Under the pieces are notes generated by a model, which was given only the letters and a program-made list of their open reading frames with translations, searched no databases and was not told the origin of the DNA. From assembly GCF_003054325.1 (NCBI RefSeq), contig NZ_QBKU01000002.1:1-64000 (forward strand): 64,000 bases of DNA, written 5' to 3'. Within the stretch, counting starts at the first letter, position 1, and every line of letters begins with the position of its first letter. Source of the stretch: Sulfitobacter mediterraneus (GTDB lineage Bacteria; Pseudomonadota; Alphaproteobacteria; Rhodobacterales; Rhodobacteraceae). Shown here in pieces: positions 1 through 64,000 of this stretch. The position numbers and the translations under genes were made by a program.

Positions 1-54
1 GAAGCCGAGGACGCATACTATCAAGGCTTGAAAACTGACGACATTGCAGCTTGA
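1..54 (+). CDS. C-terminal end of an ORF entering from the left
   Basis: The first 17 codons in frame 1 run to a TGA at 52-54, giving a tail that ends KTDDIAA. Only this fragment lies in the window, so no family can be assigned. It is kept because the reading frame is open from the window edge and because it directly precedes the recombinase remnant; it could equally be chance. Confidence 0.25.
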   Translation, partial: EAEDAYYQGLKTDDIAA

Positions 55-97
55 AATACGAGCTTAACAGTCTCCGGTAAAACCGGGGCGGTTCACA

Positions 98-325
98 ATG
101 GCAGAACTGGCTGAACACGAGGGGATCGCACCATCCTATATGACGCGTGTTCTGCGGCTGACCCTGCTTTCGCCCGATATCGTCGGGGCAATCCTCGACG
201 GGGCGCATGGGTCGGAGGTGACGCTGGGGCGGCTGCTCGAGCCTTTTCCAGTTAAGTGGGAGGAGCAGCTTTTGGCTGCCGCCACTGCAGGTGCAACGCA
301 TCAAGCTAGCAGCATAGAAATTTAA
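98..325 (+). pseudogene. Remnant of recombinase C-terminal domain
   Basis: The 75-residue product contains the phrase GIAPSYMTRVLRLTLLSPDIV followed by AILDG. This is typical of the helix-turn-helix segment found at the C-terminus of alphaproteobacterial phage-type serine recombinases and in related small proteins. The catalytic resolvase domain is missing, and an in-frame TAA at 65-67 blocks any longer version. I read it as the leftover of the integration machinery of the island that follows; a free-standing small DNA-binding protein is the alternative. Confidence 0.5.
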
Positions 326-386
326 AATAAGGGATTGAATTTGAATGCCGGCATGATATCTATGATTCCAAGACAAGGGGAATCAC

Positions 387-659
387 ATGCAGACGACAAC
401 ACACATGGACACCCGGATGAACCAACGGGGCATCAATAAGGAACTGATCAACCTTGCACTGGAGTATGGTGAGCCCAAAGGCGACAAGACCGTTCTCGGC
501 CGCAAGGAATGCCACGACGCAATGCAGCAGTTGCGCCGCGAGCTTAAGGCCCTGGAGCGGGCCATGAGCAAGGGTGGGATTACCGTGGTGTCTAACGGAG
601 AGGTCCTGATCACCACCTACCGAACCGACAGTTTTTCGTCGCCGACAGCGAAAAAATAA
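387..659 (+). CDS. DUF4258-like small protein, first gene of the type I RM operon
   Basis: 90 residues. The N-terminal half has the pattern H-x3-R-M-x2-R-G-I followed by a short helix and YGEPKGDK, and the C-terminus has GITVVSNGEVLITTYR. This arrangement resembles DUF4258 proteins, small RelE-like-fold proteins sometimes found in toxin or defence loci. It ends 14 bases before the methylase-like gene on the same strand, so it is probably co-transcribed with the restriction genes. Function is unknown; a toxin or a regulator of the operon are both possible. The family link rests on motif resemblance alone. Confidence 0.6.
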   Translation: MQTTTHMDTRMNQRGINKELINLALEYGEPKGDKTVLGRKECHDAMQQLRRELKALERAMSKGGITVVSNGEVLITTYRTDSFSSPTAKK

Positions 660-673
660 GAGGCTTATAAAAA

Positions 674-2395
674 ATGCAAGAACTCTCGGCAGAAATCTGG
701 AAAGCGCTTGATGGCCTGCGTGGAGCCCTGCCGGCTCCCCACTCCATCGAGGTTCTTCTCTACGATGCCGCCCATCACATGGGGATGCCAGAAGACGAGG
801 CCAATCGCACTCATCTGGAATGGGCCTCTCTCAAAACCACAGACGCATACGCAACCCTAACAGATGCTAGGATGCGACTTCTCTCGGCGTCCCCGAGCGA
901 AAGACTTCACTCTATCGACGAGATGTTGGCGCGCTCCGCTCGCTCGGATCACGGCGTCGTATGGATCTCCCAGCTTCCAGCAAGACGCATAGCCGAACTT
1001 GCAGGCAATGCTACTCGGGTCCGCTGCGCTTTTGATGCGTCACTCCATCCAGCACTCCTGCTGAGCATGCAGGAAAGGTTTGTCCGTTTTGCATCCCAAG
1101 ACCATACAACTTGCCAACTCGCCACCATGGTTTCGACCATTATCGAAACCCGGTTAGATGTCGTTCCGGCCAATCCATTCAGCAGGACTGATGCGGGGGA
1201 GTTTGATGCCGAAATTATCATGTCTCCCTTTGGCCTTAAGATCCCCTCCGGCACAGATATCCCAAGGTCGACCCTTTCTATTCTCGGTGAGACCGAGCGC
1301 TCCAGGCGCCTCAGCAGTGATCCCGTGGCGATTGCCGACGGGCTGCAATCGCTTAGCAAGCGTATTGTGATTTCGGTGGTTGAAGGGATGATGTTTCGCG
1401 CTGTGGGCGTCGAGCCTATCGCTCGGGAAGCCTTGGTTGAATCCGGGCGCCTCGAGGCAATCTTTTCTGTGCCGGGCGGCATGGTTTTTCCTCATACGGG
1501 AGTCGCCACCAACCTGCTCGTCCTTGGTCCGAATGGGCAAACGCGACACGGTGTTCGCTTCATCAACCTCTCGGACAAACGCTTCGCCGGAAAGACCGTG
1601 CGCGGACGGCCCGAAGCGAGGCCGGAAAGCTCCTGGCTCGATGCGATTGATAAGGAACTTGCCAGTGATGAGCGCTTCGCGGCGGACGTAACCATCTCCG
1701 ACATTAAGGCGAAAGATTACAACCTGAGCTTGGAGCGATACCTACTACCGCCTGCGGTCATGGCCGTGGAGGCCTTCCTCACTGAGAGGCAAGTCCGTCC
1801 ACTGGAAGACGTTGTGGAAATGATCCGACCGCTATCTTTGGGAAAGGAAGACGACGGGGAGTTCATGATTCGCGAAGCCGTACCAGCGGATATAGGTGAT
1901 GATGAACTTTTGACCGAGCCGAAGAAAGAGACGCTGATCGAGCGAGCGCAACTCCGGAAAGCCCGAAATCAGCGCCTGATGCCCGGAGACCTACTCCTAT
2001 CGATTAAGGGCACCATCGGGGCTGTTGCATTGGTTCCCAATGATGCTGCCGTCGACGGTGATAGTGGGTTCTGGACTGCCGGGCAGTCGTTCATGGTCTT
2101 GCGCCCCCGAAAGGGAGGGAGTTCCAGCATCGCGCTCTTTGAATACCTTTCCAACAATGCAGTACGAGAAACTCTGCGTTCTCTCGCCGGTGGCGCTGGG
2201 ATTCCGACAGTCTCGATCAAGGATCTAAGGCAGTTCAGAGTCCCAGTTCTCACACCCGACGAGGAAGCTGGGATTGAAGCAAATTTCTGGGATCGGCAAA
2301 ATCAGCTTGCTCAGGTTCGAGCACGTATTGCCGAGATCGAGAAAAGCCGGAAGTCTTCCTGGCCTCACGACAAACTTCATGAAGTTGGTGCGTGA
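674..2395 (+). CDS. Degenerate N6-adenine methylase fused to a specificity (TRD) domain
   Basis: 573 residues. The middle looks like an N6-adenine DNA methylase fold, but the SAM-binding DPxxGSGG motif is absent and the catalytic NPPF/Y is replaced by MSPFG near residue 197. A later segment, VPGGMVFPHTGVATNLLVLG, matches the usual post-motif strand of type I and IIG methylases. Roughly residues 375-570 resemble an HsdS target-recognition domain: VEMIRPLSLGKE, then RLMPGDLLLSIKGTIGAV, GAGIPTVSIKDL, and a closing coiled coil of the kind that docks on HsdM. I infer a catalytically dead M-S fusion that may act as an alternative specificity or regulatory subunit for the HsdM/HsdR downstream. It lies 14 bases after the DUF4258-like gene. 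Confidence 0.6.
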   Translation: MQELSAEIWKALDGLRGALPAPHSIEVLLYDAAHHMGMPEDEANRTHLEWASLKTTDAYATLTDARMRLLSASPSERLHSIDEMLARSARSDHGVVWISQLPARRIAELAGNATRVRCAFDASLHPALLLSMQERFVRFASQDHTTCQLATMVSTIIETRLDVVPANPFSRTDAGEFDAEIIMSPFGLKIPSGTDIPRSTLSILGETERSRRLSSDPVAIADGLQSLSKRIVISVVEGMMFRAVGVEPIAREALVESGRLEAIFSVPGGMVFPHTGVATNLLVLGPNGQTRHGVRFINLSDKRFAGKTVRGRPEARPESSWLDAIDKELASDERFAADVTISDIKAKDYNLSLERYLLPPAVMAVEAFLTERQVRPLEDVVEMIRPLSLGKEDDGEFMIREAVPADIGDDELLTEPKKETLIERAQLRKARNQRLMPGDLLLSIKGTIGAVALVPNDAAVDGDSGFWTAGQSFMVLRPRKGGSSSIALFEYLSNNAVRETLRSLAGGAGIPTVSIKDLRQFRVPVLTPDEEAGIEANFWDRQNQLAQVRARIAEIEKSRKSSWPHDKLHEVGA

Positions 2396-2401
2396 AACAT
2401 C

Positions 2402-2545
2402 ATGGCATCAAACAAAACCGACATATTCCCTGTGATCGCGACTGACGGGAAACACCGCACCAAACCTTCGCCGAGGGGCTGTATGGCTCCAGGCGGCAGC
2501 GAAAAACTCTCGATTTCAATAACAAGGCTGCTCGAAACACTATGA
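2402..2545 (+). CDS. 47-residue ORF translationally coupled to hsdM
   Basis: An ATG at 2402, six bases after the stop of the methylase-like gene, opens 47 codons that end in TGA at 2543-2545. The stop overlaps the hsdM start as ATGA, which is the same coupling seen at hsdM/hsdS. The predicted peptide begins MASNKTDIFP and has no recognisable domain. Filling the gap exactly between two genes with a 4-base overlap favours a real gene or a coupling leader peptide, but the ribosome-binding site is weak. Confidence 0.45.
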   Translation: MASNKTDIFPVIATDGKHRTKPSPRGCMAPGGSEKLSISITRLLETL

Positions 2546-4935
2546 ACCAGACCTCCCACAATTCACTTGTATCTTTCATTTGGCGCATCGCGGACGACTG
2601 TCTTCGTGACGTCTACGTCCGTGGCAAATACCGTGATGTCATCCTTCCCATGGTGGTGCTGCGACGCCTCGACACCCTGCTTGAACCGACCAAGGAGGCC
2701 GTGCTTGAGGAAGTCCGGTACCAAAAGGATGAGGTCGGCGCGCTCGAACTTGACGACGAGCCGTTGAAAGACGCTTCCGGCTACGTCTTCTTCAATACCA
2801 GCCAGTGGACCCTGAAGAAACTGCACGGCACTGCGACGAATAACCAGCAGATTCTGCTGGCCAATATCGAGGACTACCTCGATGGCTTCAGCGACAACGT
2901 CAAGGAAATCGTCACTCGCTTCAAATTGCTCGAACAGATGCGCCACATGGCGGACAAGCAGGTTCTCCTCGACGTTATCGAGAAGTTCGTCTCCCCGTAC
3001 ATCAACCTGACGCCGCATGATGTTGAAGACCCCGAGGGCAACACGCTGCCGGGCCTGTCGAACCTCGGCATGGGCTATGTATTTGAGGAACTGATCCGCA
3101 AATTTAATGAAGAGAACAACGAGGAAGCTGGGGAGCACTTCACCCCGCGCGAGGTAATCCACCTCATGACGCACCTCATGTTCGACCCGATCAAGGACCA
3201 GCTTCCCCCCGTCATGACAATCTACGACCCAGCCTGCGGGTCGGGCGGCATGCTGACCGAGGCGCAAAACTACATCAAGGAACCCGGCGGGCCGATCCAG
3301 GCGCGTGGCGACGTCTATCTCTACGGCAAGGAAATCAACGACGAGACCTACGCGATCTGCAAATCGGACATGATGATCAAGGGCAACAACCCAGAAAACA
3401 TCCGCGTCGGCTCCACACTTTCCACCGATGAATTCTCGGCCAACCGCTTCGACTTCATGCTGTCCAACCCGCCCTACGGCAAAAGCTGGAACAGCGAGGT
3501 CAAGTACATCAAGGACGGCAAGGACGTCATCGACCCCCGCTTTCAGGTCGAAATGACGGACTACTGGGGCAAATCCGACACCATGGACGCCACCCCGCGC
3601 TCATCCGATGGGCAACTTCTGTTCCTGATGGAGATGGTGAATAAGATGAAGCCCGCAGCGGCCAGCCCGCTTGGCTCTCGCATCGCGTCTGTTCACAACG
3701 GCTCAAGCCTCTTCACCGGTGATGCGGGCAGCGGCGAGTCCAACATCCGCCGCTTCATCATCGAGAACGACATGCTGGACACCATCATCCAGCTGCCCAA
3801 CAACCTGTTCTACAACACTGGAATCACCACCTATATCTGGCTTCTGTCCAACGCCAAGCCCGAGGCACGCAGGGGCCGGGTGCAGCTGATCGACGCGAAC
3901 CTGCTGTTCCGCAAACTGCGCAAGAACCTGGGCGACAAGAACTGTGAATTCGCGCCGGAGCATATCGGAGCGATCACCGACGCCTACCTGAAATTCGCCC
4001 CCATCGGGCGTGAGATGGACGCCAACAATGATCCCACCGGCATCGCCGTGCAGATCTTCGACAATGAGGATTTCGGCTACCACAAGGTCACCATCGAACG
4101 GCCCGATCGACGTCGCGCGGGCTTTACCGCAGAGCGGTTGGCACATCTGCGCTTTGACAAATCCCTGCGCGAGCCGATGGAGTGGCTCTGGGCCGAACAT
4201 GGCGAAAAGGTTTTTGACGCCGGTTTCCTGAAGGGCCAGATCAAATCCATCACAGCATGGTGCGAGGAACAGGGCATCACCCTGAATGCCAAACAGCGCG
4301 GCAAGCTGATCGACCACAAGACCTGGACGGGTCTCAGCAACCTGCAAAAGACCGCGCTGCTGTTGATGCAGGACATCGGCACGGAGGAGACGGATGATTT
4401 CAACGCCTTCCGCGACGCGGTCACCAAGGCGATCAAGGCGCGCAAGATCAAGCTGACCGCAACCGAGAAGAACGCGATCCTGAATGCGGTCAGCTGGTAT
4501 GACGAGACGGCCGAGAAGGTCATCGGCAAGCGGCACAAACTGTCCTCGGGTGATCTGGACGACCTGACCACGCATCTGGGCTGTTCCACGGGCGATCTGG
4601 CGGATTTCGGGTGGTATGCCCAACCCGATGGCAGCTACCTGACCTATGAGACGGCAACCGACCTGCGCGATGCGGAAAGCGTGCCGCTCAAGGATGACAT
4701 CCACCGCTACTTCTTGGCAGAGGTCAGACCGCATGTGGAGGAAGCCTGGATCAACCTCGACTCCGTGAAGATCGGGTATGAGGTCAGCTTCAACAAGTAT
4801 TTCTACCGCCACAAACCGCTTCGTAGTCTTGAAAAAGTGACGAAGGACATTCTGGAGTTGGAAGAAAAGGCCGACGGACTGATCGCCGATATCCTCGGCG
4901 TTGAAGTGGCGACCAAGCTGGAGCCGGCGGAATGA
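2542..4935 (+). CDS. hsdM: Type I restriction-modification methyltransferase subunit HsdM
   Basis: 797 residues. An N-terminal HsdM helical domain (to about residue 150) precedes an N6-adenine methylase domain with EHFTPREV, the SAM motif DPACGSGGML near residue 229 and the catalytic NPPYGKSW near 310. Unlike the upstream fusion, all key residues are intact. A C-terminal extension of about 300 residues makes it longer than classical 500-residue HsdM. With HsdS it would methylate adenines in a bipartite site, and with HsdR it would restrict unmodified DNA. The start overlaps the 47-codon ORF and the end overlaps hsdS (ATGA at 4932). Confidence 0.95.
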   Translation: MNQTSHNSLVSFIWRIADDCLRDVYVRGKYRDVILPMVVLRRLDTLLEPTKEAVLEEVRYQKDEVGALELDDEPLKDASGYVFFNTSQWTLKKLHGTATNNQQILLANIEDYLDGFSDNVKEIVTRFKLLEQMRHMADKQVLLDVIEKFVSPYINLTPHDVEDPEGNTLPGLSNLGMGYVFEELIRKFNEENNEEAGEHFTPREVIHLMTHLMFDPIKDQLPPVMTIYDPACGSGGMLTEAQNYIKEPGGPIQARGDVYLYGKEINDETYAICKSDMMIKGNNPENIRVGSTLSTDEFSANRFDFMLSNPPYGKSWNSEVKYIKDGKDVIDPRFQVEMTDYWGKSDTMDATPRSSDGQLLFLMEMVNKMKPAAASPLGSRIASVHNGSSLFTGDAGSGESNIRRFIIENDMLDTIIQLPNNLFYNTGITTYIWLLSNAKPEARRGRVQLIDANLLFRKLRKNLGDKNCEFAPEHIGAITDAYLKFAPIGREMDANNDPTGIAVQIFDNEDFGYHKVTIERPDRRRAGFTAERLAHLRFDKSLREPMEWLWAEHGEKVFDAGFLKGQIKSITAWCEEQGITLNAKQRGKLIDHKTWTGLSNLQKTALLLMQDIGTEETDDFNAFRDAVTKAIKARKIKLTATEKNAILNAVSWYDETAEKVIGKRHKLSSGDLDDLTTHLGCSTGDLADFGWYAQPDGSYLTYETATDLRDAESVPLKDDIHRYFLAEVRPHVEEAWINLDSVKIGYEVSFNKYFYRHKPLRSLEKVTKDILELEEKADGLIADILGVEVATKLEPAE

Positions 4936-6257
4936 ACATCGCGGCCTTCCCTAAATATGAGCATTACCGCGACACTGGCAGCGACTGGATTGAAGAGTTG
5001 CCGTCTCATTGGGAGGTGCAACCAGTTAGGGCAAACTTCGCTTTCCGAAATGAAAAAAACGATCCAGTGGTCACAGAAGACATTTTGTCTTTGTCGATTG
5101 CAAACGGCGTTACCCTTTACAACGAAGAGGGCCGTGGCGGGAACAAACGCAAAGATGACCTGACCGCTTACAAGATTGCACGACCAGATGACATCGTACT
5201 GAATAGCATGAATGTCATAGTTGGCGCAGTCGGCCGGTCGAAATACTTTGGGGCTATCAGCCCTGTCTATTATGCGATGTATGCCACTAAGCCGAATACT
5301 AACATTTCGTATTATGATCGGGTTTTTTCCAACTCAGCTTTCCAGAAGGGACTGTTAAGACACGGCAAAGGTATTCTGATGAAGTTGAGCGGCACGGGAC
5401 AGCTCAATACAATCCGCATGAAGATTTCGCAGAGCGATCTAAAAAACGTTCTGTTGCCGTCTCCACCACCGGATGAACAGAAAGCCATCGTCTCGTTTCT
5501 GGATGGGAAATGCGCCAAGATTGACGAGGCGCTGCGGATCAAGGAGGAGCAGATCAAGCTCTTGGCCGAGCGCAGGCAGATCCTGATCCAACAGGCCGTC
5601 ACCCGCGGCCTGAACCCCGCCGCCCCCATGAAAGACAGCGGCATCGACTGGATCGGCCAAATCCCCGCGCATTGGGAGGTTCGCCGAAATTTCACATTGT
5701 TTCGGGAAACCAAGAAGTCTGGGAACGCAACACTCCCGGTCCTCTCGGTTTCAATCCATAGCGGCGTTTCCAAGGAAGAACTGAGCGAGGAAGACAATAT
5801 TCGGTCCATTGTGAAAATCGAAGACCGAACATCCTACAAGGAGGTTCTGCGCGGAGATGTCGCCTACAACATGATGCGGGCATGGCAAGGTGGTATTGGC
5901 GCAGTTCATACGCATGGGATGGTAAGCCCAGCATACGTGGTTGCCCGCCCGATAGTCACGTTGGCCGCCGACTATTTCGAGCTGCTCTATCGGACACCAG
6001 CTTTCATTGCTCAGATGGATGCCGGATCAAAAGGGATTACGGATTTTCGAAAGCGGCTCTATTGGGATGATTTCAGGAATCTCTTCACGATTGCCCCTCC
6101 TCTGGACGAGCAAAAGCAGATTATTCAGTATTCTGACGAGCTATCAGAGAAAATTGGCAAAGCGATTTCAATCAAGGAAGACCAGATCGCCGCGCTCAAG
6201 GAATACAAAACGAGCCTGATCAACGCGGCCGTTACTGGTAAGATCAAAGTCATTTGA
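4932..6257 (+). CDS. hsdS: Type I restriction-modification specificity subunit HsdS
   Basis: 441 residues with the two-fold layout of HsdS: two target-recognition domains, each opened by a matching phrase (GSDWIEELPSHWEV near residue 17 and GIDWIGQIPAHWEV near 237), and two conserved helical spacers (around LLAERRQILIQQAVTRGL and at the C-terminus, LKEYKTSLINAAVTGKI). It determines which bipartite sequence the complex recognises; the site cannot be read from sequence. It overlaps hsdM by four bases and ends ten bases before hsdR. Confidence 0.95.
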   Translation: MNIAAFPKYEHYRDTGSDWIEELPSHWEVQPVRANFAFRNEKNDPVVTEDILSLSIANGVTLYNEEGRGGNKRKDDLTAYKIARPDDIVLNSMNVIVGAVGRSKYFGAISPVYYAMYATKPNTNISYYDRVFSNSAFQKGLLRHGKGILMKLSGTGQLNTIRMKISQSDLKNVLLPSPPPDEQKAIVSFLDGKCAKIDEALRIKEEQIKLLAERRQILIQQAVTRGLNPAAPMKDSGIDWIGQIPAHWEVRRNFTLFRETKKSGNATLPVLSVSIHSGVSKEELSEEDNIRSIVKIEDRTSYKEVLRGDVAYNMMRAWQGGIGAVHTHGMVSPAYVVARPIVTLAADYFELLYRTPAFIAQMDAGSKGITDFRKRLYWDDFRNLFTIAPPLDEQKQIIQYSDELSEKIGKAISIKEDQIAALKEYKTSLINAAVTGKIKVI

Positions 6258-6267
6258 GGGGGCGGTC

Positions 6268-9200
6268 ATGAATTACACAGTCAGCAATACCAAGGAAATC
6301 GCGCTGGAACAGGCCATTGAACGGCACCTAACCGGCACGACGACAGAAGACCTCAAAGACGGCGGTGTGGAATCCGGCCCCTACCACATCGGCCGCTCCA
6401 CCGACTTCGATGCCGCCCTCGCGCTCGACACAGCCCTGTTCTGGGAGTTCCTTGAGGCCACGCAAGGCAAAGCGCTCGAAAAACTGAAAACCCGCAATCC
6501 CGCCGACTGGCAGGCAAAGATCCTTGGCCAGTTCGACAAACTGGTAAAGCGAAAGGGCGTGCTGCACCTGCTGAAAAAGGGCCTGCCAGTCGATGACGCG
6601 CATCTGACGCTCATGTACCCCGCGCCGCTGGCAAGCTCCGCGCAAAAGGTCCACGACAACTTTGCCGCCAATATCTGGAGCATTACACGCCAGGTGCACC
6701 ATAGCCTCGCCAACCCAAACGAATCCGTCGACATGGTGCTGTTCCTGAACGGCCTGCCCATCGTCACGCTGGAGTTGAAAGTCACCTCGACCTCCGCCCC
6801 GCAGACCGCGCGGTATCACGGGCAAAAGCAGTACCGGGAGCGCGACGCTACGCAACCGCTGATGCAGTTCGGGCGTGCCCTGGTCCACATGACCGCCGAT
6901 ACCGACGAGGTCTGGATGGCAACCAAGCTGTCCGGTGCATCAACGTGGTTCCTGCCGTTCAACAAAGGCTACAACGAGGGCGCAGGCAATCCGCCGAACC
7001 CGAATGGTCACAAAACGGCGTATCTCTGGGAAGAGGTGTTTCAGCCCGCCAGCCTTGCTGGGATCATCCAGCATTTCGTGCTGCTGGAAGGCGGTAAAAC
7101 GGATCCCCTTGCGAAAAAGACACTGATCTTTCCGCGGTACCAGCAACTCGACGTCGTGCGCAAATTGCTGGATCACACCGCTACGCATGGCGTGGGGCAA
7201 AGCTACCTGATCCAGCACTCGGCCGGATCGGGCAAGTCGAACAGCATCACATGGGCCGCCTATCAGCTGATCGAGAGCTATCCGACGAGTGCGGACCTGC
7301 CCGGCGCGCGGGCGCTGGACACGTCGCTCTTCGACAGCGTGATCGTGGTGACCGACCGCCGGCTGCTGGACAAGCAGTTGCGCGACAACATCAGCGACTT
7401 CTCGGAAGTGAAGAACATCGTCGCCCCGGCAGTGCGGTCAGCAGATCTGAAAGCGGCGCTGGAGAACGGCAAGAAGATCATTATCACGACCATCCAGAAG
7501 TTCCCCTTCATCATCGACGGCATCGCGGACATGAGCGACAAGCGCTTTGCTGTGATCATCGACGAGGCCCACAGTGGTCAGAGCGGCCTTGCTCACGACA
7601 AGATGAACCAGGCCATGGGCGGCGGCGAAGACCCGGACGCGGATGACCCGCAGGACAAGATCCTCGCGGCAATGCAGGCGCGGAAGATGCGTGGCAATGC
7701 CTCCTATTTCGCATTCACCGCAACGCCAAAGAACACGACGCTGGAAAAGTTCGGGACAAAGCAGCCCGATGGCAGCTTCAAGCCGTTCCACCTCTACAGC
7801 ATGAAGCAGGCGATCGAGGAGGGCTTCATCCTCGATGTTCTGGCCAATTACACGACCTATAAGGGCTATTACGAGATCCAGAAGTCCATCGAAGACAATC
7901 CGCTTTTCGACACGGCAAAGGCACAAAAGAAGCTCCGCGCCTATGTCGAGAGCAGCCAGCAGACGATCAACACCAAGGCCGAGATCATGGTCGAGGATTT
8001 CATGGACAATGTCGTGAATGCCAAGAAACTGCGTGGCAAGGCGAAGGGCATGATCGTCACCCAGAACATCGAGATGGCGATCCGCTATTACAGGGCCGTT
8101 CAAGCGGAACTGGCAAAGCGCGGCAACCCGTTCAAGGCCCTGATCGCTTTCTCTGGAGAAAAAGAGGTCGACGGGATCAAGTACACTGAGGCCGACATGA
8201 ACAGCTTCCCAGAAGACAAGACGCGGAAGGAGTTCGACAAGGACGAGTTCCGCCTTCTGGTCGTGGCGAATAAATACCTGACCGGCTTCGACCAGCCGAA
8301 GCTCTGCGCCATGTACGTCGATAAGAAGTTGCAATCCGTTCTTGCAGTTCAGGCATTGTCACGCCTCAACCGGTCGGCACCAAAATTAGGTAAGCGCACC
8401 GAAGATTTGTTCGTGCTCGATTTTTTCAACTCCACCGACGACATCAAGGCCGCCTTCGATCCATTCTTCACCGTCACAACGCTTTCAGAGGCAACCGACG
8501 TAAATGTTCTGCATGAGTTGAAGGCTACGCTCGACGAGGCAGGCGCCTACGAGTGGTCCGAAGTCGAGGAGTTCTGCACCCGCTTTTTTGATGAGGAAGA
8601 TGCCCAGACGCTCAGCCCCCTGATTGACGCTGCGGCGGAGCGGTTCAACGTCGAGTTGGATCTCGAGGAAAAAGATAAGATCGACTACAAGATCAAAGCC
8701 AAGCAGTTCGTGAAGGTCTACGGCCAGATGGCATCCATAATGCCCTTCGAGGTGTTGGCCTGGGAGAAGCTGTTCTGGTTCCTTAAGTTCCTCATCCCAA
8801 AACTGAAGATTCAGGATCCGAACCAAGATGCGCTTGACGAGCTGCTCGAAGCCGTCGATCTCTCTTCCTACGGCTTAGAGCGCACAAAGCTGAACCACGT
8901 CATCGGCCTGGACGCTTCCGAGTCAGAACTCGAACCGCAAAACCCCAACCCGCGCGGTTATCGTGAGGGCGAAGTCCAGGAAGATCCGCTTGAGGAGATC
9001 ATTCGAAGCTTCAATGAACGCTGGTTTCAAGGTTGGAGCGCGACCCCGGAAGAGCAACGCGTTAAGTTTCTAAACATCGTCGACAGCGTGCAGGCACACC
9101 CCGACTACGACGAAAAGTTTAGCGACAATCCGGACCCATTTTCGCGGGATCTAGCATTCGAGAAAATCATGAAAGACGTCATGTTGCGGCGCAGAAAAGA

Positions 9201-9303
9201 AGAGCTCGAGCTGTACAAACTCCACTCCCAGGACCCGTCATTCAAAGCCTCATTGTACCAGAGCATCAAGGAGATGCTGAGGAACAGCACTCAGCGCGAC
9301 TAG
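6268..9303 (+). CDS. hsdR: Type I restriction endonuclease subunit HsdR
   Basis: 1011 residues. The N-terminal nuclease domain carries D and E-x-K in VDMVLFLNG...VTLELKV (about residues 152-170), followed by the QY motif. The motor domain has a Walker A HSAGSGKSN near 320, VVTDRRLLDKQL, a DEAH box in VIIDEAHSGQSG near 432, and FTATPKNTT. It would translocate DNA and cut it when HsdM/HsdS find an unmethylated site. It is full length, closes the operon, and is followed by a non-coding stretch up to the tRNA gene. Confidence 0.95.
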   Translation: MNYTVSNTKEIALEQAIERHLTGTTTEDLKDGGVESGPYHIGRSTDFDAALALDTALFWEFLEATQGKALEKLKTRNPADWQAKILGQFDKLVKRKGVLHLLKKGLPVDDAHLTLMYPAPLASSAQKVHDNFAANIWSITRQVHHSLANPNESVDMVLFLNGLPIVTLELKVTSTSAPQTARYHGQKQYRERDATQPLMQFGRALVHMTADTDEVWMATKLSGASTWFLPFNKGYNEGAGNPPNPNGHKTAYLWEEVFQPASLAGIIQHFVLLEGGKTDPLAKKTLIFPRYQQLDVVRKLLDHTATHGVGQSYLIQHSAGSGKSNSITWAAYQLIESYPTSADLPGARALDTSLFDSVIVVTDRRLLDKQLRDNISDFSEVKNIVAPAVRSADLKAALENGKKIIITTIQKFPFIIDGIADMSDKRFAVIIDEAHSGQSGLAHDKMNQAMGGGEDPDADDPQDKILAAMQARKMRGNASYFAFTATPKNTTLEKFGTKQPDGSFKPFHLYSMKQAIEEGFILDVLANYTTYKGYYEIQKSIEDNPLFDTAKAQKKLRAYVESSQQTINTKAEIMVEDFMDNVVNAKKLRGKAKGMIVTQNIEMAIRYYRAVQAELAKRGNPFKALIAFSGEKEVDGIKYTEADMNSFPEDKTRKEFDKDEFRLLVVANKYLTGFDQPKLCAMYVDKKLQSVLAVQALSRLNRSAPKLGKRTEDLFVLDFFNSTDDIKAAFDPFFTVTTLSEATDVNVLHELKATLDEAGAYEWSEVEEFCTRFFDEEDAQTLSPLIDAAAERFNVELDLEEKDKIDYKIKAKQFVKVYGQMASIMPFEVLAWEKLFWFLKFLIPKLKIQDPNQDALDELLEAVDLSSYGLERTKLNHVIGLDASESELEPQNPNPRGYREGEVQEDPLEEIIRSFNERWFQGWSATPEEQRVKFLNIVDSVQAHPDYDEKFSDNPDPFSRDLAFEKIMKDVMLRRRKEELELYKLHSQDPSFKASLYQSIKEMLRNSTQRD

Positions 9304-9555
9304 TCAGCGGGAAAGACGCATTGGGTGAGCAGGATTGAGCCGGTTCGACTTCAGTCCCTTTTTGGGAACGCCACTGGTGTCGAAGTGTTTGGCAGAGATT
9401 ATGAAAAGTAACCACATTTTCAGTGCCTTACAGAAAATTCACCAAATCGCTGCAGGCAACAGGTCGAGAGAACATGGGCCTGGAGAGAACACTTCGGGCT
9501 CTTTTGGCCCCGACTCCGGTGAATAGCCCATCCCGCATAACCCTTGAATATAACG
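9304..9555. other. Gap between hsdR and the tRNA-Ser terminator; inverted repeat at 9344-9384
   Basis: No convincing gene is visible. The main structure is an imperfect inverted repeat at 9344-9384: TTCGAC and CAGT on the left pair with ACTG and GTCGAA on the right, around CCC-TTTTT-GGG. It could terminate the hsd operon or be an island-end recombination site. No second copy was noticed in the window. Confidence 0.4.
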
Positions 9556-9579
9556 GAAAAATCCGGCCGCAGCCGGATT
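9556..9579 (-). terminator. Rho-independent terminator of tRNA-Ser(GGA)
   Basis: On the minus strand an 8-bp perfect stem, AATCCGGC/GCCGGATT with a four-base loop (9560-9579), is followed by a short T run. It starts about 25 bases beyond the tRNA 3' end, as expected for a tRNA terminator. Confidence 0.75.
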
Positions 9580-9604
9580 GGGAGAACGCTTTCGCGGGGG
9601 CAAG

Positions 9605-9694
9605 TGGCGGAGCGACAGGGATTCGAACCCTGGAGACGGTCTCCCGCCTACACACTTTCCAGGCGTGCGCCTTCGACCACTCGGCCACCGCTCC
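9605..9694 (-). tRNA. tRNA-Ser (anticodon GGA)
   Basis: Read on the minus strand the gene starts GGAGCGG and ends CGCTCCG with an encoded CCA at 9605-9607. The acceptor stem pairs over 7 bp with one G-U. The anticodon loop CTGGAAA gives GGA, serving UCC/UCU serine codons. The long variable arm (class II) and the T arm GGTTCGAATCC are evident. The 3' end faces the restriction island, the usual orientation for a tRNA used as an integration target. Confidence 0.95.
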
Positions 9695-9767
9695 GTTGAG
9701 GGCGGTTTACCGTTACCCCGCCATAAGTTGCAAGAGGGAAATCGCGCCCTTTTGCCCCTCTGCGCAA

Positions 9768-10487
9768 TTAACTTTCCAGATGCACATAGACCCGGCGGTT
9801 CACCCGGCCCTTCTTTTCGATCTTGCCAAGCCGCAGCGCGCCAATTTCGCCGGTGCGGGCCACGTGGGTGCCGCCGCAAGGCTGCAGGTCGATCCAGTCG
9901 TCTTCCTCGCCTATGCGCACCAGCCGCACATCATCGGCGCCCATGGGTGGCTTGACGGCCATCGTTTTGATCAGATGGGGCGCATCGGCCAATTCGCGCG
10001 AGGTGATCCAGCCGTCGCTGACCCGCGCATCCATGCCAATGTATTCATTGAGGTCTTCTTCGATGCCCTCGCGGTCTTCGGGGGCATTGGGCATGTCAAA
10101 ATCCAGCCGCCCGTGGGTCGCCGAGATCTGCCCGCCCGTGACGCCAAAGGGGATCACGACTGACAACAGATGCAGCGCCGTATGCACCCGCATCAACCGG
10201 TGGCGGCGGTCCCAGTCCAGTTCCTGCACCACATGCGCCCCAACGGGCGGCAGGGCCGCTGGTTCGGCGGCGACCAGCACGATGTCATCGCCCTGCCCTT
10301 TGACGGCCGTGGCAATCGGCAAACGCTGCCCATCCCATGACAGCCAACCGGAATCCCCCGGTTGCCCGCCGCCCGTCGGGTAGAACACCGTTGCATCCAG
10401 AACCACACCGCCCTCAGCCGTGATGCTTTGCACTTTGGCTGGGGCCTCGCGCAGATAGGCGTCATCGCGAAACAGCATCGCGGTCAT
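9768..10487 (-). CDS. Alanyl-tRNA editing protein (AlaX family)
   Basis: 239 residues resembling the editing domain of alanyl-tRNA synthetase. The zinc-binding motifs HTALH (residues 102-106) and CGGTH (204-208) are both present, and the N-terminus has FYPTGGGQPGD. AlaX proteins hydrolyse Ser- or Gly-tRNA-Ala in the cytoplasm to prevent mistranslation. The ATG overlaps the stop of the upstream mechanosensitive channel gene (ATGA), so it is the last gene of that operon. Confidence 0.9.
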   Translation of the reverse strand: MTAMLFRDDAYLREAPAKVQSITAEGGVVLDATVFYPTGGGQPGDSGWLSWDGQRLPIATAVKGQGDDIVLVAAEPAALPPVGAHVVQELDWDRRHRLMRVHTALHLLSVVIPFGVTGGQISATHGRLDFDMPNAPEDREGIEEDLNEYIGMDARVSDGWITSRELADAPHLIKTMAVKPPMGADDVRLVRIGEEDDWIDLQPCGGTHVARTGEIGALRLGKIEKKGRVNRRVYVHLES

Positions 10488-12847
10488 AGGGTGTCATCCT
10501 TTTTCTCTGTCGTGCTTTTTGTCTGCGATTTGGGCTGGGTCAGAACCTCGGCATTGCGCAGCCATAGATCGCGCTGTGCAAATGGAATTTCAAAGCCTTC
10601 CTCGGCAAAACGCGCGGCGATGGCATGGTTTATGTCGCTCTTGATCGACATCATCCAGTTCACATCGCGCAGATAGCAACGGATCTCAAACTCAAGCGAA
10701 TCCGCGCCAAAATTGACCATCAAAACGTTGGGCGGCGGCGCGGCCAGAACCATCGGTTGTGCCTCGGCAATCTCGCGCAGAACCTTCTCCACGTGCCGCG
10801 TGTCGGTGCCATAGGCCACGCCAACCGGCACGATCAACCGGCCCACGGTGTTGCCGCGGGTAAAGTTGGTCACGGTGCCGGACACCAGATCAGCGTTGGG
10901 CACAATCACATCGGTGCGGTCAAAGGTTTCAATCCGTGTCGAACGCACAGAGATATCCCGCACATAGCCCATCTGACCGCCAACCTCGATCCAGTCGCCC
11001 TCAGATATGGGCCGTTCGATCAGCAGGATGATCCCGGAGACAAAGTTGCTGACGACGGTCTGAAGGCCAAAACCGATGCCCACGGACAGCGCCCCGGCCA
11101 CAATGGCCAGCGACGACAGGTCCAGCCCTGCCCCGGTGACCGCCGCCAGCGCAGCGAGAAAAATCCCGACATAACCAAGGCCCGAAACGATGGCATTTTG
11201 CCCGCCAACGTCAATCTTGGTCTTGGGCAAAACATTGTTGCGCAGGGCCGATTGCACCAACCGGGTGAGCCCATAGCCAATGACAAAGATCACTGCAAAG
11301 GCAAGGAAATCAGTTGGTGAAATTCGGCTGTCCCCGATGGCAAAGCCGCGCCCGACCGCCGACCACAACTCGGTCAGATCCGTGATCCTCGCACCCCAGA
11401 CCAGCGCCAGAACAGGTGCCACCAGAACCAACAAGATCAGGCCAAACAGCACCGGCCAAAGCGCATCCCGTGCCTGCACCCCCTGCCCGGTCACCGTGCC
11501 GTACACATCTGCGGTAAAGCGCTGCAAAGACATCACCAACCCCAGCAGGATCAGCGTCAGGATATAGGGTGGCAAAATCGCATCTGCGGCCCTGAAATAC
11601 CCTGCCGCCAACAGAATTGGCGAGATCAACCCGACGATAACCGCCCCGGTGCCCAACCAGCGCACAACCCTGCTAAAGCTTGAAATACGCGGCTCCGCAT
11701 CCGGCTCATCCTCATTGAGAACCACCTCGTAGCCGCGAAAGACGGTCCCGATCCGGTAAAGCGCAATCGACGAGACCAGCATTGGCGGAAAGGTCAGGAC
11801 CGCCTTTGTCGCCTCGGCGTAAAACCCGCTTTCGAGGATCAGTGTGGCCACCTCGCCCAGCACGATCATCACGGTGATGACCGCCACATGAAAGCGCAAC
11901 TCGGCCCGCTTTTCAGGGGGCAGCAGGATCAAGGCCTCGTCATCGCTGGGCGAGAACACCCGCTCCGACACCCAGCGCACACCCATCATGATCCCGGCCA
12001 ACACCGCAATGCTGAGCAGCAGTTCATGACCTGCGTCGCCAAAAACCTGGGTGGAAATCGCGGCGAGCGCCAAGAGAACCATGCCAGCAAAGGGCAATAT
12101 CACCTCTAGAAGTGATACCACAAAGCGCCAGATGCCCAAACCCCGCGCCCCCAAACGGCGCAGTTTATCCACGATCACGCGGGACCATTTTTTGCCGCGC
12201 AAAATCAGGATGCTGCCAAGCACAAGCAACAAGAACGCGATCGGCAAGGTTGAACGCAACTCATCCCAACTGCGTTCCTTGCCCTTGCGCGGGTTTTCGT
12301 TCCACAGACCGTTCACTGCCCGTGACAATTCTGTAAACGCGGGCTGCCAATGCACCGGGTTCAGCGGCGATGGTGTCACGGTGAGCAACTCACGGGCCTG
12401 CCTGTCCCGCAGTATCCGGTCAATCTCGCCCACCAGATTGTCCGCCCGGACAAAGGCCGTCTCGGCCCGCTGCACTGGCAACAACAGCGCGGCAAGCTGA
12501 TCGTTCAGCTCTTCGCGCTTGGCCGCAACATCGGCGGATTCGGCCGGCGCGCCCTCACCCTCCGGCTTGGGTCCAAGTGCGGCGAGCTGTTCACGCAGGG
12601 TGGCGATGCGGTTGGCGTTCTGATCACGGGCCGTGTCAAACTGGCCGCGAAAATCCGCAATCCGCACCCGCAACGCCTCGAAGGTGTCGTTGGACCCGCG
12701 CTCGGCATCGATGGTTTCCTCGGCGCCTTTCGCCAAGGTCTCCCATCGTTCAAAGGCCTCTTGCGAAATTTCCTGTGCAAAGGCCGGTGCGATCAGCAGC
12801 CATAGGCCAACCAACCCGAAAAAGGCAAGGCGCAGCGCGGCGGCCAT
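10484..12847 (-). CDS. Large mechanosensitive ion channel protein (DUF3772/MscS type)
   Basis: 787 residues. A signal peptide (ending near APAFAQ) leads a coiled-coil periplasmic region of about 150 residues resembling DUF3772, then roughly ten membrane segments, and a C-terminal MscS core with GAGLDLSSLAIVAGALSVG, the pore helix GFGLQTVVSNFVSG and the beta domain EGDWIEVGGQMG. It should sit in the inner membrane and release solutes on hypo-osmotic shock. The ATG at 12847 overlaps the cysK stop (TGATG) and is chosen over a GTG one codon earlier. It is coupled to alaX downstream. Confidence 0.88.
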   Translation of the reverse strand: MAAALRLAFFGLVGLWLLIAPAFAQEISQEAFERWETLAKGAEETIDAERGSNDTFEALRVRIADFRGQFDTARDQNANRIATLREQLAALGPKPEGEGAPAESADVAAKREELNDQLAALLLPVQRAETAFVRADNLVGEIDRILRDRQARELLTVTPSPLNPVHWQPAFTELSRAVNGLWNENPRKGKERSWDELRSTLPIAFLLLVLGSILILRGKKWSRVIVDKLRRLGARGLGIWRFVVSLLEVILPFAGMVLLALAAISTQVFGDAGHELLLSIAVLAGIMMGVRWVSERVFSPSDDEALILLPPEKRAELRFHVAVITVMIVLGEVATLILESGFYAEATKAVLTFPPMLVSSIALYRIGTVFRGYEVVLNEDEPDAEPRISSFSRVVRWLGTGAVIVGLISPILLAAGYFRAADAILPPYILTLILLGLVMSLQRFTADVYGTVTGQGVQARDALWPVLFGLILLVLVAPVLALVWGARITDLTELWSAVGRGFAIGDSRISPTDFLAFAVIFVIGYGLTRLVQSALRNNVLPKTKIDVGGQNAIVSGLGYVGIFLAALAAVTGAGLDLSSLAIVAGALSVGIGFGLQTVVSNFVSGIILLIERPISEGDWIEVGGQMGYVRDISVRSTRIETFDRTDVIVPNADLVSGTVTNFTRGNTVGRLIVPVGVAYGTDTRHVEKVLREIAEAQPMVLAAPPPNVLMVNFGADSLEFEIRCYLRDVNWMMSIKSDINHAIAARFAEEGFEIPFAQRDLWLRNAEVLTQPKSQTKSTTEKKDDTL

Positions 12848-13881
12848 CACTGATCTTCAAAGACGCCGGGAATAGAGGCCGGTGCCCTGTCCAGCCATGC
12901 CGGCGTCGGCAGGCCCTTTTCTCGCAGGAAATCAGGATTAAACAGCTTGGATTGATACCGCGTGCCAAAATCGCAAAGGATCGTCACGATGGTGTGGCCC
13001 GGCCCCATTTCCTTGGCCAGACGGATCGCGCCCGCCACATTGACACCTGACGAGGCCCCAAGGCACAGACCTTCATGCTGAAGCAGATCAAACACCACCG
13101 GCAGCGCCTCGGCATCAGAGACATTGTAGCTGTAATCCGGCTTCAGCCCCTCAAGGTTCTTAGTGATGCGGACCTGACCGATGCCTTCAGCGATCGAGCC
13201 GCCTTCGGAGGTCAGTTCACCAGTGGTATAATAGGAATGCAGCGCCGCACCGTCCGGATCGGCCAGCGCAATTTTCACGCCTTTGGGCTGAAGCGCCATG
13301 GCGATCCCTGCCAGCGTGCCGCCCGATCCAACCGCACAGCAAAAGCCGTCTACCTTGCCGCCGGTCTGTTCCCAAATCTCGGGGCCGGTGGTTTCAACAT
13401 GCGATTGCCGGTTGGCGACATTGTCAAACTGGTTGGCCCAGATCACCCCTTCATTGGTGGTGCGGGCCAGCTCATTGGCCAGACGTTCGGAATAACGGAT
13501 AAAATTGTTCGGGTTGCGATAGGGCGCGGCAGGCACCTGCACCAATTCGGCACCTGCAAGGCGCAGCATGTCTTTCTTTTCCTGTGACTGTGTCTCAGGA
13601 ATGACAATCACGGTTTTGAAGCCCATCGAGGCGCCGACCAGCGCCAGACCGATGCCGGTGTTTCCTGCGGTGCCTTCGACAATGGTGCCGCCGGGTTTGA
13701 GCGTGCCTTTGGCAATCGCGTCCTTGATGATAAACAGCGCCGCGCGGTCTTTGACCGACTGACCGGGGTTCATGAATTCGGCCTTGCCGTAGATCTCACA
13801 TCCGGTGTCTTCGCTGGCTTTGCGCAGACGGATAAGAGGTGTGTTGCCAATGGCTTGCGCCAGATCAGATGCGACGTGCAT
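12847..13881 (-). CDS. cysK: Cysteine synthase A-like PLP enzyme
   Basis: 344 residues of the O-acetylserine sulfhydrylase family: NTPLIRL, the PLP lysine in GQSVKDRAAL, TAGNTGIGLA, and the phosphate loop GSGGTLAG. It would make cysteine from O-acetylserine and sulfide. I chose the ATG at 13881 (MHVASDLAQ) because the 27 upstream codons do not resemble the family. It lies 20 bases after trgB; in Rhodobacter sphaeroides a trgAB-cysK cluster contributes to tellurite resistance, and this order is the same. Confidence 0.88.
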   Translation of the reverse strand: MHVASDLAQAIGNTPLIRLRKASEDTGCEIYGKAEFMNPGQSVKDRAALFIIKDAIAKGTLKPGGTIVEGTAGNTGIGLALVGASMGFKTVIVIPETQSQEKKDMLRLAGAELVQVPAAPYRNPNNFIRYSERLANELARTTNEGVIWANQFDNVANRQSHVETTGPEIWEQTGGKVDGFCCAVGSGGTLAGIAMALQPKGVKIALADPDGAALHSYYTTGELTSEGGSIAEGIGQVRITKNLEGLKPDYSYNVSDAEALPVVFDLLQHEGLCLGASSGVNVAGAIRLAKEMGPGHTIVTILCDFGTRYQSKLFNPDFLREKGLPTPAWLDRAPASIPGVFEDQ

Positions 13882-13901
13882 GAAAGCCCCCAAAATTGTG
13901 C

Positions 13902-15029
13902 TTACTCTGGTGTATCCGCCGCCTTCGCCAATCTCAAGCCATCGCGGTGCCGTGCCAGCCAATAGGCCACCAGAACCAGCGGCGCATTGGCCGCGCCCAT
14001 CCCATCGACCAGATCCATCAAATCGTCAAAAGACATCAGATGGCTGCGGATATCCTCATCTTCGCTGGCCAGACCACCAGTGCCCGTGACGCTGTCCGGC
14101 AGATCCGCAAGCCCCAGATAAATATAGTAAAATTCCGTTGAATTTCCGGGGGATGCATAAACCTCACTCACCGGGTGGAGCGCACCAAGCGTCAGTCCGG
14201 CCTCTTCCGAGGCTTCGCGCCGGGCGGCCATTTGCGGGGTCTCACCGGGGTCCACAGCGCCTGCAATTGGCTCTAACTGCCAACAGGATTTATCGCCACG
14301 CGCCAATGGCCCCATGCGCACCTGTTCGATCAACAAAACGCGATCACGCAGCGGATCATAGGGCAGAACAATCGCCGCGTCCGCCCCGACAAACACCGCG
14401 CGGTCCAAGGGCGCGGACATCGTGCCGTCAAAACGTGTATGCGACAGCTGCATTTCATCCAAAGCATAGAATTTGGAGTAGACCCGCCGCCGGTCCTGCA
14501 CGTCGATCTGCCCTTGCAGCGTCCCTGCCCCATGAACGGACGCCGACGCGTTCACCCTTGCCGCCGCACGGGCGCGGATGCGCGGAAACATGCGCGCCAC
14601 ATCATCGCGGCTGCGGCTGCCCATATAACCCATGACTTCGACAGCAGCATGACGGCTAAGCGCACCCCACTCTGCCTGCCACTCGGACAAATCCCAAGGC
14701 CCCTTGCCCGTCCACAGATCCGGCTGCGGCACATAGACTTCACCGCTTTGCCCATCTTCCAGCGTGACCTGATGCAGATCGTAGCCGAAGCCACCTTCAT
14801 AATAGTCCAGTCGCGCAATCTGGTCCGGGGTCAACCCGCGCACCAAGACGCCCATGGCCTTCTCATTCACGCCGGTCTCGATCATGGGAAACGGACCTTC
14901 GGCCACAGAGGATACCTTGTATCCGGGCAAAACCGCAGGTGTTACATCCAAGGCATCGCCACTGGCCCCCATCACGATCTCAAGCAATGGCCGATCCCGC
15001 AGGGTGCCATAAAAGAACAGATTTCTCAT
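13902..15029 (-). CDS. trgB: TrgB-like protein: gamma-glutamylcyclotransferase-like domain plus NUDIX hydrolase
   Basis: 375 residues in two domains. The N-terminus, MRNLFFYGTLRDRPLL with a later DYYEGGFGYDLH, is the fold of gamma-glutamylcyclotransferase-like proteins. The C-terminal half is an ADP-sugar pyrophosphatase-type NUDIX domain with the box GAVDPGETPQMAARREASEEAGL. The start at 15029 matches the first fold strand; an ORF start 11 codons upstream is less likely. It lies four bases after trgA. The gene name rests on the domain pair and on the trgA/cysK neighbours; the biochemical role is unsettled. Confidence 0.8.
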   Translation of the reverse strand: MRNLFFYGTLRDRPLLEIVMGASGDALDVTPAVLPGYKVSSVAEGPFPMIETGVNEKAMGVLVRGLTPDQIARLDYYEGGFGYDLHQVTLEDGQSGEVYVPQPDLWTGKGPWDLSEWQAEWGALSRHAAVEVMGYMGSRSRDDVARMFPRIRARAAARVNASASVHGAGTLQGQIDVQDRRRVYSKFYALDEMQLSHTRFDGTMSAPLDRAVFVGADAAIVLPYDPLRDRVLLIEQVRMGPLARGDKSCWQLEPIAGAVDPGETPQMAARREASEEAGLTLGALHPVSEVYASPGNSTEFYYIYLGLADLPDSVTGTGGLASEDEDIRSHLMSFDDLMDLVDGMGAANAPLVLVAYWLARHRDGLRLAKAADTPE

Positions 15030-15033
15030 AGAT

Positions 15034-15474
15034 TTAGCGACCGTGCTTATGGGCAAATTCAACCAATAGGCCGCTGATGATCGATGCGATTACGGCAACG
15101 ATGACAATTGGGACGGTTATAACGATCACAGCAAATTCCGCGCCGATCTGAAACACTGCAACCATCGCCTCAAACGGGCCATCATAACGATTGCGCATAG
15201 CCAACCGGATCATCTCGTTGATCGCCTGAACACCAACACCCCACAACATCAATACAAACACTCCGGTCAGGCCGTTGTTGATCGCCGCCGTGGTCCCGCG
15301 ACCTGCGCGGCGCCCCATCACGAACCAGCCGACACAGAGGCCGAGGAACATGTTCAGCGGGACAAAATAGCCGAAGTCGGTGCTTTCGGGCATCAACGGC
15401 ATCACCATCAGGGACAGGATATAGCCAACAGCCGCGAGACAAATGGCAGCCGTTAGTTTTGCGGCGGTGGGCAT
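15034..15474 (-). CDS. trgA: TrgA family membrane protein
   Basis: 146 residues with about four hydrophobic segments (AAICLAAVGYILSLMVM, PLNMFLGLCVGWFVMG, GVFVLMLWGVGV, and a long C-terminal one) and the phrase GRRAGRGTTAAINNGLTG. The TrgA family is known from the tellurite-resistance locus of Rhodobacter sphaeroides and is common in Rhodobacteraceae. It opens the trgA-trgB-cysK-channel-alaX run, 21 bases after the CFA-type methyltransferase gene. Its molecular activity is unknown. Confidence 0.82.
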   Translation of the reverse strand: MPTAAKLTAAICLAAVGYILSLMVMPLMPESTDFGYFVPLNMFLGLCVGWFVMGRRAGRGTTAAINNGLTGVFVLMLWGVGVQAINEMIRLAMRNRYDGPFEAMVAVFQIGAEFAVIVITVPIVIVAVIASIISGLLVEFAHKHGR

Positions 15475-15495
15475 GGGATGGCTCCTTAAGAAAGG

Positions 15496-16707
15496 TTAAC
15501 CCGGTCGCCTTACCGTAATCTGTGTGACGTCACAATTTCCACTGTCAAATGTAGCGGCGCAGGAAGTGAGGTAAAAATTCCACATGCGCCGGAACCGTTC
15601 GTCAAAGCCAAGCTTGGTAATCTGGTCCCACTTGTCGTTAAATGTCTCGTGCCAACGGCGCAGGGTGATGTCGTAGCTTTTGCCAAATTCGATAGACTTG
15701 TCGACAATCAGCCCGGCCTTTTCCACCTGTTCCCGCAAGATCACCGGACTGGGCAGCATACCGCCCGGAAAGATGTATTTCTGGATGAAATCGACACCGC
15801 GCTTGTAAACGTCCCAGCGGGCGTGATCGACGGTGATGATCTGCAAAGTGGCCGCGCCGCCGGGTTTAAGGCAATCGCGCAAAGCATTGAAATAGGTAGG
15901 CCAATATTTCTCGCCAACGGCCTCAAACATCTCGATGCTGGCGATGCCATCATAATGGCCGGTCTCGTCACGGTAATCTTGAAGCTTTAGATTAACTTGA
16001 TCGGAAAGTCCTGCTTTCTCAATGCGTTCCTTGGCAAATTTAAACTGCTCTTCGCTGATGGTCAGGCCCGTGACCTTCAGCCCGCGTTCCTTGGCCGCAT
16101 ATTCGGCAAATCCGCCCCAACCACAGCCGATTTCCAGCACATGATCGCCGGGCTTGACGCCCATCTGATCAACCATGGATTTGTATTTTTCGGTCTGGGC
16201 CGCCTCCAGTGACAGTTGCGCATTTTCATCAAACAGGGCCGAGGAATAAGTCATCGTGTCATCGAGCCACAGCCCGTAAAAATCATTGCCCAGATCATAG
16301 TGATAACTGATGTTCTTGCGGGCCTGCGTCTTGGAATTGCTTTGGAGCCAGAACCGCATCTTCTCAAACAGGCGCACCATGCTCAGGCCCGGAAATCCGT
16401 CATAGAGTTCGTCATTGTCTGCATGTACGAGGTCCATGAAGGCCTGCAAATCAGGCGTGGACCACCATTCATCGAGATAGGCATCACTAAACCCAAGATC
16501 CCCTTCGCGGATCAACCTTGAGAACAAGTCATTGTTATGAATGTGCAATTCCGCAACCGGGCCGGGCAGTTTTCCTTCAGCCCGAAACCGCCGCCCGTCT
16601 GGCAAAACGAAATCGAGCCGCCCGCGTTGCATCACCTGTGCCATCGCAAAAACCCGCGCAAAGTAACGCGGCAGATCATTTTGCCCCTCTGTCGAGTTCA
16701 AGGTCAT
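15496..16707 (-). CDS. Cyclopropane-fatty-acyl-phospholipid synthase family methyltransferase
   Basis: 403 residues. The SAM site VLEIGCGWGGFAEYAA lies near residue 190, preceded by ISYHYDLGNDFYGLWLD and followed by ASIEMFEAVGEKYW, FQKYIFPGGMLPS-type and HYDITLRRW-type signatures of CFA synthases. It would methylate or cyclopropanate unsaturated membrane phospholipids using SAM. It stands between the photolyase and trgA on the same strand, about 90 bases from the photolyase stop. Whether it makes a true cyclopropane ring cannot be told from sequence. Confidence 0.85.
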   Translation of the reverse strand: MTLNSTEGQNDLPRYFARVFAMAQVMQRGRLDFVLPDGRRFRAEGKLPGPVAELHIHNNDLFSRLIREGDLGFSDAYLDEWWSTPDLQAFMDLVHADNDELYDGFPGLSMVRLFEKMRFWLQSNSKTQARKNISYHYDLGNDFYGLWLDDTMTYSSALFDENAQLSLEAAQTEKYKSMVDQMGVKPGDHVLEIGCGWGGFAEYAAKERGLKVTGLTISEEQFKFAKERIEKAGLSDQVNLKLQDYRDETGHYDGIASIEMFEAVGEKYWPTYFNALRDCLKPGGAATLQIITVDHARWDVYKRGVDFIQKYIFPGGMLPSPVILREQVEKAGLIVDKSIEFGKSYDITLRRWHETFNDKWDQITKLGFDERFRRMWNFYLTSCAATFDSGNCDVTQITVRRPG

Positions 16708-16795
16708 ATCACGCTCCCCTTCGTGGTCCTCAGGCGCATTCAGCTTATCGCGCTCTGCAAAATTAACAATTCTTTAATGTTTGCAGTCTGTTTTC

Positions 16796-18220
16796 TTAAT
16801 CTTTGCGGGCCTTATAAGCCGTCAAAGCCCGCTTGCGCCCCCTGTCAAGCGAGACAATCGGCATCGGATAACTGTCTTGCGGATCCATGCCCCAATGGCG
16901 CGGGCACGCCTCAAAGAAGGCCAACGCATCGTCGTGGGGCTGCTCCTGCCCCTCGGCTATCCAACGATCCACATAGGCGGCATCGGGGTCAAACTTCTCG
17001 CGTTGGGTGACGGGGTTGAACACCCGAAAGTACGGCGCGGCATCGGGGCCGGACCCGGCAGTCCATTGCCAGCCCATCGCATTGCTGGCCGGATCCCAAT
17101 CAATCAGACACTCCTCGAACCACGCCTGCCCGATCCGCCAATGGGTCATCAGATGTTTGGTCAGGTAACTGGCCACGATCATGCGGGCGCGATTGTGCAT
17201 GCGGCCCGTGACATAAAGCTCACGCATGGCGGCATCGACAAAGGGCACACCCGAGCGGCCCTTCTTCCACGCCCAGACTTCTGCGGCGCGGCCATCGTCT
17301 TGCCAGGGAAAATCGTCCCATTCCTCGCGCCAGTTCTGATCCAGAATGCGCGGCGTATGGTGCATCAGATGATAGGCAAACTCGCGCCAGACCAGCTCTT
17401 TCAGGAAGGTCTCCGCGCCGCGTTTGCCTTCTTGCAAGGCACGTTGACCGGCGTGCCAGCATTGATGCGGGCTGATCTCGCCAAGGCTGAGGTTCTCGGA
17501 CATGTTGGACGTGCCATCGGTGGCGGGCGTGTTGCGGTTGTCGTTGTAGCCATCAATTAGATGCGCAATGAAATGCCCCAGCCGCGCCTGCGCTGCTGTC
17601 TCGCCCAATTGCACAAAAGGGCGCACAGCCGCGGCACCGCGGTTCATCTGCGCATCCATTTGCCAATCCGCCAGATCGTCACTTTTTGGCCAGCTTTCAG
17701 GGGGATGCAGATCCGAAGGTGCCGGACGCGGTGCCTCAACATCGCGGGTTTTGACGGACTTCCAGAACGGGGAATAGACCTTGTAAAAACCGCCTGTCTT
17801 GGTCTCCACGGTCCATGGCTCAAACATCAAATGGCCGCCAAAAGACCGCGCGTCGATGGCTTGACCCTTGAGATGTTCCTTGATGGCGCTGTCACGCGTC
17901 ACCGTTTCAGGATCATAAAGGCGCGACCAATACACCGCCCTCGCGCCAGTTTCATCTATCAGCTCATTGAGCGCATCCAGCGCCTGATCCGCCCGGCGCA
18001 AGATCAGACGGCTGCCCTTCTGTTCCAATGCATCGGCAAGCGCACCAACCCCAAGCCCAAGCCGCCATTTCGGCGCCGCGCCCAGCTTTTCGCTCAGGCC
18101 GTCATGTACAAACACAGGAATAACAGGCCGCCCCGAGGCGCAAGCGGCCGACAGCGCCGCATGATCACTCAGCCGCAGATCACGGCGAAACCAGACCAAG
18201 ATCGGTGATGTATCGTTCAT
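16796..18220 (-). CDS. phrB: Deoxyribodipyrimidine photolyase (cryptochrome/photolyase family)
   Basis: 474 residues. The N-terminal antenna domain opens LVWFRRDLRLSDHAAL, and the FAD domain contains WREFAYHLMHHTP, GRSGVPFVDAAMRELYVTGRMHNRARMIVAS and the late DWDPASNAMGWQWTAGSGPDAAPYFRVFNP signature. All match class I CPD photolyases, which split UV pyrimidine dimers with blue light. Upstream on the minus strand a TTGAAG with TAGTTT 15 bases later is a possible stress-sigma promoter, but this is weak. Confidence 0.93.
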   Translation of the reverse strand: MNDTSPILVWFRRDLRLSDHAALSAACASGRPVIPVFVHDGLSEKLGAAPKWRLGLGVGALADALEQKGSRLILRRADQALDALNELIDETGARAVYWSRLYDPETVTRDSAIKEHLKGQAIDARSFGGHLMFEPWTVETKTGGFYKVYSPFWKSVKTRDVEAPRPAPSDLHPPESWPKSDDLADWQMDAQMNRGAAAVRPFVQLGETAAQARLGHFIAHLIDGYNDNRNTPATDGTSNMSENLSLGEISPHQCWHAGQRALQEGKRGAETFLKELVWREFAYHLMHHTPRILDQNWREEWDDFPWQDDGRAAEVWAWKKGRSGVPFVDAAMRELYVTGRMHNRARMIVASYLTKHLMTHWRIGQAWFEECLIDWDPASNAMGWQWTAGSGPDAAPYFRVFNPVTQREKFDPDAAYVDRWIAEGQEQPHDDALAFFEACPRHWGMDPQDSYPMPIVSLDRGRKRALTAYKARKD

Positions 18221-18286
18221 GCTATGCCCTTCTGGTTCTTGCCTTTTCCTAAACTAGGGCGCGGCAGGAACCTTCAAGGCGCAAAA

Positions 18287-19510
18287 TCACAAAACATCGT
18301 CCAATGCGTTCAAAAGCTGGTCGATCTCATCTTTGGTGGTGTAGTGGGTAAAGCTGAGGCGCAGCACACCTTTGCCTTCGTCCACCCCCATCGCGGTCAA
18401 CGCACGGCCTGCGTAAAAGTCACCGCCGCCCGCCATGATCCCGTGTTTGGCCAGCTCTGTTGCCGCCTCCAAGCCGGGACGGTTCATCGCCATGGCAACT
18501 GTCGGCGCACGGCCCACTGCCTCTGCCGGACCAATCAGGCGCACGGAATTGCGGTCCTTCACCGCGTCAAGCAACGGTTGCAACAACCCGGTCTCATGGT
18601 CGCGCATCATGTCATGCACCGCCGCACCGCGCGCCGCAGCATCGGCATCCCCACCAATGTGATGGGCATAAAAGGCATCCACGTAGTCCGCCATCCCCGC
18701 AGAGGCGGCGATTTGCGCATGATCAGGGCCAGCGGGCGTCAGACGTTTATAAAGCGTATCACCGTTAAAGACATGCGCCTGATTGGGCAGCAGATTGCCC
18801 AAGGCCCGCCGGATCACCATCAACCCCTGATGCGGGCCGAAGGTCTTGTAGGCGGAAAACAGATAGATATCCGGCCCCAGATTGCCCACATCGGCAAATC
18901 CATGCGGGGCATAAGACACACCGTCCACACAGACAAAGGCCCCCGCAGCATGGGCCAGCGCAGTGATCTCCACCACCGGATTGATCTGCCCCACCACGTT
19001 TGAACAATGGGGGAAACACACCAACCGCACATGTTCATCCAGCAGGTTTTCCAGATCATCGGTGTTCAACGCACCGGTTTCGGGGTCAACGCACCATTCG
19101 CGCACCTCAATGCCCCGGTCCGCCAGTCGCCGCCATGGGCCGGTGTTGGCCTCGTGATCCTGATTGGTCACGATGATCGCTTCGCCCGGCGCCAGCAGCT
19201 GCCCAAAGGCCTGCGCCAGCACATAGGTGTTCTGCGTGGTCGATGGCCCAAAGCTCAGCTCATCGGTTTCCACCCCAAGAATAGCGGCCATGCGGCGGCG
19301 GGCCTCGTCCATCTCCTGACCGCCAAGCTGGCTGGCCTCATAAGGGGCGTAGGGCTGGACCTTGCGCTGGGTGTAAAACCGCGTCAGTCGGTCAATCACC
19401 GGTTGGCAGGTGTAAGACCCGCCAGCATTCTCGAAAAAAGCCTGCCCTTGAAGGGACGGCTCGGCGAAGGCGGGAAATTGGGCCCGGACCCATGCGGTAT
19501 CTAATGTCAT
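18287..19510 (-). CDS. Cysteine desulfurase-like aminotransferase class V protein
   Basis: 407 residues of PLP fold type I. The likely PLP lysine is in LFSAYKTFGPHQGLMV near residue 222, with a preceding FPHCSNVVGQINPV and VCVDGVSYAPHG (PLP-binding aspartate). The shape matches the cysteine desulfurase-like subfamily with no assigned partner rather than IscS or SufS. No iron-sulfur assembly genes adjoin it. It is on the minus strand, 66 bases from the photolyase start, and may share its transcript. Confidence 0.8.
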   Translation of the reverse strand: MTLDTAWVRAQFPAFAEPSLQGQAFFENAGGSYTCQPVIDRLTRFYTQRKVQPYAPYEASQLGGQEMDEARRRMAAILGVETDELSFGPSTTQNTYVLAQAFGQLLAPGEAIIVTNQDHEANTGPWRRLADRGIEVREWCVDPETGALNTDDLENLLDEHVRLVCFPHCSNVVGQINPVVEITALAHAAGAFVCVDGVSYAPHGFADVGNLGPDIYLFSAYKTFGPHQGLMVIRRALGNLLPNQAHVFNGDTLYKRLTPAGPDHAQIAASAGMADYVDAFYAHHIGGDADAAARGAAVHDMMRDHETGLLQPLLDAVKDRNSVRLIGPAEAVGRAPTVAMAMNRPGLEAATELAKHGIMAGGGDFYAGRALTAMGVDEGKGVLRLSFTHYTTKDEIDQLLNALDDVL

Positions 19511-19830
19511 AGCCGCACATTTCTACAGCCGCCCGCCCGCGTCAAACCCAAAACTAAGTTATCAAAAACCCAAAATCGGGGGGCTGGCAGAGCAGCTCAG
19601 GTTTCGGGGCCGACAAAAATACCTGCCAAATTGTCGCATTTTGCGGCATACTGTCGCGGCACAGCAAATGTGCATGTTTCGAATTTGTAACACCTTCGGG
19701 TCAAGGTGCGGACCCAAATCTGTTTACCGCGCCCCTCAAAGTGGGTGTTCATGCCATGCCAGTTCCCGGCGCGGCAGATGCCCCACGCAAAACAGATCGC
19801 GTGCAGCGATCGAAAACAGGGACACTTCTC
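19511..19830. other. 320-base non-coding gap, divergent promoters
   Basis: This stretch separates the minus-strand desulfurase-like gene from the plus-strand transporter and must contain both promoters. A TGTCGC hexamer occurs twice (near 19631 and 19651). An ORF extends upstream from the transporter start to 19741, but its 30 residues do not resemble the family. I see no defined RNA element. Confidence 0.4.
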
Positions 19831-21672
19831 ATGTCAGTCAAACCTCCTTTTACGGATCTAGACATCCAGACGCAGGATGGCGGATTCTACGAAGGCTATA
19901 GCCTTCCGATTGCCTTGATATCAAAGATCAGCATGGTTCTGCTGGTGCTTTGGGCACTTATCTTTCCGCTCAATGCCGGCAGCATGCTGTCGAGCATCAA
20001 TTCCACACTGCTGCAAAGCTTCAACACCTTCTACATTCTTGCCGTTGGCGTGTTTGCATTTTTCCTCTTTGCCATCGCGCTGATCCCCTCCACGGGCAAG
20101 CGCATCCTCGGCGCGCCGGGCCAAAAACCCGAGTTCAGCAATTTCTCCTGGTTCTCGATGATGTTCGGTGCGGGTCTCGGCGTCGGCCTGATGACCTTTG
20201 CCACGGCAGAGCCTCTGGGCCTCTGGGGCTCCAACCCGGTGTTGCTGTCCAGCGATATCGCACCCAACTCCCCTGAAGCGCTGGAATCCGGCTATCGCTA
20301 CACCTTTGCGCACTACGGCTTTCACGCCTGGGCGATCTATGTGGTGACCGGCCTCAGCCTTGCCTATTACGCCTACACACGCGGCATGCCGCTGACGATC
20401 CGTTCGGCGCTGACTCCCCTGATTGGCAAATACGCCAACGGGTTCTTTGGTCACGTGATTGACGTTCTGGGCGTTGTCGCGACGATCCTTGGTGTATCTG
20501 TCACCATCGGCTTCGGCGTAAGCCAGCTTGTCGATGGCGCCTATGCAATCACCGGCGCGGGCTGGTTGATGGACACGTCCGGAGACACTCCTGCAGCAAC
20601 CAAAGCCGGCCTGATCACCGCACTTGTGATGATCATGGCGCTGTCGATCCTGTCGGCGGTGTCCGGCGTTGGCCGCGGGGTTAAGTGGCTATCGAACATC
20701 AACCTCGTGCTCTCGCTGATCCTGTTGATGACCTTTGTCATCTTTGGCTCGTTCCTCTTTGCGATGACAACCTATGCATCGGCATTTGTGGATTACATCC
20801 TCAACTTCATCTCTCTGAGCTTTGCCGCACATGGCCCGGTCTCGGCTGACATGTTCGCCTCCACAGCTCCGGCTGCGGTTCAGGCACTTGAGGCCGATCA
20901 AATGGCAACCGTCTATGGCGGCGCGACAAACGCATGGGGCAGCTTTGGCGGCTTCACCACCAGCGTTTCAGATGCGGGCATCACCCTCTCTGAGGCTGAC
21001 CTTGCCGCAGCATACGCCGCTGGCAAAGACGGGCGTCTCTTCAACTGGCAGGCCGGTTGGACAACGTTCTACTGGGCTTGGTGGATTGCGTTCTCACCAT
21101 TCGTGGGCCTGTTCCTGGCACGCATTTCCAAAGGCCGTTCGGTACGTGAGTTTGTACTGGGCGCTGTGATTGCACCTTCGCTGGTTTGTTTTGCCTGGAT
21201 GACCATCCTCGGCGGCACAGCCATCGATCTGGAACTGTCCGGCACCGCAGATGGCTCCATCATCGCGGCATCCAACTCGGCCAAGCTGTTCGTCACACTT
21301 GAACAGATGCTGTCGGGCGGTGTGCTTCAGGCGCTGATCATCATGTGTGTCGTACTGATCATGACCTTCCTGGTGACGTCCGCAGACTCTGGCATTCTGG
21401 TGATGAACACCATCATGTCCGGCGGCGCAGAGGAAACCGGCGTCAAGCACCGCATCATCTGGGGCGCAATCCTGACACTGGTGATCGGCACGCTGCTGCT
21501 GGCCGGTGGTGGCGGCCTGTCTGCCCTGCAAAACGCCATGATCATCGGGGCGCTGCCCTTCACGATGGTTATGGTTGGCATGGTGCTGGCCCTGATCAAG
21601 GCGCTTTACAACGATGGTCGCCGTGACAGCGTTGGCGGTGTTGCAGATACCGCAGGTCAGCCTGCTGAATAA
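19831..21672 (+). CDS. BCCT family transporter (betaine/carnitine/choline type)
   Basis: 613 residues with about 12 membrane segments. Family marks are SWFSMMFGAGLGVGLMTFATAEPL, YAYTRGMPLTIRSALTPLIG, and the aromatic-rich GWTTFYWAWWIAFSPFVGLFLARISKGR of the substrate box. BCCT carriers import betaine, choline or DMSP with Na+ or H+. DMSP is a tempting substrate because dmdA lies 2.5 kb away, but this is inference. The ATG at 19831 begins a plausible cytoplasmic tail; the 30 residues upstream are unlike the family. Confidence 0.92.
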   Translation: MSVKPPFTDLDIQTQDGGFYEGYSLPIALISKISMVLLVLWALIFPLNAGSMLSSINSTLLQSFNTFYILAVGVFAFFLFAIALIPSTGKRILGAPGQKPEFSNFSWFSMMFGAGLGVGLMTFATAEPLGLWGSNPVLLSSDIAPNSPEALESGYRYTFAHYGFHAWAIYVVTGLSLAYYAYTRGMPLTIRSALTPLIGKYANGFFGHVIDVLGVVATILGVSVTIGFGVSQLVDGAYAITGAGWLMDTSGDTPAATKAGLITALVMIMALSILSAVSGVGRGVKWLSNINLVLSLILLMTFVIFGSFLFAMTTYASAFVDYILNFISLSFAAHGPVSADMFASTAPAAVQALEADQMATVYGGATNAWGSFGGFTTSVSDAGITLSEADLAAAYAAGKDGRLFNWQAGWTTFYWAWWIAFSPFVGLFLARISKGRSVREFVLGAVIAPSLVCFAWMTILGGTAIDLELSGTADGSIIAASNSAKLFVTLEQMLSGGVLQALIIMCVVLIMTFLVTSADSGILVMNTIMSGGAEETGVKHRIIWGAILTLVIGTLLLAGGGGLSALQNAMIIGALPFTMVMVGMVLALIKALYNDGRRDSVGGVADTAGQPAE

Positions 21673-21702
21673 GCGCTAGACCTACCCAAACAAAAGAAAA
21701 AA

Positions 21703-21732
21703 GCGGCGTCCGGGAAATCGGGCGCCGCCTTT
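21703..21732 (+). terminator. Bidirectional terminator between the BCCT and HIT genes
   Basis: A 10-bp stem, GCGGCGTCCG/CGGGCGCCGC with one wobble and a six-base loop (21703-21728), lies between two convergent genes. In the plus direction it is followed by CTTTG; in the minus direction by TTTTTTCTTTTG, a much stronger U tract. Confidence 0.75.
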
Positions 21733-21752
21733 GCATTCAGATAGTTCATTCC

Positions 21753-22172
21753 TCAGTTGAGGGCCGCTGCGATCGCCTCTGCGTGGCCTTTGATCAGATC
21801 CATATCCCCCATCGTGCCCGCAGGTCGCATGCGCACCCCCTCATGGCGCGGATGGATGTGGAAATGCAGGTGAAACACCTCCTGCCCGCCTGCCGCTTCG
21901 CTGAACTGTTGCAGAGTGATGCCATCGGCGTCAAAAGCCGCCTTGGCCGCATTCGCCACCTTCTTGACTGTCGCCATACAAGCGGCCAACTGCTCTGGCG
22001 TGGCATCCAGAATGTTGCGGCACGGGGTTTTGGGGATCACCAAACAATGCCCGTCGCTGCGCGGCATGATATCCATAAAGCAATAGGTCGCATCGTCCTC
22101 ATACACCTTGAAACTGGGGATTTCCCCGCGCAGGATCTTGGCAAAGATATTGTCGTCGTCATAGGCGGTCAT
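21753..22172 (-). CDS. HIT family nucleotide-binding protein
   Basis: 139 residues. The start is NIFAKILRGEIPSFKVYEDD, and the histidine triad HLHFHIHPRHEG lies near residue 98, as in Hint-type hydrolases that cleave nucleoside phosphoramidates and related adenylates. The ATG at 22172 gives the canonical length and is preceded by a purine-rich stretch; an upstream extension on the same frame is rejected. The cellular substrate is unknown. Confidence 0.9.
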   Translation of the reverse strand: MTAYDDDNIFAKILRGEIPSFKVYEDDATYCFMDIMPRSDGHCLVIPKTPCRNILDATPEQLAACMATVKKVANAAKAAFDADGITLQQFSEAAGGQEVFHLHFHIHPRHEGVRMRPAGTMGDMDLIKGHAEAIAAALN

Positions 22173-22233
22173 TATGGTCTCCTGATCTCTTTGCCCCTGT
22201 CTAAAGCGAAGGTGACCCGCCGTCGAGACACCC

Positions 22234-22716
22234 CTAGACCAACCGCGCCCGCGCCGCCCGCAGCAAAGACCGCGCGTAAAAGCGATGCAGCGGCACAGTG
22301 GCCCGCACCAGCCAAGGCAAATCATGTCCATCCCGCGGCACCACCGCGGATCCAAACAGCAACCGCGTGCCGCCCCCTGCAATCTCATCCACCGCCAGGT
22401 AAGATCGCGTATGCCCGCCCAGATCACACATCAGGATCTGGCCGTCCCCGCGCCCTTCCACCGTCCATGCGGCATAGGCCTCCGCTGTGCCAGCGGCCAC
22501 CGGCGCAATGTCCCAATTGACGGGTTTGCCCCGGAGATGCGCCCGCAACACCAGTTTTTCCAACCCAAAGAGCCAACTGCCGTAAAACGCATCCAGAAAC
22601 GCAGGCAGCGCCACCTTTTGCGGCAGCGCTGTCTCAAAACAATCGGTGTAGCACCCCGCCCGCACGGCATAACGCTGCAACAACGCATCCGCCGGCAGGA
22701 TGCAGGCGCGGATCAT
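22234..22716 (-). CDS. Conserved hypothetical protein coupled to acuI
   Basis: 160 residues starting MIRACILPADALL. The sequence is rich in beta-strand-like segments and arginine near the end (LHRFYARSLLRAARARLV), and might be a small SRPBCC-type or DUF2867-like ligand-binding protein, but I do not recognise it firmly. The ATG overlaps the acuI stop (ATGA), so it belongs to the DMSP operon and is probably translated with it. The longer open frame upstream is read-through of acuI in another frame and is excluded. Confidence 0.7.
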   Translation of the reverse strand: MIRACILPADALLQRYAVRAGCYTDCFETALPQKVALPAFLDAFYGSWLFGLEKLVLRAHLRGKPVNWDIAPVAAGTAEAYAAWTVEGRGDGQILMCDLGGHTRSYLAVDEIAGGGTRLLFGSAVVPRDGHDLPWLVRATVPLHRFYARSLLRAARARLV

Positions 22717-23699
22717 CCCGCGTTCACATCCACAACCACACGGCCCTGAACCTGCCCCTTGAGGATATCCGCCCCAAGCTGCGGCAGATCGGCCAAAGTG
22801 GCCGGGCGCACCATCGCTTCCAACTTCTCCATCGGCAGGTCTGTCGCAATCCGCTCCCACGCCCGCAACCGGTTGTCATAGGGCTGCATCACGCTGTCGA
22901 TGCCCAACAGGTTCACACCGCGCAACAGAAACGGGATCACCGTCGCAGGCAGGCCCGCACCGCCCGCAAGGCCCACCGCCGCAACACTCGCGCCATATTC
23001 CATCTGGCCCAGAACCCGCGCCAACATCGCGCCGCCCACCGCATCCACACAGCCGCCCCAGGTTTCGCCCTCAAGGGGGCGCTTTACCGTTTCGTTCAAC
23101 TCTTCGCGGGCTACGATCTGACTGGCCCCCAGATCACGCAGATAGCCTTCGGTCTCGGGCCGCCCGGTGACCGCCGCCACCTTGTACCCCAGATGCGCCA
23201 GAATTGCGGTTGCCACAGAGCCAACGCCGCCCGCAGCCCCGGTCACCAACACCGGTCCCGCCTTGATCCCGTGATCCTCCAGCGCCATGACCGACAACAT
23301 CGCCGTGAATCCGGCGGTGCCGACCGCCATCGCCTGCCGCGTGTCCAATCCCGCAGGCAGCGGCACCAACCAATCGGCCTTGACCCGTGCCTTTTGAGAA
23401 TAGCCGCCCCAATGCGCCTCGCCCACACGCCAGCCCGTCAACACCACCTTATCGCCCGGCTTGTACCGGTCATCATCCGAGGCCTCGACCGTCCCGGCAA
23501 AATCGATGCCCGGCACATGCGGATAATTGCGCACCAATCCGCCGCCCGGCCCGATGCACAAACCATCCTTATAATTCACTGTCGAATACTCGACCGCCAC
23601 CGTGACCTCTGCCTGCGGCAGCTGATCCAATGTCATCTCCTCAACAGCAGCCGAGGTTTTGCCATCCTCATCCTTGTTCACAACCAGTGCTTTAAACAT
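22713..23699 (-). CDS. acuI: Acrylyl-CoA reductase AcuI (MDR superfamily, YhdH type)
   Basis: 328 residues of the medium-chain dehydrogenase fold without catalytic zinc ligands. It shows STVNYKDGLCIG, NYPHVPGIDFAGTV, and the NADPH site VTGAAGGVGSVATAILAHLGY. AcuI reduces acryloyl-CoA to propionyl-CoA with NADPH, detoxifying acrylate made from DMSP. In roseobacters it is commonly downstream of dmdA, as here. The ATG at 23699 follows GGAGA by seven bases, so it is preferred over codons further upstream. Confidence 0.92.
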   Translation of the reverse strand: MFKALVVNKDEDGKTSAAVEEMTLDQLPQAEVTVAVEYSTVNYKDGLCIGPGGGLVRNYPHVPGIDFAGTVEASDDDRYKPGDKVVLTGWRVGEAHWGGYSQKARVKADWLVPLPAGLDTRQAMAVGTAGFTAMLSVMALEDHGIKAGPVLVTGAAGGVGSVATAILAHLGYKVAAVTGRPETEGYLRDLGASQIVAREELNETVKRPLEGETWGGCVDAVGGAMLARVLGQMEYGASVAAVGLAGGAGLPATVIPFLLRGVNLLGIDSVMQPYDNRLRAWERIATDLPMEKLEAMVRPATLADLPQLGADILKGQVQGRVVVDVNAG

Positions 23700-23760
23700 C
23701 ACATTCTCCATTCCGGGGATCACCCCCTTATGCCTTTTTGGCTCTAAATATTCCGGGGGT

Positions 23761-23778
23761 GCGGGGGCTGGCCCCCGC
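23761..23778. promoter_or_regulatory. Strong hairpin between dmdA and acuI
   Basis: A perfect 8-bp stem GCGGGGGC/GCCCCCGC with a two-base loop lies in the 99-base gap between dmdA and acuI. It is followed on the transcript by GGAATATTTAGAGCC rather than a U run, so it is probably an mRNA-stabilising or attenuating structure, not a full terminator. GC-rich hairpins of this style are widespread between genes in Rhodobacteraceae (general recollection). Confidence 0.6.
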
Positions 23779-23798
23779 TCCTGCCCTCTGATCTTGTC

Positions 23799-24902
23799 TC
23801 AGGCCCAAAAGCCCTCTCGCACCACCGCACCGCGCTTGCCACCCGGCGTTTGCACCTGCAACCGCGCGCCCGGCTCCCAATGGTCCTTGCGCACCATCGC
23901 AACGGCAACATTGGTCTGGTAGTCCGGTGACCACACTGCGGAACTGACATGCCCGACCTGCCTGCCATCGTCAAACAGCGGCCAAAGCCGGTCACAGCCT
24001 GGCACCGCATCCCCCGCAATCTCCATTGCGCGGATCTGCTGCACCGGCCCTTCTTCGGCGCAGGCTTGCAAGGCAGAGTGACCAATGCAATTGGCCTCCG
24101 GCCCAACCTTGCAGAACCGGTCCAGCCCGCATTCGAACGGCGTGTTGGCGCGGGTCATGTCATTGCCATAGCTCAGCAGCCCGCCTTCAATCCGCTCAAT
24201 CAGGTTCGGACATCCGGCCCGCACATCCAGATCCTGCCCCGCCTCCATCAGAGCAGTCCAAAGCGGCATGCCCAGATCACTCCCCTCTAGGTAGATTTCA
24301 AATCCGCCCTGTTTGGAATAACCAGACCGCGCCACAACCAGGGACCGCCCCTGAAAATCAAAGCGGCCAAAGCGGAAGAACCTCACATCGCGCACTGTCT
24401 CGCCAAAGACCCGCGCCATCAGATCATCCGCCAGCGGCCCCTGCACCCCAAGCGGGCTGACGTCAGGCTCTTCAATCGTCACGTCCAGATCGCGGCCATA
24501 AGCCACGCCCTTGACCCAAAGCAACAGATCGCTGTCCGCAATCGAAATCCACCACCGATCCTCGGCTAGCTTGACCGCAACCGGATCGTTCAACATACCG
24601 CCCGCCTCATCCACAATCGGCACATAGTAGCATTGCCCGACCTGCATCTTGGCCAAGGGGCGCGGCGTCAGCAATTGCATCAGCTGTGCCGCGTCAGGCC
24701 CGCGCAGCTCTACCTGCCGTTCACAAGAGACATCCCAGATCTGAACGGCCTTTTTGAGGTGGTGATAATCCGCCTCAACGCTTTCAAAGACCGTTGGCAG
24801 CAGCATCCGGTTGTAAACGGTATAGGCCTTAACGCCCGCCGCTTCGACGCCGTCAGAGAAGGGCGTACGCCGCAAACGGCCAGAAGGTGAAATAAGCGCC
24901 AT
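23799..24902 (-). CDS. dmdA: Dimethylsulfoniopropionate demethylase DmdA
   Basis: 367 residues with a GcvT-like fold: KAYTVYNRMLLPTVFESVEADYHHLKK at the start, then VSCERQVELRGPDAAQLMQLLTPR, YYVPIVDEAGGMLNDPVAVKL, and GYSKQGGFEIYLE. DmdA transfers a methyl group from DMSP to tetrahydrofolate, giving methylmercaptopropionate, the entry to sulfur assimilation from DMSP. The ATG at 24902 overlaps the DinB stop (TGATG) and follows a GGAGG, so DinB, DmdA and AcuI look like one operon. Glycine-cleavage T protein is excluded by length, context and the N-terminal phrase. Confidence 0.93.
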   Translation of the reverse strand: MALISPSGRLRRTPFSDGVEAAGVKAYTVYNRMLLPTVFESVEADYHHLKKAVQIWDVSCERQVELRGPDAAQLMQLLTPRPLAKMQVGQCYYVPIVDEAGGMLNDPVAVKLAEDRWWISIADSDLLLWVKGVAYGRDLDVTIEEPDVSPLGVQGPLADDLMARVFGETVRDVRFFRFGRFDFQGRSLVVARSGYSKQGGFEIYLEGSDLGMPLWTALMEAGQDLDVRAGCPNLIERIEGGLLSYGNDMTRANTPFECGLDRFCKVGPEANCIGHSALQACAEEGPVQQIRAMEIAGDAVPGCDRLWPLFDDGRQVGHVSSAVWSPDYQTNVAVAMVRKDHWEPGARLQVQTPGGKRGAVVREGFWA

Positions 24903-25411
24903 CAAGTGTCCTCCGGCATAAAAAGAAGATCGCTTACCGGCGCTTTTTGACCGGCAGCAGTGAGCATTGCATGCACCTGACCCCGGTGATGGGTCTGGTG
25001 GTTAAAGTAATGGGTGATGCAAAGCGAAAGTGGCGTCTTAACTTCTTTGTCCATCGTTATGGATTTCCACGTTAATTCCCCCAGCAGGTCGATCTGTTTG
25101 AGGCTTTCTGCCCAAGCTATGATCCGATTGTCACATCGAAAGCTTTCTGAAGACCAAATTGAAATTGTTTTATACAAATCAACGAATTGTGACGCACTTT
25201 CAATCTTTGGAAAATCCCCACCCGCAAAACGGGACAACCACAAGAGGTCCCCCCAAAGCAGATGGTTCAAAGTCCCTTTTATAGAGCCGAAAAACGCCCC
25301 GCGATCACGCTCAAGCTCCGCATCATCCATTTGTTTAAGTATGCTGTATAACTGACTGTTTTGCCATAGGTTATACCTCGCCGTGACCTTCACATAATCG
25401 GGTGTAATCAC
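24902..25411 (-). CDS. DinB family protein, first gene of the dmdA operon
   Basis: 169 residues with the four-helix DinB shape. Three candidate metal histidines sit at the expected positions: NHLLWGDLLW near residue 49 and HYFNHQTHHRGQ near 133-144. The probable start is GTG at 25411, with GGAGG six to ten bases upstream. DinB-like proteins include thiol transferases and metal-binding hydrolases; the role in DMSP metabolism is unknown. Its stop overlaps the dmdA ATG, which ties its expression to DMSP use. Confidence 0.82.
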   Translation of the reverse strand: MITPDYVKVTARYNLWQNSQLYSILKQMDDAELERDRGAFFGSIKGTLNHLLWGDLLWLSRFAGGDFPKIESASQFVDLYKTISIWSSESFRCDNRIIAWAESLKQIDLLGELTWKSITMDKEVKTPLSLCITHYFNHQTHHRGQVHAMLTAAGQKAPVSDLLFMPEDT

Positions 25412-25463
25412 ATTAAGTCCTCCACTTATTTATTCATTTTCAGTGCATTATCGCACTCTTCTC

Positions 25464-25490
25464 ATTCATGACATGAATAGAGATCTATTC
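25464..25490. promoter_or_regulatory. Two overlapping inverted repeats in the dmd/gntR intergenic region
   Basis: ATTCATG-A-CATGAAT (25464-25478) is a perfect 7-bp inverted repeat. It overlaps a second one, GAATAGA-GA-TCTATTC (25475-25490). They lie 53 bases upstream of the DinB-dmdA-acuI start and are candidate operator sites for a dimeric regulator. Confidence 0.5.
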
Positions 25491-25574
25491 TTGCCACCCT
25501 ATCCTCCACCAGATGCGACCGGTTCTGCCGGTCCAAACCCCAAGGGCCTTTCCAAACCCCGTCAATTTCCCTAA

Positions 25575-25616
25575 TGTCAGACAATTGATAATCCGGCAAA
25601 CTTTAAATGTAAGACA
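25575..25616. promoter_or_regulatory. Twin GntR-type operator sites
   Basis: TGTCAGACA (25575-25583) and TGTAAGACA (25608-25616) are nearly identical, each with the GT-NNN-AC core typical of FadR/GntR operators. Their centres are 33 bp apart, about three helical turns, and the second ends just before the gntR ATG. This suggests autoregulation and perhaps control of the divergent dmdA operon. Confidence 0.6.
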
Positions 25617-25617
25617 T

Positions 25618-26352
25618 ATGAAAATTGACCCCGAAAACCCGGCAGATTTGCCGGTTCAGATCGCCGCTGCCATTCGTGATGCTATTGTGACGGGCCGCTT
25701 GATCGTCGATCAACGCCTCCCCACCGAGGCAGAGCTGGCAGACAGTTTTGGCGTCTCGCGCCCCACGGTGCGCGAAGCCCTCAAACGGCTCGCCGCGCAA
25801 TCCTTGATCCGCACACAGCGTGGTGCGACGGGTGGTGCCTTTGTCAATCGCATCACATTTCGCGCCGCACAGCAACAGCAGATCACAACCTCTACCCTTT
25901 TGCTGTCGATGAATGACGTCAGCTTTGAGACGGCTTGCGAGGCGCGGTTTGCACTGGAGCGCGCCTGCGCACCCCTCGCCGCGATGCGCCGCACCGATGC
26001 ACAACTGAGCGCGATGCAAAGCCAGATCGACCGCCAGCGCAGCGCCAATTTAAGCGACGAGGCCTTCTGTGCCTCCGATGTCGCCTTTCACCGTGCCCTT
26101 GTTGATGCTGCCGGAAATCCGGTTTTGTCCTACCAGCTTGCTGGCGCGGTTGAGGCCATGCAGCCGCTGATGAATATGATCACCTTCACAGCCCGGTCGC
26201 GGTGCAGGGCGGCTGATTTGCATCAAGAGATTGCAGATGCTGCCATGGCCCGTGACGCGGAGGCGATCAACTTGGGATTGCAGGCGCTGGAACGTGAAAC
26301 CCTCGAGCTGGGACGCGATGTGTTCGCGGCCCGCGCCGGGAAAACACCCTGA
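25618..26352 (+). CDS. GntR family transcriptional regulator (FCD subfamily)
   Basis: 244 residues. The N-terminal winged helix has LPTEAELADSFGVSRPTVREALKRL (residues 38-62), and the C-terminal helical ligand domain has the FCD pattern with FHRALVDAAGN and HQEIADAAMARD. It is divergent from the dmdA operon; in roseobacters a GntR regulator at this position is thought to repress dmdA-acuI and respond to acrylate (recollection, not checked). The ATG at 25618 is preferred since the 35 codons upstream cross the operator sites. Confidence 0.88.
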   Translation: MKIDPENPADLPVQIAAAIRDAIVTGRLIVDQRLPTEAELADSFGVSRPTVREALKRLAAQSLIRTQRGATGGAFVNRITFRAAQQQQITTSTLLLSMNDVSFETACEARFALERACAPLAAMRRTDAQLSAMQSQIDRQRSANLSDEAFCASDVAFHRALVDAAGNPVLSYQLAGAVEAMQPLMNMITFTARSRCRAADLHQEIADAAMARDAEAINLGLQALERETLELGRDVFAARAGKTP

Positions 26353-26398
26353 CGGCCATATCTTGTGCCCCGCCCCGGGGGCCGCGCAAACCTTTCTT

Positions 26399-26469
26399 AA
26401 TCTTCATGCCCTAGGGCTGTGCCTGTTGCCCGGTCCCGCCACTTTGCGGACGGGCACACCATGAAGATT
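26399..26469 (+). promoter_or_regulatory. Long-range inverted repeat before the chemoreceptor gene
   Basis: AATCTTCAT at 26399-26407 is exactly complementary to ATGAAGATT at 26461-26469. The enclosed 53 bases contain nested pairing (GTGCC and CCCG on the left against CGGGCAC on the right). The structure ends 16 bases before the receptor ATG, so it could gate translation. No known riboswitch was recognised. Confidence 0.4.
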
Positions 26470-26485
26470 GAGAGACGCATCCCAG

Positions 26486-29400
26486 ATGAAGACACTGCGC
26501 ATTTCGGCCAAGCTGCCTTTGATCATCGTCGGCCTGTGCTGTTTGGCCGCGGGCGCCATGGGCCTGATGGCAGTGAGCGCGGCGCATGACATTCTGGAAA
26601 GTCAGGCCCGCACACGGCTGTCCAGCATTGCACAGGCGCAAATCGCCTCAACCGAGGCGGCGCTGAATGCGATGCGCGCCAGCATTGTGTCTCAGTCAAA
26701 TTCGCCTGTTTTCAGATCCACCATGACATCTCTCATCGGCGCGGCAGAGGCGATCCCCGGCGACAAGACCGAATATCTGCAGACCCGCTACATCACCGAG
26801 AACGAACATCCCTACGGCCAACGGCAGCTCACCGATTTTGTTAAGGGGCGCGATGCCTACAACCGTGCACATCGAAAGGCGCATCCCTATTTCCGGTCGC
26901 TGACGGAAAAGAACAATTTCGCCGATTTCTACCTGCTCGATGAAAAAGGGTACGTTCTTTATAGTGTCATGAAGAACGAGGACTACGCCGTCAACCTGGC
27001 CGACCCCGCGCAGGCTGACCAAGGTTTGGCGCGGGTCTTTGCGCGGATCATGACCGATCCTGAAAATGCGCCGCAGTTCGTGTTTGAGGATTTCAGCGAT
27101 TATCCGCTTCGGGGCTCACCCTATTCCGCCTTCATGGCGACGCCCATTTTGGCGTCGAATGGTGCGGTCATCGGTGTTTTTGCCGTACGCATTGAAACTG
27201 CGGCCCTGCAACCTTCCGCAGCTGCGGCAGAGGGGCTTGGGCAATCCGGGGTCTTGTTCGCGGTTGGGGGCGACGGCCGCATCCGGATCGGTTCGGGCGC
27301 CGGTCTTGATGCCGGAGCGCAGCAAGAACAAACAGGCCCAAACGGTCCCGTCGCCAGTGCGCTGTCAGGATCGCAAGGGGTCCAAACCGACGAAACCGCG
27401 CAAGGCACATCGGTCATTTCGGCCTTCGGTCAGGTTGAATTTGCAGGCAGCTCATGGGCAATTGTCGCGCAACAAGACACCGCCGAGCTGTTTGCACAGG
27501 CCAGTATTCTGGAAAAACCAGTCATTGAACGCGGTGGGTTGCTTTTGCTTGTCGCCGCTCTCATCGCGATTGTGGTGTCAAAAAGCCTGACGCGCCCGTT
27601 GAACAAGGTGCGCCAATCCATGATCTTGGTCGCAGAGGGGGATTTGACAGATCGCGGGCCAGCGGCCCGTTCCGGCGATGAGATTGGCGATATTGCCGTC
27701 ACCTTGGACCGTTTGCGCCGCTCCTTGCTGGAGGCCCGCAGCACCGAAGAACGCGCCGCCGTGCTCAGCGCTGCACTACAAGCCGCCAGTGCAAGTTTGA
27801 TGATCGTCGATGAAAATCTGACCGTGGAACACACCAATGCCGCGGCCAATACCCTGCTCGACACCCTTGTTGCAGGTCATAGTAGTGACGACGGTTCGAG
27901 CGGTGTCGACCTTATTCAGATCCTTGGCGACCAAGCCGAGAGCGTCCGGCAAATCGCTCAGGGCCGCATCACCCACGAAACCATCGACCTCGCGTTTGAA
28001 GACCGCCGCTTGTCATTGGCGCTCCGCACCCTTTTTGACGGCGAAACGGCTTGTGGCGCAGTGGTGGAATGGATCGACCGTACCGCTGATTTCAGGAAAA
28101 CGGCCCTGCTGAATGCGATTGAACATCGGCAATGCATCATCGAGTTTTCACCAGACGGAAAAGTCACTGATATCAACGCCAAACTGGAAAACCTGTTGTG
28201 CGGCGACAGCGGCGATTTTGCCGGTCGCGATGTGGCTGAAATGTTGGTGCTGGACCCGACCAAAGTCACACATCCGGACGGCTTTTGGCCCGGAGTGCTG
28301 GATGCGGGCGCGGTCTGGGGTCAATTCCTTGTGCAAGGCGCAGCAGGCCACCAAATCTGGCTGGATGGCGGGCTGACCGTTGTTACCGATGATCAGGATC
28401 AGCCGCTGACGGTTGTTATGATTGGCAATGATGTCTCTCAAGCCCGCAAAGTGATGGAAACGGCCACCGCCGAACAGGAACAAACCGCCCAAGACCAACG
28501 CGCAGTGGTGACAAACCTTGGCAATGCGCTCAGCCGGTTGGCCGAGGGTGATCTGACCGCATCCATCCATCAGGCCTTTACAGGTGAATACGACCAACTG
28601 CGCCGCGACTTTAACAGCGCGGTTGACGGGCTGTGCCAAACCATGAGCGGCCTTGTGCGCAGCTCTCACACCATTGACAGCAGTGCGCAAGAGGTCGCCA
28701 GCGCCAGTGACGATTTATTGACACGCACAAACGCGCAATCCGCAACATTGGCCGCAACCGCACAAGACATCAGCCAGACCACCCGATCCTTGACCGAAAC
28801 CGCCGAACGGTCCCAATCCATCAGCGATATGGTCTCGACCACCCGCGAAAGCGCCACGACATCCAGCCGCGTGATGGGCGACGCGGTTGTCGCCATGGAC
28901 GAGATTGAAAAATCCTCTGCTGCGATTTCGAACATCACAAAATTGATCGAAGAAATTGCCTTTCAGACCAATCTTCTGGCCCTCAACGCCGGGGTTGAGG
29001 CCGCCCGCGCCGGCGAAGCGGGACGCGGTTTTGCTGTGGTCGCAACCGAGGTCCGCGCCCTGTCCCAGCGCAGTTCAAACGCCGCCGCTGACATCAATTC
29101 AGTCATTGCCCAAACCACCAAACAAATCTCTCAGGGCGCAGAGCTGGTTGCCCGTGCAGGCAAATCGCTGGATGAAATCCTCGGGAAAATCAGTGATATA
29201 TCCGTGCAAGTTGTGGATATCGCAAAATTCTCGACCGACCAGAGCCAAAGCCTGTCGCAGATCGACACCGCTGTGCGCGAGTTGGACGGGGTCACGCGCC
29301 ACAACGCGCAACTGTTGTCTGACACCACCCAAATCAGCCGCGCCTTGAAGGCCGAAGCCGATGGTTTGGTCGCCGCAGGGGCAAAATTCCAGATATCTGC

Positions 29401-29488
29401 CCTGCCCGGGCCATCAGGCGCAGGAATTGCCCACCGGGGGCCAAGCAATGACAACCTAACAGAAAATCGAACACCGCTTGCTGGTTGA
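26486..29488 (+). CDS. Large methyl-accepting chemotaxis protein
   Basis: 1000 residues. TM1 (about 8-30) and TM2 (about 350-368) bracket a 300-residue periplasmic sensor that looks like a dCache domain. Next come a HAMP domain, two PAS-like cytoplasmic segments, a second HAMP-like stretch and the signalling hairpin. The tip is IEEIAFQTNLLALNAGVEAARAGE near residue 820. It would signal to CheA/CheW. Its place beside the DMSP locus invites, but does not prove, a role in sensing DMSP or related compounds. The ATG at 26486 is chosen because it begins the basic-hydrophobic N-terminus. Confidence 0.9.
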   Translation: MKTLRISAKLPLIIVGLCCLAAGAMGLMAVSAAHDILESQARTRLSSIAQAQIASTEAALNAMRASIVSQSNSPVFRSTMTSLIGAAEAIPGDKTEYLQTRYITENEHPYGQRQLTDFVKGRDAYNRAHRKAHPYFRSLTEKNNFADFYLLDEKGYVLYSVMKNEDYAVNLADPAQADQGLARVFARIMTDPENAPQFVFEDFSDYPLRGSPYSAFMATPILASNGAVIGVFAVRIETAALQPSAAAAEGLGQSGVLFAVGGDGRIRIGSGAGLDAGAQQEQTGPNGPVASALSGSQGVQTDETAQGTSVISAFGQVEFAGSSWAIVAQQDTAELFAQASILEKPVIERGGLLLLVAALIAIVVSKSLTRPLNKVRQSMILVAEGDLTDRGPAARSGDEIGDIAVTLDRLRRSLLEARSTEERAAVLSAALQAASASLMIVDENLTVEHTNAAANTLLDTLVAGHSSDDGSSGVDLIQILGDQAESVRQIAQGRITHETIDLAFEDRRLSLALRTLFDGETACGAVVEWIDRTADFRKTALLNAIEHRQCIIEFSPDGKVTDINAKLENLLCGDSGDFAGRDVAEMLVLDPTKVTHPDGFWPGVLDAGAVWGQFLVQGAAGHQIWLDGGLTVVTDDQDQPLTVVMIGNDVSQARKVMETATAEQEQTAQDQRAVVTNLGNALSRLAEGDLTASIHQAFTGEYDQLRRDFNSAVDGLCQTMSGLVRSSHTIDSSAQEVASASDDLLTRTNAQSATLAATAQDISQTTRSLTETAERSQSISDMVSTTRESATTSSRVMGDAVVAMDEIEKSSAAISNITKLIEEIAFQTNLLALNAGVEAARAGEAGRGFAVVATEVRALSQRSSNAAADINSVIAQTTKQISQGAELVARAGKSLDEILGKISDISVQVVDIAKFSTDQSQSLSQIDTAVRELDGVTRHNAQLLSDTTQISRALKAEADGLVAAGAKFQISALPGPSGAGIAHRGPSNDNLTENRTPLAG

Positions 29489-29564
29489 TCACATCTGCCT
29501 CGCGCCTCGAAAATGCAAGATTTTCGACAGCAACCGTTTGCAAAGGCCCATCTGCACCCCTATA

Positions 29565-29884
29565 TTCAAGATGTCCCTCGGGACTATGAACATAAACGCG
29601 CTCGTAATACGCGGATCGGACCCGGGGGCGGTACCCGGCGGCTCCACCAAACATCCTTCATTTGGGGATCATGGGGCCGAAATAGGATCGACGAACGTCT
29701 AAAGGGGTTAGCTTTGTTTCGGCTGTCTGCCACCGTTATCGGCGAAAACTGTACAATTGCAAATGACAATCGTGCTCCAATGGCGATGGCCGCGTAAGCG
29801 ACCGGAACTGTTGAAATCTTAAGTCCTAGAGCTTTGCAGCGCTAGGCGGGGTTCGCAGGTACCTGGCAACAGAAACCTGCACTC
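29565..29884 (+). ncRNA. ssrA: Two-piece (permuted) tmRNA
   Basis: The permuted alphaproteobacterial layout is clear. An acceptor piece ends CGGCTCC-A-CCA at 29639-29649 with a T-stem CCGGG/CCCGG. A short intervening segment follows, and the coding piece begins GGGGCCG at 29673, pairing with the acceptor strand over 7 bp. The tag reading frame at 29759-29797 encodes ANDNRAPMAMAA and TAA. A hairpin GCAGGT/ACCTGC (29855-29880) closes the 3' end. Ends are approximate. It rescues stalled ribosomes; SspB, encoded in this window, would deliver tagged products to ClpXP. Confidence 0.92.
29870..29883. repeat. attL: 14-bp direct repeat in the tmRNA 3' end
   Basis: CAGAAACCTGCACT occurs here and again at 39062-39075, identically and in the same orientation. 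This copy includes the 3' arm of the terminal tmRNA hairpin. The integrase gene starts its 3' end 33 bases further on, the usual layout of an attL site. Confidence 0.85.
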
Positions 29885-29916
29885 TTCTTCCATCTTGTTA
29901 AGCTCTTGATATCGCA

Positions 29917-30993
29917 TTATTTTTGCTTTCCATTTTCCAAGTGTTTTACAATCTTATCTTCGTTCTGTTCTCGGTATTCCCTCAAGATCACTTTGCCGCT
30001 GGCCTTACGGTCAGCGTATCGGCTGTAGTGCTCGATCATCTCTACGGACATTCCAATCATGTCTGATATTTGTTGGGCAGTTTTGCCTTCTGCGCGCACA
30101 CGGATCACTGCATTGGCCCTCAGGCCATGCGGTACTGCCCCTTGCAGAATGGGGTGCTTTTCACGTTCACGATTGAACGCTTTCCACATTTGGTTGGGAC
30201 TGAAAGGCTTCCCGGCATTCTTACCTGATTCCTGCAACAAGTAAGGACCGGGTCGGCGCTGCCATGTAGCCATTTCCCGCTCAAGTTCCGGGAAAATGGG
30301 ACACCAAGGATTCGCACCCGTCTTTTTCTGGGTAATGCTGAAACCGCCTTCGTCAATATCGTTTGGGTTCAAGCGGACTGTATCGCTGATCCGCTGGCCA
30401 GTATAACGGCTTAGGAAGAAAAACCGACGCAGCGCCCCAGTGAACACGCGCTCTCCAAACTGTAACTGCTCTTCCGTCCACGGTTCATGGCCTTTGCCTT
30501 TTGGGAAGCGCTTAACGCCGTGGGTCGGATCATGCCTCAACAGGTCAACAGGGCCATTTGCCCACGACACCATTGCCCGCAGAGCGTCCAGTATGTTGTT
30601 CGCCGCTCCCGGCTTTTCCAAGCCAATCTTCCGGATCAAAACATCAACATGCTTTGGGCGCAGTTCACTGGCTTGTAGATCGCCCCATGCTTTCCGAATT
30701 GGTTTTAGGTTCCGCCTGTATTGCGTCTTAGTCCCCTCGGAGAGTTTCCTTTGAAGAGACGGCCACGCGCATTCATAGGCGTCAATCAACGCCCCTATCG
30801 TATCGGTTGGCGTAGGGCCAAATGACCCTTGCGCCTGCCGGACTGCATTCCAAAATTCTGGTGATTGGGGATCATTAGGCAGCTTGATACGCTCCCCCTC
30901 GTGAGGCGTCCCCCTGCCCTCTTGATAGTAGAAGTATTCGCGCCCTCTGGACGTGATCTTGTGAACATGGCGCGGCAAAGAAACCTTAGACAT
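29917..30993 (-). CDS. int: Tyrosine recombinase (integrase)
   Basis: 358 residues. The catalytic set is visible: R in SRYTGQRISD, K in ITQKKTG, H-x-x-R in PHGLRANAV, and the nucleophile Y in IEHYSRYAD. The N-terminal region resembles SAM-like core-binding domains. It should catalyse integration at the tmRNA attB. The ATG at 30993 (MSKVSLP) is favoured and overlaps the excisionase gene by eight bases; a longer start adds nine residues. Confidence 0.92.
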   Translation of the reverse strand: MSKVSLPRHVHKITSRGREYFYYQEGRGTPHEGERIKLPNDPQSPEFWNAVRQAQGSFGPTPTDTIGALIDAYECAWPSLQRKLSEGTKTQYRRNLKPIRKAWGDLQASELRPKHVDVLIRKIGLEKPGAANNILDALRAMVSWANGPVDLLRHDPTHGVKRFPKGKGHEPWTEEQLQFGERVFTGALRRFFFLSRYTGQRISDTVRLNPNDIDEGGFSITQKKTGANPWCPIFPELEREMATWQRRPGPYLLQESGKNAGKPFSPNQMWKAFNREREKHPILQGAVPHGLRANAVIRVRAEGKTAQQISDMIGMSVEMIEHYSRYADRKASGKVILREYREQNEDKIVKHLENGKQK

Positions 30994-31228
30994 TACCCAC
31001 CCCCGCCATGAATGGATCATCGCCGCTTGACGCCTGTGCGGTCAGGTGGGCCGAAACGTCAGCCCAAGACCACCGAACCGAACCGCCCCACTTGAACGGC
31101 TCAGGCAACAGCCCCCGTTTTACGTACGCATCAACAGTGGACTCGCTCATATCCAGCTCAGCCGCCAATGTGGCTTTTGAGACAAAGGACGGTGGACGAT
31201 CACCGAAGATTGCAGGGCGATTGTTCAT
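30986..31228 (-). CDS. Excisionase-like helix-turn-helix protein
   Basis: 80 residues with a MerR/AlpA-type winged helix: SKATLAAELDMSESTVDAYVKRGLLPEPFKWGG. Proteins of this type act as excisionases or activate integrase expression. Its ATG overlaps the stop of the next upstream gene (TAATG) and its end overlaps the integrase start, making a tight three-gene block. Confidence 0.8.
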   Translation of the reverse strand: MNNRPAIFGDRPPSFVSKATLAAELDMSESTVDAYVKRGLLPEPFKWGGSVRWSWADVSAHLTAQASSGDDPFMAGVGNV

Positions 31229-31767
31229 TAGCTATCAATGCCCTCATAAACTGCGTCCAGCACATCAGAAGCCTTCCAATCCATGTTGTCACAGACGCTC
31301 TGAAAGGCCTTGGAAACGTTCAAAGCGATGTACCCTTTCGGGCGGCCAAGGGATTGCTGCAACTGATACATTTCTCCGCTTGCCTTTGGTTCAATCCGCA
31401 CTTTGTGCTTATCACCTGCGACAAAGAGATATGTATCGCCTTCCCGATAATGGCTGGGATAAGCACTCTTCCGGGCTGGGGTGCCGAGACCGGGATTTTT
31501 GTCATGTCCGATGTGAGTGAACATAACCGCTGCCCGGAATGCATCGGCTGGTGTTTTGACACCAATTTCAATCAAACTTGCCGCCAACCTAATCTGCATA
31601 AGGTTTTCCCAAGTAAACTCCCGCTGCCGCCCCTTGCCTTCGCCACTTTCATAGCCTGTGATCAGTTTACGGCTTGCGCAGTTCTGGATGAACTTCGCCG
31701 TAACACCGGTCGCCTTAGCAACTTCTTTGGATGGATATGTCTGCTCATGAGGTAGCATTTGGGTCAA
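31228..31767 (-). CDS. Putative MerR-like DNA-binding protein of the element
   Basis: 179 residues. The N-terminus, YPSKEVAKATGVTAKFIQNCASRKLI, looks like a helix-turn-helix of the MerR type, and the rest has no family I know. It is coupled to the excisionase gene by a one-base overlap. Regulation of integration or replication is plausible but unproven. Confidence 0.65.
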   Translation of the reverse strand: MTQMLPHEQTYPSKEVAKATGVTAKFIQNCASRKLITGYESGEGKGRQREFTWENLMQIRLAASLIEIGVKTPADAFRAAVMFTHIGHDKNPGLGTPARKSAYPSHYREGDTYLFVAGDKHKVRIEPKASGEMYQLQQSLGRPKGYIALNVSKAFQSVCDNMDWKASDVLDAVYEGIDS

Positions 31768-31863
31768 ATTCCTGTTTTCAAGATCAAGCCGTTTATAAGC
31801 TTATAGCTAGCTTTTATCCACACAGCAAGACCAAAACTCAAGACGAGTTATCTACCCTCTCCC

Positions 31864-32067
31864 CTACGCCGCCCGCTCCTGAGCATCCATTTCGGCAAAG
31901 ATGGCCTCAAGGGCATCGCCAATGCCAATGATGGCACTGCGCAATGCGGCCAGTTCAGTGCCGTGTTTGATGGGTTCCTGAACGAACTGCCAATTCAAGA
32001 TTTGCAACGCCCGTACAAGGTTTTCTGCATAGGCAAGGCGGGTCTCTGCATCATGTTCCCCCTTCAT
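31864..32067 (-). CDS. Small hypothetical protein of the element
   Basis: 67 residues, largely helical and acidic (starts MKGEHDAETRLAYAENLVRA). No family recognised. It overlaps the gene upstream by four bases (ATGA), which supports it being a real gene. Confidence 0.55.
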   Translation of the reverse strand: MKGEHDAETRLAYAENLVRALQILNWQFVQEPIKHGTELAALRSAIIGIGDALEAIFAEMDAQERAA

Positions 32068-32291
32068 GCCACCGCCTCCTGCATATTCACGCTGTCCAGA
32101 TCGCGGTTGAGTTTTTCGGCCCGATCATGCGCCATTTCCACAACGGTCATTGTGTCTTGGACATTGCTGGTGAAGGCCATCGCCATCACTGTGTTGAGCA
32201 AGTTTTCAATCACCATCGCATCATCCTGAAGCTGCTGTCTGGTCTTGGGGTGTGCGGGATCATTCGCCTGAACGGCGTTAATGTCGGTCAT
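32064..32291 (-). CDS. Small hypothetical protein of the element
   Basis: 75 residues, helical and acidic, starting MTDINAVQANDPAHPK. No family recognised. It follows the 57-residue ribbon-helix-helix gene on the minus strand after 55 bases and overlaps the next gene by ATGA, so it is probably in the same transcript. Confidence 0.55.
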   Translation of the reverse strand: MTDINAVQANDPAHPKTRQQLQDDAMVIENLLNTVMAMAFTSNVQDTMTVVEMAHDRAEKLNRDLDSVNMQEAVA

Positions 32292-32346
32292 GTTGTTCTC
32301 CAGTGTTTAGGTTGCTTGGGATGCCGCCCTGCGGTCTTTCGCTTTT

Positions 32347-32520
32347 TCAGGCTTCTGCGCTCTCATTCCGCACTGCCTCTCTCAATGTGATCAGGATATG
32401 CGTGTTCATGGACCGCCCCATAACGCCCGCTTCGGCCTTTATTTCGTCACGAAGGTCTTGCGGAACACGCAATGCAATCTGCACAACGCCTTTCCCCGCC
32501 CTTCCCTGTATCTCTGTCAT
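32347..32520 (-). CDS. Arc-type ribbon-helix-helix regulator (57 residues)
   Basis: The product has the Arc pattern VQIALRVPQDLRDEIKAEA followed by MGRSMNTHILITLREAV, a beta-strand and two helices. A GGAG precedes the ATG at 32520 by about six bases. It is divergent from a second Arc-type gene at 32621, with inverted repeats between them. The pair probably forms the genetic switch of the element. Confidence 0.75.
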   Translation of the reverse strand: MTEIQGRAGKGVVQIALRVPQDLRDEIKAEAGVMGRSMNTHILITLREAVRNESAEA

Positions 32521-32551
32521 TCCATCTCCAATCCGTTACTACGATAGTTGC

Positions 32552-32602
32552 GACACTACAGTAATTCATTTGACGATCAAGAGGAAATAGCACAGTAGTG
32601 TC
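32552..32602. promoter_or_regulatory. Candidate operator pair between the two RHH genes
   Basis: GACACTAC (32552-32559) and GTAGTGTC (32595-32602) are perfect inverted copies 43 bases apart, in the 100-base gap between divergent repressor genes. A consensus-like TTGACA on the minus strand overlaps the right copy. Arc-type dimers binding here could control both directions. Confidence 0.55.
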
Positions 32603-32620
32603 AAAAATTGTGAGGTTACT

Positions 32621-33016
32621 ATGGTTCAGTCTAGAATCGGCTCCGGCAGCACAGTTGGCATGATGGTTCGACTGCCCGAAGATCTGAGGGATCGGATTAA
32701 GGATGCAGCCGAGGCAAATTCTGTTTCGATAAACTCCGAGATTGTTGAATTGCTCGAAAGATCATACCCGGCCCTTCCGCTGTTTCTGCGCAGCATGGTG
32801 ACCAAAATGCACAATTTGTCCTTCACCTTGAAAAAGGCGAAAAGCGTCTCCGAACTGAGCGCGGCGCTTGATGAGATGGAACGACTTCAGTCCTACTTTA
32901 AAGAAATGCTCGAAAACCAAGATCAGTATGAAAAGCTGTCCGGCGTTGATCTAACCGTGCTGTTCAACAGGAGAATGGGGCCATCTAAAGACGACCCAAA
33001 AGACCCTTCTGAATAG
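32621..33016 (+). CDS. Arc-type ribbon-helix-helix regulator with helical tail
   Basis: 131 residues. The N-terminal GMMVRLPEDLRDRIKDAAEANSVSINSEIVELLERSY is an Arc-like DNA-binding domain, followed by about 70 residues of predicted helix that may mediate oligomerisation. It is one of only two plus-strand genes in the element and faces the 57-residue Arc-type gene, like the opposing repressors of temperate phages. Confidence 0.78.
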   Translation: MVQSRIGSGSTVGMMVRLPEDLRDRIKDAAEANSVSINSEIVELLERSYPALPLFLRSMVTKMHNLSFTLKKAKSVSELSAALDEMERLQSYFKEMLENQDQYEKLSGVDLTVLFNRRMGPSKDDPKDPSE

Positions 33017-33036
33017 CCCCTTCAGCCAGTGGTATC

Positions 33037-33462
33037 TCAAACCTTCCCTTGAGAAAGGCTTGCCCTTTCGCCTTGTTCGTGGATTTCATCCCGGCGCAGG
33101 CCAATGTCAGATGCTGTTGCAGGTTTGGCGTTGCCGCCTACAACGCCAAAATCCTTGGACCTATTGCCAGTCGCAACCTCGCCCCGATCCTGCGCGGCGT
33201 CATATTCCTCTGCCAAACGCATTTCGGCACGGGCACGGATTACGTCACGGGCTTCCTCGGATACCTGTTCGTCGCGGGCTGTGGCCTTGTTGACCATGCG
33301 CTTTGATACGCCCGTTGCCTCGGCAGTTTCTGCGGCGAATTGTCTTGGCTGACCGGGGCCAGTAATAGTGGGAACGCTGTTCCCAGTATTCCTCACCGCC
33401 CAAAGCTCTTTCCGCTTCGCCAGATGCTCGGCCTGCTGGGTTGCAGTCAATTCAGACCGCAT
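33037..33462 (-). CDS. ParB-like fragment (helix-turn-helix part only)
   Basis: 141 residues. LTATQQAEHLAKRKELW and RQFAAETAEATGVSKRMVNKATARDEQV resemble the region after the nuclease-like N-terminal domain in phage and plasmid ParB-like proteins. The N-terminal ParB domain is absent, so this is either a truncated remnant or a cut-down DNA-binding protein. It is convergent with the plus-strand RHH gene, 20 bases away. Confidence 0.5.
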   Translation of the reverse strand: MRSELTATQQAEHLAKRKELWAVRNTGNSVPTITGPGQPRQFAAETAEATGVSKRMVNKATARDEQVSEEARDVIRARAEMRLAEEYDAAQDRGEVATGNRSKDFGVVGGNAKPATASDIGLRRDEIHEQGERASLSQGKV

Positions 33463-33592
33463 TAGATTTTCGTCAGCTTCGGTCGTTCATCTCCCGCAGT
33501 TCGGCTAAGAAAGCCTTCATAATCGCTGTTACGTATCCGCCATAACCTCAAAAGTTTGAACGAGGTTCCCATAGGGGCGACTCGGAAAACAG

Positions 33593-34192
33593 TTATTTTG
33601 AAGGACAGCCACTCATCACATATTCTAGATCACTCTTATTTTTCCGTAGGCCTGCAAAAGTGTGGCGATGGCGCGCGCCTTGATAATCAACAACTTCCAA
33701 AACCAGCTTTTGGGCTTCCGCCAAGCTCTTTCTGAAATCCCGATAATTGTCAGGAAGGAATGCTCCGTTGTTTCCCGTAGAACCAAACCAGTTCTCGGAG
33801 ATAGGCTCTGCACTGTCAAAACGATAGCGTACCTTGATACGTCCAGAAGTATTTACAAATGTTCTTTTGTAGAACGAGACATTGTAACCGCCCTTTTCTG
33901 TACAACTTACACTAAGCACAGCGGCATCTCTTTCACCTACTTTTCCAGCCTCTTCCAAGTAGACCCATGAGAGGGTTTTACCCGTAAACTCATCAGTTCT
34001 GGTCAAGATCACCCACCCATCGCCAGATACCTCGGCCTGTTCTGGAATCTCATACCCATGTAAGCGATCATAGCACTCTAAACGAGCTGCATCGCTCTCA
34101 ACCTTGAGACAAGTATCAATTTCTACGGTGTCCTGCGCAAAAGCCAGAACAGGTATGTTGCACAAGGCAAAGCAAAATAGCAGCGTTCTCAT
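33593..34192 (-). CDS. VasI-like exported protein carried by the element
   Basis: 199 residues with a signal peptide (LLFCFALCNIPVLAFA). The mature start CLKVESDAARLECYDRL has the paired-cysteine C..RL.CYD motif of VasI-like proteins, known from type VI secretion loci and also found singly. The centre GDGWVILTRTDEFTGK fits the same family. No secretion genes adjoin it. In a prophage-like element a periplasmic protein of this kind could alter the host surface or block superinfection (inference). Confidence 0.6.
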   Translation of the reverse strand: MRTLLFCFALCNIPVLAFAQDTVEIDTCLKVESDAARLECYDRLHGYEIPEQAEVSGDGWVILTRTDEFTGKTLSWVYLEEAGKVGERDAAVLSVSCTEKGGYNVSFYKRTFVNTSGRIKVRYRFDSAEPISENWFGSTGNNGAFLPDNYRDFRKSLAEAQKLVLEVVDYQGARHRHTFAGLRKNKSDLEYVMSGCPSK

Positions 34193-34840
34193 AAATCACC
34201 TTAGTTATCTAGTTTTTCTCAAAAAAAGGCATTGGCTAAATGCTGATGTCAAGGCTTAAACTACAGATCTCAAAGACAAATCCACTGCAAAACGAGCTTC
34301 CATTTTTCCTGTTGCAACAAATTCAGCGCTAGCTGGTCTAGCAAGTAGAGCCAAGAACAGAAGGCTAGAGATTACGCAAAAAAGTGTTTTGTCAGTGACG
34401 GCATTCGATTTGTCTCCTCAGCTGAATGCCCTCCAGAACTCCGCGTCCATGCAGTTCGTCATCATTCTCAAATCGACCCAAGGCAAAAATGCGCCCTTCA
34501 TCTATTATGCCTTGCGGGATAACTCTCTGCGCAGACAAGTTAGACAATTGTTCAAAGATGCGCTGTAACTTCATGCTCAACACCTAACTCTGACGCGCGC
34601 GGAACGGAAGGGGCGCAATCTGCTTCCGCAGCGTCCCTGTTACGGGAACTGTTGCGGATAGACCCCCACCCCCTTCAATTCACAGGGCCAGAGGTAGGGC
34701 GCAATGCTATGGGGGGGATTGACACGCTCACACATAGCGATAAGGCATTCACATTTTTGCCCCCTAAAGCTCCCTTGAACCATCTCGGCAGCTTTCCTAC
34801 AGTTCAACTCAAGCGTGATAAGGGGCAGAAGGAAACCAGC
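34193..34840. other. 648-base gap, largely non-coding
   Basis: A region of lower GC content than the flanking host genes separates the VasI-like gene from the small membrane protein. A weak 63-codon minus-strand frame (34392-34583) is present but lacks a good start signal. A plus-strand frame from 34652 runs into the membrane protein but its first part looks non-coding. Promoters for both flanking genes are expected here. Confidence 0.4.
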
Positions 34841-35026
34841 ATGGCTGATTTTAAACCGGAGAAAGACAAGGAGAAGCTGAAGGAGGACCTCTGGAGGGTC
34901 GGCACAGCTTTACACAAGGGGATCAAAGGGGAAGTCGATAAAGAGACATCAAAGAACGCTATGGGGAACATAGCTCTCTATCTCGGCCTGTTCGCTGTCT
35001 TCATGCTCGTCATCTTTATATCCTGA
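34841..35026 (+). CDS. Small C-tail membrane protein of the element
   Basis: 61 residues: a highly charged lysine-rich N-terminal half (ADFKPEKDKEKLKEDLWR) and a single C-terminal membrane helix (NIALYLGLFAVFMLVIFIS). AGGA precedes the ATG by about eight bases. The topology suggests a tail-anchored inner membrane protein; exclusion, holin-like or regulatory roles are possible but not shown. Confidence 0.55.
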   Translation: MADFKPEKDKEKLKEDLWRVGTALHKGIKGEVDKETSKNAMGNIALYLGLFAVFMLVIFIS

Positions 35027-35070
35027 CCTGCGGTCGGGGAAGCTCCCTATTCTATGCGCGTAGCTGTTGT

Positions 35071-35469
35071 CTAAGCATCAAACCTCGCAAACGGATCATC
35101 TTCTGGTTCGTCAGGTGGCTGCGCCACCTTCTGCCGATCTGTGGGCGTTGCGCCCAGCTTGCCTAAACTTGTGTTCGATGCCGCCAGCAGAGATGCAGGG
35201 ATAGGTTCGCCTAGTTTCATCAATGTGCGAACCTGACCAATGGCGATAGCTGCCACCTCAACCGCAATTCGGTCCTCACGTTGAAGCCAATCCAAACTGC
35301 CTACCAGATCGTGCCAAACATCCTTGCAGTGTGTGTTGAGGTGCTTAGGCGGATCACCAACGGGTTCCCCGCTTGTGCTTGGCTCTGAGCGGCCCCGGTA
35401 ACGTTGCGGATCTTTCGCCATGGCCCCTGTCAATTTGGCTTTTGAAAGCGGTGTCTTTGGTCTCGGCAT
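35071..35469 (-). CDS. Small-terminase-like protein (P27 type), copy 2
   Basis: 132 residues. The start MPRPKTPLSKAKLTGAM, then RYRGRSEP and a helical centre ending LGATPTDRQK, fits P27-like phage small terminase subunits. It is clearly paralogous to the next gene upstream. No large terminase is encoded, so it may redirect a helper phage's packaging motor to the element's DNA (inference). Confidence 0.65.
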   Translation of the reverse strand: MPRPKTPLSKAKLTGAMAKDPQRYRGRSEPSTSGEPVGDPPKHLNTHCKDVWHDLVGSLDWLQREDRIAVEVAAIAIGQVRTLMKLGEPIPASLLAASNTSLGKLGATPTDRQKVAQPPDEPEDDPFARFDA

Positions 35470-35575
35470 ATATCTAATTTCCAGAATGTTTGAAGTGCGG
35501 ACACATGAACATGTGGGGGCGACGGGTTAACACGTAGTCATCCATAGAGATTCGCCCCCCCTTCTCGTTCTGTGT

Positions 35576-35950
35576 TCAATTCAAAAATTCATCAGCGGGA
35601 TCAGATGGCGCATCATCATCAAACTTGATCCGCGTCCTGTCTGTTGGGGTGCCGCCCATGCTGGACAGGCAAAGCCGCAACTGGGCAAAGACACCAATCG
35701 GACAATCCGGTTGTGTAATCAGTACAGACAGCCGTGCCGCCAATCCAAGAACACCCCGGTCAGATTGCACCAGCCAAGGCATATCTTCGGCCATTTCCAG
35801 CCATGCAGCCCGCTCCGCATCGTTCAGCCTGTCAGGGGGCGCACCAAGCGCCTGTGAGGGCGGTTCTGTGCGATCTGCAAACCGTTCGGGGTGTTGCATT
35901 GCCTGACCCGTGAGCTTTGCCACAGCCAGTGGTGTGCGCTTCCTTGGCAT
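35576..35950 (-). CDS. Small-terminase-like protein (P27 type), copy 1
   Basis: 124 residues from the ATG at 35950. The layout repeats that of copy 2: MPRKRTPLAVAKLTGQAM, RFADRTEP, APPDRL, and MGGTPTDRTR near the end. The two share motif order but have diverged widely, so this is an old duplication or two separate acquisitions. The 31 codons upstream in the same frame are unlike copy 2 and are excluded. Confidence 0.65.
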   Translation of the reverse strand: MPRKRTPLAVAKLTGQAMQHPERFADRTEPPSQALGAPPDRLNDAERAAWLEMAEDMPWLVQSDRGVLGLAARLSVLITQPDCPIGVFAQLRLCLSSMGGTPTDRTRIKFDDDAPSDPADEFLN

Positions 35951-35954
35951 GATC

Positions 35955-36164
35955 CTAAATCCTCTGAATTGGCGTTTTGAAAGTTTGGTTCCAGCGACCG
36001 GTACCCAGTGGGGACACCTGAGAAGCCGATAGACCCCCTCCATCCATATCCATGACGGAGAGGGTCAGCACCTTGCCGGATTGAACGCCTGCGAAAGCAC
36101 GGGGCAGCGCATCCGGCTTATCGTTGTCGGGCTGGTGTATCGCCCTCTTCAAAGAATGCCCCAT
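35955..36164 (-). CDS. Small hypothetical protein between capsid and terminase genes
   Basis: 69 residues starting MGHSLKRAIHQPDND, no family recognised. The ATG is six bases after the capsid stop and the end is four bases before the next gene, so it fills the operon neatly. It might be a head-completion or decoration protein, purely from position. Confidence 0.5.
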   Translation of the reverse strand: MGHSLKRAIHQPDNDKPDALPRAFAGVQSGKVLTLSVMDMDGGGLSASQVSPLGTGRWNQTFKTPIQRI

Positions 36165-36170
36165 GTGTTC

Positions 36171-37556
36171 TTATGCCGCCTGACCAACACCCGTGAGCGT
36201 GTAGAACGCTGCTGGGTCTTCAACTGCGATATCCGCCCGCATGTGGGCAATCATCGTGTATTGCAGGTTGCTGATGTACTTCGGTCCCTTGAACAACTCG
36301 ACTTGGATGTTCGATCGGATGCCAACCAACAGGTGTGAGAAGTTACCGGCGATGATTGTACTTTCATCGGTGCCAGTGCCACCATTCACCGGGATCTGCG
36401 TGGTTGTCAGCATTGGAATGCTTGAGACCGCAGTCGGTGCCATGAGCGGCTGGCCGTCTGTTGCCGCCAGATCCACAAAGGAACCTTCATCACGCGGGTG
36501 CATGATGTACGCTGACACCGGACCACGGTTGGCCGTAAGGATGCCTGTCCGCGCCTTGCTCAGATTGGCATAGCTGGCAATCTCTGCGTCCTGCGCAAAG
36601 GTGCCGATACCGCTTGTGCCGACCACGCCCTGTGGTTCTGGTGCCGTCCCGCTGCCGATCAGTGCAACCCGATCAAGTTCCTGCGCCATCGCAGCGGCAA
36701 GGATTTGAGGCAATGCCGTTGCAAGGTTGAGGCTGTCGGCCATCAGTTCGGCAGAGATATCAACCGCGACTGCAAGGCTGCGTGGTGTCAGCACCACCGC
36801 CCCGAATGTGCCGTCACTGTTGGCTACCGCGCCTGCCTCTGCCCGCCACGCTGGGGTGGGATCAGTCAACACCTTGGCAATGGTATTGCTGTCGCTGGTC
36901 AGTGGCACCGTACGCGCCCCGGCCTGCATCACAACACTGTTGGCCCGTGCCTTGTCGATCAGTTCCGAAGAGAGAACGTCCGGCACCGTGTAGCCGCCAG
37001 CGCTGTCTGTGGCTTCCGCCAATGCACGGCGCTCTGCGTCGGTCTTATCGCTGACCACCATGGCGCGGAGAAACTGGCCCGCGTTCATGCCCCGAACATG
37101 CTCAGGCACCTCCGACCGGGCCTGCGCCCATGAGCGGAACGACTGATCAGACCGCAATGCAATGTCAGTGGTTGCTGGCAGATCACCATGTGACCCATCG
37201 GAGTGAACAACGCCGGTTGGAAGATCTGGACGCTTGGCCAGCAGTTTCTTGGATTCCGCTTCACTGCGCGGTTCGCGACTGCCTTCCTCGGTGCGTGTGT
37301 CCTGCTCATCACCAATGGCGTTCATGAGGTCCAAGAACGCATCTACTGCGCCCTCGGTTGCGCTCCGATTGTCATCGGTCACTTGATCTAGCACCTCACG
37401 CGATGTGCGACCCGCATCTGATGCGATCTTACACAAGTCGCGCCACTCCAGCTTGTGAGGTTCAATATCGTTAATCGACTTGATGTTGTGACGGCGATGG
37501 AAATTCAGGCTCAACTTGCGAGCGCTGACTGCCTTTGTGTCATCTGTGATGTTCAT
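36171..37556 (-). CDS. HK97-type phage major capsid protein
   Basis: 461 residues. Residues 187-192 (GGYTVP) start the conserved shell domain, with PLTSDSNTIAKVLTDPTPAWRAEAG, the loop in AVVLTPRSLAVAVDISAELM, and the typical IGSGTAPEPQGVVGTSGI. The first 130-180 residues are charged and helical, like the delta domain that HK97-type capsids lose by proteolysis, yet no protease gene is present. Without portal or tail genes the capsid must either use helper parts or form a small shell. Confidence 0.88.
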   Translation of the reverse strand: MNITDDTKAVSARKLSLNFHRRHNIKSINDIEPHKLEWRDLCKIASDAGRTSREVLDQVTDDNRSATEGAVDAFLDLMNAIGDEQDTRTEEGSREPRSEAESKKLLAKRPDLPTGVVHSDGSHGDLPATTDIALRSDQSFRSWAQARSEVPEHVRGMNAGQFLRAMVVSDKTDAERRALAEATDSAGGYTVPDVLSSELIDKARANSVVMQAGARTVPLTSDSNTIAKVLTDPTPAWRAEAGAVANSDGTFGAVVLTPRSLAVAVDISAELMADSLNLATALPQILAAAMAQELDRVALIGSGTAPEPQGVVGTSGIGTFAQDAEIASYANLSKARTGILTANRGPVSAYIMHPRDEGSFVDLAATDGQPLMAPTAVSSIPMLTTTQIPVNGGTGTDESTIIAGNFSHLLVGIRSNIQVELFKGPKYISNLQYTMIAHMRADIAVEDPAAFYTLTGVGQAA

Positions 37557-37716
37557 TTCTGTTATCCTTTTCGGAATGCCAGAACGCGCAAAAGAACGCC
37601 CCGGCTAGGGTTGGTTCTTTCACGCTCAGCCATCAGCATTGCGGGAAAAGGTTTGTCAGGATGCGCCATCAGCGCCGATCCGTTATCTGTAATGTTATTA
37701 CATTGCGCATCGCCAG

Positions 37717-37968
37717 TCAACATCTGCCTACCACGCCTGTGTGGGCAAGTTCCCGAACTCCAACTTTGGAAAGCGCCCGCATGATCGTGTCTGGCCCCTC
37801 CACCTCGGCTTGGAGTTGGATTGCCGCGATAAGAAAAGCTGCATTGAAGAACCGGATATCTCCGCCCTCTGCTTCCAGATCCGTTACCGCCTGCGCAAGC
37901 AGATCAGACACCCGCTGCATTTCGATCTTCATCTTCTGCTCGTTTTTCACCTTATTATATGTCAGCAT
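37717..37968 (-). CDS. Small hypothetical protein upstream of the capsid gene
   Basis: 83 residues, helical (MKIEMQRVSDLLAQAVTDLE). An AGG lies about six bases before the ATG at 37968; an internal ATG 12 codons later is possible. Likely part of the capsid operon. No family recognised. Confidence 0.5.
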   Translation of the reverse strand: MLTYNKVKNEQKMKIEMQRVSDLLAQAVTDLEAEGGDIRFFNAAFLIAAIQLQAEVEGPDTIMRALSKVGVRELAHTGVVGRC

Positions 37969-38402
37969 TGCTTACCTATCTGATTTGAGTACAACCGGCA
38001 CCCGCTACTGTCCCCCATATGCAAAGGATGATCCCTTGCTTGGTTGACAGACCTACGCTTCCTGATCTGTATCCACGCGATGCCCTTACTCTCCGGAAAG
38101 GGCCAAGCCGTTGTCCGCTGGGTTTTCTCCAGCCCCGTCCTTTGCAGCTTTGCTCCGGTACGGTCCCCGATTTACATCGGTGGGTTCCTTAGTCGCGTTT
38201 CTGAGCGGCCTAGTAGGCACCGGTTCCGCTCGGAGTGGGTTAAAAGTTCCCAGATCATCTCCCCGCCGATTTCGCTCGACGGTCAAAAGCTAGAGCGTGG
38301 CCTACGTTCTGTGATCTGCCCCGGCTGGGTATGCTCACTATGAACGCAGGCTGTTGCTTCACCCGTCACGCCACCACCGCTCAAAGGCGGCGCAACGGGT
38401 GA
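37969..38402. other. 434-base gap in the element
   Basis: No firm gene. A 66-codon minus-strand frame (38086-38286) beginning MTVERNRRGDDLG is possible but has no supporting family or strong start. Several short arginine- and proline-coding stretches make both strands look open, so caution is needed. Confidence 0.35.
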
Positions 38403-38651
38403 TCAGCTTTCGATCAGTTCAAGATCGCCCCCATCATCGCTGCCTTGGGCGAACAGGTCTGAGACCAACCCGCGCATGACAGACAGTTGTTTGTGGGAAG
38501 GCGTCCAGTTTCTGCGCCGTGACTGTTTGGAAACAGACAGTGCAAAATCCTTGGCCCATGATTTCTCAGCATGGAGCGCAACGCTCGGCATGAAGAACAA
38601 CAGGCGTTCAATCTCGGCAGCGGATGCCATCTGGCGGGGGTGGAAGCTCAT
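38403..38651 (-). CDS. Hypothetical protein of the element
   Basis: 82 residues with the phrase RNWTPSHKQLSVMRGLVSDLF and an acidic tail. The ATG overlaps the stop of a further upstream frame (TGATG), which supports translation. It resembles small hypothetical proteins near the early genes of Rhodobacteraceae prophages, but I cannot name a family. Confidence 0.55.
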   Translation of the reverse strand: MSFHPRQMASAAEIERLLFFMPSVALHAEKSWAKDFALSVSKQSRRRNWTPSHKQLSVMRGLVSDLFAQGSDDGGDLELIES

Positions 38652-38794
38652 CCGAACACCTCCCCGTTCACGACACCGAACACGGCGGCAGAGGCGGTCT
38701 GATACGCCGTTTCATCGTCCAGAGAGACAAGGGCCGAATAGGCCAACGCGGCCCGCTCACGCTTTGTCAGCCGCGCCAGCAGGATCAGGCTCAA
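38648..38794 (-). CDS. Coding-looking frame without a normal start, coupled to the next gene
   Basis: The frame ending at 38648 codes for LSLILLARLTKRERAALAYSAL and continues to NGEVFG. Its protein-like sequence also extends upstream (around RVAKAIGYALTLG), but no ATG, GTG or TTG occurs in frame between 38795 and the repeat at 39062. TTG at 38794 is the only nearby candidate start. Either the start is unusual, a frameshift links it to the frame beginning at 39030, or it is a remnant. Confidence 0.4.
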   Translation of the reverse strand: MSLILLARLTKRERAALAYSALVSLDDETAYQTASAAVFGVVNGEVFG

Positions 38795-39061
38795 CCCGTC
38801 CCATGCTGCCGATGTGCCGAGGGTCAGCGCATAGCCTATTGCTTTGGCGACACGTTTTGCAGTAGTGTTTGCGGGTGAAATGTCGCGTTTCGCATTACCA
38901 ATTGCGCCGTGTTCCCCTGTCCGGGACGCGGCGTTTTTGTTTGGCCGCTGGTCTCTGACTGTTTTACAAGTTCCAACATCGTTCTTGGCTTGTTCACCAA
39001 ATGTCGGATCAACGCTGTAAACCGCATCATGCTGATTTAGCGGGCGAAAGTGCTGAACAGG

Positions 39062-39075
39062 CAGAAACCTGCACT
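39062..39075. repeat. attR: second 14-bp direct repeat
   Basis: This is an exact copy of CAGAAACCTGCACT found in the tmRNA 3' end at 29870. It marks the right end of the integrated element, 51 bases before the amidohydrolase gene. In the uninterrupted chromosome the tmRNA gene would stand directly upstream of that gene. Confidence 0.85.
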
Positions 39076-39118
39076 TTCCCCCCCTTCAGGTTCTACTGCG
39101 GATTGTTCGCCTTGTGAC

Positions 39119-39139
39119 TTTGCGCCATGGTGGCGCAAA
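39119..39139. promoter_or_regulatory. Inverted repeat spanning the annotated amidohydrolase ATG
   Basis: TTTGCGCCA and TGGCGCAAA form a perfect 9-bp inverted repeat around TGG. The ATG at 39127 sits at its centre with no clear ribosome-binding site before it. Either this is an operator or the true start is TTG at 39160, which has GAGG nine bases upstream. Confidence 0.4.
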
Positions 39140-40305
39140 TTGAACTTGAGGTCATTGCCTTGCTGACAAATTCCGATCTGGTGGAGCTGACCGCATTCCG
39201 CCGCGCCCTGCACCGCCGCCCTGAAATCTCTGGCCAGGAGGCCGAAACCGCCCGCACTATTCAAACCGCATTGGGTGATCTGACCCCAAGCCGCGTCCTG
39301 ACCGGTTTGGGCGGTCATGGTGTCGCGGCCATCTTTGACAGCGGCCAACCCGGACCGACGGTTCTGTTTCGCGCAGAACTGGATGCCTTGCCGATTGAAG
39401 AACTCTCGGACGCGCCTTGGGTGTCCGAAATCCATGGCAAAGGGCACCTGTGCGGTCATGACGGCCATATGACGATGCTGCTGGCGCTGGGGCGGATGCT
39501 GTCGCGGCAACCGGTGCAAAAGGGTCGCGTTGTCTTGATGTTTCAACCCGCCGAAGAAGACGGCAGTGGCGCACGGGCGGTGGTTGCCGATCCGGCATAC
39601 AGCGAGATTACGCCAGACTGGGCCTTTGCCATTCACAATGAGCCGGGAAAACCCTTTGGGCATGTCTCTACCCGCGCGGGGCTGATCAATTGCGCCTCAT
39701 TGGGCCTGCAAATCCGGCTGAGCGGCAAAACCGCCCACGCGGCAGAGCCCGAAGAGGGCCGATCCCCCGCCCCCGCGGTGGCCAGTCTGATCCCTGCTTT
39801 GGGGGCTTTGGGCGTTGGCGGCGCGTTGACCGATGATTTCAAGCTGGTGACCATCACCCATGTCAACATTGGCGAGCCGACCTTTGGCATCGCGCCGGCG
39901 GATGCCGTGATCAATGCCACCCTGCGCACCGCCCGGGACGACGGTCTGGATGCGCTGCAACAAGCCGCCCGGCAATTGGCAACAGAAGCCGCCAAGCAGC
40001 ATAACCTGAATGTTCAATTCGAGGTATTTGACCATTTCAACGCCTCGATCAACGATCCGGAGGCCGCCGCCCGAGCCGTTGCAGCGATGGATGCAATCGG
40101 GGTTTCCAATGACGACAGCGGCCTGCCCATGCGGGCCTCGGAGGATTTTGGCGTCTTTGGTTGGGACGCAAAAGCCGCCATGCTCTGCCTCGGGCCGGGG
40201 GTTGATTTTGCGGCCCTACACAACCCCGACTACGACTTCCCGGATGATCTGATCCCCATCGGCGCCGCGATTTTTGAACGGATCGCACGGGACCTGTTGG
40301 GATAG
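39127..40305 (+). CDS. M20 family amidohydrolase (hippurate/amino-acid amidohydrolase type)
   Basis: 392 residues. Metal ligands appear in CGHDGHM (about 112-118) and FQPAEEDGSGA (about 140), and ALHNPDYDF near the end gives the last histidine, as in M20D enzymes that cleave N-acyl amino acids or indole-acyl conjugates. The substrate is not predictable. The exact start is uncertain because the first ATG lies inside an inverted repeat; translation from TTG at 39160 would drop 11 residues. Confidence 0.85.
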   Translation: MVAQIELEVIALLTNSDLVELTAFRRALHRRPEISGQEAETARTIQTALGDLTPSRVLTGLGGHGVAAIFDSGQPGPTVLFRAELDALPIEELSDAPWVSEIHGKGHLCGHDGHMTMLLALGRMLSRQPVQKGRVVLMFQPAEEDGSGARAVVADPAYSEITPDWAFAIHNEPGKPFGHVSTRAGLINCASLGLQIRLSGKTAHAAEPEEGRSPAPAVASLIPALGALGVGGALTDDFKLVTITHVNIGEPTFGIAPADAVINATLRTARDDGLDALQQAARQLATEAAKQHNLNVQFEVFDHFNASINDPEAAARAVAAMDAIGVSNDDSGLPMRASEDFGVFGWDAKAAMLCLGPGVDFAALHNPDYDFPDDLIPIGAAIFERIARDLLG

Positions 40306-40354
40306 GCGCAAGTCCTGCGCCGCTTGACAAGGCGGCCCATCAATGATGGTTTGA

Positions 40355-40406
40355 CCTCATGGGGAGCAACCGCGAACGCCCCGTGAGGCGCCAGCCAAAA
40401 GTTCGC
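40355..40406 (+). ncRNA. Pseudoknot leader RNA of the chromate operon
   Basis: CCTCATGGGG (40355-40364) pairs with CCCCGTGAGG (40379-40388), a 10-bp stem with one G-U. GCGAAC in its loop (40372-40377) pairs with GTTCGC (40401-40406) downstream, making an H-type pseudoknot. A TTGACA at 40324 could be the -35. It ends 26 bases before the ATG of the ChrB-like gene. It agrees in position with the chrB RNA motif I recall as reported in Alphaproteobacteria; only a covariance search can confirm. Confidence 0.6.
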
Positions 40407-40432
40407 ATGTATCCACCAAAAGGACGCATGCC

Positions 40433-41248
40433 ATGGCTGCCCCAAATGAAATCACCGTTCCCCAACTTTTGCGCCTGATCGGGCTGCCCGACGCGCCTGT
40501 GATTGTCGATACCTCGATAGATCCCGATTTTGCCGATGATCCCTACCTCATTCCCGGATCGTTCCGGCACCCCCATACCGACATTGAAGGGCTCAAATCC
40601 CGCTTGGGGGGACGGGCCTGTGTGATCACCTGCCAAAAGGGTATCAAGCTCAGCCAAGGACTGGCCGCGTGGTTGCGGCACGACGGGATCAAGGCCGAAT
40701 ATCTCAAGGGCGGCATGTATGGTTGGCGCGAACATGAGGCCGCGCCGCGCATTCCCTTTGCCGCCATTCCGGCACCCGTGGAGGGCAGCACACTTTGGGT
40801 GACGCGGCACCGGCCCAAGATTGACCGGATCGCCTGCCCCTGGCTCATTCGCCGATTTGTTGATCCGTCTGCGCGGTTTCTGTTTGTATCGCCCGCCGAG
40901 GTGAAAGGCGTGGCAGATCGCTATGGCGCAACGCCGTTTGATGTCGAGGATGTGTTCTGGTCGCACAGAGGCGAGAACTGCACCTTTGACACGATGCTGG
41001 ATGAATTTGCCCTGCACACCGATGCCTTGGACCGATTGGCACAGGTGGTCCGCGCCGCAGACACGAACAGGCATGACATGGCGTCGCAAGCCGCTGGTTT
41101 GCTTGCCCTTTCTGTTGGGTTGTCTCGCCAATACCGCGACGATCTGGAACAGCTTGAGGCAGGTCTGGCACTTTATGATGCGCTGTTTCGCTGGGCGCGG
41201 GATGGATCGGACGAGGGCCACGACTGGCCTGCGGGATCACGGCAATGA
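40433..41248 (+). CDS. Rhodanese-like / ChrB C-terminal domain chromate resistance protein
   Basis: 271 residues. The N-terminal 110 residues look like a rhodanese domain with CQKGIKLSQGLAAWLR, whose cysteine sits at the active-site position. The C-terminal 150 residues (LWVTRHRPKIDRIACPWLIRRFVDPSARFLFV) match the ChrB C-terminal domain. It probably helps sense or handle chromate. Its end overlaps chrA by ATGA. A plausible AAGGA precedes the ATG. Confidence 0.85.
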   Translation: MAAPNEITVPQLLRLIGLPDAPVIVDTSIDPDFADDPYLIPGSFRHPHTDIEGLKSRLGGRACVITCQKGIKLSQGLAAWLRHDGIKAEYLKGGMYGWREHEAAPRIPFAAIPAPVEGSTLWVTRHRPKIDRIACPWLIRRFVDPSARFLFVSPAEVKGVADRYGATPFDVEDVFWSHRGENCTFDTMLDEFALHTDALDRLAQVVRAADTNRHDMASQAAGLLALSVGLSRQYRDDLEQLEAGLALYDALFRWARDGSDEGHDWPAGSRQ

Positions 41249-42498
41249 GCGCACCAAACTGGGCGGAGATGACCCGCATCTTTGGGCGGATTGGCCTGCT
41301 TTCGTTTGGCGGTCCCGCCGCACAGATTGCCCTGATGCATCGGGAATTGGTAGAGGAACGACCATGGCTGGATGAAGACAGCTATCTGCGGGCGCTGTCA
41401 CTGTGCATGCTCTTGCCCGGCCCCGAGGCGATGCAGCTGGCCACCTATGCAGGCTGGCGGATGCGCGGGGTCGCGGGCGGATTGTTGGCCGGACTGCTGT
41501 TTGTGGTGCCGGGGGCGATTGTGATTGCAGTGCTGGCCCTGGGTTATGCCTATTTTGGTCAATTGCCTTTGGTGCAGGCGGCGTTTCTGGGCATCAAGGC
41601 GGCGGTGATCGTCGTGGTCTTTCAGGCCCTGCGCAAGGTTGCGGGCAAGGCACTGCACGGGGCGCAGGGATGGGCGCTGGCGCTTCTGTCATTTCTGGCG
41701 CTGTTTGTCTTTGGCTTGCCGTTTCCCTTGATCATCCTTGCCGCTGGCCTTTGGGGGATGTTTGCCGCGCAAAATGCAGCGCGCCCCCAGACCAATGCCA
41801 ATCCCCCTGCCCGCGCGGCGCACAGCCTGCGCACCATTGCAATTTGGGGCGGCCTTTGGGCCGCGCCCTTGGTCGCGCTTTGGGCTCTGGGCGATCAATT
41901 CCTGCTGCAACTTGGGCTGTTCTTTTCCAAACTGGCGGTTGTAACCTTCGGCGGCGCCTATGCGGTTTTGGCCTATATGACCCAAACCGTCGTGCAGGAT
42001 TTTGGCTGGATCAGCACCGATCAAATGATCGATGCGCTGGGTCTGGCCGAAACCACCCCCGGCCCGTTGATCTTGGTGACAGAGTTTGTCGCGCTGCTCG
42101 CCGGATTTGCCCAATCGGGCGTCACGGGGGCAATTGCGGCCGGTCTGATTGCGCTTTGGGTGACCTTTACCCCCTGTTTTCTGTGGATCTTTCTGGCCGG
42201 TCCCTACCTCGAACAGATCAGCGCTCAACCGCGCCTTGCCGGGGCGCTACAGGCCATTACAGCGGCCGTGGTCGGGGTGATTGCCAACCTATCGGTCTGG
42301 TTTGCCCTGCATATTCTTTTTGATCAAATCCGCAGCGACACCGCATTGGCGATACCGATACCAGAATGGAGCAGTTTCAATGGCTTAGCTGCTGCTTTCA
42401 CCATCGCAGCGGCCATTCTCATGTTGGGCTTGAAACGGGGTTTTGTCCTCAGCATGACGCTTTTGGCATTGGCCGCGCTGGTCATCGCACTTCTTTAA
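41245..42498 (+). CDS. chrA: Chromate transporter ChrA, two-domain type
   Basis: 417 residues with two related CHR halves. The first has GLLSFGGPAAQIALM and LLPGPEAMQLATYAGWRMRG; the second has AVVTFGGAYAVLAYMTQ and AETTPGPLILVTEFVALLAGF. About ten membrane helices are expected. It exports chromate from the cytoplasm. It is translationally coupled to the ChrB-like gene. Confidence 0.93.
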   Translation: MSAPNWAEMTRIFGRIGLLSFGGPAAQIALMHRELVEERPWLDEDSYLRALSLCMLLPGPEAMQLATYAGWRMRGVAGGLLAGLLFVVPGAIVIAVLALGYAYFGQLPLVQAAFLGIKAAVIVVVFQALRKVAGKALHGAQGWALALLSFLALFVFGLPFPLIILAAGLWGMFAAQNAARPQTNANPPARAAHSLRTIAIWGGLWAAPLVALWALGDQFLLQLGLFFSKLAVVTFGGAYAVLAYMTQTVVQDFGWISTDQMIDALGLAETTPGPLILVTEFVALLAGFAQSGVTGAIAAGLIALWVTFTPCFLWIFLAGPYLEQISAQPRLAGALQAITAAVVGVIANLSVWFALHILFDQIRSDTALAIPIPEWSSFNGLAAAFTIAAAILMLGLKRGFVLSMTLLALAALVIALL

Positions 42499-42568
42499 GG
42501 TAGCCTCTTTCCCTTGGCGGCAAATGGCGTATGCTATCCCAAGCCCGAGCGCCAAACCGGAGATGAGG

Positions 42569-43048
42569 ATGAGCCGCGAGATCGACTACGGTAACCTGAT
42601 GCATGATGCCATGCGCGGTTTGATCCGCAATGTATTGCTCGATGTGGCCGCGCACGGTTTGCCCGGCAATCATCATTTCTTCATCACCTTTGACACCGCC
42701 CATCCCGACGCAGAACTGGCCGATTGGCTGTCTGATCGCTATCCCGGTGAAATGACCGTGGTGATGCAGCATTGGTATGACAATCTTGAGGTCACCGAAG
42801 AAGGGTTCTCGGTCACGCTCAATTTTGGCGACGCGCCAGAGCCGCTTTATATCCCCTATGATGCGATCCGCACCTTTGTGGATCCGTCGGTGGAATTTGG
42901 CCTGCGCTTTGAACAGCAAGAGGGCGAGGAAGAGGATGCCGATGCACCGGCGCCCGCGCTTTTGCAGGAACATGAGGACGAGCTTGAGGTCGAAGAAGAG
43001 ACCCCAAAAGACGCCGAGATTGTTTCACTGGATTCCTTTCGGAAGTAA
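42569..43048 (+). CDS. sspB: SspB family ClpXP adaptor protein
   Basis: 159 residues. MSREIDYGNLMHDAMRGLIRNVL opens the alphaproteobacterial SspB family, followed by HHFFITFDT and GEMTVVMQHWYDNLEV. A long acidic tail ends in DAEIVSLDSFRK, a likely ClpX-docking peptide. It delivers tmRNA-tagged proteins to ClpXP. The ATG at 42569 lies about six bases after GGAG; one six bases earlier is too close. Confidence 0.9.
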   Translation: MSREIDYGNLMHDAMRGLIRNVLLDVAAHGLPGNHHFFITFDTAHPDAELADWLSDRYPGEMTVVMQHWYDNLEVTEEGFSVTLNFGDAPEPLYIPYDAIRTFVDPSVEFGLRFEQQEGEEEDADAPAPALLQEHEDELEVEEETPKDAEIVSLDSFRK

Positions 43049-43162
43049 CTTTTCCCTGCGACGAATGCGACCAACCGCTTTGCGTTAGCGCCATCGCAGA
43101 TTGCACTGGCTTGCGCAGACCGCTACACCGCCTGCAAACGCCCACAACGCAGGAACAGCATC

Positions 43163-44554
43163 ATGGCCGATACGCGCACAGAGACCGACAGCTTTGGACC
43201 TCTGGAGGTCCCCGCAGACAAATATTGGGGCGCACAGACGCAACGCTCGATCATCAACTTTCCCATCGGATGGGAACAGCAGCCTGTGGCGATTGTGCGG
43301 GCGCTGGGTGTGATCAAAAAGGCCTGCGCCGCGGTCAACCTCGAATTTGGCGATCTAGATGCCGCTTTGGCCCCTGCCATTCAGCAGGCCGCGCAAGAGG
43401 TGATCGACGGCAAGTTTGACGATAACTTTCCGCTGGTGGTTTGGCAGACAGGGTCCGGCACCCAGTCCAACATGAACTCCAACGAGGTGATCTCGAACCG
43501 TGCGATCGAGATTTTGGGTGGCGTTATGGGGTCCAAATCCCCGGTGCATCCAAATGACCATTGCAACATGGGGCAATCGTCCAACGACACGTTCCCAACC
43601 GCGATGCATGTGGCCATCGGCATGGTCGCCCGTGATACGCTGCTGCCCGGATTGCGCAAATTGCACGCCGCGCTTGAGGCGAAATCAGAAGAGTTCAAAG
43701 ACATCATCAAGATCGGCCGCACCCATACGCAGGATGCCACACCTCTGACGCTGGGGCAGGAATTTGGCGGCTATGCCCATCAGATGGCCAAAGGCATCGC
43801 GCGGGTTGAGGCCTGTCTGCCCGACATTTACGAGCTGGCCCAAGGCGGCACGGCGGTTGGTACCGGCTTGAACACCCGCAAAGGTTTCGCCGAGAAGGTT
43901 GCGGCAGAGATTGCCAATATCACCGCCCTGCCCTTTGTCACCGCCCCCAACAAGTTTGAGGCACTGGCCGCCCATGACGCCATGGTGATGTTCTCCGGCG
44001 CGCTGAAAACCGTCGCTGCGTCGATGTTCAAGATCGCCAATGACATGCGGCTGCTGGGCTCTGGCCCGCGCTCGGGTCTGGGGGAACTGATCCTGCCAGA
44101 GAATGAGCCAGGATCCTCGATCATGCCGGGCAAGGTGAACCCAACGCAGGCCGAGGCACTGACCATGGTGTGCGCCCATGTGATGGGCAATGACGCGGCT
44201 GTCGGCTTTGCCGGATCGCAGGGGCATTTTGAGCTGAACGTCTATAACCCGATGATGAGCTACAATGTGATCCAGTCGATGCAATTGCTCGGCGATGCCG
44301 CCAGCAGCTTTACCGACAACATGGTTGTGGGCACGCTGGCCAATGAGGCGCGGATCGACAAGCTGATGAAAGAAAGCCTGATGCTGGTGACAGCGCTGGC
44401 CCCGACCATCGGTTATGACAATGCCACCAAGGTGGCCAAAACCGCCCACAAGAACGGCACCACCCTCAAGGAAGAGGCGATTGCACTCGGGTTTGTGGAT
44501 GCGGAGACCTTTGATAAGGTTGTGCGGCCGGAGCAAATGATCGGTCCTAAATGA
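43163..44554 (+). CDS. fumC: Fumarate hydratase class II
   Basis: 463 residues with [21 protein letters not shown], the [16 protein letters not shown] region, and the signature [13 protein letters not shown] near residue 317. It interconverts fumarate and malate in the TCA cycle without an iron-sulfur cluster. Its TGA overlaps the next gene's ATG. Confidence 0.96.
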
Positions 44555-44727
44555 GCACACCCATCAACCTGAACAAAGTGCGGAAAACCCGCGCACGCGT
44601 CGAAAAGAAGGCGCGTGCGGAGGAAAACAGCGTCAAGTTCGGGCTGACCAAGGCCGAGAAAGACGGACAAAAGGCGGCGGCAGACAAGGTTGTGCGCTTT
44701 TTGGACGGGCACAAGCGCGACCCATGA
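44551..44727 (+). CDS. DUF4169 family small basic protein
   Basis: 58 residues: [34 protein letters not shown] and a final HKRDP. This lysine/arginine-rich pattern is DUF4169, a family of unknown function common in Rhodobacteraceae beside fumC. It overlaps fumC by four bases and overlaps the following gene by four. Confidence 0.85.
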
Positions 44728-44948
44728 GCGGGCGGCCCGTCAAACATTCCGTTACACTCAAGGGCCATCGCACGTCGGTGTCTCTGGAGGATGAGTTTTG
44801 GCGCGAGTTTCGCGCCATCGCAGGGCAACGCGGCGTGCCGATCAATGCGCTTGTGGCGCAGATTGATGCAGAACGCGGGCTGGATCTGGGACTGGCCTCG
44901 GCGATACGGCTGTTTGTGCTGCGGTCGTTAAAGGAACGTTTACCTTGA
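44724..44948 (+). CDS. Ribbon-helix-helix domain protein
   Basis: 74 residues. HRTSVSLEDEFWREFRAIAGQRGVPINALVAQIDAER is the RHH pattern (a beta strand and two helices) of the family often encoded with fumC in alphaproteobacteria. It overlaps DUF4169 by ATGA. It may be a transcription factor or an accessory protein; the target is unknown. Confidence 0.8.
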   Translation: MSGRPVKHSVTLKGHRTSVSLEDEFWREFRAIAGQRGVPINALVAQIDAERGLDLGLASAIRLFVLRSLKERLP

Positions 44949-44965
44949 AGGCATAGCGTTCACGC

Positions 44966-45205
44966 ATGACTTTACCAAACGAACTGACGCCGCAACACTG
45001 GATAACTCATGTGTTCAGCGCGAAATCCGCGCGTGAGGGCGGTGTGGTTCGGCGCAAAATCCGCGATATTGAACGTTATGTAGGGCTGGATGCTTTCTTG
45101 GAAGAATTGCATCGCCGTGGCTATCACGCAGTCGAAAATGCAGGGCAATTGGTGATTTTCTGCAATCAGCAACCGGTGCGTATTATGACTGGCCCGATCT
45201 TTTAA
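44966..45205 (+). CDS. Conserved hypothetical protein (Rhodobacteraceae)
   Basis: 79 residues, GGVVRRKIRDIERYVGLDAFLEELHRRGYHAVENAGQLVIFCN. It looks like a small conserved protein of this family of bacteria, sometimes mis-annotated as a phosphoribosylanthranilate isomerase, with which it shares no evident active site. It may be co-transcribed with the fumC operon, 17 bases away. Its stop lies inside the first hairpin of the cluster that follows. Confidence 0.7.
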   Translation: MTLPNELTPQHWITHVFSAKSAREGGVVRRKIRDIERYVGLDAFLEELHRRGYHAVENAGQLVIFCNQQPVRIMTGPIF

Positions 45206-45308
45206 AAAGATCGATCCGAAACCTTTGAAGGTTTCGGGCCAAACCAAACACCAATCGCTGGCTTTCGTTTTCTTTAAAGAAAACGGTACGGACTTTTCAA
45301 AAAGTCCG
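45196..45308. terminator. Cluster of four hairpins between convergent genes
   Basis: Four perfect inverted repeats follow each other. They are GATCTTT-TAA-AAAGATC (45196-45212), CCGAAACCTT-TG-AAGGTTTCGG (45216-45237), CGTTTTCTTT-AAAGAAAACG (45266-45285) and CGGACTTTT-CA-AAAAGTCCG (45289-45308). The last one suits a terminator for the minus-strand aldolase gene and the first two suit the plus-strand genes. Four in 113 bases is more than a normal bidirectional terminator. Confidence 0.75.
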
Positions 45309-45318
45309 CCTTTCTCAC

Positions 45319-46212
45319 TTAAGCTACCGACGCTTTGTAAATCTGCTCGATATTCGCCCCCAGTGCCGCGTTAAATTCCGCATCGCTCATCTTGACGTTC
45401 AACCCTTCGGTCAGCGCCCGGGAAAAGCTCGCAATCATCTTGCTATTCTGGGCCAGCCGCGCACAGGCCTCATCTGTGGAATAGCCACCAGACAGCGCCA
45501 CGACCCGCAACACATTGTCATGATCGGCCAGGGCGTCATAGATCCCCGGCTGCTCTGGAATGGTCAGCTTAAGCATCACCAGTTCATCCGCCGACAACGC
45601 CTCAACATGACGCAACAACGCGGCGGCAAGCATCTGTTCTGCCTGCGCTTTTGTGCCTGAATGAATATTCACTTCTGGCTCGATAATCGGCACCAGTCCC
45701 GCCGCACAGACCTGTTTGGCAACTTCAAATTGCTGGGCAACAACCGCTTCGATACCCGCTTCATTGGCCTCGTGAATGACCGAGCGTTCCTTGGTGCCAA
45801 AAATGCCCGCCACTTTGGCACGGGTCAGCAACGCATCAAGGTCCGGCATCGGTTTGAGCAGTTGCACATCGTTTTCCTGTTCCGCCAGACCTTTGTCGAT
45901 CTTCAAAAATGGCACCACACCGCGATCTTCCCACAGCAATTGCGCCACGGGTTTGCCCTTGATCGTGGCGTCCATCGTGCGTTCAAACAGGATCGCACCG
46001 ATCACTTTGGCAGAGGTGAAATCATCGGCCAGTATGATCCGCGCGCGCATGTCATGCATCGCCTGAAACATCTCGGTTTCGCCGGTGTAGTCATCAGGCT
46101 CTACACCATAGAGGCTCAGCGCTTTGGGGGTGGATCCGCCGGACTGGTCCAAGGCTGCGATAAACCCTGCGCCGCTTTGCATCTGCGCCTTTTGTGCGTT
46201 GTCGATTGGCAT
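45319..46212 (-). CDS. fda: Class I fructose-bisphosphate aldolase
   Basis: 297 residues. Family marks are GFIAALDQSGGSTPKAL at the start, MRARIILADDFTSAKVIGAILFE, and the Schiff-base region with VMLKLTIPEQPGIYDAL. It cleaves fructose-1,6-bisphosphate to triose phosphates. It stands alone, convergent with the fumC-side genes across the hairpin cluster. Confidence 0.9.
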   Translation of the reverse strand: MPIDNAQKAQMQSGAGFIAALDQSGGSTPKALSLYGVEPDDYTGETEMFQAMHDMRARIILADDFTSAKVIGAILFERTMDATIKGKPVAQLLWEDRGVVPFLKIDKGLAEQENDVQLLKPMPDLDALLTRAKVAGIFGTKERSVIHEANEAGIEAVVAQQFEVAKQVCAAGLVPIIEPEVNIHSGTKAQAEQMLAAALLRHVEALSADELVMLKLTIPEQPGIYDALADHDNVLRVVALSGGYSTDEACARLAQNSKMIASFSRALTEGLNVKMSDAEFNAALGANIEQIYKASVA

Positions 46213-46286
46213 CCTGATATCCCCGTTTCTGAAAATGATTCCGTTTGATTGGGGTTCTAATTCAAAGCCGCCCGCGATGATAGAAC

Positions 46287-47639
46287 CTACCGCCGCTCAA
46301 GACCCAGCCAAATGCCGTTCTGCGCCCGGACTGTCAGATGGGCAACCGGCACTGGCGTTTTGTCCGGCTGCACGACAACCCGGTAATCGCGCAAGATCCG
46401 CGACAGGATCAGTGGCCCCTCCACCATGGCAAACCCTGCCCCCGGACAGACCCGCGCACCGGCGGAAAACGGAATATAGGCGTTGCGCTGGCAGGCCTTG
46501 CCGTTTTCCGTGTGCCATCGGGCGGGATCGAACCCATCGGGATTGTCCCAAAGACGTTCGTGCCGGTGCAAATGCCAGGGGCTCAGCACCAGTTGCGCCC
46601 CTTTCGGCACCGGGCGGTCTCGAAAATGTGCGGGGCATCCGGCCTCGCGCACCATCATCGGCACCGGCGGGTAAAGCCGCAGCGCCTCGCGAAACACATC
46701 GCGGCTGATCTTGAGCTTTGATACAACCGAAAAATCGCAATGCTTCAATGTCTTGGCTTCCTCCGCCACCTTGTTTTGCCAATCGGGATACAGCGCCAGA
46801 AGATACAGCGCCCAAGCCAGCGCGGAGGCGCTGGTCTCATGCCCTGCAAGGAAAAAGATCGCCACCTGATCGACCATTTCATCTGTACTGAAGGTCTCTC
46901 CGGTTTGGGGATCAGCGGTGGTCATGATCTTGGTGGCCAGATCATCAGGCGCAGTCCCGGCGGCAATCTCTGCCGCCCGGTTTTGCGTGAGTTCAGTGAT
47001 CAAATCACGGATCTTGGCCGCATTCTGACGGGTGCCCCGACGGTGCAACCGCGGCATCCAACCCGGCAGCGGCAGAAACGCGCCCAGATTTAGGATCGGC
47101 TGGCTGCGCTGATAGTTGCGGAAAGCGTCGAACACCTGCTGCGCCAGATGGTGATCTATCGGGATCGAAAACAGGGTGCGGAATATCACATCAGCGGCGG
47201 CATGGCTCGCCTGCGCTTCAACCTCGATGATCTGACCCGCCTGCCGGTCCAGACGTGCAACGGCGGCTTCCGCAGCGTCCCACATGGCGGGAAATGTCTC
47301 GCGCAGGCGTCCGCCCTCAAAGGCCGGATCAATGATGCGGCGCTGGCGCTTCCATGCCGCGCCATTGGTCAGGAACACCGAATTGCCAAGGAGCGGGCGC
47401 AGGCCTTCGCTGATCCTGCCGGATTTGGGGAAATCATCCGGGCGCTTTTTCAGAACCGTCTCGACCAGCGCCGGATCGTTGATCATGAAACTGCGGAAAA
47501 ACGGCGTGCGAAATTCCGCCATCCAGGCACGGTACAGCTTGGCAGGCTGCGCGGACAGAATATCACGGCGAAACAGGCGCATATACTGCCAAAGTGACAC
47601 TTTCTCGGGCCGGCTGGGCGGCTTAGGTGGCTGGATCAT
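46287..47639 (-). CDS. Cytochrome P450
   Basis: 450 residues. The I-helix oxygen-binding motif FFLAGHETSASALAW is near residue 265, ExxR is in FREALRLYPP near 318, and the heme cysteine is in FSAGARVCPGAGFA near 395. The ATG overlaps the stop of the membrane hydrolase gene (ATGA), linking the two. The fold and the absence of an N-terminal anchor suggest a soluble class I enzyme needing a ferredoxin; the substrate is unknown. Confidence 0.92.
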   Translation of the reverse strand: MIQPPKPPSRPEKVSLWQYMRLFRRDILSAQPAKLYRAWMAEFRTPFFRSFMINDPALVETVLKKRPDDFPKSGRISEGLRPLLGNSVFLTNGAAWKRQRRIIDPAFEGGRLRETFPAMWDAAEAAVARLDRQAGQIIEVEAQASHAAADVIFRTLFSIPIDHHLAQQVFDAFRNYQRSQPILNLGAFLPLPGWMPRLHRRGTRQNAAKIRDLITELTQNRAAEIAAGTAPDDLATKIMTTADPQTGETFSTDEMVDQVAIFFLAGHETSASALAWALYLLALYPDWQNKVAEEAKTLKHCDFSVVSKLKISRDVFREALRLYPPVPMMVREAGCPAHFRDRPVPKGAQLVLSPWHLHRHERLWDNPDGFDPARWHTENGKACQRNAYIPFSAGARVCPGAGFAMVEGPLILSRILRDYRVVVQPDKTPVPVAHLTVRAQNGIWLGLERR

Positions 47640-48907
47640 GGTTCCATATCCCTAAAACCGTTCACCGGTGTCTCGATGCGCGATTTGGATGGCGGACGGC
47701 CGGCATAACGGTGGCACAACGGGATCGGCCCGGCGGTGATCTGAAAGTAATCGTAATCCTTGGGTTGATCAAAAGCACAAAGGTATTGAAAATGCAGCCG
47801 AAAGAAACGACAGCGCAAGGCCTTCCACCGCGCCGCACTTAGCGTTTGAGTGAAAGCTGCCGAAAACACCAACGGCCATTTCTTGTCCTCTGGTGCCACC
47901 CCCGACACCGCAACCGGATCACAAAGCGCAAATGCGCAGCCGTCCCCCGGTGCCGTCACATCCACCCAAGACAACGCGTCCGTAACAGATAATTCATGTA
48001 AATCACGGCGCAAACGGGTCGCATCGGGTAAAAACGACACCATCGGAACCACCTGCCCCAAGGACAGGAACCCAAGCACCGGTCCGGTCTTAGGCACCCG
48101 ACCGGAACGGATCAGATCGGCCAGAACAGACACAGCCAAATAGGCGCCGGAGGAATGGCCGACGATCAGAACCTCTTGCACATCCTCGTGCAGGGCGGCG
48201 GCGATGGTGTCTGCAAAACCGGCAATGCGCATCTCAAGTTCCGGCGGATAAGCCCCCTTGTGCGCCGCCGCATGGGCATAATCATGCATCAGGTAATAAG
48301 CGTAGAGGTGATTGTCCTTGCCTTTAAACCATCTCAGCAAAGCGGCGGCGCAAAGCCCCCCTGCCAACAAGGACAAGGCGATGGACGGATAGAACAGCGG
48401 ACCAAAAACCCGATTGGGCCAAAAGAACCGCTCAACCACGCCCGCGCCGATCCCGACCAGTGTCGCAATCCCCCAAAACACCAGCCCCGCAAGCAGCAAT
48501 TGCAACAGCAACATCCCGACCGGATAGAGCGCGGCCATCACGGGCCCCTTGCGCAGTTTCATCAACCGCCAAAGTGCCCCACTCCTGATGTAGATCCACG
48601 CGGTGCGCAGCAATTGCAGATAGGTGCCAAGGACTGAGCCATCCATCGAATCGCGGACAATGTCGGACCAGACCAATACCTCAACATCCGCCCGTGTCGC
48701 CGCGCCATCAACAACCGTATCGACGTGCCAGCCATAAGCGCCCTTGGCCGTCTTGGGCGACAGTGCCAGCTGATAGCCAGAGATCGCCGCCTGTTCTGCG
48801 CCTTCTTTGCGATAGAGTTCGCGATAGCGGCGCGGATGGATCGGATCATAGCCGGGAATGTAAAACACCCGCCGCCGAAAGGGTTGATCTGCGCCTTGTC
48901 TGGTCAT
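47636..48907 (-). CDS. Membrane-embedded alpha/beta hydrolase-like protein
   Basis: 423 residues. A nucleophile motif VLIVGHSSGAYLA lies near residue 244. Two or three membrane helices (PVGMLLLQLLLAGLVFWGIATLVG and GPLFYPSIALSLLAGGLCAAALL) interrupt the N-terminal half. The start FYIPGYDPIHPRRYRELYR is reminiscent of uncharacterised membrane hydrolases. Its gene is coupled to the P450 by a four-base overlap, so the two may process one lipophilic substrate. Function is inferred. Confidence 0.65.
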   Translation of the reverse strand: MTRQGADQPFRRRVFYIPGYDPIHPRRYRELYRKEGAEQAAISGYQLALSPKTAKGAYGWHVDTVVDGAATRADVEVLVWSDIVRDSMDGSVLGTYLQLLRTAWIYIRSGALWRLMKLRKGPVMAALYPVGMLLLQLLLAGLVFWGIATLVGIGAGVVERFFWPNRVFGPLFYPSIALSLLAGGLCAAALLRWFKGKDNHLYAYYLMHDYAHAAAHKGAYPPELEMRIAGFADTIAAALHEDVQEVLIVGHSSGAYLAVSVLADLIRSGRVPKTGPVLGFLSLGQVVPMVSFLPDATRLRRDLHELSVTDALSWVDVTAPGDGCAFALCDPVAVSGVAPEDKKWPLVFSAAFTQTLSAARWKALRCRFFRLHFQYLCAFDQPKDYDYFQITAGPIPLCHRYAGRPPSKSRIETPVNGFRDMEP

Positions 48908-48972
48908 CAGGCAAGTTTAGCCGCGAAGAGTCCTAACGGGTAGTGAATTCGCCCGCAAAAACCCGGCTTCGA

Positions 48973-49725
48973 TCAGCCCAAAGTCGCCAGCGCCGGAAAG
49001 GTTTCAAGCAACCAAAAGGCAAAGCTGCTGAAGGCCCCGGTGACCATCGCCAGCCCCACCAGAACCAGAAGACCGCCCATGATCCGTTCAACCAGTTTCA
49101 TATGCGGTTTGATCCGGTTCATCACGCCCATCGCACGGGTGATGAACATCGCCGCCAGCAGGAACGGCAGGCCCAAACCGATGGCATAGATCCCCAACAA
49201 CAATGTGCCTTTGCTAACCGACCCTTCGGAGGCCGCAAGGGACAAGATCGCGCCCAATTGCGGACCAATGCAAGGCGTCCAGCCAAAGGCAAAGGCGAGA
49301 CCCAGAACATAGGCGCCAAAGCTTGATCCGCCTTTGTCACCCGCATCCAGCCGCGCCTCCTGATCCAGAAACGGAATGCGGAACAACCCGATGAAATGCA
49401 AACCAAAGACAATGATCACAACGCCGGAGATCTGCGCGAAAAGCACCTGATTTTGCAGGAAAAACGCACCAAAGGCCGAGGCCGTGAAGCCAAGGATCAG
49501 AAACACAGTGCTGAGGCCCAGCACAAAGAACAGCGCCGCGATCACGGCGCGCTTGCGGGCCTCCCCGCCGCTGGACATATCGTTTAGGGATACACCGCTC
49601 ATATAGGCCAGATAGGGCGGCACAATCGGCAGCACGCAGGGGCTGAGAAAGCTGATCACACCCGCAACCAGCGCGATGATCATGGCGGGCATCAGCCCCG
49701 CATCAATCAGTTCAATTCCAAACAT
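48973..49725 (-). CDS. ccdA: Cytochrome c biogenesis protein CcdA
   Basis: 250 residues with six membrane helices. The redox cysteines are in FLSPCVLPIVPPYLAYMSG and FGWTPCIGPQLGAIL. It carries electrons from cytoplasmic thioredoxin to periplasmic thiols for cytochrome c maturation. The start MFGIELID at 49725 is preferred over a start three codons earlier. Confidence 0.92.
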   Translation of the reverse strand: MFGIELIDAGLMPAMIIALVAGVISFLSPCVLPIVPPYLAYMSGVSLNDMSSGGEARKRAVIAALFFVLGLSTVFLILGFTASAFGAFFLQNQVLFAQISGVVIIVFGLHFIGLFRIPFLDQEARLDAGDKGGSSFGAYVLGLAFAFGWTPCIGPQLGAILSLAASEGSVSKGTLLLGIYAIGLGLPFLLAAMFITRAMGVMNRIKPHMKLVERIMGGLLVLVGLAMVTGAFSSFAFWLLETFPALATLG

Positions 49726-49817
49726 GGGCCACACCTACCCGCCTTCGCGCCCGCCGTCACGCCCCATCCGGTCACAACACTGTGGACGGGGTGTAACATC
49801 TGATTTATCTCAGGCTT

Positions 49818-50045
49818 ATGAAGATTGAAGATCTCGATGCCACCGGGCTTTTGTGCCCCTTGCCTGTCCTGAAACTGCGCAAGCGGTTGGGCCCACTGGA
49901 TGCGGGCGATTGCATGCGGCTGCGGGCGGATGATCCGGCAGCAGTGATCGATGTGCCGCATTTCTGCGCCGAGGCCGGGCATGCACTGGTCGAGACCGCG
50001 CAAGAAGGAGATGTGCAGATCTATCTGGTGCGCAAGGGCGGCTGA
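49818..50045 (+). CDS. tusA: TusA family sulfurtransferase
   Basis: 75 residues. DATGLLCPLPVLKLRKRLGPLDAGD holds the CPxP motif of TusA-type sulfur carriers, with IDVPHFCAEAGHAL and a final small beta strand. TusA passes sulfur for tRNA thiolation or other sulfur pathways. It sits alone, divergent from ccdA and convergent with rne. Confidence 0.88.
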   Translation: MKIEDLDATGLLCPLPVLKLRKRLGPLDAGDCMRLRADDPAAVIDVPHFCAEAGHALVETAQEGDVQIYLVRKGG

Positions 50046-50105
50046 TCACTTGCGGGTGGGGTGCCTTGTTCACGGATCCTTAAGCAAACAGCATACCGCA
50101 AAGCA

Positions 50106-50131
50106 AAAGGCAGGCCCGAAGGCCTGCCTTT
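50106..50131. terminator. Bidirectional terminator between tusA and rne
   Basis: An 11-bp perfect stem AAAGGCAGGCC/GGCCTGCCTTT with loop CGAA lies between the two convergent genes. The A/T ends of the stem can supply a U tract in both directions. Confidence 0.85.
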
Positions 50132-50159
50132 CTGGTTCTAAATCAGCAACTTGTCGGCA

Positions 50160-53030
50160 TTAACGCCCCAAGGACCACCAACCGCGCCGCTTGGGCTTTT
50201 TCGGCTCTTCCGCGGGCTCAGGCTTGGCCTCTGCCACAGGTTCCGCCGCCGCGACAGGTTCCACTGCCTTGGTCTCTTCGGCGGCAACTGGCTCGGGTGT
50301 CGGCGCAGGTGCCTGTTCTGGTGCTTTGGTCTCTTCCGGCGCTGGTGTTGGCGCAGGTTCCTCAGCCTTGGCCTTGGTCTTAGGCGCAGCCTTTGTCTTT
50401 GGCTCTGCCTTCGGCTTGGCTTTGGCGCGGGTGCGCTTTGGCTTGGGCTTTTCCTCTGCCGCGTCGTCGGCCTTGGCTTCCGCTGGCGCGTCTTCCTTGA
50501 CCTCTTCTGAGACTTTGGTCTCTGCCTTTGGCTTTGGCTTGGCCTTGGCACGGGTCCGCTTCGGCTTTGGCTTTTCTTCCTCAGCCGCCTCTGGCGCAGG
50601 TTCCGCAGTTTTGGCGTCACCATCCGCTGCGGTCTCGGCCGCTTCTTTCTCGGCTTTGGCTTTGGCGCTGGTGCTGCGTGACCGGCTGCGGGTTTTCGGC
50701 TTGGGCTTTTCTTCCGTTATCGGTGCCTCTGCTTCGGCCTCTGTGGCCGTATCTGCCGCAACGGGCGCGGCATCAGGCTTGGCCTCTTCAGCAGTGTCCT
50801 GATTTGCAGGCTCAGCGGCTTCCGCACCTTCTGCATTCTGGGGCGCATCGGCGTTCTCATCAGCAGAAGACGCATCTTTGTTGTCTTCGCCATTCTGATA
50901 ATCACCACCACCATTTTTGCCGCGACCACCACGGCTGCGACGCCGGCGGCGGCGGCGTTTTGGTTTGCCTTCACCGTCTGCATTGCCGTTGTCGTGGCTT
51001 GATGATTGCGCCTCTGGGGCCTCTTCATCGCTAGATGTATCGGCCTCATCTTCGTCGATCTGATCCATCAAAGATGTATCAACAGACACGATGTGATCGG
51101 CCACAGGGGCCACATTGCGGGTCGCGGTTTTGAATTTCTCTAGCGTGAACTCAGGGCTGACCAATGACGGATCGCCTTCGATCCGCACCGACAGACCATA
51201 ACGCGCCTCAATCTGGGCGATATGCTCGCGTTTTTGGTTCATCAGGAAGTTGGCGATGCCCACAGGACATTTCACTAAAACTTCGCGGGACCGGCGGCGC
51301 GTGCCCTCTTCTTCGATCTGGCGAATGATCGACAACGCGAGGTTATCGTCAGAGCGGATCAAGCCGGTGCCGTGGCATGCCTGACACGGCTGTGTCGTTG
51401 CCTCGATCATACCGGGGCGCAGACGCTGGCGCGACATTTCCATCAGGCCAAAGCCCGAAATGCGGCCCACCTGAATGCGGGCGCGGTCGGTCTTGAGCTT
51501 GTCTTTCATCCGTTTTTCGACGGAGGCATTGTTCTTGCGCTCGTCCATGTCGATGAAATCGATCACGATCAGACCAGCCAGATCACGCAGGCGCAATTGG
51601 CGGGCCACTTCATCAGCGGCCTCAAGGTTGGTCTTCAGTGCGGTTTGTTCAATCGAACCTTCTTTGGTCGCGCGGCCAGAGTTGACGTCAATCGCCACCA
51701 AGGCTTCGGTCACGCCAATCACGATGTAGCCGCCCGAAGGCAATTGCACCGTCGGATTGAACATGCCCGACAAATAGCTTTCCACCTGATAACGGGCAAA
51801 AAGCGGCAGGCCTTCTTCATAGCGTTTCACGTTTTTGGCGTGGGACGGCATGATCATCTTCATGAAGTCCTTGGCGATGCGATAGCCGCGCTCGCCTTCC
51901 ACAAACACTTCGTCAATCTCGCGGTTATACAGATCACGGATCGACCGTTTGATCAGATCGCCCTCTTCATAGATCTTGGCTGGCGCGATGGATTTCAGCG
52001 TCAGTTCGCGGATCTGTTCCCACAGGCGCTGCAGGTATTCATAGTCGCGCTTGATCTCGGCGCGGGTGCGTTTGGCCCCGGCTGTGCGCACGATCAACCC
52101 GGCGCCCGTTGGCACCTGAATTTCGTTTGCGATCTCTTTGAGCTTCTTGCGGTCGGCGGCATTGGTGATTTTGCGGCTGATCCCGCCGCCACGGGCGGTG
52201 TTGGGCATCAGCACGCAATAGCGGCCCGCGAGAGAAAGGTAGGTTGTCAGAGCCGCGCCTTTGTTGCCGCGTTCCTCTTTGACAACCTGTACCAAAAGGA
52301 TCTGGCGTACCTTGATCACTTCTTGGATTTTATAACGCTTGGGGCGCGGCTTGCGCACCGGGCGGATGTCTTCGCTGTCGTCCTCATCGGCAACAGATTC
52401 AATGCTTTCGTCCTTGGCAGTCGCATCGGAGGATTTGCCATCCTCGTCGTCGTCACTGTCATCCGCGTCAGAGCCATCTGCATCGGTGCTGGCATCTTCG
52501 TCCACTGCGGGTGTCTCCACCGGCGTTTCGGTGACACGTTCCATCGGCGAAGAGGCCTCATCATCGCTGACCGTGACTTCGTCATCATCGGTCAGATCAA
52601 CGGTTTCCATGCCTTCGATTTCGCCGGATGTTTTTGCATCCTCGGTGGTGACATCCTCGGCCTTGGATTTGGACCGGCTGCGCGAACGTGAGCGGCGCTT
52701 GGGCTTGGGTTCATCTTCGTCTTTGGCCGCCTGTGCTTCGGCATAGGCGCGTTCTTCTTCCAGCAGTGCCTGACGGTCAGCCACCGGGATCTGGTAATAA
52801 TCGGGATGAATTTCCGAGAACGCGAGGAAGCCGTGGCGATTGCCACCGTAATCCACAAAAGCCGCCTGAAGGGACGGCTCGACCCGTGTTACCTTGGCGA
52901 GATAGATGTTGCCAGCAAGCTGGCGTTTGTTTTCGGATTCAAAGTCAAATTCCTCAACCTTGTTTCCGTCGACCACCACAACCCGAGTTTCCTCGGAGTG
53001 GGTGGCATCGATAAGCATTTTCTTAGGCAT
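50160..53030 (-). CDS. rne: Ribonuclease E
   Basis: 956 residues. The N-terminal S1 domain (YLAKVTRVEPSLQAAFVDYG) is split by an acidic and arginine-serine insertion of about 190 residues typical of alphaproteobacteria. The catalytic part has ALVAIDVNSGRAT and VIDFIDMDERKNN with the metal aspartates, and the zinc-link CQACHGTG. The last 270 residues are low-complexity repeats rich in KPKRTRAKAK and acidic blocks, a likely degradosome scaffold. It initiates mRNA decay and rRNA processing. The ATG at 53030 opens the conserved MPKKMLIDATH. Confidence 0.95.
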   Translation of the reverse strand: MPKKMLIDATHSEETRVVVVDGNKVEEFDFESENKRQLAGNIYLAKVTRVEPSLQAAFVDYGGNRHGFLAFSEIHPDYYQIPVADRQALLEEERAYAEAQAAKDEDEPKPKRRSRSRSRSKSKAEDVTTEDAKTSGEIEGMETVDLTDDDEVTVSDDEASSPMERVTETPVETPAVDEDASTDADGSDADDSDDDEDGKSSDATAKDESIESVADEDDSEDIRPVRKPRPKRYKIQEVIKVRQILLVQVVKEERGNKGAALTTYLSLAGRYCVLMPNTARGGGISRKITNAADRKKLKEIANEIQVPTGAGLIVRTAGAKRTRAEIKRDYEYLQRLWEQIRELTLKSIAPAKIYEEGDLIKRSIRDLYNREIDEVFVEGERGYRIAKDFMKMIMPSHAKNVKRYEEGLPLFARYQVESYLSGMFNPTVQLPSGGYIVIGVTEALVAIDVNSGRATKEGSIEQTALKTNLEAADEVARQLRLRDLAGLIVIDFIDMDERKNNASVEKRMKDKLKTDRARIQVGRISGFGLMEMSRQRLRPGMIEATTQPCQACHGTGLIRSDDNLALSIIRQIEEEGTRRRSREVLVKCPVGIANFLMNQKREHIAQIEARYGLSVRIEGDPSLVSPEFTLEKFKTATRNVAPVADHIVSVDTSLMDQIDEDEADTSSDEEAPEAQSSSHDNGNADGEGKPKRRRRRRRSRGGRGKNGGGDYQNGEDNKDASSADENADAPQNAEGAEAAEPANQDTAEEAKPDAAPVAADTATEAEAEAPITEEKPKPKTRSRSRSTSAKAKAEKEAAETAADGDAKTAEPAPEAAEEEKPKPKRTRAKAKPKPKAETKVSEEVKEDAPAEAKADDAAEEKPKPKRTRAKAKPKAEPKTKAAPKTKAKAEEPAPTPAPEETKAPEQAPAPTPEPVAAEETKAVEPVAAAEPVAEAKPEPAEEPKKPKRRGWWSLGR

Positions 53031-53576
53031 AAATCCACTATGCACAACAATCGCGCGGCTGCGGTCCCCGGGGGTGCCTCAGGCTGCGTTGTGTGACTTG
53101 TCAGGGCGATGTGGGACGCGGGCAAGACGGGGCCAAAACTGGCCTCTGGTCGTCTGCTCATAGCGTGTGCGCGCGTCATCGCGGTTCTTCTCCGACGTGA
53201 CAGGGCGGGCCCTGCACATCCATTGTTAACTGGTCTCATCCGGGGTTGCCCCGTCAAAACGTCAGCGGTTCTCTGGCCGTTTCCGGCCCAATCGGTCTGC
53301 TCCGCGCCCGCTGGGGGCTCTGCAGAAGCAGCGAAACTCGTCAGGACATCAAACAAACGCCTAAGCGTTCTTGTCCCATCCTCCTAGATAATGGCTTTGG
53401 TGATCAAATGACAATGGGCAATCGCCCCGCGTCTCCATCAATTATGTAAATCCGCCCCCTCCGCTTGACAAGCAACGGTTGTGTGGGAACATGCGCGCCC
53501 AAGACGCAGGGCGGCCTGCGGTTCCCTGCCCGGCCCCTGCGGCCAAGCGCGACCCAACTCGAAGGAATGACAACCC
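53031..53576. other. 546-base gap upstream of rne
   Basis: No convincing gene. Both strands carry longish frames (53109-53387 plus, 52889-53356 minus) that look like GC-rich shadows. In many bacteria the long rne leader is cleaved by RNase E itself, which could explain the gap; no conserved hairpin is identified here. Confidence 0.4.
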
Positions 53577-53864
53577 ATGCACTATCTTTTGCGCACTGCC
53601 CTGTGTTTGCCCCTGATCGCCGTTGCGGCATGTGATGAACTGGCGGTGGCCAATGATCCGGCGGCACTGGCCGACTTGCGGGCTGGCAAAAGCTGTGTGG
53701 CGGCGGTGAACAAACAGGTGGGCGGCGGTGCCACGCTGAACACCACGCTGCCAATTGTTGAGATCAATCAATACGTTGTGGACGTGCCCAACGCCAATTC
53801 CTGGACGTGCTACACCAACGACAGCGGCCGCGCCCAGGAACTGATCGAACTGAAGCCCCGCTGA
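53577..53864 (+). CDS. Small putative lipoprotein
   Basis: 95 residues. A hydrophobic signal with LCLPLIAVAAC ending in a lipobox cysteine is followed by a short domain with two further cysteines (KSCVAAVNKQ and WTCYTNDSG) that could form a disulfide. It is a likely inner- or outer-membrane lipoprotein of unknown role. It ends 18 bases before the dctD stop on the other strand. Confidence 0.7.
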   Translation: MHYLLRTALCLPLIAVAACDELAVANDPAALADLRAGKSCVAAVNKQVGGGATLNTTLPIVEINQYVVDVPNANSWTCYTNDSGRAQELIELKPR

Positions 53865-53882
53865 TCAGAGACCAACAGGCGG

Positions 53883-55217
53883 TCAGAGGTAATCTGACCG
53901 CTGCAGGCCATATTTGGCCATTTTTTCATTCAGCGTCCGGCGCGGCAGGCAGAGTTCGTCCATCACACTGGCGATAGATCCCTTGTGGCGGCGCATGGTG
54001 TTGTCGATCAACATCCGCTCAAATGCTTCGACATATTCCTTCAGCGGCTTGCCCTCGGTGGTCATCACCGGCTGCATCTCGTCGTGGTCCGACATGAGCA
54101 GCGATGCGATTGTGCCCGAACCGCGCCGCGATTGCAGCACGGCGCGTTCCGCCACATTGATCAACTGCCGCACATTGCCCGGCCAAGGCGCCTGCAACAG
54201 CTGCGCGGCCTCTTGTGCCGACACTTCGGGCGCGTCGCAGCCATATTCATCTGAGAATTGTTCGCTGAGCCTTGTGAACAGCGTCAGGATATCCTCGCCC
54301 CGTGTCCGCAGGGGCGGCACAGTGATGCGCAGGGCGGCAAGCCGGTAAAACAGATCGGATCGCAGCGAATCCTCTGACGTGCGCCCTGCCTCTTGCAGGT
54401 TGGAGATCGCCACAATGCGGGTCTCGGCCGGGGTGCCCTGCTCGTTGATCACACTCAACAGCCGGGCCTGCAAGGTCTCGGACAGCGCTTCGATATCTTC
54501 CAGCACAAGCGTACCGCCGCGGGCCTCTTCGATCGCGGGCAATTGCGCGTCTTCGGGCAACATCGGGCCAAACAGTCGTTTGCTCAATGCGTCTTCTTCG
54601 AATGCGCCGCAAGACACCAAGACAAACTTCTTGCCCGCCCGGCTGCCAACGGCGTGCAGCGCATGTGCGACCAGCGTTTTGCCGGTGCCGGTCTCACCGT
54701 CGATCAGTACATGACCATCGGCCTGCCCCAGATCCAGAATATCCTCGCGCAGACGGTCCATGGCCGGGCTTTGGCCGATCAGTTTCTTCATCAACTGTCC
54801 GCCATCGGACAACTCGCGACGCAGGGCGCGGTTGTCCATCACCAGACGCCGGGCATTGGTGGCCTTTTTGGCCAGCTCGCTCATCCGGTCGGGGTTAAAC
54901 GGCTTTTCCAGAAAATCAAACGCGCCTACGCGCATTGCTTCAACGGCCATCGGTACATCGCCGTGGCCCGTGATCATGATCACCGGCAAGGCACTGTCAT
55001 TGCCCATCAGCTTTTTCAAGAACTGCATGCCATCCATGCCCGGCATCTTGATGTCGGAAATCACAATGCCCGGATAATCCGGCCCCAGCACCTTGAGCGC
55101 ATCCTCGGCGCTGCCAAAGGTCTCGGTGTCATAGCCCGAAAGCGCCAGCCATTGGCTGATGGATTGGCGCATGTCCTGTTCGTCATCGACAATCGCGATC
55201 TTCATTGCCTGAGCCAT
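53883..55217 (-). CDS. dctD: DctD-type response regulator lacking the GAFTGA loop
   Basis: 444 residues: receiver (IVDDEQDMRQ, phospho-Asp in ISDIKMPGMDG, K in FLEKPFNPDR), AAA+ domain (Walker A GETGTGKTLVAHAL) and a Fis-type HTH at the end. The usual sigma-54 contact loop GAFTGA is missing: the text goes CGAFEEDALSKRLFGP to GGTLVLEDIEAL directly, and the Walker B DE is reordered as ED. The regulator therefore probably does not activate sigma-54 in the standard way. Its gene is six bases from dctB. A hairpin GCGGTCAGA/TCTGACCGC spans the stop. Confidence 0.85.
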   Translation of the reverse strand: MAQAMKIAIVDDEQDMRQSISQWLALSGYDTETFGSAEDALKVLGPDYPGIVISDIKMPGMDGMQFLKKLMGNDSALPVIMITGHGDVPMAVEAMRVGAFDFLEKPFNPDRMSELAKKATNARRLVMDNRALRRELSDGGQLMKKLIGQSPAMDRLREDILDLGQADGHVLIDGETGTGKTLVAHALHAVGSRAGKKFVLVSCGAFEEDALSKRLFGPMLPEDAQLPAIEEARGGTLVLEDIEALSETLQARLLSVINEQGTPAETRIVAISNLQEAGRTSEDSLRSDLFYRLAALRITVPPLRTRGEDILTLFTRLSEQFSDEYGCDAPEVSAQEAAQLLQAPWPGNVRQLINVAERAVLQSRRGSGTIASLLMSDHDEMQPVMTTEGKPLKEYVEAFERMLIDNTMRRHKGSIASVMDELCLPRRTLNEKMAKYGLQRSDYL

Positions 55218-55223
55218 ATTGGT

Positions 55224-56981
55224 CTACTCCGCCGCTTCTATATTTTTGTCACTGCCCATGATGGGCAATTGCATTTCAAACACCGCGCCGCCCGCCTGCC
55301 CGTTCCGGGCCGTCAAACGACCCCCAAGGTCGTTCACGATCCCTGACGAAATGGCAAGGCCCAGACCAACCCCGTCACCGGGCTGTTTGGTCGTGTAAAA
55401 CGGCTCAAACAAGGCATCGAGGTTTTCGATCCCCGGCCCGTTGTCACGCACCGTCAGGGTCGCAGTTTCCCCCGCCGAGAGGATGATGTTCACCTGCGGG
55501 TTCCGCTCTGATTTGGTGGCATCAAGGGCATTGCGCAAGAGGTTGACCATGACCTGTTCTATGCGCATCCGGTCGCCCATCACAGTCACGGGCGTATCGG
55601 GCACAATCCGGCTGATCTGGACCTGCCGCTGACGCAGCTGCGGTTCCATCATCGACAGGCTGGAGGCCAGCGCCGCGCCCATATCCACTGGGGAAAACGC
55701 CTCTTGTCCCTTGCGGGCATAAGATTTGAGCTGACGGGTGATTGCCCCCATGCGCTCAATCAGATCATCAATGCGCCCAAAGGACGACAGCGCCTCATCG
55801 GGGCGGTTACGGCGCAGCAAAAGCCGCGCCCCCGCCAGATAGGTTTTCATCGCCGCCAATGGCTGGTTCAGCTCATGACTGACCGCCGCCGACATCTCGC
55901 CCAACGCGGCGAGCTTGCTGGATTGCTCAAGCGTCTGTTCGGCCACGGCGAGCGTTTCTTGCACCCGTTTGCGTTCGGCAATTTCCCGCTGCAAGGCTTG
56001 GTTCAATGCGCGAAGTTTGGCCGATTCCCGCTGGAAAATCGCCAGCCGCCCGGCGGTGCGGCGGCTCAGAAAATAGAAGGCCAGCGCCAGCAGAATCGCA
56101 AATCCCATGACCTCAAGCGCCAGAACCCCGTTCACCCGCTCGCGCACCGAGGCATAGGTGGTGTAGCTGGTCATCCGCCAACCGCGAAACGGGATCTTGT
56201 TGGTCAGACGCATCACCGCCTCGCCCTGCAAATAGGCATCAGGCGGCAGTGCCGTCCAATCCGCGGTGGCCTTGATTGCCCGTTCAATGGCGTTTTGCGG
56301 GGTATAAAGCGCCAAAGCCTCCGGCTCCGTCAGCCCGCGCCAGCGCGGGGCGGTGGCCAGAATAATCTCACCCTGATTATCGGTCACGATCACAGCGTCC
56401 GAAATGCCGGCCCAGGCCCGCTCATACTTCTGCAAATCCACTTCAACGGCGATCACCCCGATGGTGGTACCGCCATCCTGAATGCGCCGCGAATACAAAA
56501 ACCTGTAGCCGCCGCTATCCAGACGGATCACACTAAAGATCGTCGCGTTGGACCGGATCGCATCGACAAAATACGCCTCTGACCGATGGGTCGAACTGAT
56601 CCGGTTGCGATCCGTCGCCGCCACCGTGCGCCCGTCCATATCATAAAGCATCAAAGACGCCGCGCCGATTTCCTCAACAAATGAGATCAGCCGCTGGGTG
56701 GACAGGGAATAATCCGCCGATTGCAACGCCCCGATCAATGTCGGGTCGCGTGCCAACAGCTGCGGCACAATCGCATTCTGGCGCAGCTCCGACAGCAGGT
56801 TGCCGCTGTAAAGTGCGATCCGCAGCTCCGCCCGGTTGCGGGTGCTTTCGGTGAACCTGTGGGTCAACAGTTTGTTGGTGATCGAGATCGTCACCACCGC
56901 CAATACCATCAAAAGGCCGATAGCCACCCGAACACGCCAGGAGACCGTCAAACTCTGTTGTTTTTTGGCAGGTTCGCTCAT
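55224..56981 (-). CDS. dctB: DctB-type sensor histidine kinase
   Basis: 585 residues. Two membrane helices (about residues 14-36 and 290-310) flank a periplasmic double-PAS sensor, as in C4-dicarboxylate sensors. A coiled coil leads to the H-box AVSHELNQPLAAMKTYLAGA near residue 364, then the N-box NLLRNALDATK, DNGPGIE and GVGLGLAISSGIV. It probably senses dicarboxylates and phosphorylates the DctD partner. No dct transport genes are in view. Confidence 0.85.
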   Translation of the reverse strand: MSEPAKKQQSLTVSWRVRVAIGLLMVLAVVTISITNKLLTHRFTESTRNRAELRIALYSGNLLSELRQNAIVPQLLARDPTLIGALQSADYSLSTQRLISFVEEIGAASLMLYDMDGRTVAATDRNRISSTHRSEAYFVDAIRSNATIFSVIRLDSGGYRFLYSRRIQDGGTTIGVIAVEVDLQKYERAWAGISDAVIVTDNQGEIILATAPRWRGLTEPEALALYTPQNAIERAIKATADWTALPPDAYLQGEAVMRLTNKIPFRGWRMTSYTTYASVRERVNGVLALEVMGFAILLALAFYFLSRRTAGRLAIFQRESAKLRALNQALQREIAERKRVQETLAVAEQTLEQSSKLAALGEMSAAVSHELNQPLAAMKTYLAGARLLLRRNRPDEALSSFGRIDDLIERMGAITRQLKSYARKGQEAFSPVDMGAALASSLSMMEPQLRQRQVQISRIVPDTPVTVMGDRMRIEQVMVNLLRNALDATKSERNPQVNIILSAGETATLTVRDNGPGIENLDALFEPFYTTKQPGDGVGLGLAISSGIVNDLGGRLTARNGQAGGAVFEMQLPIMGSDKNIEAAE

Positions 56982-57017
56982 CCGCGCAACTTACGCGCTG
57001 CGGCGTTTTTGCTCAAG

Positions 57018-57686
57018 TCAGGCGGTCTGCAACGCCCCGGACAATGCGCGGAATAGCGCCGCCCCGTCCGTGCCGCCATGCCCTGCATCTGCTGCCCGCT
57101 CCGGGTGCGGCATCATCCCCAGCACGCGGCGGTTTTCCGACAGGATACCGGCAATATCGGCCTGCGCGCCATTGGGGTTGTCAGTATAGGTAAAGGCCAC
57201 GCGATCGTCGCCCTGAAGGCGCTTGAGTGTCTCATCATCGGCAAAGTAGTTGCCGTCGTGGTGGGCAATCGGAATGTCGATCACATCGCCCGCGTTATAT
57301 CCGGCGGTGTAATCACTGGCCGAGGTTTCAACCTTCAAGCCAACCGTTTTGCAGATGTATTTCAGCCCGGCATTGCGCAAAAGCGCCCCCGGCAGCAGGC
57401 CGGTTTCCGTCAGTACCTGAAAACCATTGCAGATCCCCATGACATAACCGCCCCGGTCCGCATGCGCCTTGACCGATTTCACAATTGGCGATTGCGCTGC
57501 AATCGCACCGCACCGCAGATAGTCACCGTAAGAGAACCCGCCCGGAATACCAACGATATCAATGTCCTGCGGCAAATCGCTATCCTTGTGCCAGACCATT
57601 TCAACATCGGCACCCGCCGCCTTGAAGGCAACGGCAAGGTCACGGTCACAATTAGAGCCGGGAAAAACAACAACAGCTGCGCGCAT
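57018..57686 (-). CDS. purQ: Phosphoribosylformylglycinamidine synthase subunit PurQ
   Basis: 222 residues, class I glutaminase fold: [14 protein letters not shown] at the start, the nucleophile Cys in [11 protein letters not shown] near residue 86, and the His-Glu pair in [11 protein letters not shown]. It supplies ammonia for the FGAM synthase step of purine synthesis, working with PurS and PurL. It is the last of the local pur genes, 11 bases after the alcohol dehydrogenase gene. Confidence 0.94.
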
Positions 57687-57697
57687 GAAAGGTCTCC

Positions 57698-58741
57698 TTA
57701 ACCTGCGAAATCAGTGATCACCGCCACGCCGGGCGGTGCGGGGCCGTCAAACACGGCCAGTTCCTCGGTCGCTTGGCTCAATCCAATGCGCCGCGCGACC
57801 AGCGGCGTCAAGTCCACACGGCCCGACATGACAAAATCAAGCAGCGGCGGATACCGCCAGCTGGGCATACCGCGGGTGCCAAAAACAGCCAGCTGACCGC
57901 TGTACACGGCATCCATCGGGATCGGCATCGTGGTGTGATCGCCCGCTGGCATCCCCACCTGCACCATGCGCCCCAATTTGCGCAGGCATTTCAAAGCCGG
58001 AACCGTGGTTTGCGCCACACCCAATGCTTCTATAGCCACATCCGCGCCGCCGCCTGTGATCTCGCGGATCGCCGCAGCCGGATCAGGCTGAGCGGCGTTC
58101 ACCACCGCATCGATGCCCAACGCCTTGGCATGGTCCAGTTTTTCCTGAGCTATATCTACGGCAATCACCCGCGCCCCCAGCCCCCGCGCCAAAAGCGCCG
58201 CAGAAAGGCCAACGCCGCCCGTGCCAAAAACCGCAACCCATTCCCCGGCCTGAACCGCCGCACGCCCCGTGAGCGCATGCCAGGCCGTTGTCACCCGGCA
58301 CCCCAGCGCCGCAGCCAAGGCCGGATCAAGGTTTTCAGGCAAGGCCGTTAAGTTGGCATCGGCAAACGGCACGGCAATCGCTTCGGCAAAGGCGCCGGCA
58401 TGGGTGAAACCCGGCAAGGCCTGCCGCGCACAAATGGTTTGATGGCCCTGAGCGCAGTCAGGACAAGACCCGCAGGCCAGGATAAAGGGCGCAATCACCC
58501 GGTCGCCAGTGCGCCAGCGCGTCACCCCCGCGCCCACGGCGATCACCTCGCCGCAATACTCGTGACCGGGGACATGCGGCAGCGAAACGTCCGGGTCCGC
58601 GCCGGTCCAGACGTGCCAGTCAGACCGGCAAACACCGCAGGCCAAAACCCGCAACACCACTCCGCCCTCAGGTGCGTCCGGCATCGGCAGATCGGCAATC
58701 TCCAATGGTGCCCGCCAGGCTGTCAGCCGGGCGGCCCGCAT
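57698..58741 (-). CDS. Zinc-dependent alcohol dehydrogenase inserted between purS and purQ
   Basis: 347 residues of the MDR family: [10 protein letters not shown] with catalytic zinc ligands, [12 protein letters not shown], the structural zinc cluster [15 protein letters not shown], and a nucleotide site [18 protein letters not shown]. It likely oxidises an alcohol with NAD(P). Its ATG overlaps the purS stop (TGATG), so it is translated within the purine operon although the product has no known purine role. The substrate is unknown. Confidence 0.9.
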
Positions 58742-58971
58742 CAGCCGATCTCCACCGAATAGGATTCGATCACCGTATTGGCGAGCAGCTTTTCACACAT
58801 CTGTGTGACATCAGCCTCTGAGGTGCCATCCGCCAGATCCAGCTCAATCACCTTGCCCTGACGCACACCATTCACGCCGTCAAATCCAAGCGCACCCAGC
58901 GCGTGGCGCACCGCCTCGCCCTGCGGGTCCAGAACCCCGTTCTTCAACATCACATGAACCCGTGCTTTCAT
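58741..58971 (-). CDS. purS: Phosphoribosylformylglycinamidine synthase subunit PurS
   Basis: 76 residues with KARVHVMLKNGVLDPQGEAVRHALGALGF, the conserved start of PurS, and a C-terminal EKLLANTVIESYSVEI. PurS links PurQ and PurL in the purine FGAM synthase complex. It is 52 bases from purC on the same strand. Confidence 0.93.
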   Translation of the reverse strand: MKARVHVMLKNGVLDPQGEAVRHALGALGFDGVNGVRQGKVIELDLADGTSEADVTQMCEKLLANTVIESYSVEIG

Positions 58972-59023
58972 TGCACATCCCCCAGCTTCATTTGGCTAAA
59001 AAAACTCAAGCGCGTCCGCGGCT

Positions 59024-59785
59024 TCAGTTGATCAAGGTTGGTTTGGAAATCGGCGTTGAGGACTTGGGCATCACACCCAGCCGTTTGGCCACTTCGGTAT
59101 AGGCGTCGGTCAAAGACCCCAGATCACGCCGGAACACATCTTTGTCCAGCTTCTGACCGGTCTCGATGTCCCACAATCGGCAACTGTCCGGGCTGATCTC
59201 GTCGGCGATGATCAAGCGTTGGAAATCGCCGTCATAGACGCGGCCAATCTCGATCTTGAAATCGACCAGACGAATGCCGACCGCCAGCATCATGCCGGAC
59301 ATGAAATCATTCACCCGCAGCGCCAGGCTAAGGATATCGTCCATGTCCTGCTGGCTGGCCCAGCCAAAGGCTGCAATGTGTTCTTCGGTCACCAAGGGGT
59401 CGCCAAGACTGTCATCTTTGTAGCAATATTCCACAATCGGGCGCGGCAGCTGCGTGCCTTCCTCGATGCCCAGACGTTTGGACATGGTGCCCGCGGCATA
59501 GTTGCGCACGATCACTTCAAGCGGAACAATCTCGCATTGCCGCACCAGTTGTTCGCGCATGTTCAGACGTTTGATGAAATGCGTCGGCACGCCGATCTGG
59601 TTGAGCCCGGTCATGAAATATTCGGACAGGCGGTTGTTCAAAACACCCTTGCCCTCGATCACGTCCTTCTTCTCGGCGTTGAACGCCGTGGCATCGTCTT
59701 TGAAATACTGGACAATTGTCCCCGGCTCCGGGCCTTCATAGAGGATCTTTGCTTTGCCTTCGTAAATCTTCTTGCGCCGGGCCAT
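59024..59785 (-). CDS. purC: SAICAR synthetase PurC
   Basis: 253 residues: [33 protein letters not shown], then [33 protein letters not shown] and [27 protein letters not shown]. It joins CAIR and aspartate in purine synthesis. First of the local pur genes. Confidence 0.95.
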
Positions 59786-59956
59786 GGGCGTCCTTTCCGC
59801 GACAGGCTGGGAGGGTCCCAGACAATTTGGCCCTCTCTTAGTCTAAGGCCCGCCGCCCTGCAAGCATGGGTTCACCGCGCGGTCCTGTGCGCTCTTGTCT
59901 GCTGGTCAGGAACCGCCCATATCTATATAATAGGCGTGCAAAGACAGGAGAGCATG

Positions 59957-60274
59957 ATGACCACCTTCGACAACCGTGAAAACGCATTCGAGAACAAGTT
60001 TGCCCATGACGCAGAAATGCAGTTCAAGGCCGACGCACGCCGCAACAAATTGCTGGGCCTTTGGGCCGCAGGGCTAATGGGCAAAACCGGCGCCGAGGCC
60101 GAGGCCTATGCCAAAGAGGTGGTCAAATCCGATTTCGAAGAGGCCGGCCACGAAGATGTCTACCGCAAGGTTGCAGGTGATTTGGGCGACAAGGCCGACG
60201 AGGCCACCATCCGCGCCCAGATGGCAAGCTGTCTGGTTGAGGCCAAGGCGCAGATCATGGCCGAGATCGACTAA
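59957..60274 (+). CDS. DUF1476 protein, ATP synthase inhibitor zeta type
   Basis: 105 residues: TTFDNRENAFENKFAHDAEMQFKADARRNKLLG, a highly charged helical protein matching DUF1476, the zeta inhibitor of the alphaproteobacterial F1-ATPase. It blocks ATP hydrolysis. The ATG at 59957 is six bases after GGAG; an ATG one codon earlier is less well placed. Divergent from purC. Confidence 0.88.
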   Translation: MTTFDNRENAFENKFAHDAEMQFKADARRNKLLGLWAAGLMGKTGAEAEAYAKEVVKSDFEEAGHEDVYRKVAGDLGDKADEATIRAQMASCLVEAKAQIMAEID

Positions 60275-60302
60275 CCACCTTACGACCTACAAATTTACGA
60301 CC

Positions 60303-60339
60303 AAACGCCCGTCAGAAGCCTGATGGGCGTTTTCTTTTT
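60303..60339 (+). terminator. Rho-independent terminator after DUF1476
   Basis: A 13-bp stem AAACGCCCGTCAG/CTGATGGGCGTTT (60303-60332) with one G-U and a four-base loop is followed by TCTTTTT. Confidence 0.85.
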
Positions 60340-60367
60340 GGGGTCACCTGCCCGTCAATCGGTCTGG

Positions 60368-60427
60368 GCCTCATGATGAAGATGAAGATTATGAGATTGC
60401 TCTGGATCAGGGGTCGTGAAATGAGGC
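60368..60427 (+). promoter_or_regulatory. Inverted repeat in the bmt leader
   Basis: GCCTCAT (60368-60374) is exactly complementary to ATGAGGC (60421-60427), enclosing 46 bases. It lies 27 bases before the bmt ATG. A methionine- or SAM-responsive leader would be logical here but no known riboswitch motif is recognised. Confidence 0.35.
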
Positions 60428-60454
60428 GGCAGTAACGCGCGCGGAGTATGCCCG

Positions 60455-61474
60455 ATGACCAATCCTTTCACTGAGTTGCTTGCTGAAAAAGGCGCCCTGC
60501 TGGCCGATGGGGCCACGGGCACCAATTTGTTCAATATGGGCCTGATGTCCGGCGACGCGCCAGAATTTTGGAACACCGATGAGCCCAAGAAAATCATCGC
60601 CCTCTATAAGGGCGCGGTGGATGCGGGCAGCGATCTGTTTTTGACCAACAGCTTTGGCGCAAATGCTTCGCGGCTGAAACTGCATGATGCGGCCAAACGC
60701 GCCCATGAGTTGAGCCGCGTTGCCGCAGAGATTGGCCGCGAGGTTGCCGATACTGCCGGGCGCAAGGTGATCGTGGCCGGATCTGTTGGTCCAACGGGTG
60801 AGATTATGGAGCCCGTCGGCAGCCTCAGCCATGCCTTGGCTGTTGAAATGTTTCACGAAACCGCCGATGGGCTGAAGGCGGGCGGCGCCGATATTGGCTG
60901 GCTCGAAACCATCAGCGCCCCCGAGGAATACCGCGCTGCCGCCGAAGGCTTTGCCTTGGCCGGACTGGATTGGGTCGGCACCATGAGCTTTGATACCGCC
61001 GGGCGCACGATGATGGGCCTGACCTCCGAAGGCATGGTGGAGATGGTGCATGATCTGGACAACGCACCGCTGGCCTTTGGCGCAAACTGCGGCACGGGCG
61101 CGTCGGATCTGCTGCGCACGATTTTGGGCATGGCCGCAAAAGAAGAAGGCCGCCTGCCTATTGTGGCGAAGGGCAACGCGGGTATTCCAAAGTATGTCGA
61201 TGGCCACATCCACTACGATGGCACGCCCGAATTGATGGCAGATTACGCGGTGATGGCCCGCAACTGCGGCGCATCGGTAATCGGCGGATGCTGCGGCACG
61301 ATGCCCAGCCACCTTGAGAAAATGCGCGAGGCGCTGGACACGCGGGCCAAGGGCAGCGCACCGGAGCTGGACGAAATCGTTGCCGCGCTTGGCCCGTTTT
61401 CATCCGCTGGCGATGGCACCGGCGATGATCAGGCACCGGAACGGCGCAGCCGCCGGGGCCGCCGCCGGGGTTAA
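60455..61474 (+). CDS. bmt: Betaine-homocysteine S-methyltransferase
   Basis: 339 residues. DGATGTNLFNMGL at the start, SFGANASRLKL, and the zinc cysteines in FGANCGTGASDLL and VIGGCCGTMPSH match the homocysteine-methyltransferase fold. It transfers a methyl group to homocysteine, forming methionine. A very arginine-rich end (ERRSRRGRRRG) is unusual. The B12 protein and DUF1638 lie 1.3-2.2 kb downstream, so it may act in a split methionine synthase rather than, or besides, with betaine. Confidence 0.88.
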   Translation: MTNPFTELLAEKGALLADGATGTNLFNMGLMSGDAPEFWNTDEPKKIIALYKGAVDAGSDLFLTNSFGANASRLKLHDAAKRAHELSRVAAEIGREVADTAGRKVIVAGSVGPTGEIMEPVGSLSHALAVEMFHETADGLKAGGADIGWLETISAPEEYRAAAEGFALAGLDWVGTMSFDTAGRTMMGLTSEGMVEMVHDLDNAPLAFGANCGTGASDLLRTILGMAAKEEGRLPIVAKGNAGIPKYVDGHIHYDGTPELMADYAVMARNCGASVIGGCCGTMPSHLEKMREALDTRAKGSAPELDEIVAALGPFSSAGDGTGDDQAPERRSRRGRRRG

Positions 61475-61502
61475 ACCCGCAGGGCCAGGCAGGATGCCGG
61501 AC

Positions 61503-62579
61503 CTACAACAAGCTTAACTGAGCACCCGGCAGCACCGGCGGGCGAAATAGATCGCAGCGCATCGGCGGCGCATGGCCCGACAGGCCAAGCCGTTTGGCCG
61601 CCAATTTGAACCGCTGCGCAATCACTTCGGCATAAGGCCCCTCACCCCGCATGCGCCGATGCCAACGGGCGTCATATTCCTTGCCGCCATGCATTTCGCG
61701 CAATCGGTTCATGATCCGGTCCGCCCGGTCCGGATAATGCTGGGCCAGCCAGTCTTGTACCAGCGGCGATACCTCACGGGGCAATCGCAGCATGATCCAG
61801 CTGGCATGGCGTGCGCCTGCCTCCTTGCCGCTTTGCAATATCGCCTCCAGCTCAGGGTCGGTGAGCGCGGGAATCACCGGTGAGGCCATGACCCGCACAG
61901 GTACACCCGCCGCAGCCAATCGCCTGACCATCATCAACCGCCGCGCCGGCGCGGGGGCACGCGGCTCCATCAAACGGCTGAGTTTTGCGTCCAATGTTGT
62001 GACGGATATGCCAACACGCACCAAACCGCGCCGCGCCATATCCGACAAAATATCAATGTCACGCTCGATCAAACTGCCTTTGGTGACAATCGCCACGGGA
62101 TGATTGCAGTCTGACAAAACCTCCAAACAGCGCCGCATGATCCCCTGGGTCTTCTCAATCGGTTGATAAGGATCGGTGTTGGTTCCGATTGCTATCGGCG
62201 CAGCCCGATATTTGCGCCCCGCCAGTTCCTTGCGCAGAACATCTGGCGCATCGGGCCGCGCAATCAGCTGCGTCTCGAAATCCAGCCCCGGCGACAGCAC
62301 CAGATAGGCATGGCTTGGCCGCGCGAAACAATAAACACACCCATGCTCGCAACCACGATAAGGATTGATCGACCGGTCAAAGGGCAAATCAGGAGAGGTG
62401 TTATAGGTGATCACCTTGCGCGGCACCTCAATTGCGGTCTGCGTGCGCAACACCGGCAGAACGTCATCACGCTCCCATCCGTCGTTCACCGCCTCACGGC
62501 TGTGCGCCTCAAACCGGCCCGCATGGTTGCTGCCTGCCGCCCGCCCGACAACTTTGTAGCGATGATTTTCATGATCCAT
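61503..62579 (-). CDS. Radical SAM protein (PA0069 / SplB-like family)
   Basis: 358 residues. The iron-sulfur motif is GCEHGCVYCFARPSHAY near residue 75 (C-x3-C-x2-C), followed by IGTNTDPYQPIE and SVTTLDAKLSRLMEPRAPAPARR, as in a radical SAM family related to spore photoproduct lyase. It lies on the opposite strand between the methionine genes. No substrate is known. Confidence 0.85.
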   Translation of the reverse strand: MDHENHRYKVVGRAAGSNHAGRFEAHSREAVNDGWERDDVLPVLRTQTAIEVPRKVITYNTSPDLPFDRSINPYRGCEHGCVYCFARPSHAYLVLSPGLDFETQLIARPDAPDVLRKELAGRKYRAAPIAIGTNTDPYQPIEKTQGIMRRCLEVLSDCNHPVAIVTKGSLIERDIDILSDMARRGLVRVGISVTTLDAKLSRLMEPRAPAPARRLMMVRRLAAAGVPVRVMASPVIPALTDPELEAILQSGKEAGARHASWIMLRLPREVSPLVQDWLAQHYPDRADRIMNRLREMHGGKEYDARWHRRMRGEGPYAEVIAQRFKLAAKRLGLSGHAPPMRCDLFRPPVLPGAQLSLL

Positions 62580-62781
62580 AAATCATTTTGGAACAAATAG
62601 TGAACACGCGCAATCAAAACCTGCTAATCCCTTGTCCAGTAGCCTAAAAAGACGCTAAATTCTTGTACAATGAGGTCGCGCAAAACCTCATGCATGTCGC
62701 AATTTGCGCACCAAGCGCCGACATTCCGTGACAAAAAGGCGCATAGGCCAAGCACCTGCAACGGCAGCAGAAGGAAATAAC

Positions 62782-63483
62782 ATGTCCGACGAAGACGAAA
62801 TCATCCTGTCAGAACTCGACGACGAAGAACTTGTCCAACAGATGTTCGACGACCTCTATGACGGCCTCAAGGAAGAGATCGAAGAAGGGGTGAACATCCT
62901 GCTTGAACGCAAGTGGGAACCCTATGACATCCTGACCAAAGCGCTTGTCGGCGGCATGACAATCGTTGGCGCGGATTTCCGGGACGGCATCCTTTTTGTG
63001 CCTGAGGTTCTGCTTGCTGCGAATGCGATGAAGGGCGGCATGGCCATCCTAAAACCACTGCTGGCCGAAACTGGCGCACCGCGCGTTGGCAAGATGGTCA
63101 TCGGCACCGTCAAAGGCGACATCCACGACATCGGCAAGAACCTCGTCGGCATGATGATGGAAGGCGCAGGCTTTGAAGTGGTCGATCTGGGCATCAACAA
63201 CCCGGTTGAAAACTACCTCGAAGCGATGGAAACCGAAGGCCCTGATATCCTTGGGATGTCCGCGCTTTTGACCACCACGATGCCCTATATGAAGGTCGTG
63301 ATCGACACGATGGTCGAACAGGGCATCCGCGATGATTATATCGTCCTCGTGGGCGGCGCCCCCCTGAACGAAGAGTTCGGCAAAGCCATCGGCGCAGACG
63401 CCTATTGCCGCGATGCGGCCGTGGCGGTTGAAACCGCCAAAGAGTGGATGGCGCGAAAGCACAACAGCGTAAAATCCGCCTGA
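62782..63483 (+). CDS. Corrinoid (B12-binding) methyltransferase protein
   Basis: 233 residues. The N-terminal helical cap (ELVQQMFDDLYDGLKEEIEEGVNILL) precedes a Rossmann B12 domain with the cobalt-ligand motif GDIHDIGKNLVG near residue 113 and VDLGINNPVENY. It carries a methyl-cobamide between methyltransferases, as in MtbC/MtaC or the cobalamin part of MetH. The start ATG at 62782 is preferred; the 26 codons upstream do not match the family. Confidence 0.9.
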   Translation: MSDEDEIILSELDDEELVQQMFDDLYDGLKEEIEEGVNILLERKWEPYDILTKALVGGMTIVGADFRDGILFVPEVLLAANAMKGGMAILKPLLAETGAPRVGKMVIGTVKGDIHDIGKNLVGMMMEGAGFEVVDLGINNPVENYLEAMETEGPDILGMSALLTTTMPYMKVVIDTMVEQGIRDDYIVLVGGAPLNEEFGKAIGADAYCRDAAVAVETAKEWMARKHNSVKSA

Positions 63484-63493
63484 CCTTGATTTG

Positions 63494-63519
63494 AAAGGCC
63501 CCTGCGGGGGCCTTTTTTT
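63494..63519 (+). terminator. Rho-independent terminator after the corrinoid gene
   Basis: AAAGGCCCC/GGGGCCTTT with loop TGCG (63494-63515), followed by TTTTTA. It separates the corrinoid gene from the next two genes. Confidence 0.85.
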
Positions 63520-63562
63520 ATGGCCCTGCACCACCTATCTTGTTGATAAGAAAGGTCTGCCC

Positions 63563-63718
63563 ATGCCCCCACGCCTGTTTGCCTTGTTGATCGTAACTGT
63601 CCTGCTTTGCGCAGGGCTGACCGTGCTGGCCTTGTCCTTTCTGCCTGCGCCCGTCGGTGCCTTGGTCCCGGTGCTGGCGCTGGCCGCCGCGCTTGCGCTG
63701 CGAAAGTCCAGATCATGA
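63563..63718 (+). CDS. Small membrane protein coupled to DUF1638
   Basis: 51 residues: two hydrophobic helices (RLFALLIVTVLLCAGLTVLAL and APVGALVPVLALAAALAL) and a basic end. It overlaps the next gene by ATGA. The start ATG at 63563 is chosen over an in-frame start 24 codons upstream which crosses the terminator. Function unknown. Confidence 0.6.
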   Translation: MPPRLFALLIVTVLLCAGLTVLALSFLPAPVGALVPVLALAAALALRKSRS

Positions 63719-64000
63719 TCCCAAGCGATGCCGAACTGACCGAAAACGGATTGGACACACAAACCCCGCGCGGGCGCATCCTGCTGATCGCTTGCGGCGC
63801 ACTTGCCCGTGAAATTGTCGATCTCAAGGCCGCCAATGGCTGGACCCATCTGGATCTGACCTGCCTGCCCGCGAAATACCACCTTTACCCCGAAAAAATC
63901 ACCGATGCGGTGCGCGCCACCATCGCAAAACACCGCGGCGATTATGATGATTTCTTTGTGGTTTACGCCGATTGTGGCACTGGAGGAAGCTTGCAAACGG
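63715..64000 (+). CDS. DUF1638 domain protein (partial, runs off the window)
   Basis: The first 95 codons are present. RGRILLIACGALAREIVDL, CLPAKYHLYPEKI and FFVVYADCGTGG fit DUF1638. Genes of this family are often next to corrinoid methyltransferases. The protein continues past the right edge. Confidence 0.82.
   Translation, partial: MIPSDAELTENGLDTQTPRGRILLIACGALAREIVDLKAANGWTHLDLTCLPAKYHLYPEKITDAVRATIAKHRGDYDDFFVVYADCGTGGSLQT

What the first reader, a model, noticed from the sequence alone, without database searches (positions are those of the whole stretch)
387..9303. Type I restriction operon with a catalytically degenerate methylase-TRD partner
The 573-residue product upstream of hsdM looks like a methylase joined to an HsdS-like recognition domain. 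It lacks the SAM motif, and has MSPFG where NPPF/Y should be. HsdM, HsdS and HsdR downstream are intact. An inactive M-S fusion could be a second specificity subunit, a decoy, or a sensor that regulates restriction; the DUF4258-like gene and the 47-codon ORF are in the same operon. I do not know of a described system of this arrangement.
Basis: partly seen in the sequence, partly recalled or inferred. Interest (0 to 1): 0.75.

Follow-up and report, generated by a model that had tools for sequence, protein, structure and literature searches.

The report
Dead methylase paired with toxin-like gene
In front of an ordinary DNA-restriction operon sits a swappable two-gene cassette, a small toxin-like protein plus a DNA methylase that has lost its catalytic residues, which probably acts as a switch or guard for bacterial immunity rather than as an enzyme.

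Summary
The 573-residue protein (674-2395) has the fold of a whole HsdM fused to half an HsdS but lacks the cofactor motif and the catalytic Asn. The loss is family-wide: 0 of 23 members keep either motif, against 19 of 20 (motif IV) and 18 of 20 (motif I) neighbouring HsdM; purifying selection (dN/dS 0.10-0.35) marks a maintained pseudoenzyme. Two corrections: the 47-codon ORF is not conserved, and the partner is the DUF4258-like gene rather than HsdM or HsdS. The two diverge together and are exchanged as a cassette between unrelated hsdMSR operons. The recognition domain is the protein's most conserved part and does not follow HsdS, against a second specificity subunit. A short element recurs before DUF4258 and at the junction in 16 of 23 nearer loci, not significantly in the window, and in 0 of 8 distant loci. 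Best reading, inferred: a toxin-antitoxin-like control cassette with the dead methylase as DNA-binding partner. Toxicity, binding and trigger are untested; 6 of 12 plasmid loci lack DUF4258. I found no description in the papers searched.

The parts
324..338 (+). Upstream copy of the paired element (AAAATAAGGGATTGA), 49-63 bp before the DUF4258 start
   Evidence: Only site in the 64-kb window with up to 1 mismatch; exact at the same place in L076-L078, L080-L083 and L031, with a change in L079 and in L040
387..659 (+). DUF4258-like gene, 90 aa, candidate toxin-like partner
   Evidence: Pfam DUF4258 22.3 bits, cut-off 25; 14 columns invariant in the 25-row alignment, among them H6, R10, R14, K62 and Y78; model pLDDT 90.5
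653..666 (+). Weak second copy of the element at the junction (AAAATAAGAGGCTT)
   Evidence: Not significant in the window itself (209 of 1000 controls as good); stronger in L077, L078, L080-L083, L031 and L040
674..2395 (+). Pseudo-methylase: HsdM fold (residues 1-360) fused to one HsdS half (residues about 366-560)
   Evidence: Model pLDDT 86.8, pTM 0.80; HsdM chain 7vru_A Z 28.4, rmsd 3.4, 349 aligned; single recognition domain 8vsq_A Z 19.2, rmsd 2.7, 195 aligned
1007..1057 (+). Region of the lost cofactor motif I (residues 112-128)
   Evidence: Alignments; motif pattern absent in 23 of 23 family members, window included
1220..1234 (+). Degenerate motif IV, MSPFG (residues 183-187), in place of NPPF/Y
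   Evidence: [ND]PP[FYW] absent in 23 of 23 family members, window included
1769..2353 (+). Single HsdS-type recognition domain (residues 366-560), the most conserved part of the protein
   Evidence: Mean pairwise identity 49% against 31% for residues 1-229 and 44% for 230-365, 15 loci; Methylase_S matched in 18 of 19 members at E <= 0.01
2542..4935 (+). hsdM with both catalytic motifs
   Evidence: PADLOC MTase_I E 1.5e-259; DPACGSG at 229, NPPY at 309
4932..6257 (+). hsdS
   Evidence: PADLOC Specificity_I E 3.8e-112
6268..9303 (+). hsdR
   Evidence: Pfam SWI2_SNF2 (86.3 bits) and HSDR_N (46.2 bits), both above cut-off; TIGR00348 E 4.1e-57, below its curated cut-off

Best explanation
The first two genes form a conserved, exchangeable two-gene cassette that rides with type I restriction operons, usually in front of them. 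Shown: the second gene is a maintained HsdM-plus-half-HsdS protein without the catalytic motifs; it co-diverges with the DUF4258-like gene and moves with it between unrelated hsdMSR operons. Inferred: the pair works like a toxin-antitoxin module. The DUF4258-like protein would be a small RelE/ParE-type effector. The dead methylase would be its antitoxin: it would hold the effector and, through its conserved recognition domain, bind the short element before the DUF4258 gene and at the junction, repressing the cassette and perhaps the hsd genes behind it. Loss or capture of the dead methylase would then free the effector. The trigger is unknown.
For: Partner: of 29 loci found with the DUF4258-like alignment, 21 have the fused pseudo-methylase directly downstream and 2 have it as two separate genes (L093, L096); 6 have none. 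The query was built from loci that have the pair, so this set leans towards it. In a survey of the order, the 6 genomes with a strong DUF4258 match (E <= 3.2e-30) all have the pseudo-methylase beside it; the 6 with weak matches show none in the 1.5-kb flanks held (380 genomes). Co-divergence: rho 0.80 for DUF4258 with pseudo-methylase, 0.73 with HsdM held constant (15 loci). Exchange: L077 and L078 share 94% and 90% identity in the cassette but 44% in HsdM; window and L084 share 80% in HsdM but 37% in the pseudo-methylase; trees conflict. Selection: dN/dS 0.10-0.35 for the pseudo-methylase and 0.05-0.28 for DUF4258 in 10 pairs, some of them sharing loci. Toxin side: DUF4258 is listed among RelE/ParE-superfamily toxin families (PMC11980606, passages), and in E. 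coli its presumed antitoxins lie strictly downstream (PMC10790755, passages), as here. Other DUF4258-like genes lie next to a helix-turn-helix gene (L120; below cut-off in L121, weak in L118) or a weakly ribbon-helix-helix-like one (L110, L124). DNA element: paired copies at the two sites, the sequence differing between clades but matching within a locus.
Against: No toxicity, binding or repression was tested. The DUF4258 model had no PDB match with E <= 0.001 and a best VIA Z of 2.6, so the RelE fold is not shown here. Of 12 plasmid loci examined, 6 pseudo-methylases have no DUF4258-like ORF in the stretch held (Aliivibrio, two Lactococcus, Salimicrobium, Annamia, Geminocystis), and L043 is an orphan with neither DUF4258 nor hsd genes found. 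Other DUF4258-like genes are followed by proteins with no antitoxin look (LRAT, Ubiq_cyt_C_chap). Distances of the cassette and of the hsd genes also correlate (rho 0.47-0.65, p 0.001), and a link of the pseudo-methylase to HsdM and HsdR remains with DUF4258 held constant (0.33, p 0.01; 0.37, p 0.004). The paired element is not significant in 7 of 23 nearer loci, the window among them, nor in any of 8 distant loci. The promoter scan found no site at the DUF4258 start.
Confidence: 0.42

Rival explanations
1. A transcriptional controller cassette without a toxin: the pseudo-methylase, alone or with DUF4258, binds the element upstream and times expression of hsdMSR, as C proteins do for type II systems and RptR for type I.
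For: Element before the DUF4258 gene and at the junction, changing in step between clades; hsdM seen behind the cassette in 19 of 23 loci; RptR shows that a head gene can repress a type I island (PMC12255303, abstract and passages); methylases that also repress are known (PMC12707154, passages).
Against: In Oscillatoria the cassette lies downstream of the hsd genes; Aromatoleum and Novosphingobium (L097) have a different gene order behind it; in L043, L087 and L093 no hsd gene was found in the stretch held.
Confidence: 0.27
2. A pseudo-subunit of the modification enzyme: the dead methylase pairs with HsdM/HsdS and alters specificity or activity (second specificity subunit).
For: HsdM fold with the N-terminal helical domain and an HsdS half with its long helix; PacII, with two different M subunits, is among the best structural matches; partial rho 0.33 with HsdM given DUF4258.
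Against: Pairs of loci with near-identical cassettes (L077/L078, L090/L094) have HsdM only 44% identical; recognition domain 96% identical between L080 and L082, whose HsdS share 37%; no preference for its own HsdS (p 0.84).
Confidence: 0.12
3. A reader of DNA state: the retained PPF loop accepts a flipped base without methylating it, so the protein reports methylated or hypermodified sites.
For: The catalytic Asn and the cofactor loop are lost while the loop ends in PFG in 20 of the 23 sequences aligned; the base-stacking role of this loop is recalled, not tested.
Against: L088, L089 and L102 have PMLG instead, so the loop is not strictly kept; nothing here shows base flipping.
Confidence: 0.1
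4. A decaying relic of a type I gene with no function.
For: Catalytic motifs lost.
Against: dN/dS well under 1 in 10 of 10 pairs; full-length frames and the same loss in members from several phyla.
Confidence: 0.03

Closest known systems
HsdM of type I and related systems (EcoR124I, StySJI M, PacII M)
   Same: Fold over residues 1-360, Z 24-28
   Different: Cofactor motif and catalytic Asn missing in all 23 family members tested; fused to an HsdS half
HsdS / half-HsdS (8vsq Esub1, 1yf2)
   Same: One recognition domain with a long helix, Z 19.2 and 16.9
   Different: Only one domain; the most conserved part of its protein
Single-chain adenine methylases with a recognition domain (CamA, M.TaqI, 7eew)
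   Same: Methylase plus recognition domain in one chain
   Different: Those are titled methylases, in complexes with DNA, cofactor or inhibitors; this one lacks the motifs
DUF4258 toxins of the RelE/ParE superfamily
   Same: Sequence family; presumed partner gene directly downstream
   Different: Partner is a dead methylase, not a small antitoxin; long helix between the two pairs of strands
PrrC with EcoPrrI (restriction guardian)
   Same: An accessory effector coupled to a type I system (PMC12707154, passages)
   Different: None of the annotated genes here is a PrrC by the family searches made; coupling is only proposed
RptR
   Same: Small first gene of a type I island (PMC12255303, abstract)
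   Different: Described as all alpha-helical, unlike the DUF4258 model; its TAGCTA site is absent from window 150-400

Membership tests
HsdM (type I methylase subunit) | Cofactor motif I and catalytic N/D-PP-F/Y/W | tested here: not met
   0 of 23 pseudo-methylases for either; 18 and 19 of 20 neighbouring HsdM
HsdM (type I methylase subunit) | HsdM fold with N-terminal helical domain | tested here: met
   7vru_A Z 28.4, rmsd 3.4, 349 aligned, model 1-360
HsdS (specificity subunit) | Two recognition domains | tested here: not met
   One domain only, residues about 366-560
DUF4258 (PF14076) | Curated Pfam score | tested here: inconclusive
   Window protein 22.3 bits against 25; 20 of 25 members match at E <= 0.01, best 2.6e-7
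Type II toxin-antitoxin module | BECR (RelE/ParE) fold of the toxin | tested here: inconclusive
   No informative match of the model
Type II toxin-antitoxin module | Two adjacent genes inherited as a pair | tested here: met
   In the loci near the window; not in 6 of 12 plasmid loci
Type II toxin-antitoxin module | Toxicity neutralised by the partner | not testable with these tools
   Needs expression
Type II toxin-antitoxin module | Operator bound by the antitoxin | tested here: inconclusive
   Paired element in 16 of 23 nearer loci and 0 of 8 distant loci; binding untested
MADS defence system | MAD2/MAD5 curated scores | tested here: not met
   NF047740 (MAD5) 35.6 bits against 400; MAD2 not matched at E <= 1 by this protein in NCBIfam
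Type I restriction-modification system (hsdMSR behind the cassette) | M, S and R subunits in one operon | tested here: met
   activity not tested

The most novel reading that the evidence does not exclude
A restriction guardian with a decoy: the dead methylase imitates the methylase core of a type I enzyme so that anti-restriction DNA mimics (Ocr, ArdA), which bind that core, also capture it, release the DUF4258 effector and abort infection. Because the cassette is not tied to one HsdM or HsdS, it could guard any type I system it lands beside.
Probability: 0.14. Interest if true: 0.87.

Novelty: new variant of a known kind. Interest (0 to 1): 0.62.

Why it matters
If right, a broken-looking methylase in front of restriction operons is a working switch that travels as a cassette. 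It would give DUF4258, a family that 'remain[s] undescribed in the literature' (PMC11980606, passage), a partner and a context, and it would make testable whether dead methylases serve as antitoxins, controllers or decoys for anti-restriction proteins. Annotation that names these genes 'N-6 DNA methylase' would also be corrected.

Tried and rejected
Second specificity subunit: set aside on the uncoupled evolution and the own-HsdS test. The 47-codon ORF as an operon member: set aside, not conserved in L076-L079. Relic: set aside on dN/dS. Phage anti-restriction origin: no DUF4258-like match in 50,697 phage records at E <= 0.01 and no pseudo-methylase relative in the viral contigs by the pattern scan (which reaches close relatives only). 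Class survey with the mixed alignment A1: 36 of 337 genomes matched, but apart from the window's own genome no listed match covered both halves of the protein; A1 holds a Lactococcus row that draws in ordinary HsdM. The first genome-contig scan with the single protein found nothing. Plasmid hits: 32 records matched the 573-aa protein; I looked at 13, of which L128 (Ligilactobacillus) was set aside because its methylase keeps a DPP motif, leaving 12. No RelE/ParE chain is among the VIA rows for DUF4258. L093 and L096 (split genes) were left out of the counts; L096 was not put to the paired-element test. The clades were named after the distance table had been seen; one tested group (L088, L089, L091) agrees between both trees. 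The repeat finder on window 280-720 did not return the junction copy.

Only 8 papers of the library hold the word DUF4258. Of these I read passages of three (PMC11980606, PMC10790755, PMC8790059); the other five I saw only in the listing. Of PMC12255303 I saw the outline with abstract and passages, of PMC12707154 passages. Most subscription papers and all bioRxiv preprints are outside the library.
Full report
What is there. The window starts at the first base of its contig. Five genes follow on one strand: a DUF4258-like gene (387-659), a 573-residue methylase-like protein (674-2395), hsdM, hsdS and hsdR (to 9303). The three hsd genes match their families and HsdM keeps both catalytic motifs. 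The methylase-like protein matches Pfam N6_Mtase in its C-terminal half only, and one HsdS-type domain.

Structure. The predicted model of the 573-residue protein (pLDDT 86.8, pTM 0.80) matches HsdM subunits over residues 1-360 (7vru_A Z 28.4, rmsd 3.4, 349 aligned; 3lkd_A Z 28.4, rmsd 3.0, 342 aligned) and a single recognition domain over 360-569 (8vsq_A Z 19.2, rmsd 2.7, 195 aligned).

Dead active site. Motif IV reads MSPFG in the window; the aligned family members have a hydrophobic or other residue before [SAP]PFG, or PMLG in L088, L089 and L102, and the cofactor loop has no glycine signature. None of 23 pseudo-methylases (window included) has [ND]PP[FYW] or the motif I pattern, while 19 and 18 of 20 neighbouring HsdM do; L092, a 146-residue fragment at a contig end, lacks both and L078 lacks the motif I pattern. 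Five more distant plasmid-borne members (Aromatoleum, Aliivibrio, Oscillatoria, Sulfuricurvum, Lactococcus) also lack the Asn. Lactococcus keeps a motif I-like DATAGTAG but has VPPFG, and two unfused forms have SQPPLG and STPPFG, so the Asn is missing even where the cofactor loop is less decayed. Selection looks purifying: dN/dS 0.10-0.35 in 10 of 10 pairs, which are not all independent, and dS is near saturation for window/L076.

The partner is DUF4258. A scan of genome contigs with the DUF4258-like alignment gave 29 loci. The fused pseudo-methylase lies directly downstream in 21, as two genes in L093 and L096, and not at all in 6 (L098-L101, L103, L104). The query alignment came from loci that have the pair, so this sample leans towards it. 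Of the 23 with it, 19 have an hsdM seen behind it; of the other four, L096 and L102 are cut by a contig end, L087 is followed by ORFs that look to me like IS66 transposition genes (by eye), and L093 has none in the stretch held. In a survey of the order with the pseudo-methylase, 7 of 390 genomes held it full length; 6 of these 7 have DUF4258 and hsd genes beside it, the seventh (L043) has neither. From the other side, 12 of 380 genomes had a DUF4258-like match; the 6 strong ones have the pseudo-methylase beside them and the 6 weak ones show none in their 1.5-kb flanks. The two surveys drew on the same group, so they share these six genomes. On plasmids the link is looser: of 12 pseudo-methylase loci examined out of 32 records, 6 have a DUF4258-like neighbour (Roseovarius, Aromatoleum, Roseomonas, Oscillatoria, Sulfuricurvum, Synechococcus) and 6 have none in the stretch held (Aliivibrio, two Lactococcus, Salimicrobium, Annamia, Geminocystis).

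A cassette that is exchanged. In 15 loci with all five genes, distances of DUF4258 and pseudo-methylase correlate at rho 0.80 and those of the three hsd genes at 0.80-0.87 among themselves, but at 0.47-0.65 across the two groups; all of these have p 0.001. Without the outlier L097 the first value is 0.72 and pseudo-methylase with HsdM 0.51. With HsdM held constant the first link stays at 0.73 (p 0.0005); pseudo-methylase with HsdS given HsdM is 0.04 (p 0.39); weaker links with HsdM (0.33, p 0.01) and HsdR (0.37, p 0.004) given DUF4258 remain. Examples: L077/L078 share 94% (DUF4258) and 90% (pseudo-methylase) but 44% in HsdM and 37% in HsdR; L090/L094 share 85% and 80% but 44% in HsdM; window/L084 share 80% in HsdM and 78% in HsdR but 37% in the pseudo-methylase. 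Trees conflict: the pseudo-methylase data reject window+L084+L086 (p-AU 7.9e-5), and HsdM data reject L077+L078 (1.6e-5) and L090+L094 (4.3e-6) (groups chosen after seeing the distances; simple model without mixture).

The recognition domain is not matched to HsdS. It is the most conserved part of the pseudo-methylase (49% mean identity; residues 1-229 31%; 230-365 44%; whole HsdS 27%); L080 and L082 have it 96% identical with HsdS at 37%. It resembles its own operon's HsdS no more than others (sum 324.6 bits against 336.4 +/- 11.8 permuted, p 0.84). It therefore probably recognises something constant.

A paired DNA element. In loci nearer the window a 14-16 bp element stands upstream of the DUF4258 start and again, same strand, at the junction with the pseudo-methylase. 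Its sequence differs between clades but is shared within a locus: AAATAAGGGnnTGA; [AG]TTA[AT]CTnCTGn[CT]TTT; [AG]GTA[AG]Cn[CT]CTGCCT. Against 1000 random stretches of the same locus, 16 of 23 nearer loci (pseudo-methylase about 30% or more identical to the window's) fall at or below 5%, 8 of them at or below 0.3%; the window (209/1000), L076, L079, L088, L091, L042 and L102 do not; none of 8 more distant loci do (L032, L034, L035, L037, L093, L095, L097, L107). L031, L040 and L080-L083 are close relatives, so the number of independent cases is nearer four clades. This is a candidate operator pair; binding is untested.

What DUF4258 may be. The 25-row alignment has 14 invariant columns, including H6, R10, R14, K62 and Y78. 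The model is confident (pLDDT 90.5, pTM 0.66: two helices, a strand pair, a 23-residue helix, a strand pair) but has no useful PDB match. The assignment to the RelE/ParE superfamily rests on PMC11980606 (passages). Elsewhere DUF4258-like genes sit beside a helix-turn-helix gene (L120; below the Pfam cut-off in L121, weak in L118), weak ribbon-helix-helix-like proteins (L110, L124), LRAT proteins (L109, L126), a Ubiq_cyt_C_chap protein (L105) or proteins without a Pfam match (L103, L106, L108, L125). PMC10790755 (passages) reports presumed antitoxins of DUF4258 strictly downstream in E. coli; in PMC11980606 the listed order for the family is antitoxin first, which does not fit the order here.

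Reading. The facts support a maintained, exchangeable pair that travels with type I operons. The toxin-antitoxin-like mechanism is the best fit I can name but is inference; a controller without a toxin is the nearest rival. The boldest reading not excluded is a guardian whose dead methylase is bait for anti-restriction DNA mimics. Guardian systems that sense inhibited restriction are known (PMC12707154, passages), and Ocr- or ArdA-bound methylases are among the structural matches, which shows only that the core is of the kind such mimics bind.

Noticed in passing
window 9605-9694 (-): tRNA-Ser (gga) lies about 300 bp behind the end of hsdR, so the operon may be the edge of a tRNA-linked island.
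   Followed up: no
window 98-325: 75-codon ORF upstream of the cassette with a weak ParB/RepB-like match far below cut-off; the contig starts at window base 1, so it may be cut.
   Followed up: no
L109 8001-9048, L126 3531-4529: DUF4258-like gene followed by an LRAT-domain protein on Moraxella and Acinetobacter plasmids, in L109 next to a gene annotated as viperin family: another DUF4258 pair in a possible defence setting.
   Followed up: partly
L107 9001-11819: Synechococcus plasmid: DUF4258-like, pseudo-methylase, then a Swt1-like HEPN protein instead of hsd genes.
   Followed up: partly
L093 10351-12394; L096 825-2688: Unfused form: half-HsdS gene and pseudo-HsdM gene next to DUF4258, once after and once before it.
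   Followed up: partly
L129 6860-9113: Salimicrobium plasmid: a gene annotated DUF2325, not DUF4258, precedes the pseudo-methylase and hsdMSR, with an abortive-infection gene behind.
   Followed up: no
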